The position numbers and the translations under genes are program-made. A stretch of DNA of 9,833 bases from Deltaproteobacteria bacterium (lineage in GTDB: Bacteria > CG2-30-53-67). Under the pieces are notes generated by a model, which saw only the letters and a program-made list of their open reading frames with translations, ran no database searches and was not told the origin of the DNA. This document shows, one piece after another, positions 1 through 9,833 of this stretch. The stretch spans positions 1-9,833 of the forward strand of contig JAADIO010000045.1 of assembly GCA_013151235.1 (NCBI GenBank). The letters run 5' to 3'. Within the stretch, counting starts at the first letter, position 1, and the number at the start of each line of letters is the position of its first letter.

Positions 1-37
1 GGATATAACAACTTCCCAATCCCACATCATTTAAGGT

Positions 38-80
38 GGGGCAGGAGTACTTTTTTTTCTTGACAACTGTCAACCATATC
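38..80. repeat. REP-like tract, inverted relative to 9757-9794
   Basis: Read on the minus strand, this tract shows TATGGTTGACAGTTG followed by an A-rich run and CCTGCCCC. The right end of the window, read on the plus strand, shows ATGGCTGACAGTTGG, an A-rich run and CCTGCCCC. The two copies are therefore homologous and face opposite ways. Each is fused to a truncated copy of the CGTAAAAAGTC repeat element. The style resembles REP sequences associated with tyrosine transposases, which is inference. Bases 1-37 show nothing recognisable. Confidence 0.55.
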
Positions 81-119
81 AGCCTGTCGAAGGGCTTCGT
101 GACTTTTTACGAGACCATC
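76..119 (-). repeat. Truncated copy of the CGTAAAAAGTC repeat element (copy 0)
   Basis: The minus strand begins GATGGTCTCGTAAAAAGTC and continues into CACGAAGCCCTTCGAC, which matches the left end of the complete copy at 2793-3121. The other end is missing and the sequence runs directly into the REP-like tract at 38-80. It begins only 4 bp past the queA stop codon, so any transcript of the operon reads straight into it. Confidence 0.75.
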
Positions 120-123
120 ATTT

Positions 124-1194
124 TTAAAGGATCAGCATCGCATCCCCATAGGAATAAAAACGGTACTTCTTTTCAATGGCCTCCCGGTAGGCCTCATCGA
201 CCCGCTCTTTCCCGGCAAAGGCCGATACCAGCACGAGGAGGGTGGAGCGGGGAAGATGAAAGTTGGTCATTAACCCGTCTATGGCCCGGAAACCGTACCC
301 CGGCAGAATAAAGAGATCCGTCTTCGCCGTACCGGCGCGGACCTCTCCTTCCTCCCCGACGGCCGATTCCAGGGCTCGCGTCGTCGTCGTCCCGACGGCA
401 ATCACTCGCCGATTCTCTCTGCGCGCACGATGAATCATGCTCGCCGTTTCGTCACCGATGGTATACCATTCGGAATCCATCCGATGCGTCCGGATGTCCT
501 CCACCTGGACCGGCTTGAAGGTCCCGTAGCCGACATGGAGGGTCACAAAAGCCGTCTCCATCCCCGCGTCCCGGAGACGGGCAAGGAGACGCTCCGTAAA
601 GTGAAGCCCTGCCGTCGGGGCCGCCACGGCGCCCGGCCGTTTCGCATAGACCGTCTGATACCGATCCCGGTCCGCATCGGCATTGACTCCGTCTCCATTT
701 CGATGGATATAGGGCGGCAGCGGAACCGTTCCATACCGTTCCAGATAATCGAACAGAACGCGGGGGACCTCAAAACGGACAAGCCGTTTCCCTTCCCCGG
801 AGATCTCTTCCACCACGCAGCTGCCCTCCCCCGGCAGGAGGATCCGGGTCCCTACCGAGACCTTCCCCCGAGTCAGAACCTCCCAAAGATTCTCTCCGAG
901 ATCCCGAAGGAGAAAGATCTCGATCCGCCCGCCCGTCTCCTTCTTTCCGATCAGGCGTGCCGGAAAGACCCGTGTATCATTCAGAACCAACAGGTCCCCC
1001 CGCCGGAGAATTGCCGGAAGGTCAAAGACATTCCGGTGCGACACGCCGCCCCCGGACCGGTCGAGAACCATCAGACGGGCATGATCCCGCCTGGTCTTCG
1101 GCTCCTGTGCAATACGGTCTTCGTCAAGAAGATAATCATAACTGGACAATCGAAAATCGGACAAGAAGACCTCATTCAAGTAACGAGAAAACAT
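124..1194 (-). CDS. queA: S-adenosylmethionine:tRNA ribosyltransferase-isomerase QueA
   Basis: QueA transfers and rearranges the ribosyl part of S-adenosylmethionine onto the preQ1 base at tRNA position 34, giving epoxyqueuosine; it is cytosolic. Family signatures are present in order: LIAQEP-like IAQEPKTRRDHARLMVLD near the N-terminus, the AAPTAGLHFT block, HVGYGTFKPV, VGTTTTRALES, GLMTNFHLPRSTLL and the C-terminal YSYGDAMLIL. The length of 356 aa is normal for the family. The ATG at 1194 lies 6 nt after the queH stop but has a poorly spaced AGGA. An internal TTG at 1164 (346 aa, starting MSDFRLSSYDY) follows GAGG by about 5 nt and fits the usual family start better, so the true start may be there. 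It is the last gene of the operon and lies next to queH, the next pathway step. Confidence 0.95.
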   Translation of the reverse strand: MFSRYLNEVFLSDFRLSSYDYLLDEDRIAQEPKTRRDHARLMVLDRSGGGVSHRNVFDLPAILRRGDLLVLNDTRVFPARLIGKKETGGRIEIFLLRDLGENLWEVLTRGKVSVGTRILLPGEGSCVVEEISGEGKRLVRFEVPRVLFDYLERYGTVPLPPYIHRNGDGVNADADRDRYQTVYAKRPGAVAAPTAGLHFTERLLARLRDAGMETAFVTLHVGYGTFKPVQVEDIRTHRMDSEWYTIGDETASMIHRARRENRRVIAVGTTTTRALESAVGEEGEVRAGTAKTDLFILPGYGFRAIDGLMTNFHLPRSTLLVLVSAFAGKERVDEAYREAIEKKYRFYSYGDAMLIL

Positions 1195-1200
1195 GTTTCC

Positions 1201-1740
1201 TTATTTCCCGGGACGCAGCCGGTAGCGTTCCATCTCGCTGTAGATGCAGCCGCAATAGGGCTGGCGATACATCCCCAACTTCCGGGACCGGTCGGCTCCC
1301 TCTTTCCATCCCGGACGAAAATCTTCGTAAATAAACGGGACCCCTGCCTTCTCCCCCGCCTCCTCAGCGATTTGCCGGATCAGGTCATGCTTCTGATAAA
1401 TACTGTAGAGAAGCGTCGTGGAAAAACCGTCAAAGTTTCCCGCACGGGCCTCCTCTGCCGCAGAGGCAAGCCTCATCCGGTAACAGTATCGACAACGGTC
1501 TTCTTCACGAAAAACCACTTCCCGGAGAAATTCCTTCAACTGATCATCCTCCCGCACCTTGAGGGGAAGGTCAATCGAATCGGCATAATCAACGAGAGTA
1601 GCCAGCCGCTTCTTCCACTCCCGGTAGGGATGGATGTTGGGGTTAAAAAAATACCCGGTGACCTCCCGATCCGCCCGGCGGAGCCGGTCGAGGGGATAAA
1701 CCGAACAGGGCCCGCAGCAGATATGAAGAAGAAGTTTCAA
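1201..1740 (-). CDS. queH: Epoxyqueuosine reductase QueH (DUF208 family)
   Basis: QueH reduces epoxyqueuosine to queuosine in tRNA. It is the cobalamin-independent alternative to QueG. The 179-aa protein starts with LLHICCGPC (Cys8, Cys9, Cys12), followed by [11 protein letters not shown], the CRYCYRMR pair (Cys83, Cys86), GFSTTLLYS and PYCGCIYSE (Cys163, Cys165). This is the cysteine layout of the family, and the cysteines are candidate ligands for its iron-sulfur cluster and extra metal. The start is a TTG that overlaps the ruvB stop by 4 nt (TTGA), preceded by GGGAGA at good spacing, so translation is probably coupled to ruvB. Its product acts directly on the QueA product encoded downstream. 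Confidence 0.93.
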
Positions 1741-2780
1741 AACATTTCTCCCTGGGCAAGCCCGTCCTGACCGGTCCGGCCCGGAGGATAAGGGACCCCG
1801 AAATGTTCATAGGCAATCCGGGTGGCCACCCGTCCCCGGGGAGTGCGTGCCAGGTATCCGTGCTGAATCAGGTAGGGCTCAAAAACATCTTCAATCGTGT
1901 CGCGCTCCTCCCCGATGGCCGCCGAAAGGGTGGAAATCCCGACCGGCCCCCCGTCGAACTTCTCGATCAATGTCCGGATCAGTTTCTGGTCCATATGGTC
2001 CAGCCCCAGGGGGTCCACATCAAGCTGGAGCAGGGCCCGGTCGGCAATCGTCCGGGTGATGATCCCGTCCCCCTCCACCTCGGCAAAATCCCGGACCCGC
2101 CGCAGGAGACGATTGGCGATCCGCGGTGTTCCCCTGGACCGCCGGGCGATTTCATAGCCCCCCTCCTCTTCGACCTTCACGGAAAGAAGCCGGGCGGAAC
2201 GAATAACGATTCTCGTCAGGTCCTCGACCCCGTAGAAGTTGAGCCGATCGACCACCCCGAACCGGTCCCGAAGGGGCGACGTCAGAAGCCCGGCCCGGGT
2301 CGTCGCCCCCACCAGGGTGAAACGGGGAAGATCGAGTTTGATCACCCGGGCCGACGGCCCTTCGCCCAACATGATATCAAGCTGGAAATCCTCCATGGCC
2401 GGGTAGAGGAGTTCCTCCACCGTCCGGTTCAGCCGGTGGATCTCATCAACGAAGAGGACGTCCCGATCCTTGAGATTGGTCAGGACGGCCGCAAGATCCC
2501 CCGGACGTTCCAGGACCGGACCGGAAGTCGCCTTGATATTGACTCCCATCTCCGACGCAATAATATGAGAAAGAGTGGTTTTCCCCAACCCCGGAGGACC
2601 GTAAAGAAGGACATGATCCAGGGCCTCTCCCCGCCCCCGGGCCGCATCGACAAAAATCCGCAGATTCCTCTTCAGCTTCTCCTGCCCCACAAAATCCGTA
2701 AGAACGTTGGGCCGAAGACTCACATCAAGGGGAATCTCTTCCTCCTGCTTTTCCGGACTGATAATCCGATCTTCTTCCAT
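1737..2780 (-). CDS. ruvB: Holliday junction branch-migration helicase RuvB
   Basis: RuvB is the AAA+ ring motor that drives branch migration of Holliday junctions together with RuvA. The 347-aa product has the family start [17 protein letters not shown] (about residues 21-37), Walker [10 protein letters not shown] (61-69), Walker B LFVDEIH (109-115), sensor GATTRAG (158-164), the arginine-finger segment PLRDRF (169-174), and a C-terminal winged-helix domain with [13 protein letters not shown]. Nothing is missing. The gene follows ruvA but is separated from it by an inserted 329-bp repeat element. Its ribosome-binding site appears to be AAGG in AAGGCATAAGCT just before the ATG, and part of that is the duplicated target sequence of the insertion. 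Confidence 0.97.
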
Positions 2781-2785
2781 AGCTT

Positions 2786-2792
2786 ATGCCTT
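2786..2792. repeat. Left target-site duplication of repeat element copy A
   Basis: ATGCCTT occurs here and again at 3122-3128, immediately outside the inverted-repeat ends of the element. The match extends to 8 bp (ATGCCTTG) if the first G of the element is counted. On the ruvB strand it reads AAGGCAT, which supplies the probable ruvB Shine-Dalgarno. Confidence 0.7.
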
Positions 2793-3121
2793 GATGGTCT
2801 CGTAAAAAGTCACGAAGCCCTTCGACCCTTCGGCCAGCTCAGGACAGGCCCTTCGGCTGGCTCAGGACAGGCCCTTCGATGCTTCGATAAACTCAGCACA
2901 GGCCCGCTCAGGGCGAACGGTGTAAGTTATTGATATTCCGTTCGTGTGGTTCGGCGAACTTCCGAGCATGGTGAGCTTGCCGAACCACATGCTCGGAAAA
3001 TTTAATGGACCGTTCGTGGTGAGCTTGCCGAACCACATGCTCGGAAAATTTAATGGACCGTTCGTGGTGAGCCTGTCGAACCATGAACGGAATCCGGAAA
3101 ACAACTCTTTACGACTTCATC
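2793..3121. mobile_element. MITE/REP-like element copy A between ruvA and ruvB
   Basis: This is a 329-bp non-coding element. One end is GATGGTCTCGTAAAAAGTC and the other, read on the opposite strand, is GATGAAGTCGTAAAGAGTT, so the termini are imperfect inverted repeats. ATGCCTT direct repeats flank it. The inside is a patchwork of short inverted repeats (CCCTTCGA, GCTCAGGACAGG, CCGTTCGTGGTGAG, TCCGAGCATG with CATGCTCGGA), able to fold into several hairpins. It also contains a perfect 48-bp tandem duplication at 2970-3065. Open frames over it are low-complexity translations of the repeat and are not real genes. It fills nearly all of the 368-bp ruvA-ruvB gap, which would be 32 bp without it. 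Confidence 0.85.
2970..3065. repeat. 48-bp tandem duplication inside element copy A
   Basis: Two adjacent 48-bp units start at 2970 and 3018, each beginning GGTGAGCTTGCCGAACC and ending ATGGACCGTTCGT. A third start at 3066 diverges to GGTGAGCCTGTCG. One such unit (with AAGCTT in place of AATTT) is also present in the copy at 9604-9756, and none is present in the copy at 5254-5423. Members of the family therefore differ by modular gain and loss. Confidence 0.85.
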
Positions 3122-3128
3122 ATGCCTT
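3122..3128. repeat. Right target-site duplication of repeat element copy A
   Basis: This second ATGCCTT copy is immediately outside the CATC terminus of the element and matches 2786-2792. Confidence 0.7.
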
Positions 3129-3148
3129 GCTTCCCTCGCAAGAAACCA

Positions 3149-3754
3149 TCAAGCCTTTGAGAGCGAACGAAGGGACTCACGAATCAATTCTTCGACGGAA
3201 CGTCCTTCCTCTTCGGAAGCGAGACCCCGGATGATCTCGGCCACCTCTCCCCGCTTGTACCCTAAATGAATCAGGGCCGCCACTGCGTCCTTATAAGGAC
3301 ACTCCTCCAGCACCTCCCTGTTGGCGGTTCCACCCCCCTCTGTATCGAGGCCGGGAGGGACCTTGTCCTTCAGCTCCATACAGATCCGTTCCGCCGTTTT
3401 CCGCCCCACGCCGGGAATCCCGCTCAACCGTCCGACATCTTCGTCCAGAATCGCCGAGCGGAGACTTCCCGCATCCAACCCGGACAGAATGGCCAATGCC
3501 ATTTTCGGTCCGATCTTGGAAACGGAAATGAGCAATTTGAAAAACTCCTTTTCCGAGGCGGTCAGAAATCCGAAGATCTGAATGGCATCTTCCCGGACAT
3601 GGGTATGGGTCTTCAGGCGGACCGGTTCCCCGATCTCGGGCAACTGGTCATAGGTAGAAAGAGGAATGGAGACTTGATACCCCACGCCGCCCACATCAAC
3701 AATAATCTCGGAAGGGACCTTCGACTCCAGCACCCCTTTGAGCTGTGCAATCAT
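3149..3754 (-). CDS. ruvA: Holliday junction DNA-binding protein RuvA
   Basis: RuvA forms tetramers that hold the four-way junction and load RuvB. The 201-aa protein has an N-terminal OB-fold (about residues 1-62, MIAQLKGVLE to AIQIFGF). Two helix-hairpin-helix motifs follow: VSKIGPKMALAIL (about 78-90) and LSGIPGVGRKTAERI (about 110-124). After a flexible acidic/Gly linker (about 131-150) comes the C-terminal RuvB-binding domain (about 151-201, YKDAVAALIHLGYKRGE). Length and layout are typical. It begins 20 nt after the ruvC stop with only a weak Shine-Dalgarno, so it is probably translated from the shared mRNA. Its downstream partner ruvB has been pushed away by a repeat insertion. Confidence 0.97.
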   Translation of the reverse strand: MIAQLKGVLESKVPSEIIVDVGGVGYQVSIPLSTYDQLPEIGEPVRLKTHTHVREDAIQIFGFLTASEKEFFKLLISVSKIGPKMALAILSGLDAGSLRSAILDEDVGRLSGIPGVGRKTAERICMELKDKVPPGLDTEGGGTANREVLEECPYKDAVAALIHLGYKRGEVAEIIRGLASEEEGRSVEELIRESLRSLSKA

Positions 3755-3774
3755 AATGAGTCATCCGGGTTATG

Positions 3775-4275
3775 TTATCGGGCCAGGACTTTCATTTTCA
3801 GATTCATCTCCCGGGAATGACTGTGGCAGATGGCCAGCGCCAGGGCATCGGAGGCATCATAGGGCTCGGGAAGTTCCGCGAGAGAGAGGAGGGCTTTGAC
3901 CATATGTTGAACCTGGCTCTTTTCTGCCCGGCCGGAACCGGCCAGTGTCTTTTTGACCTCCGCCGGGGTGTACTCCACCACCTCCAGCCCCTGGTTGACC
4001 GCCGCCAGGATCGCCACTCCGCGGGCATGTCCAAGTTTCAGAGCAGACTGTACATTCCGGGCCACAAAGATGTTCTCAATTGAGACCACGTCCGGTCGAT
4101 AGCGCTCCATGACAATTTTCAATTCACTGTAGATCCGTTTGAGACGGGAGGAAATGGGAGAAGAGGAAGAGGTCCGGACAACACCGCAGGCAAGATAGTG
4201 AAGGGAGGTCTGCTCTTCATGGATGATCCCGAACCCGGTCCGCACCGAACCGGGATCCACGCCCAGGATACGCAC
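3775..4275 (-). CDS. ruvC: Crossover junction endodeoxyribonuclease RuvC
   Basis: RuvC cuts Holliday junctions symmetrically after RuvAB branch migration. The 166-aa protein carries the expected acidic catalytic residues of the RNase H-like fold: Asp7 in LGVDPGSVRTGFG, Glu67 in SIENIF, and Asp140 and Asp143 in YDASDALALAICH. The block ARNVQSALKLGHARG is also typical. The start is GTG, placed directly after the yebC stop codon with no spacer, and GAGAGGG/AGG sequences inside the yebC end can act as the ribosome-binding site. The tight junction supports co-transcription with yebC. Confidence 0.96.
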   Translation of the reverse strand: MRILGVDPGSVRTGFGIIHEEQTSLHYLACGVVRTSSSSPISSRLKRIYSELKIVMERYRPDVVSIENIFVARNVQSALKLGHARGVAILAAVNQGLEVVEYTPAEVKKTLAGSGRAEKSQVQHMVKALLSLAELPEPYDASDALALAICHSHSREMNLKMKVLAR

Positions 4276-5025
4276 TCAGGCACCTACCCTCTCAATGACT
4301 TCATCATCAATATCGAAATTGGCATGGACGGCGTTCACATCATCGTTGTCTTCCAGCGCCGCCAAAAGCTTCAACATCTGTTCCGCCTCTTTGCCTTCCA
4401 GTCGGACCGTAGTACTCGGGATCTTCGTAATCTCGGTCAGGGACAATTCAAGTCCCGCCTCCTCCAGACTCTTTTTGACCGCCTCGAAATCACCCGGCTC
4501 CATCGTAATCTCAAAGGTGTCCCCGCCGGCCTGAACATCCTCGGCACCCGCCTCCAGGGCAAGCTCCATCAGACGGTCTTCGTCCACCTTCGTCTTTTCA
4601 ACAGCGATCAACCCCCGTGTCTGGAACATCCAGGCCACACAGCCGTTTTCCCCCAGGTTCCCGTTATGTTTGGAAAAGATATGACGGACCTCGGCAACGG
4701 TCCGGTTCTTGTTGTCCGTCAGGGTCTCCACCAGCACGGCCACCCCGCCGGGTCCATATCCTTCATAAGTAAATTCTTCGTAACTGATGCCCGGAAGCTC
4801 GCCCGTTCCCTTCTGGATGGCCCGTTTAATATTATCGGCCGGCATATTGACATCCTTGGCCTTCATCACCACCGTCCGAAGCCGGGGATTCGCCGATAGA
4901 TCTCCGCCGCCGATCCGGGCCGCCACGGTAATCTCCTTGATCAGTTTTGTAAAGACCTTCCCCCGCTTTGCATCTGTTGCCGATTTCTTATACTTGATCG
5001 TTGCCCATTTTGAATGGCCTGACAT
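4276..5025 (-). CDS. yebC: YebC/PmpR/TACO1 family protein
   Basis: This is a 249-aa protein with the hallmark start [14 protein letters not shown]. It also shows [46 protein letters not shown] and [13 protein letters not shown], all typical of the family. Such proteins were long annotated as transcriptional regulators. Related TACO1-type proteins act in translation, so the exact role here is open. The reading frame is open further upstream to 5139, but the start at 5025 is chosen because the family begins at MSGHSKW and AGAGGAG lies about 8 nt before this ATG. It is the first gene of the yebC-ruvCAB-queH-queA operon, an arrangement widespread in bacteria. Confidence 0.96.
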
Positions 5026-5109
5026 TCCGACTGCTCCTCTTGACAAACATTTCACACCACAAGCCCCGGCGGCACAGATGCACCCTCCGGTATTGATCCG
5101 GACGAACAA

Positions 5110-5139
5110 TCCATACCATAACCGGGCGAGAAAAGTCAA
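5110..5139 (-). promoter_or_regulatory. Possible promoter of the yebC-ruvCAB-queHA operon
   Basis: On the minus strand, TTGACT (5139-5134) is followed after 18 bp by TATGGA (5115-5110). The -35 is close to consensus and the -10 is weak. It lies about 85 bp before the yebC ATG at 5025, in the only sizeable gap upstream of the operon. Confidence 0.4.
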
Positions 5140-5212
5140 GATCCGGCGATTTTTTTCAAAAGTCAGTTCGCCGACAAAAAAACGGCCGGTGGCACAACAA
5201 ACCGATCATTCT

Positions 5213-5241
5213 TTGAATCAGGAAAAAAACTGTGCTATGAT
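5213..5241 (+). promoter_or_regulatory. Sigma70-type promoter for the REC-pseudokinase gene
   Basis: TTGAAT (5213-5218), a 17-bp spacer and TATGAT (5236-5241) form a good promoter. A TG dinucleotide one base before the -10 gives an extended -10. Predicted transcription starts near 5248, just where the repeat element begins. Without the element the -10 would lie 34 nt upstream of the ATG at 5452, a normal distance. Confidence 0.65.
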
Positions 5242-5247
5242 TCAATT

Positions 5248-5253
5248 AAAATT
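5248..5253. repeat. Left target-site duplication of repeat element copy B
   Basis: AAAATT occurs here and at 5424-5429, immediately outside the GATG and CATC ends of the element. The match extends to AAAATTGAT (9 bp) because the element itself starts with GAT. Confidence 0.6.
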
Positions 5254-5423
5254 GATGCTCTCGTAAAAAGTCGTTTTCCGGATTCCGTTCATGGTTCGAC
5301 AGGCTCACCACGAACGGAATATCAATCACTTACACCGTTCGCCCTGAGCGGGCCTGTCCTGAGCCGGCCGAAGGGCCTGTCCTGAGCCGGTCGAAGGGCT
5401 TCGTGACTTTTTACGACACCATC
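5254..5423. mobile_element. MITE/REP-like element copy B in the 5' leader of the REC gene
   Basis: This 170-bp element is inverted relative to copy A. Its ends are GATGCTCTCGTAAAAAGTC and, on the opposite strand, GATGGTGTCGTAAAAAGTC, matching at 17 of 19 positions. Inside are GGTTCGACAGGCTCACCACG and duplicated GGCCTGTCCTGAGCCGG units. AAAATT direct repeats flank it. It sits between the promoter at 5213-5241 and the start codon at 5452, so it should be transcribed as a structured leader. The frame running over it on the minus strand is not a gene. Confidence 0.85.
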
Positions 5424-5429
5424 AAAATT
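5424..5429. repeat. Right target-site duplication of repeat element copy B
   Basis: This second AAAATT is directly after the CATC end of the element and extends to AAAATTGAT through 5432. Confidence 0.6.
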
Positions 5430-5451
5430 GATCACTTTCCCGGCCAAAATT

Positions 5452-6618
5452 ATGGTTCCCGAAAATAAATCCAGAATCCTTGTCGTTGACGATGACGAAA
5501 AATCGATCCTGGTTATCCGCGACCTTCTTGAATTCGAAGGATACCGGGTCTTTACTGCATCCAACGGCCGGGAGGCACTGGAGAAAATTGAGAAAACGGA
5601 GATGGACCTGGTCATCACCGACTTCCAGATGCCTGTGATGGACGGATTTGAACTTCTCCAGGCGATCAACCGGGGGTTTCCCGAACTGCCGGTCATCATG
5701 CTCACCGGCCAGTACCGGGAAGACATGGAGCGCGCGATCACCACCCTCAAGGAAGGTGCCTATGACTACATGCTCAAACCGGTCAACCTGACGAAACTTC
5801 GCAAATCGGTTTTTTCTACACTTCAGATCAGCCAGTCCAAACGGGAAAGCCGCGCCCTGACGGAAATTCTCGAGAAAACCCTGACCGAGCTGAACAAGAA
5901 GAGTGAAAAACTGGAAGAGCTGACCCGGATCCACAACGACCTGCTCAACATCATCTCCCAGGACCTCGAAGCCCCTCTAACGATCCTCACGGGGAGTTGC
6001 AAAATGCTTCTCAAGGAAGACGAGAAAACCATCCCGCCGAAATACAAGCAACTGATTGAACTGATCGGACGGCAGGGGGAAGACATTGAAGCCATTATCT
6101 CCGACCTCCTTGATCTGGCGGTCGTCGACACGGGACCGACGGAAATTCACAAAGTGGAGACGGGGCTTCAGAAGATCCTCGACAAGTGCCGCCGGAATCT
6201 CTACACCGTGGCCGAGAACAAGGGGATCACCATCGCAGTACAACCCCCCACGGGGCTCAAACCGGTCTATGCCGATGAGGCACGGATGAAACAGGTCTTC
6301 TTCAACCTGCTCCATCAGGCCATTCATCTGAGCAACCGGAACGGGGCCATCCGGGTCGGAATCATCCCCCTGGCCCGGGATCAAAGGGTGGAGATTCTCT
6401 TTCGGAGCAGCACAATCCTCCTCGACAGGATCCAGGAAATTTTTGAAGGAAAGGAAATCATCCCCGGGATCGACAAGCAGACCCGCTACCGCCTGAGTCA
6501 CTGCCGGGAAATCATCGAACTCCACGAAGGAAAGATCTGGGTGGAAGAGGGAATCGAAGGGGAGACACTCTTTTGCGTGCAGATTCCGAATCTCTTCATG
6601 AAACGGGAAAAGGACTGA
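5452..6618 (+). CDS. Response regulator fused to a degenerate histidine-kinase core
   Basis: This 388-aa protein has no signal peptide or membrane segment, so it is cytosolic. Residues about 7-125 form a complete REC domain: acidic cluster Asp13-Asp15, phosphoacceptor Asp57 in VITDFQMP, Thr85 in MLTG and Lys109 in LKPV. A coiled coil (about 126-163) leads into a HisKA-like helix, LLNIISQDLEAPLT, where the phosphoacceptor His is Gln170. The HATPase-like part keeps ADEARMKQVFFNLL, but the N-box Asn is Gln289, and no DxGxG or GLGL box is visible before REIIELHEGKIWVEE. It can probably receive phosphate but not make it, and may signal by protein contact. An upstream TTG at 5428 is in frame but lies at the repeat-element junction. 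The ATG gives the usual MVPENKSRILVVDDD start, though no clear Shine-Dalgarno is seen. No partner kinase is in the window. Confidence 0.88.
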   Translation: MVPENKSRILVVDDDEKSILVIRDLLEFEGYRVFTASNGREALEKIEKTEMDLVITDFQMPVMDGFELLQAINRGFPELPVIMLTGQYREDMERAITTLKEGAYDYMLKPVNLTKLRKSVFSTLQISQSKRESRALTEILEKTLTELNKKSEKLEELTRIHNDLLNIISQDLEAPLTILTGSCKMLLKEDEKTIPPKYKQLIELIGRQGEDIEAIISDLLDLAVVDTGPTEIHKVETGLQKILDKCRRNLYTVAENKGITIAVQPPTGLKPVYADEARMKQVFFNLLHQAIHLSNRNGAIRVGIIPLARDQRVEILFRSSTILLDRIQEIFEGKEIIPGIDKQTRYRLSHCREIIELHEGKIWVEEGIEGETLFCVQIPNLFMKREKD

Positions 6619-6696
6619 ATTCCGAGGCACAAAGGGGCAAAGGATGAAGAAGAAAACGGGAAAGCCGACACAGCAAAAAAGTGATCACTAAAATAC
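6619..6696. other. Convergent intergenic gap without an obvious terminator
   Basis: The REC gene and rnfB converge here. The short purine-rich stretch GGCACAAAGGGGCAAAGG resembles words in the rnfA-rnfB repeat and may be a repeat remnant. A perfect GTGATCAC palindrome is at 6681-6688. I see no GC-rich stem followed by a T-run. Confidence 0.35.
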
Positions 6697-7686
6697 TTAT
6701 CTTGAAACCTTGGCCCGAGGTTCCATCTCGATCACGTCAATCGGGCAGACATCAACACAGGCCCGACACCCCACACATTTCTCCGGATCAACCACATGAA
6801 GTTTCCCTGTCTCACCGGTAATCGCCTTCACGGGACAGACCTTGACACACTCCGTACAGCCGTCGCACTTCTCCCCGATCACCGCAAGAGGATGGAGACC
6901 CGCCAACTGATCCTCGATCACCTTCGTCGGGCACTTGGCCACACAGAGACCGCATTGCCGGCACTTCTCCGGAATCACCCGGGCCAGGAAGCGGTCCATC
7001 TCGATCGCCTCGAAGGGGCAGACCTTTTTGCAGAGGCTGCATCCGATACAGCCGACGGTACAGATCTTTTTCACCGCCGCCCCCTTGTCATGAGAGGAGC
7101 AAAGCACGGTCACCTTCTTGTGGATCGGAAGGAGCTGGATAATCTTCTTCGGACAGGCGGCCACGCAGTTGCCGCAGCTCGTACACTTCGATTCATCAAT
7201 CACCGGCAGACCATCCGGGCTCATCGTAATCGCGTCAAAGGGACAGGCACGCATACAGGTCCCGAACCCGAGACAGCCGTATCCACAGGCCTTGCTTCCG
7301 CCCGCCACCAGCGCCGCCGCCCGACAGTCCGAAACACCATGGTAGGTATATTTTTCTTTCGCCGCTGCATGCCCCCCCTTGCAGAGAAGCCGCGCCACGA
7401 CAGGATCCCTGGTCTCGGCCTCCACACCGAGGATCTTTGCGATCACCCCGGCCGTCTCACCTCCCCCGACCGGACAGCCGCTGATCGGAGCACTCCCTTT
7501 CACCATCGCCTCGGCCATACCGCTGCACCCGGGAAAACCGCACCCCCCGCAGTTCGCCCCCGGCAGGGCCTCTAAAATCGCCTCCTGCTTCGGGTCCACC
7601 TTCACGGCAAACTTTTTGGAAGCCACCCCCAGACCGAAGGCGGCCAGGACCCCCAGACCACCCAAACTCAATATTGCCTCAATCAT
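6697..7686 (-). CDS. rnfB: Rnf complex polyferredoxin subunit RnfB
   Basis: RnfB is the electron-entry subunit of the membrane Rnf complex, which couples ferredoxin oxidation and NAD+ reduction to ion transport. The 329-aa protein has an N-terminal membrane helix (about 1-24), then a Fes-type four-cysteine domain (Cys46, Cys49, Cys54, Cys71). Six ferredoxin-type [4Fe-4S] motifs follow, beginning near Cys134, 168, 213, 242, 274 and 304, most as CxxCxxCxxxCP. It thus resembles the long RnfB of anaerobes rather than the short gammaproteobacterial form. It follows rnfA after a 154-bp gap containing a repeat. A purine-rich GGGGAAAAG precedes the ATG but is part of that repeat-derived sequence. Confidence 0.94.
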   Translation of the reverse strand: MIEAILSLGGLGVLAAFGLGVASKKFAVKVDPKQEAILEALPGANCGGCGFPGCSGMAEAMVKGSAPISGCPVGGGETAGVIAKILGVEAETRDPVVARLLCKGGHAAAKEKYTYHGVSDCRAAALVAGGSKACGYGCLGFGTCMRACPFDAITMSPDGLPVIDESKCTSCGNCVAACPKKIIQLLPIHKKVTVLCSSHDKGAAVKKICTVGCIGCSLCKKVCPFEAIEMDRFLARVIPEKCRQCGLCVAKCPTKVIEDQLAGLHPLAVIGEKCDGCTECVKVCPVKAITGETGKLHVVDPEKCVGCRACVDVCPIDVIEMEPRAKVSR

Positions 7687-7840
7687 TTTTGATCTTTTCC
7701 CCGTGACTCCCTGTGTTCCCCTTGGTTCGTCGCTTTCTGCTTTTGATCTTGTTCTTCTCTTCGCCCTTGGCGTTCTCTGCGAGAGATGGGGTTGGTTTTA
7801 AGATCCGCCTCTCGCCAAGCCCGCAAAGATCACGAAGCCG
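7687..7840. repeat. Repeat-derived insertion between rnfA and rnfB
   Basis: This 154-bp spacer is unlike a normal operon gap. It contains an imperfect inverted repeat: CTTGGCG plus GAGAG at 7766-7785 against CTCTCGCCAAG at 7809-7819. On the minus strand it also has tracts such as CTCGCAGAGAACGCCAAGG and CAAGGGGAACACAGGGAG. These words resemble dispersed CGCAAAG/GCCAAGG intergenic repeats seen in environmental bacterial genomes, which is recollection rather than a search. It is distinct from the CGTAAAAAGTC family. Confidence 0.5.
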
Positions 7841-8419
7841 TCACTTCACCAGCCCCGAAAACCCCATGAACGCCAGCGACAGCAACCCCGCCGTCACCAG
7901 GGCGATCGGCATCCCCTTGAAGGTCTCCGGAACCCGGGCCAGGGCAATCCGTTCCCGCAGCCCTGCAAAAAGAACCAGCGCCAGGGTAAAACCAACTGCA
8001 GCTGAAAAACCGAAGACCGTGGTCTCAACAAAATTAAAATCCTTCTGCACGTTCAGAATCGCCACACCGAGGACGGCGCAGTTCGTCGTAATCAGAGGAA
8101 GAAAGATTCCGAGGGAACCGTAAAGAGCCGGGCTCGTTTTCTGGATCACCATCTCCACCAACTGCACCAGGGCGGCAATCACCAAGATGAAGGCAATCGT
8201 CTGAAGATACTCGATCCCGTAGGGAACAAGAATGTAGCGCTGAACGAGGAAAGTCACTACCGAGGCCACAGTCATCACGAAGATCACGGCCATCCCCATC
8301 CCGACCGCCGTCTCCACCTTCTTCGAGACCCCTAAAAAGGGGCAGATCCCCAAGAATCGGGCCAAAACAAAATTGTTGACCAGGACCGCCCCGATCACCA
8401 GTAGAAAGATCTCAAACAT
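7841..8419 (-). CDS. rnfA: Rnf complex membrane subunit RnfA
   Basis: RnfA is an integral membrane subunit of the Rnf ferredoxin:NAD+ oxidoreductase, homologous to NqrE. The 192-aa protein is almost wholly hydrophobic, with about six predicted membrane helices. It has the family signatures [17 protein letters not shown] and [13 protein letters not shown]. Cys26 and Cys114 sit where RnfA/NqrE proteins contribute to the intramembrane iron-sulfur centre shared with RnfE. Length is normal. GGAG lies 6 nt before the ATG. It precedes rnfB, as in rnfCDGEAB operons, but the upstream rnfE is absent and a promoter plus mobile-element remnants occupy its place. Confidence 0.95.
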
Positions 8420-8450
8420 ATCTCACTCCACACGATACATGATTTTCGAC

Positions 8451-8479
8451 ATAGTAGGGTTCGCGAAGAAAAATGTCAA
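8451..8479 (-). promoter_or_regulatory. Sigma70-type promoter of rnfAB
   Basis: On the minus strand a perfect TTGACA (8479-8474) is followed after exactly 17 bp by TACTAT (8456-8451), 4 of 6 to the -10 consensus. Transcription would start near 8444, giving a leader of about 25 nt before the rnfA ATG at 8419. Confidence 0.65.
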
Positions 8480-8496
8480 GAGGGAATGAGCGCCTG

Positions 8497-8517
8497 CGCC
8501 CCGATTACCCCGGGGCG
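8497..8517. repeat. GC-rich hairpin between rnfA promoter and the DUF6431-like gene
   Basis: CGCCCCG and CGGGGCG form a perfect 7-bp stem with a 7-nt loop. No T-run follows on either strand, so it is not a standard terminator. It could belong to the end of the mobile element at its right. Confidence 0.4.
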
Positions 8518-8548
8518 GTGGGCTTAGCAAAGGAATGCGGCAGGGAAA

Positions 8549-9151
8549 ATGAATGTCGATGCTCGGCTTTGTGGAGGGACCCCGTTCCTCCCCTCCGGAG
8601 CGTTGGGTAAGACCCGCCCCGGCAGTTGCCCCCGATGTCATTCCGACCGGCTCTGGGGTCACGGTTTTGTAGAGAGGCTATTTGACGGTTTTTCCGTTCC
8701 CCTGTTGATAAGACGTTACCGGTGCAGTCTGTGCGGCTGCATCATCACCCTCCGGCCGGACAGCCATTTCCCCCGGATCCAGGCGCCAAAAGAGGAGATT
8801 CGATCCGCTCTTTCCCACCGGATTGCAACCGGCCGATAGCCTGCCGGTCGACGGCCCACCGGCCGATGGCCCACCGGCCTCTTCCCGCCCCGTGCCCGGC
8901 ACTATTTGCGCAATCTGAGGCGAAACGCCCTGGCTTCTCTGTCCGATCTATGGAAAGGGGGTCTGCCGGCGGCCTTTGACACCCTGATCGATCGAGGACA
9001 TATCCCTGTCTGCGTGCAACGCACAGGCAGGCCGCTCTGCCGGCCCATTGAATCCGCTTGTACGACTGATGGCGGGTCACCCTACCGGGGTTTGCCGGTG
9101 ACAACCCCTTTTTTCTCATGGTACGGTCCATCAAACCATCAAAGAAAATAG
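8549..9151 (+). pseudogene. DUF6431-like zinc-ribbon transposon-associated gene with an amber stop
   Basis: One reading frame spans the whole interval but contains a TAG at 8837-8839. The first part (96 aa) has a zinc-binding layout, CPRCHSDRLWGHG and then YRCSLCGC, followed by ITLRPDSHFPRIQ. I recognise this as the DUF6431 type usually found next to transposase genes, but only from memory. After the stop the same frame continues with RARHYLRNLRRNALASLSDLWKGGLPAAFDTLIDRG, which fits a C-terminal continuation. The local duplication ACCGGCCGATRGCC shows TGG in one copy and TAG in the other, so the stop looks like a Trp-to-amber mutation. The frame ends where the RAYT remnant's left repeat begins. 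AGGG precedes the ATG. No intact transposase partner is present. Confidence 0.6.
9087..9114 (+). terminator. Possible rho-independent terminator
   Basis: GGGGTT (9087-9092) and AACCCC (9103-9108) make a 6-bp stem with a 10-nt loop, followed directly by TTTTTT (9109-9114). It lies inside the nominal tail of the broken DUF6431-like frame, suggesting that the last residues of that frame are not original coding sequence. Confidence 0.45.
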
Positions 9152-9166
9152 GAACAGCGACCATTA
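9142..9166. repeat. Left inverted repeat of the RAYT remnant
   Basis: The plus strand reads AAAATAGGAACAGCGACCAT. The minus strand at 9567-9593 reads AAAATAGGGACAGCGACCAT, a single mismatch. The pair brackets the transposase remnant. Confidence 0.75.
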
Positions 9167-9531
9167 TATTCCTTTGCGTGGCCGCCCTCTCTTCTTTGCC
9201 ATTGAATCTCGGCCAACGATCTTTCCAATCTTTCGAATAAATGCATCCCCACCGCAAGGACGTCCGGTAAGGGAATTTCTTCTGAGAGCACTCACCAACC
9301 GGTCATCCTCTCTTTCCATTAACTAACCACGCCAATCCTGAATTCTGGTTGTCAGATTGCAATCTCCCCACAAAACAAGATCCGTTTCACTTTTGATATG
9401 ACTTTTCGCACTTGACCACTTGTAATTCTCGTAAAATCTCCATCTTCTTCAAATACCGTCTGACGGTAGTTGCCCCTCTGTGTCACATGATGCGGATATC
9501 CCTGGGCTACGGCTCTTGCTATTCTTGGCAT
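9164..9531 (-). pseudogene. Internally deleted REP-associated tyrosine transposase (RAYT, Y1_Tnp)
   Basis: RAYT proteins are single-strand HUH/Y1 transposases linked to REP sequences. From the ATG at 9531 the first 35 codons read MPRIARAVAQGYPHHVTQRG then NYRQTVFEEDGDFTR, a classic RAYT N-terminus. At about 9427 the frame changes by one and joins a C-terminal part: NYKWSSAKSHIKS, a TAG stop at 9325-9323, then LTGRPCGGDAFIRKIGK and a basic KKRGRPRKGI tail with TAA at 9166-9164. The middle, which should hold the HxH metal motif and catalytic Tyr, is absent. At 368 bp it is far shorter than a normal RAYT gene. It is dead, but it identifies the family that could mobilise nearby repeats. Confidence 0.82.
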
Positions 9532-9566
9532 GAGAAGGATGTATCATATTTCCAAAGCTGTCAATA

Positions 9567-9593
9567 AAAATGGTCGCTGTCCCTATTTTCTTG
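9567..9593. repeat. Right inverted repeat of the RAYT remnant
   Basis: This is the partner of 9142-9166 on the opposite strand, with the core GGTCGCTGTCCCTATTTTC. A second copy of its outer 10 bp TATTTTCTTG (9584-9593) follows at 9596-9605, right at the junction with the next repeat element. Confidence 0.75.
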
Positions 9594-9603
9594 TGTATTT
9601 TCT

Positions 9604-9756
9604 TGAAGTCGTAAAAAGTCCGTTCGACCCTTCGACACGCTCAGGACGAACGGTGTAAGTCATTGATATTCCGTTCGTGTGGTTCGGCAAGCTTCCGAGC
9701 ATGGTGAGCTTGCCGAACCACATGCTCGGAAAGCTTAATGGACCGTTCGTGGTGAG
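9604..9756. mobile_element. Truncated MITE/REP-like element copy C
   Basis: It begins TGAAGTCGTAAAAAGTC, matching the right end of copy A (opposite strand), and carries CGAACGGTGTAAGTCATTGA and one 48-bp-type unit with TCCGAGCATG and CATGCTCGGA arms. It stops at CCGTTCGTGGTGAG, where the sequence switches into the REP-like tract at 9757-9794, so the second terminus is missing. The minus-strand frame over it is not a gene. Confidence 0.75.
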
Positions 9757-9794
9757 ACATAATGGCTGACAGTTGGCAAAAAAGTGCCTGCCCC
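9757..9794. repeat. REP-like tract, inverted relative to 38-80
   Basis: ATGGCTGACAGTTGG, an A-rich stretch and CCTGCCCC match the left window end in opposite orientation. TTGCCAACG just after could pair with the earlier GTTGGCAA as a hairpin. Bases 9800-9833 show nothing recognisable. Confidence 0.55.
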
Positions 9795-9833
9795 TTGCCA
9801 ACGTGGGTTATGCTGGAAATTATTAACCCCGGC

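Follow-up and report, generated by a model that had tools for sequence, protein, structure and literature searches.

The ruvA-ruvB junction of this genome holds a 329-bp element that carries no gene, which raises the question of what the element is and how it could have entered between the two genes with the ruvB ribosome-binding site preserved. The window (the whole 9,833-nt stretch of DNA that was analysed) corresponds to contig C45, in full, of a genome of 2.62 Mb, and its minus-strand genes are a yebC-like gene, ruvC, ruvA, ruvB, a queH-like gene and queA. The features needed here are listed below, where TSD denotes a target duplication and SD a Shine-Dalgarno sequence.

1737-2780, minus strand: ruvB (open reading frame; tblastn against relatives)
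2786-2792, minus strand: TSD copy adjoining ruvB, AAGGCAT on the coding strand, with the ruvB SD
2793-3121, no strand assigned: ruvA-ruvB copy of the MITE, 329 bp (paired ends and 7-bp TSD; related copies genome-wide)
2793-2811, plus strand: terminal inverted repeat GATGGTCTCGTAAAAAGTC (end-pattern scan, pairing)
2826-2878, no strand assigned: 23-bp tandem unit CCCTTCGGCCAGCTCAGGACAGG, 2.3 copies, inside the ruv element
2969-3083, no strand assigned: 48-bp tandem unit, 2.4 copies, inside the ruv element
3103-3121, minus strand: terminal inverted repeat GATGAAGTCGTAAAGAGTT (end-pattern scan, pairing)
3122-3128, minus strand: TSD copy on the ruvA side
3149-3754, minus strand: ruvA (open reading frame)
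5254-5423, no strand assigned: second intact family copy, 170 bp, with TSD AAAATT at 5248-5253 and 5424-5429
1-119, no strand assigned: partial family copy past the 3' end of queA, with one end at 101-119
9603-9756, no strand assigned: degenerate, truncated family copy (sequence relatedness)

An earlier note on this DNA had placed a 329-bp element between ATGCCTT repeats, and these borders prove exact to the base, the element occupying 2793-3121 and the repeats 2786-2792 and 3122-3128. Its description of the ends as inverted GATG...CATC is right as to the inversion, while the repeats are not limited to those bases and extend over about 19 bp (GATGNNNTCGTAAANAGTY). Deletion of the element and one repeat leaves, from the coordinates, the 32-bp ruvA-ruvB gap that had been proposed. 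Read along the coding strand, the junction is ...GGGAAGC AAGGCAT/GATGAAGTCG...CGAGACCATC/AAGGCAT AAGCT ATG, with slashes at the element borders, and the duplication does hold the ruvB SD as claimed: AAGG lies in the ruvB-side TSD copy, 8 nt from the ATG, its normal spacing. No family member found is longer than the ruv copy, which owes its length to the tandem array of the 48-bp unit.

About 85 copies of the family are present in the window's own 2.6-Mb genome. Scanning this genome for the end pattern GATGNNNTCGTAAANAG, with one mismatch allowed and the reversed pattern as control, gave 171 sites compared to 1 for the control; most of these pair in inverted orientation, 100-330 bp apart. The family ends read GATGNNNTCGTAAAAAGTC, and the two ends of one element often differ in three variable bases (GATGAAG versus GATGGTG/GATGGTC). 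An exact 6-7-bp TSD flanks 42 of the 50 paired elements, whereas 2,000 shuffles of the right flanks produced 1.2 such matches on average and never more than 6. Duplications of both 6 and 7 bp are real, as the element borders fix the position of both TSD copies, and the reading of the 7-bp TSD as 6 bp plus a chance base was rejected on this ground. With 19-bp inverted ends on both sides, a TSD, short length and no transposase gene, these elements have the characters of a MITE. Copies in this genome are at most 98.4% identical, the closest full-length pair differing by 1.6%, and TSD-bearing elements span 42-329 bp; the shortest, of 42 bp, consists of two ends only (L131, 1500-1542). Contig breaks often fall within family elements, as seen at the window's contig ends and at many contig ends of assemblies G000 and G001, and these repeats thus limit the assemblies.

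The parent transposon was searched for among the DDE_Tnp_1 genes of nine chosen genomes, of which one in the same genus as the window (L294) proved to be bounded by family ends. A relative of its product was found in Desulfatitalea sp. BRH_c12 (L305), where a 1,891-bp IS carries both family ends (GACGAACTCGTAAAAAGT(A/C)), an exact 6-bp TSD, AAACTT, and one 595-aa transposase ORF. The same-genus IS (L294/L304) is 1,937 bp long and has the same layout as in L305, with no matching TSD at the borders of the L294 copy. The L294 product (P0001) is also 595 aa, the two transposases are 47-48% identical, and in both elements the stop codon of the transposase overlaps the inverted repeat. Transposase pieces adjoin family ends in three further genomes. 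Two other kinds of candidate were set aside: ORFs adjoining unpaired ends, which by eye resemble housekeeping genes, and locus L297, where a different IS (575-2501; 546-aa ORF with a DDE_Tnp_1 match; ends GAGACTGTGTCA) is inserted inside a family MITE.

The parent transposase contains the Pfam domains DDE_Tnp_1_6, DDE_Tnp_1 and DUF772, and matches nearly the whole length of the NCBIfam IS1182 model at 149-159 bits. This near-full-length match, together with DUF772 and DDE_Tnp_1_6, is shared with the IS1182 family; the scores of 159 bits (the L294 product) and 149 bits lie below the curated cut-off of 270, and the parent is therefore called IS1182-like only. It may belong to another named group, perhaps that of ISDol1.

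Taken together, these sequence data make it highly probable that the ruv element is a non-autonomous MITE moved in trans by the DDE transposase of an IS1182-like IS, and we infer action in trans because the MITE shares its ends with that IS. In the proposed course of events, the transposase would have nicked the two strands of the target AAGGCAT 7 nt apart and joined the element to it; repair would then have copied the target, so that an intact SD remained next to ruvB. The insertion would have been kept by selection because ruvA and ruvB were both still translatable. The ruvA-ruvB mRNA presumably includes the element as a long, structured spacer. An intact transposase gene was not detected in the window's own genome, where only an N-terminal relic was found (C33, 49680-49872); the copies there may thus no longer move, or the assembly may lack the IS.

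As a further line of evidence, the joined flanks of 14 insertions in this genome were searched for in five relatives. At locus L118, the same-genus relative G001 has an empty site with a gap-free alignment across the junction and only one AAGGAAT, the SD of the gene that follows; this clean empty site shows that the SD was duplicated by an insertion in the lineage of the window's genome. G001 also aligns across the junctions of L070 and L100 without the element, less cleanly than at L118. The claim that the family transposes is thereby upheld by its TSDs, an autonomous parent and empty sites in a relative, with the duplication of an SD seen directly at L118. For ruvA-ruvB itself, no empty site was found in the five family-level relatives, in which the element is absent and the junctions are too diverged to align. 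The gap there is 4 bp in G001 and about 36-38 bp in G003 and G005, and in G002 and G004 it consists of 9-bp tandem arrays. These arrays of the unit AACCGTTTA, found in two relatives of another genus (L035, 1325-1489, and L034), are an independent expansion of the ruvA-ruvB spacer.

The sites chosen by the element follow a rule. In 157 de-duplicated elements from many genomes, selected for having a 6-7-bp TSD, the target is the palindrome TYAWNNWTRA, and 6-bp TSDs have A as the first base in 93% and T as the last base in 93%. Insertions often fall on stop codons because the target contains T/RA: at 14 of 70 gene ends, the TSD finishes with the T of the stop codon and the first bases of the element, GA, rebuild TGA. 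Selection for such sites was considered and rejected, as 12.7 of the 14 observed cases are expected from the motif by itself and no selection is needed; a cross-trained test of the motif gave 16 observed cases compared to 10.8 expected. With T/RA in the target and GA at the element end, T/GA restores the stop codon, and SDs of the AAGG type fit in the duplicated stretch. We tentatively raise the idea, which we consider doubtful, that target choice and ends fit each other in such a way that translation signals are rebuilt on insertion, as an evolved low-damage strategy for operons; if true, matched ends and target would let the element sit within operons.

In regard to how often an SD is duplicated, the two sets of elements differ. 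In the first set, 7 of 36 gene starts (ruvB and six others) have the SD inside the TSD, compared to 0.2-0.7 expected from the motif, and 3 gene starts were scored as severed from their SD versus 7.5 expected. The second, independent set has 0 of 18, and the enrichment was not replicated; with both sets pooled, the SD lies wholly within the TSD at 7 of 54 gene starts near elements. The duplication at ruvB could accordingly be read as a chance coincidence without significance, for which the second set speaks, as does the weak signal of a 4-nt SD. We regard this as somewhat unlikely given the excess over motif expectation in the first set, the clustering of 5 of the 7 cases within the window's own genome, and the clean empty site behind one of them. 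SD duplication within the TSD is recurrent in this genome, which falls short of establishing a general preference. That the SD was preserved calls for no special mechanism, since the target motif can match AAGG-type SDs and every TSD retains its target.

An altered RuvA:RuvB ratio, which the earlier note had suggested, is possible and is without support here. The corresponding explanation is that of a regulatory insertion, kept since it tunes RuvA:RuvB through mRNA hairpins or RNase processing. RNA of the ruv element is predicted to be strongly structured (-147 kcal/mol), and the operon RNA spanning it is much more stable than its shuffled versions (z -4.65); Correia elements, according to a review (PMC10969869), are cut in mRNA by RNase III. 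Against this, neither a promoter nor a terminator was found in the ruv element, and the predicted accessibility of the ruvB SD is no lower than that of the empty form with joined flanks, with a pairing energy of -3.0 kcal/mol that is near the -3.2 of the same-genus relative. The ruvA-ruvB spacer also varies widely in relatives that have no element, and dozens of family copies lie in unrelated junctions, all of which makes it improbable that the insertion was kept for regulation.

The interiors of the elements consist of palindromic modules, TTCGAC..CTCAGG..GAACGG, for example at 2817-3093 of the window (TTCGACAAGCTCAGGGCGAACGG). Clustering on interiors, with the shared ends left out, gave three large groups: the TTCGAC-CTCAGG type of the ruv copy, a GTCATTCC-GGAATCCAG type from other genomes, and a third type. 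The first module occurs in 82 copies in the window's own genome, some of them where no element end is listed. Modules like those of REP/dRS3-type repeats (TTCGACAAGCTCAGG..., GTCATTCC..GGAATCCAG) form the cargo of the family; they differ from such repeats in being enclosed by transposon ends and flanked by target duplications. Despite this resemblance to REP sequences, a REP/RAYT-type or other palindromic repeat, moved by a single-strand Y1 transposase and flanked by direct repeats only by chance, is hardly credible in view of the consistent 6-7-bp TSDs, the 19-bp inverted ends and the DDE-transposase IS with matching ends; to our knowledge, no Y1-type element makes duplications of 6-7 bp.

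The family's exact end pattern is present in 87 of the 297 genomes sampled from the phylum of Desulfogranum marinum (L173 is that isolate), with a maximum of 584 ends per genome and a single control match across all 297. In a scan of a contig catalogue, the matches listed were nearly exclusively from Deltaproteobacteria, with a few labelled Aminicenantes, Nitrospirae and Neomarinimicrobiota. In phage and viral collections, the end pattern had no matches or mostly ones attributable to chance. Searches of the open-licence literature with the end and interior motif strings returned no relevant paper; this is apparently a large family in bacteria of the sulfate-reducer type that has no earlier name as far as could be searched.

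Short non-autonomous repeats in operons and intergenic gaps include Correia, RUP and BOX of Neisseria and Streptococcus, which are like the present family in this placement and differ from it in ends and hosts. Closer in host is the Chunjie MITE of Geobacter uraniireducens (Chen et al. 2008 Genetics), reported inside an operon for phosphate uptake according to a review (PMC10969869). As portrayed there, it is a short non-coding MITE of 178-235 bp with tens of copies in the same broad host group.

Common and apparently undescribed intergenic repeats in Desulfobacterota-type genomes are hereby tied to a definite parent transposon and a target rule, explaining how copies can enter essential operons without breaking them. 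Whether an IS can evolve ends and a target preference by which stop codons and ribosome-binding sites are repaired becomes a testable question. In the annotation of such genomes, the family accounts for many spurious short ORFs and many contig breaks. Lengths of the 157 elements from many genomes cluster at 132-133 and 151-154 bp, and across 21 interior groups a length period near 10.5-11 bp is seen (p about 0.002-0.005, jitter test), as if the two ends of a short element had to face the same side of the DNA helix.
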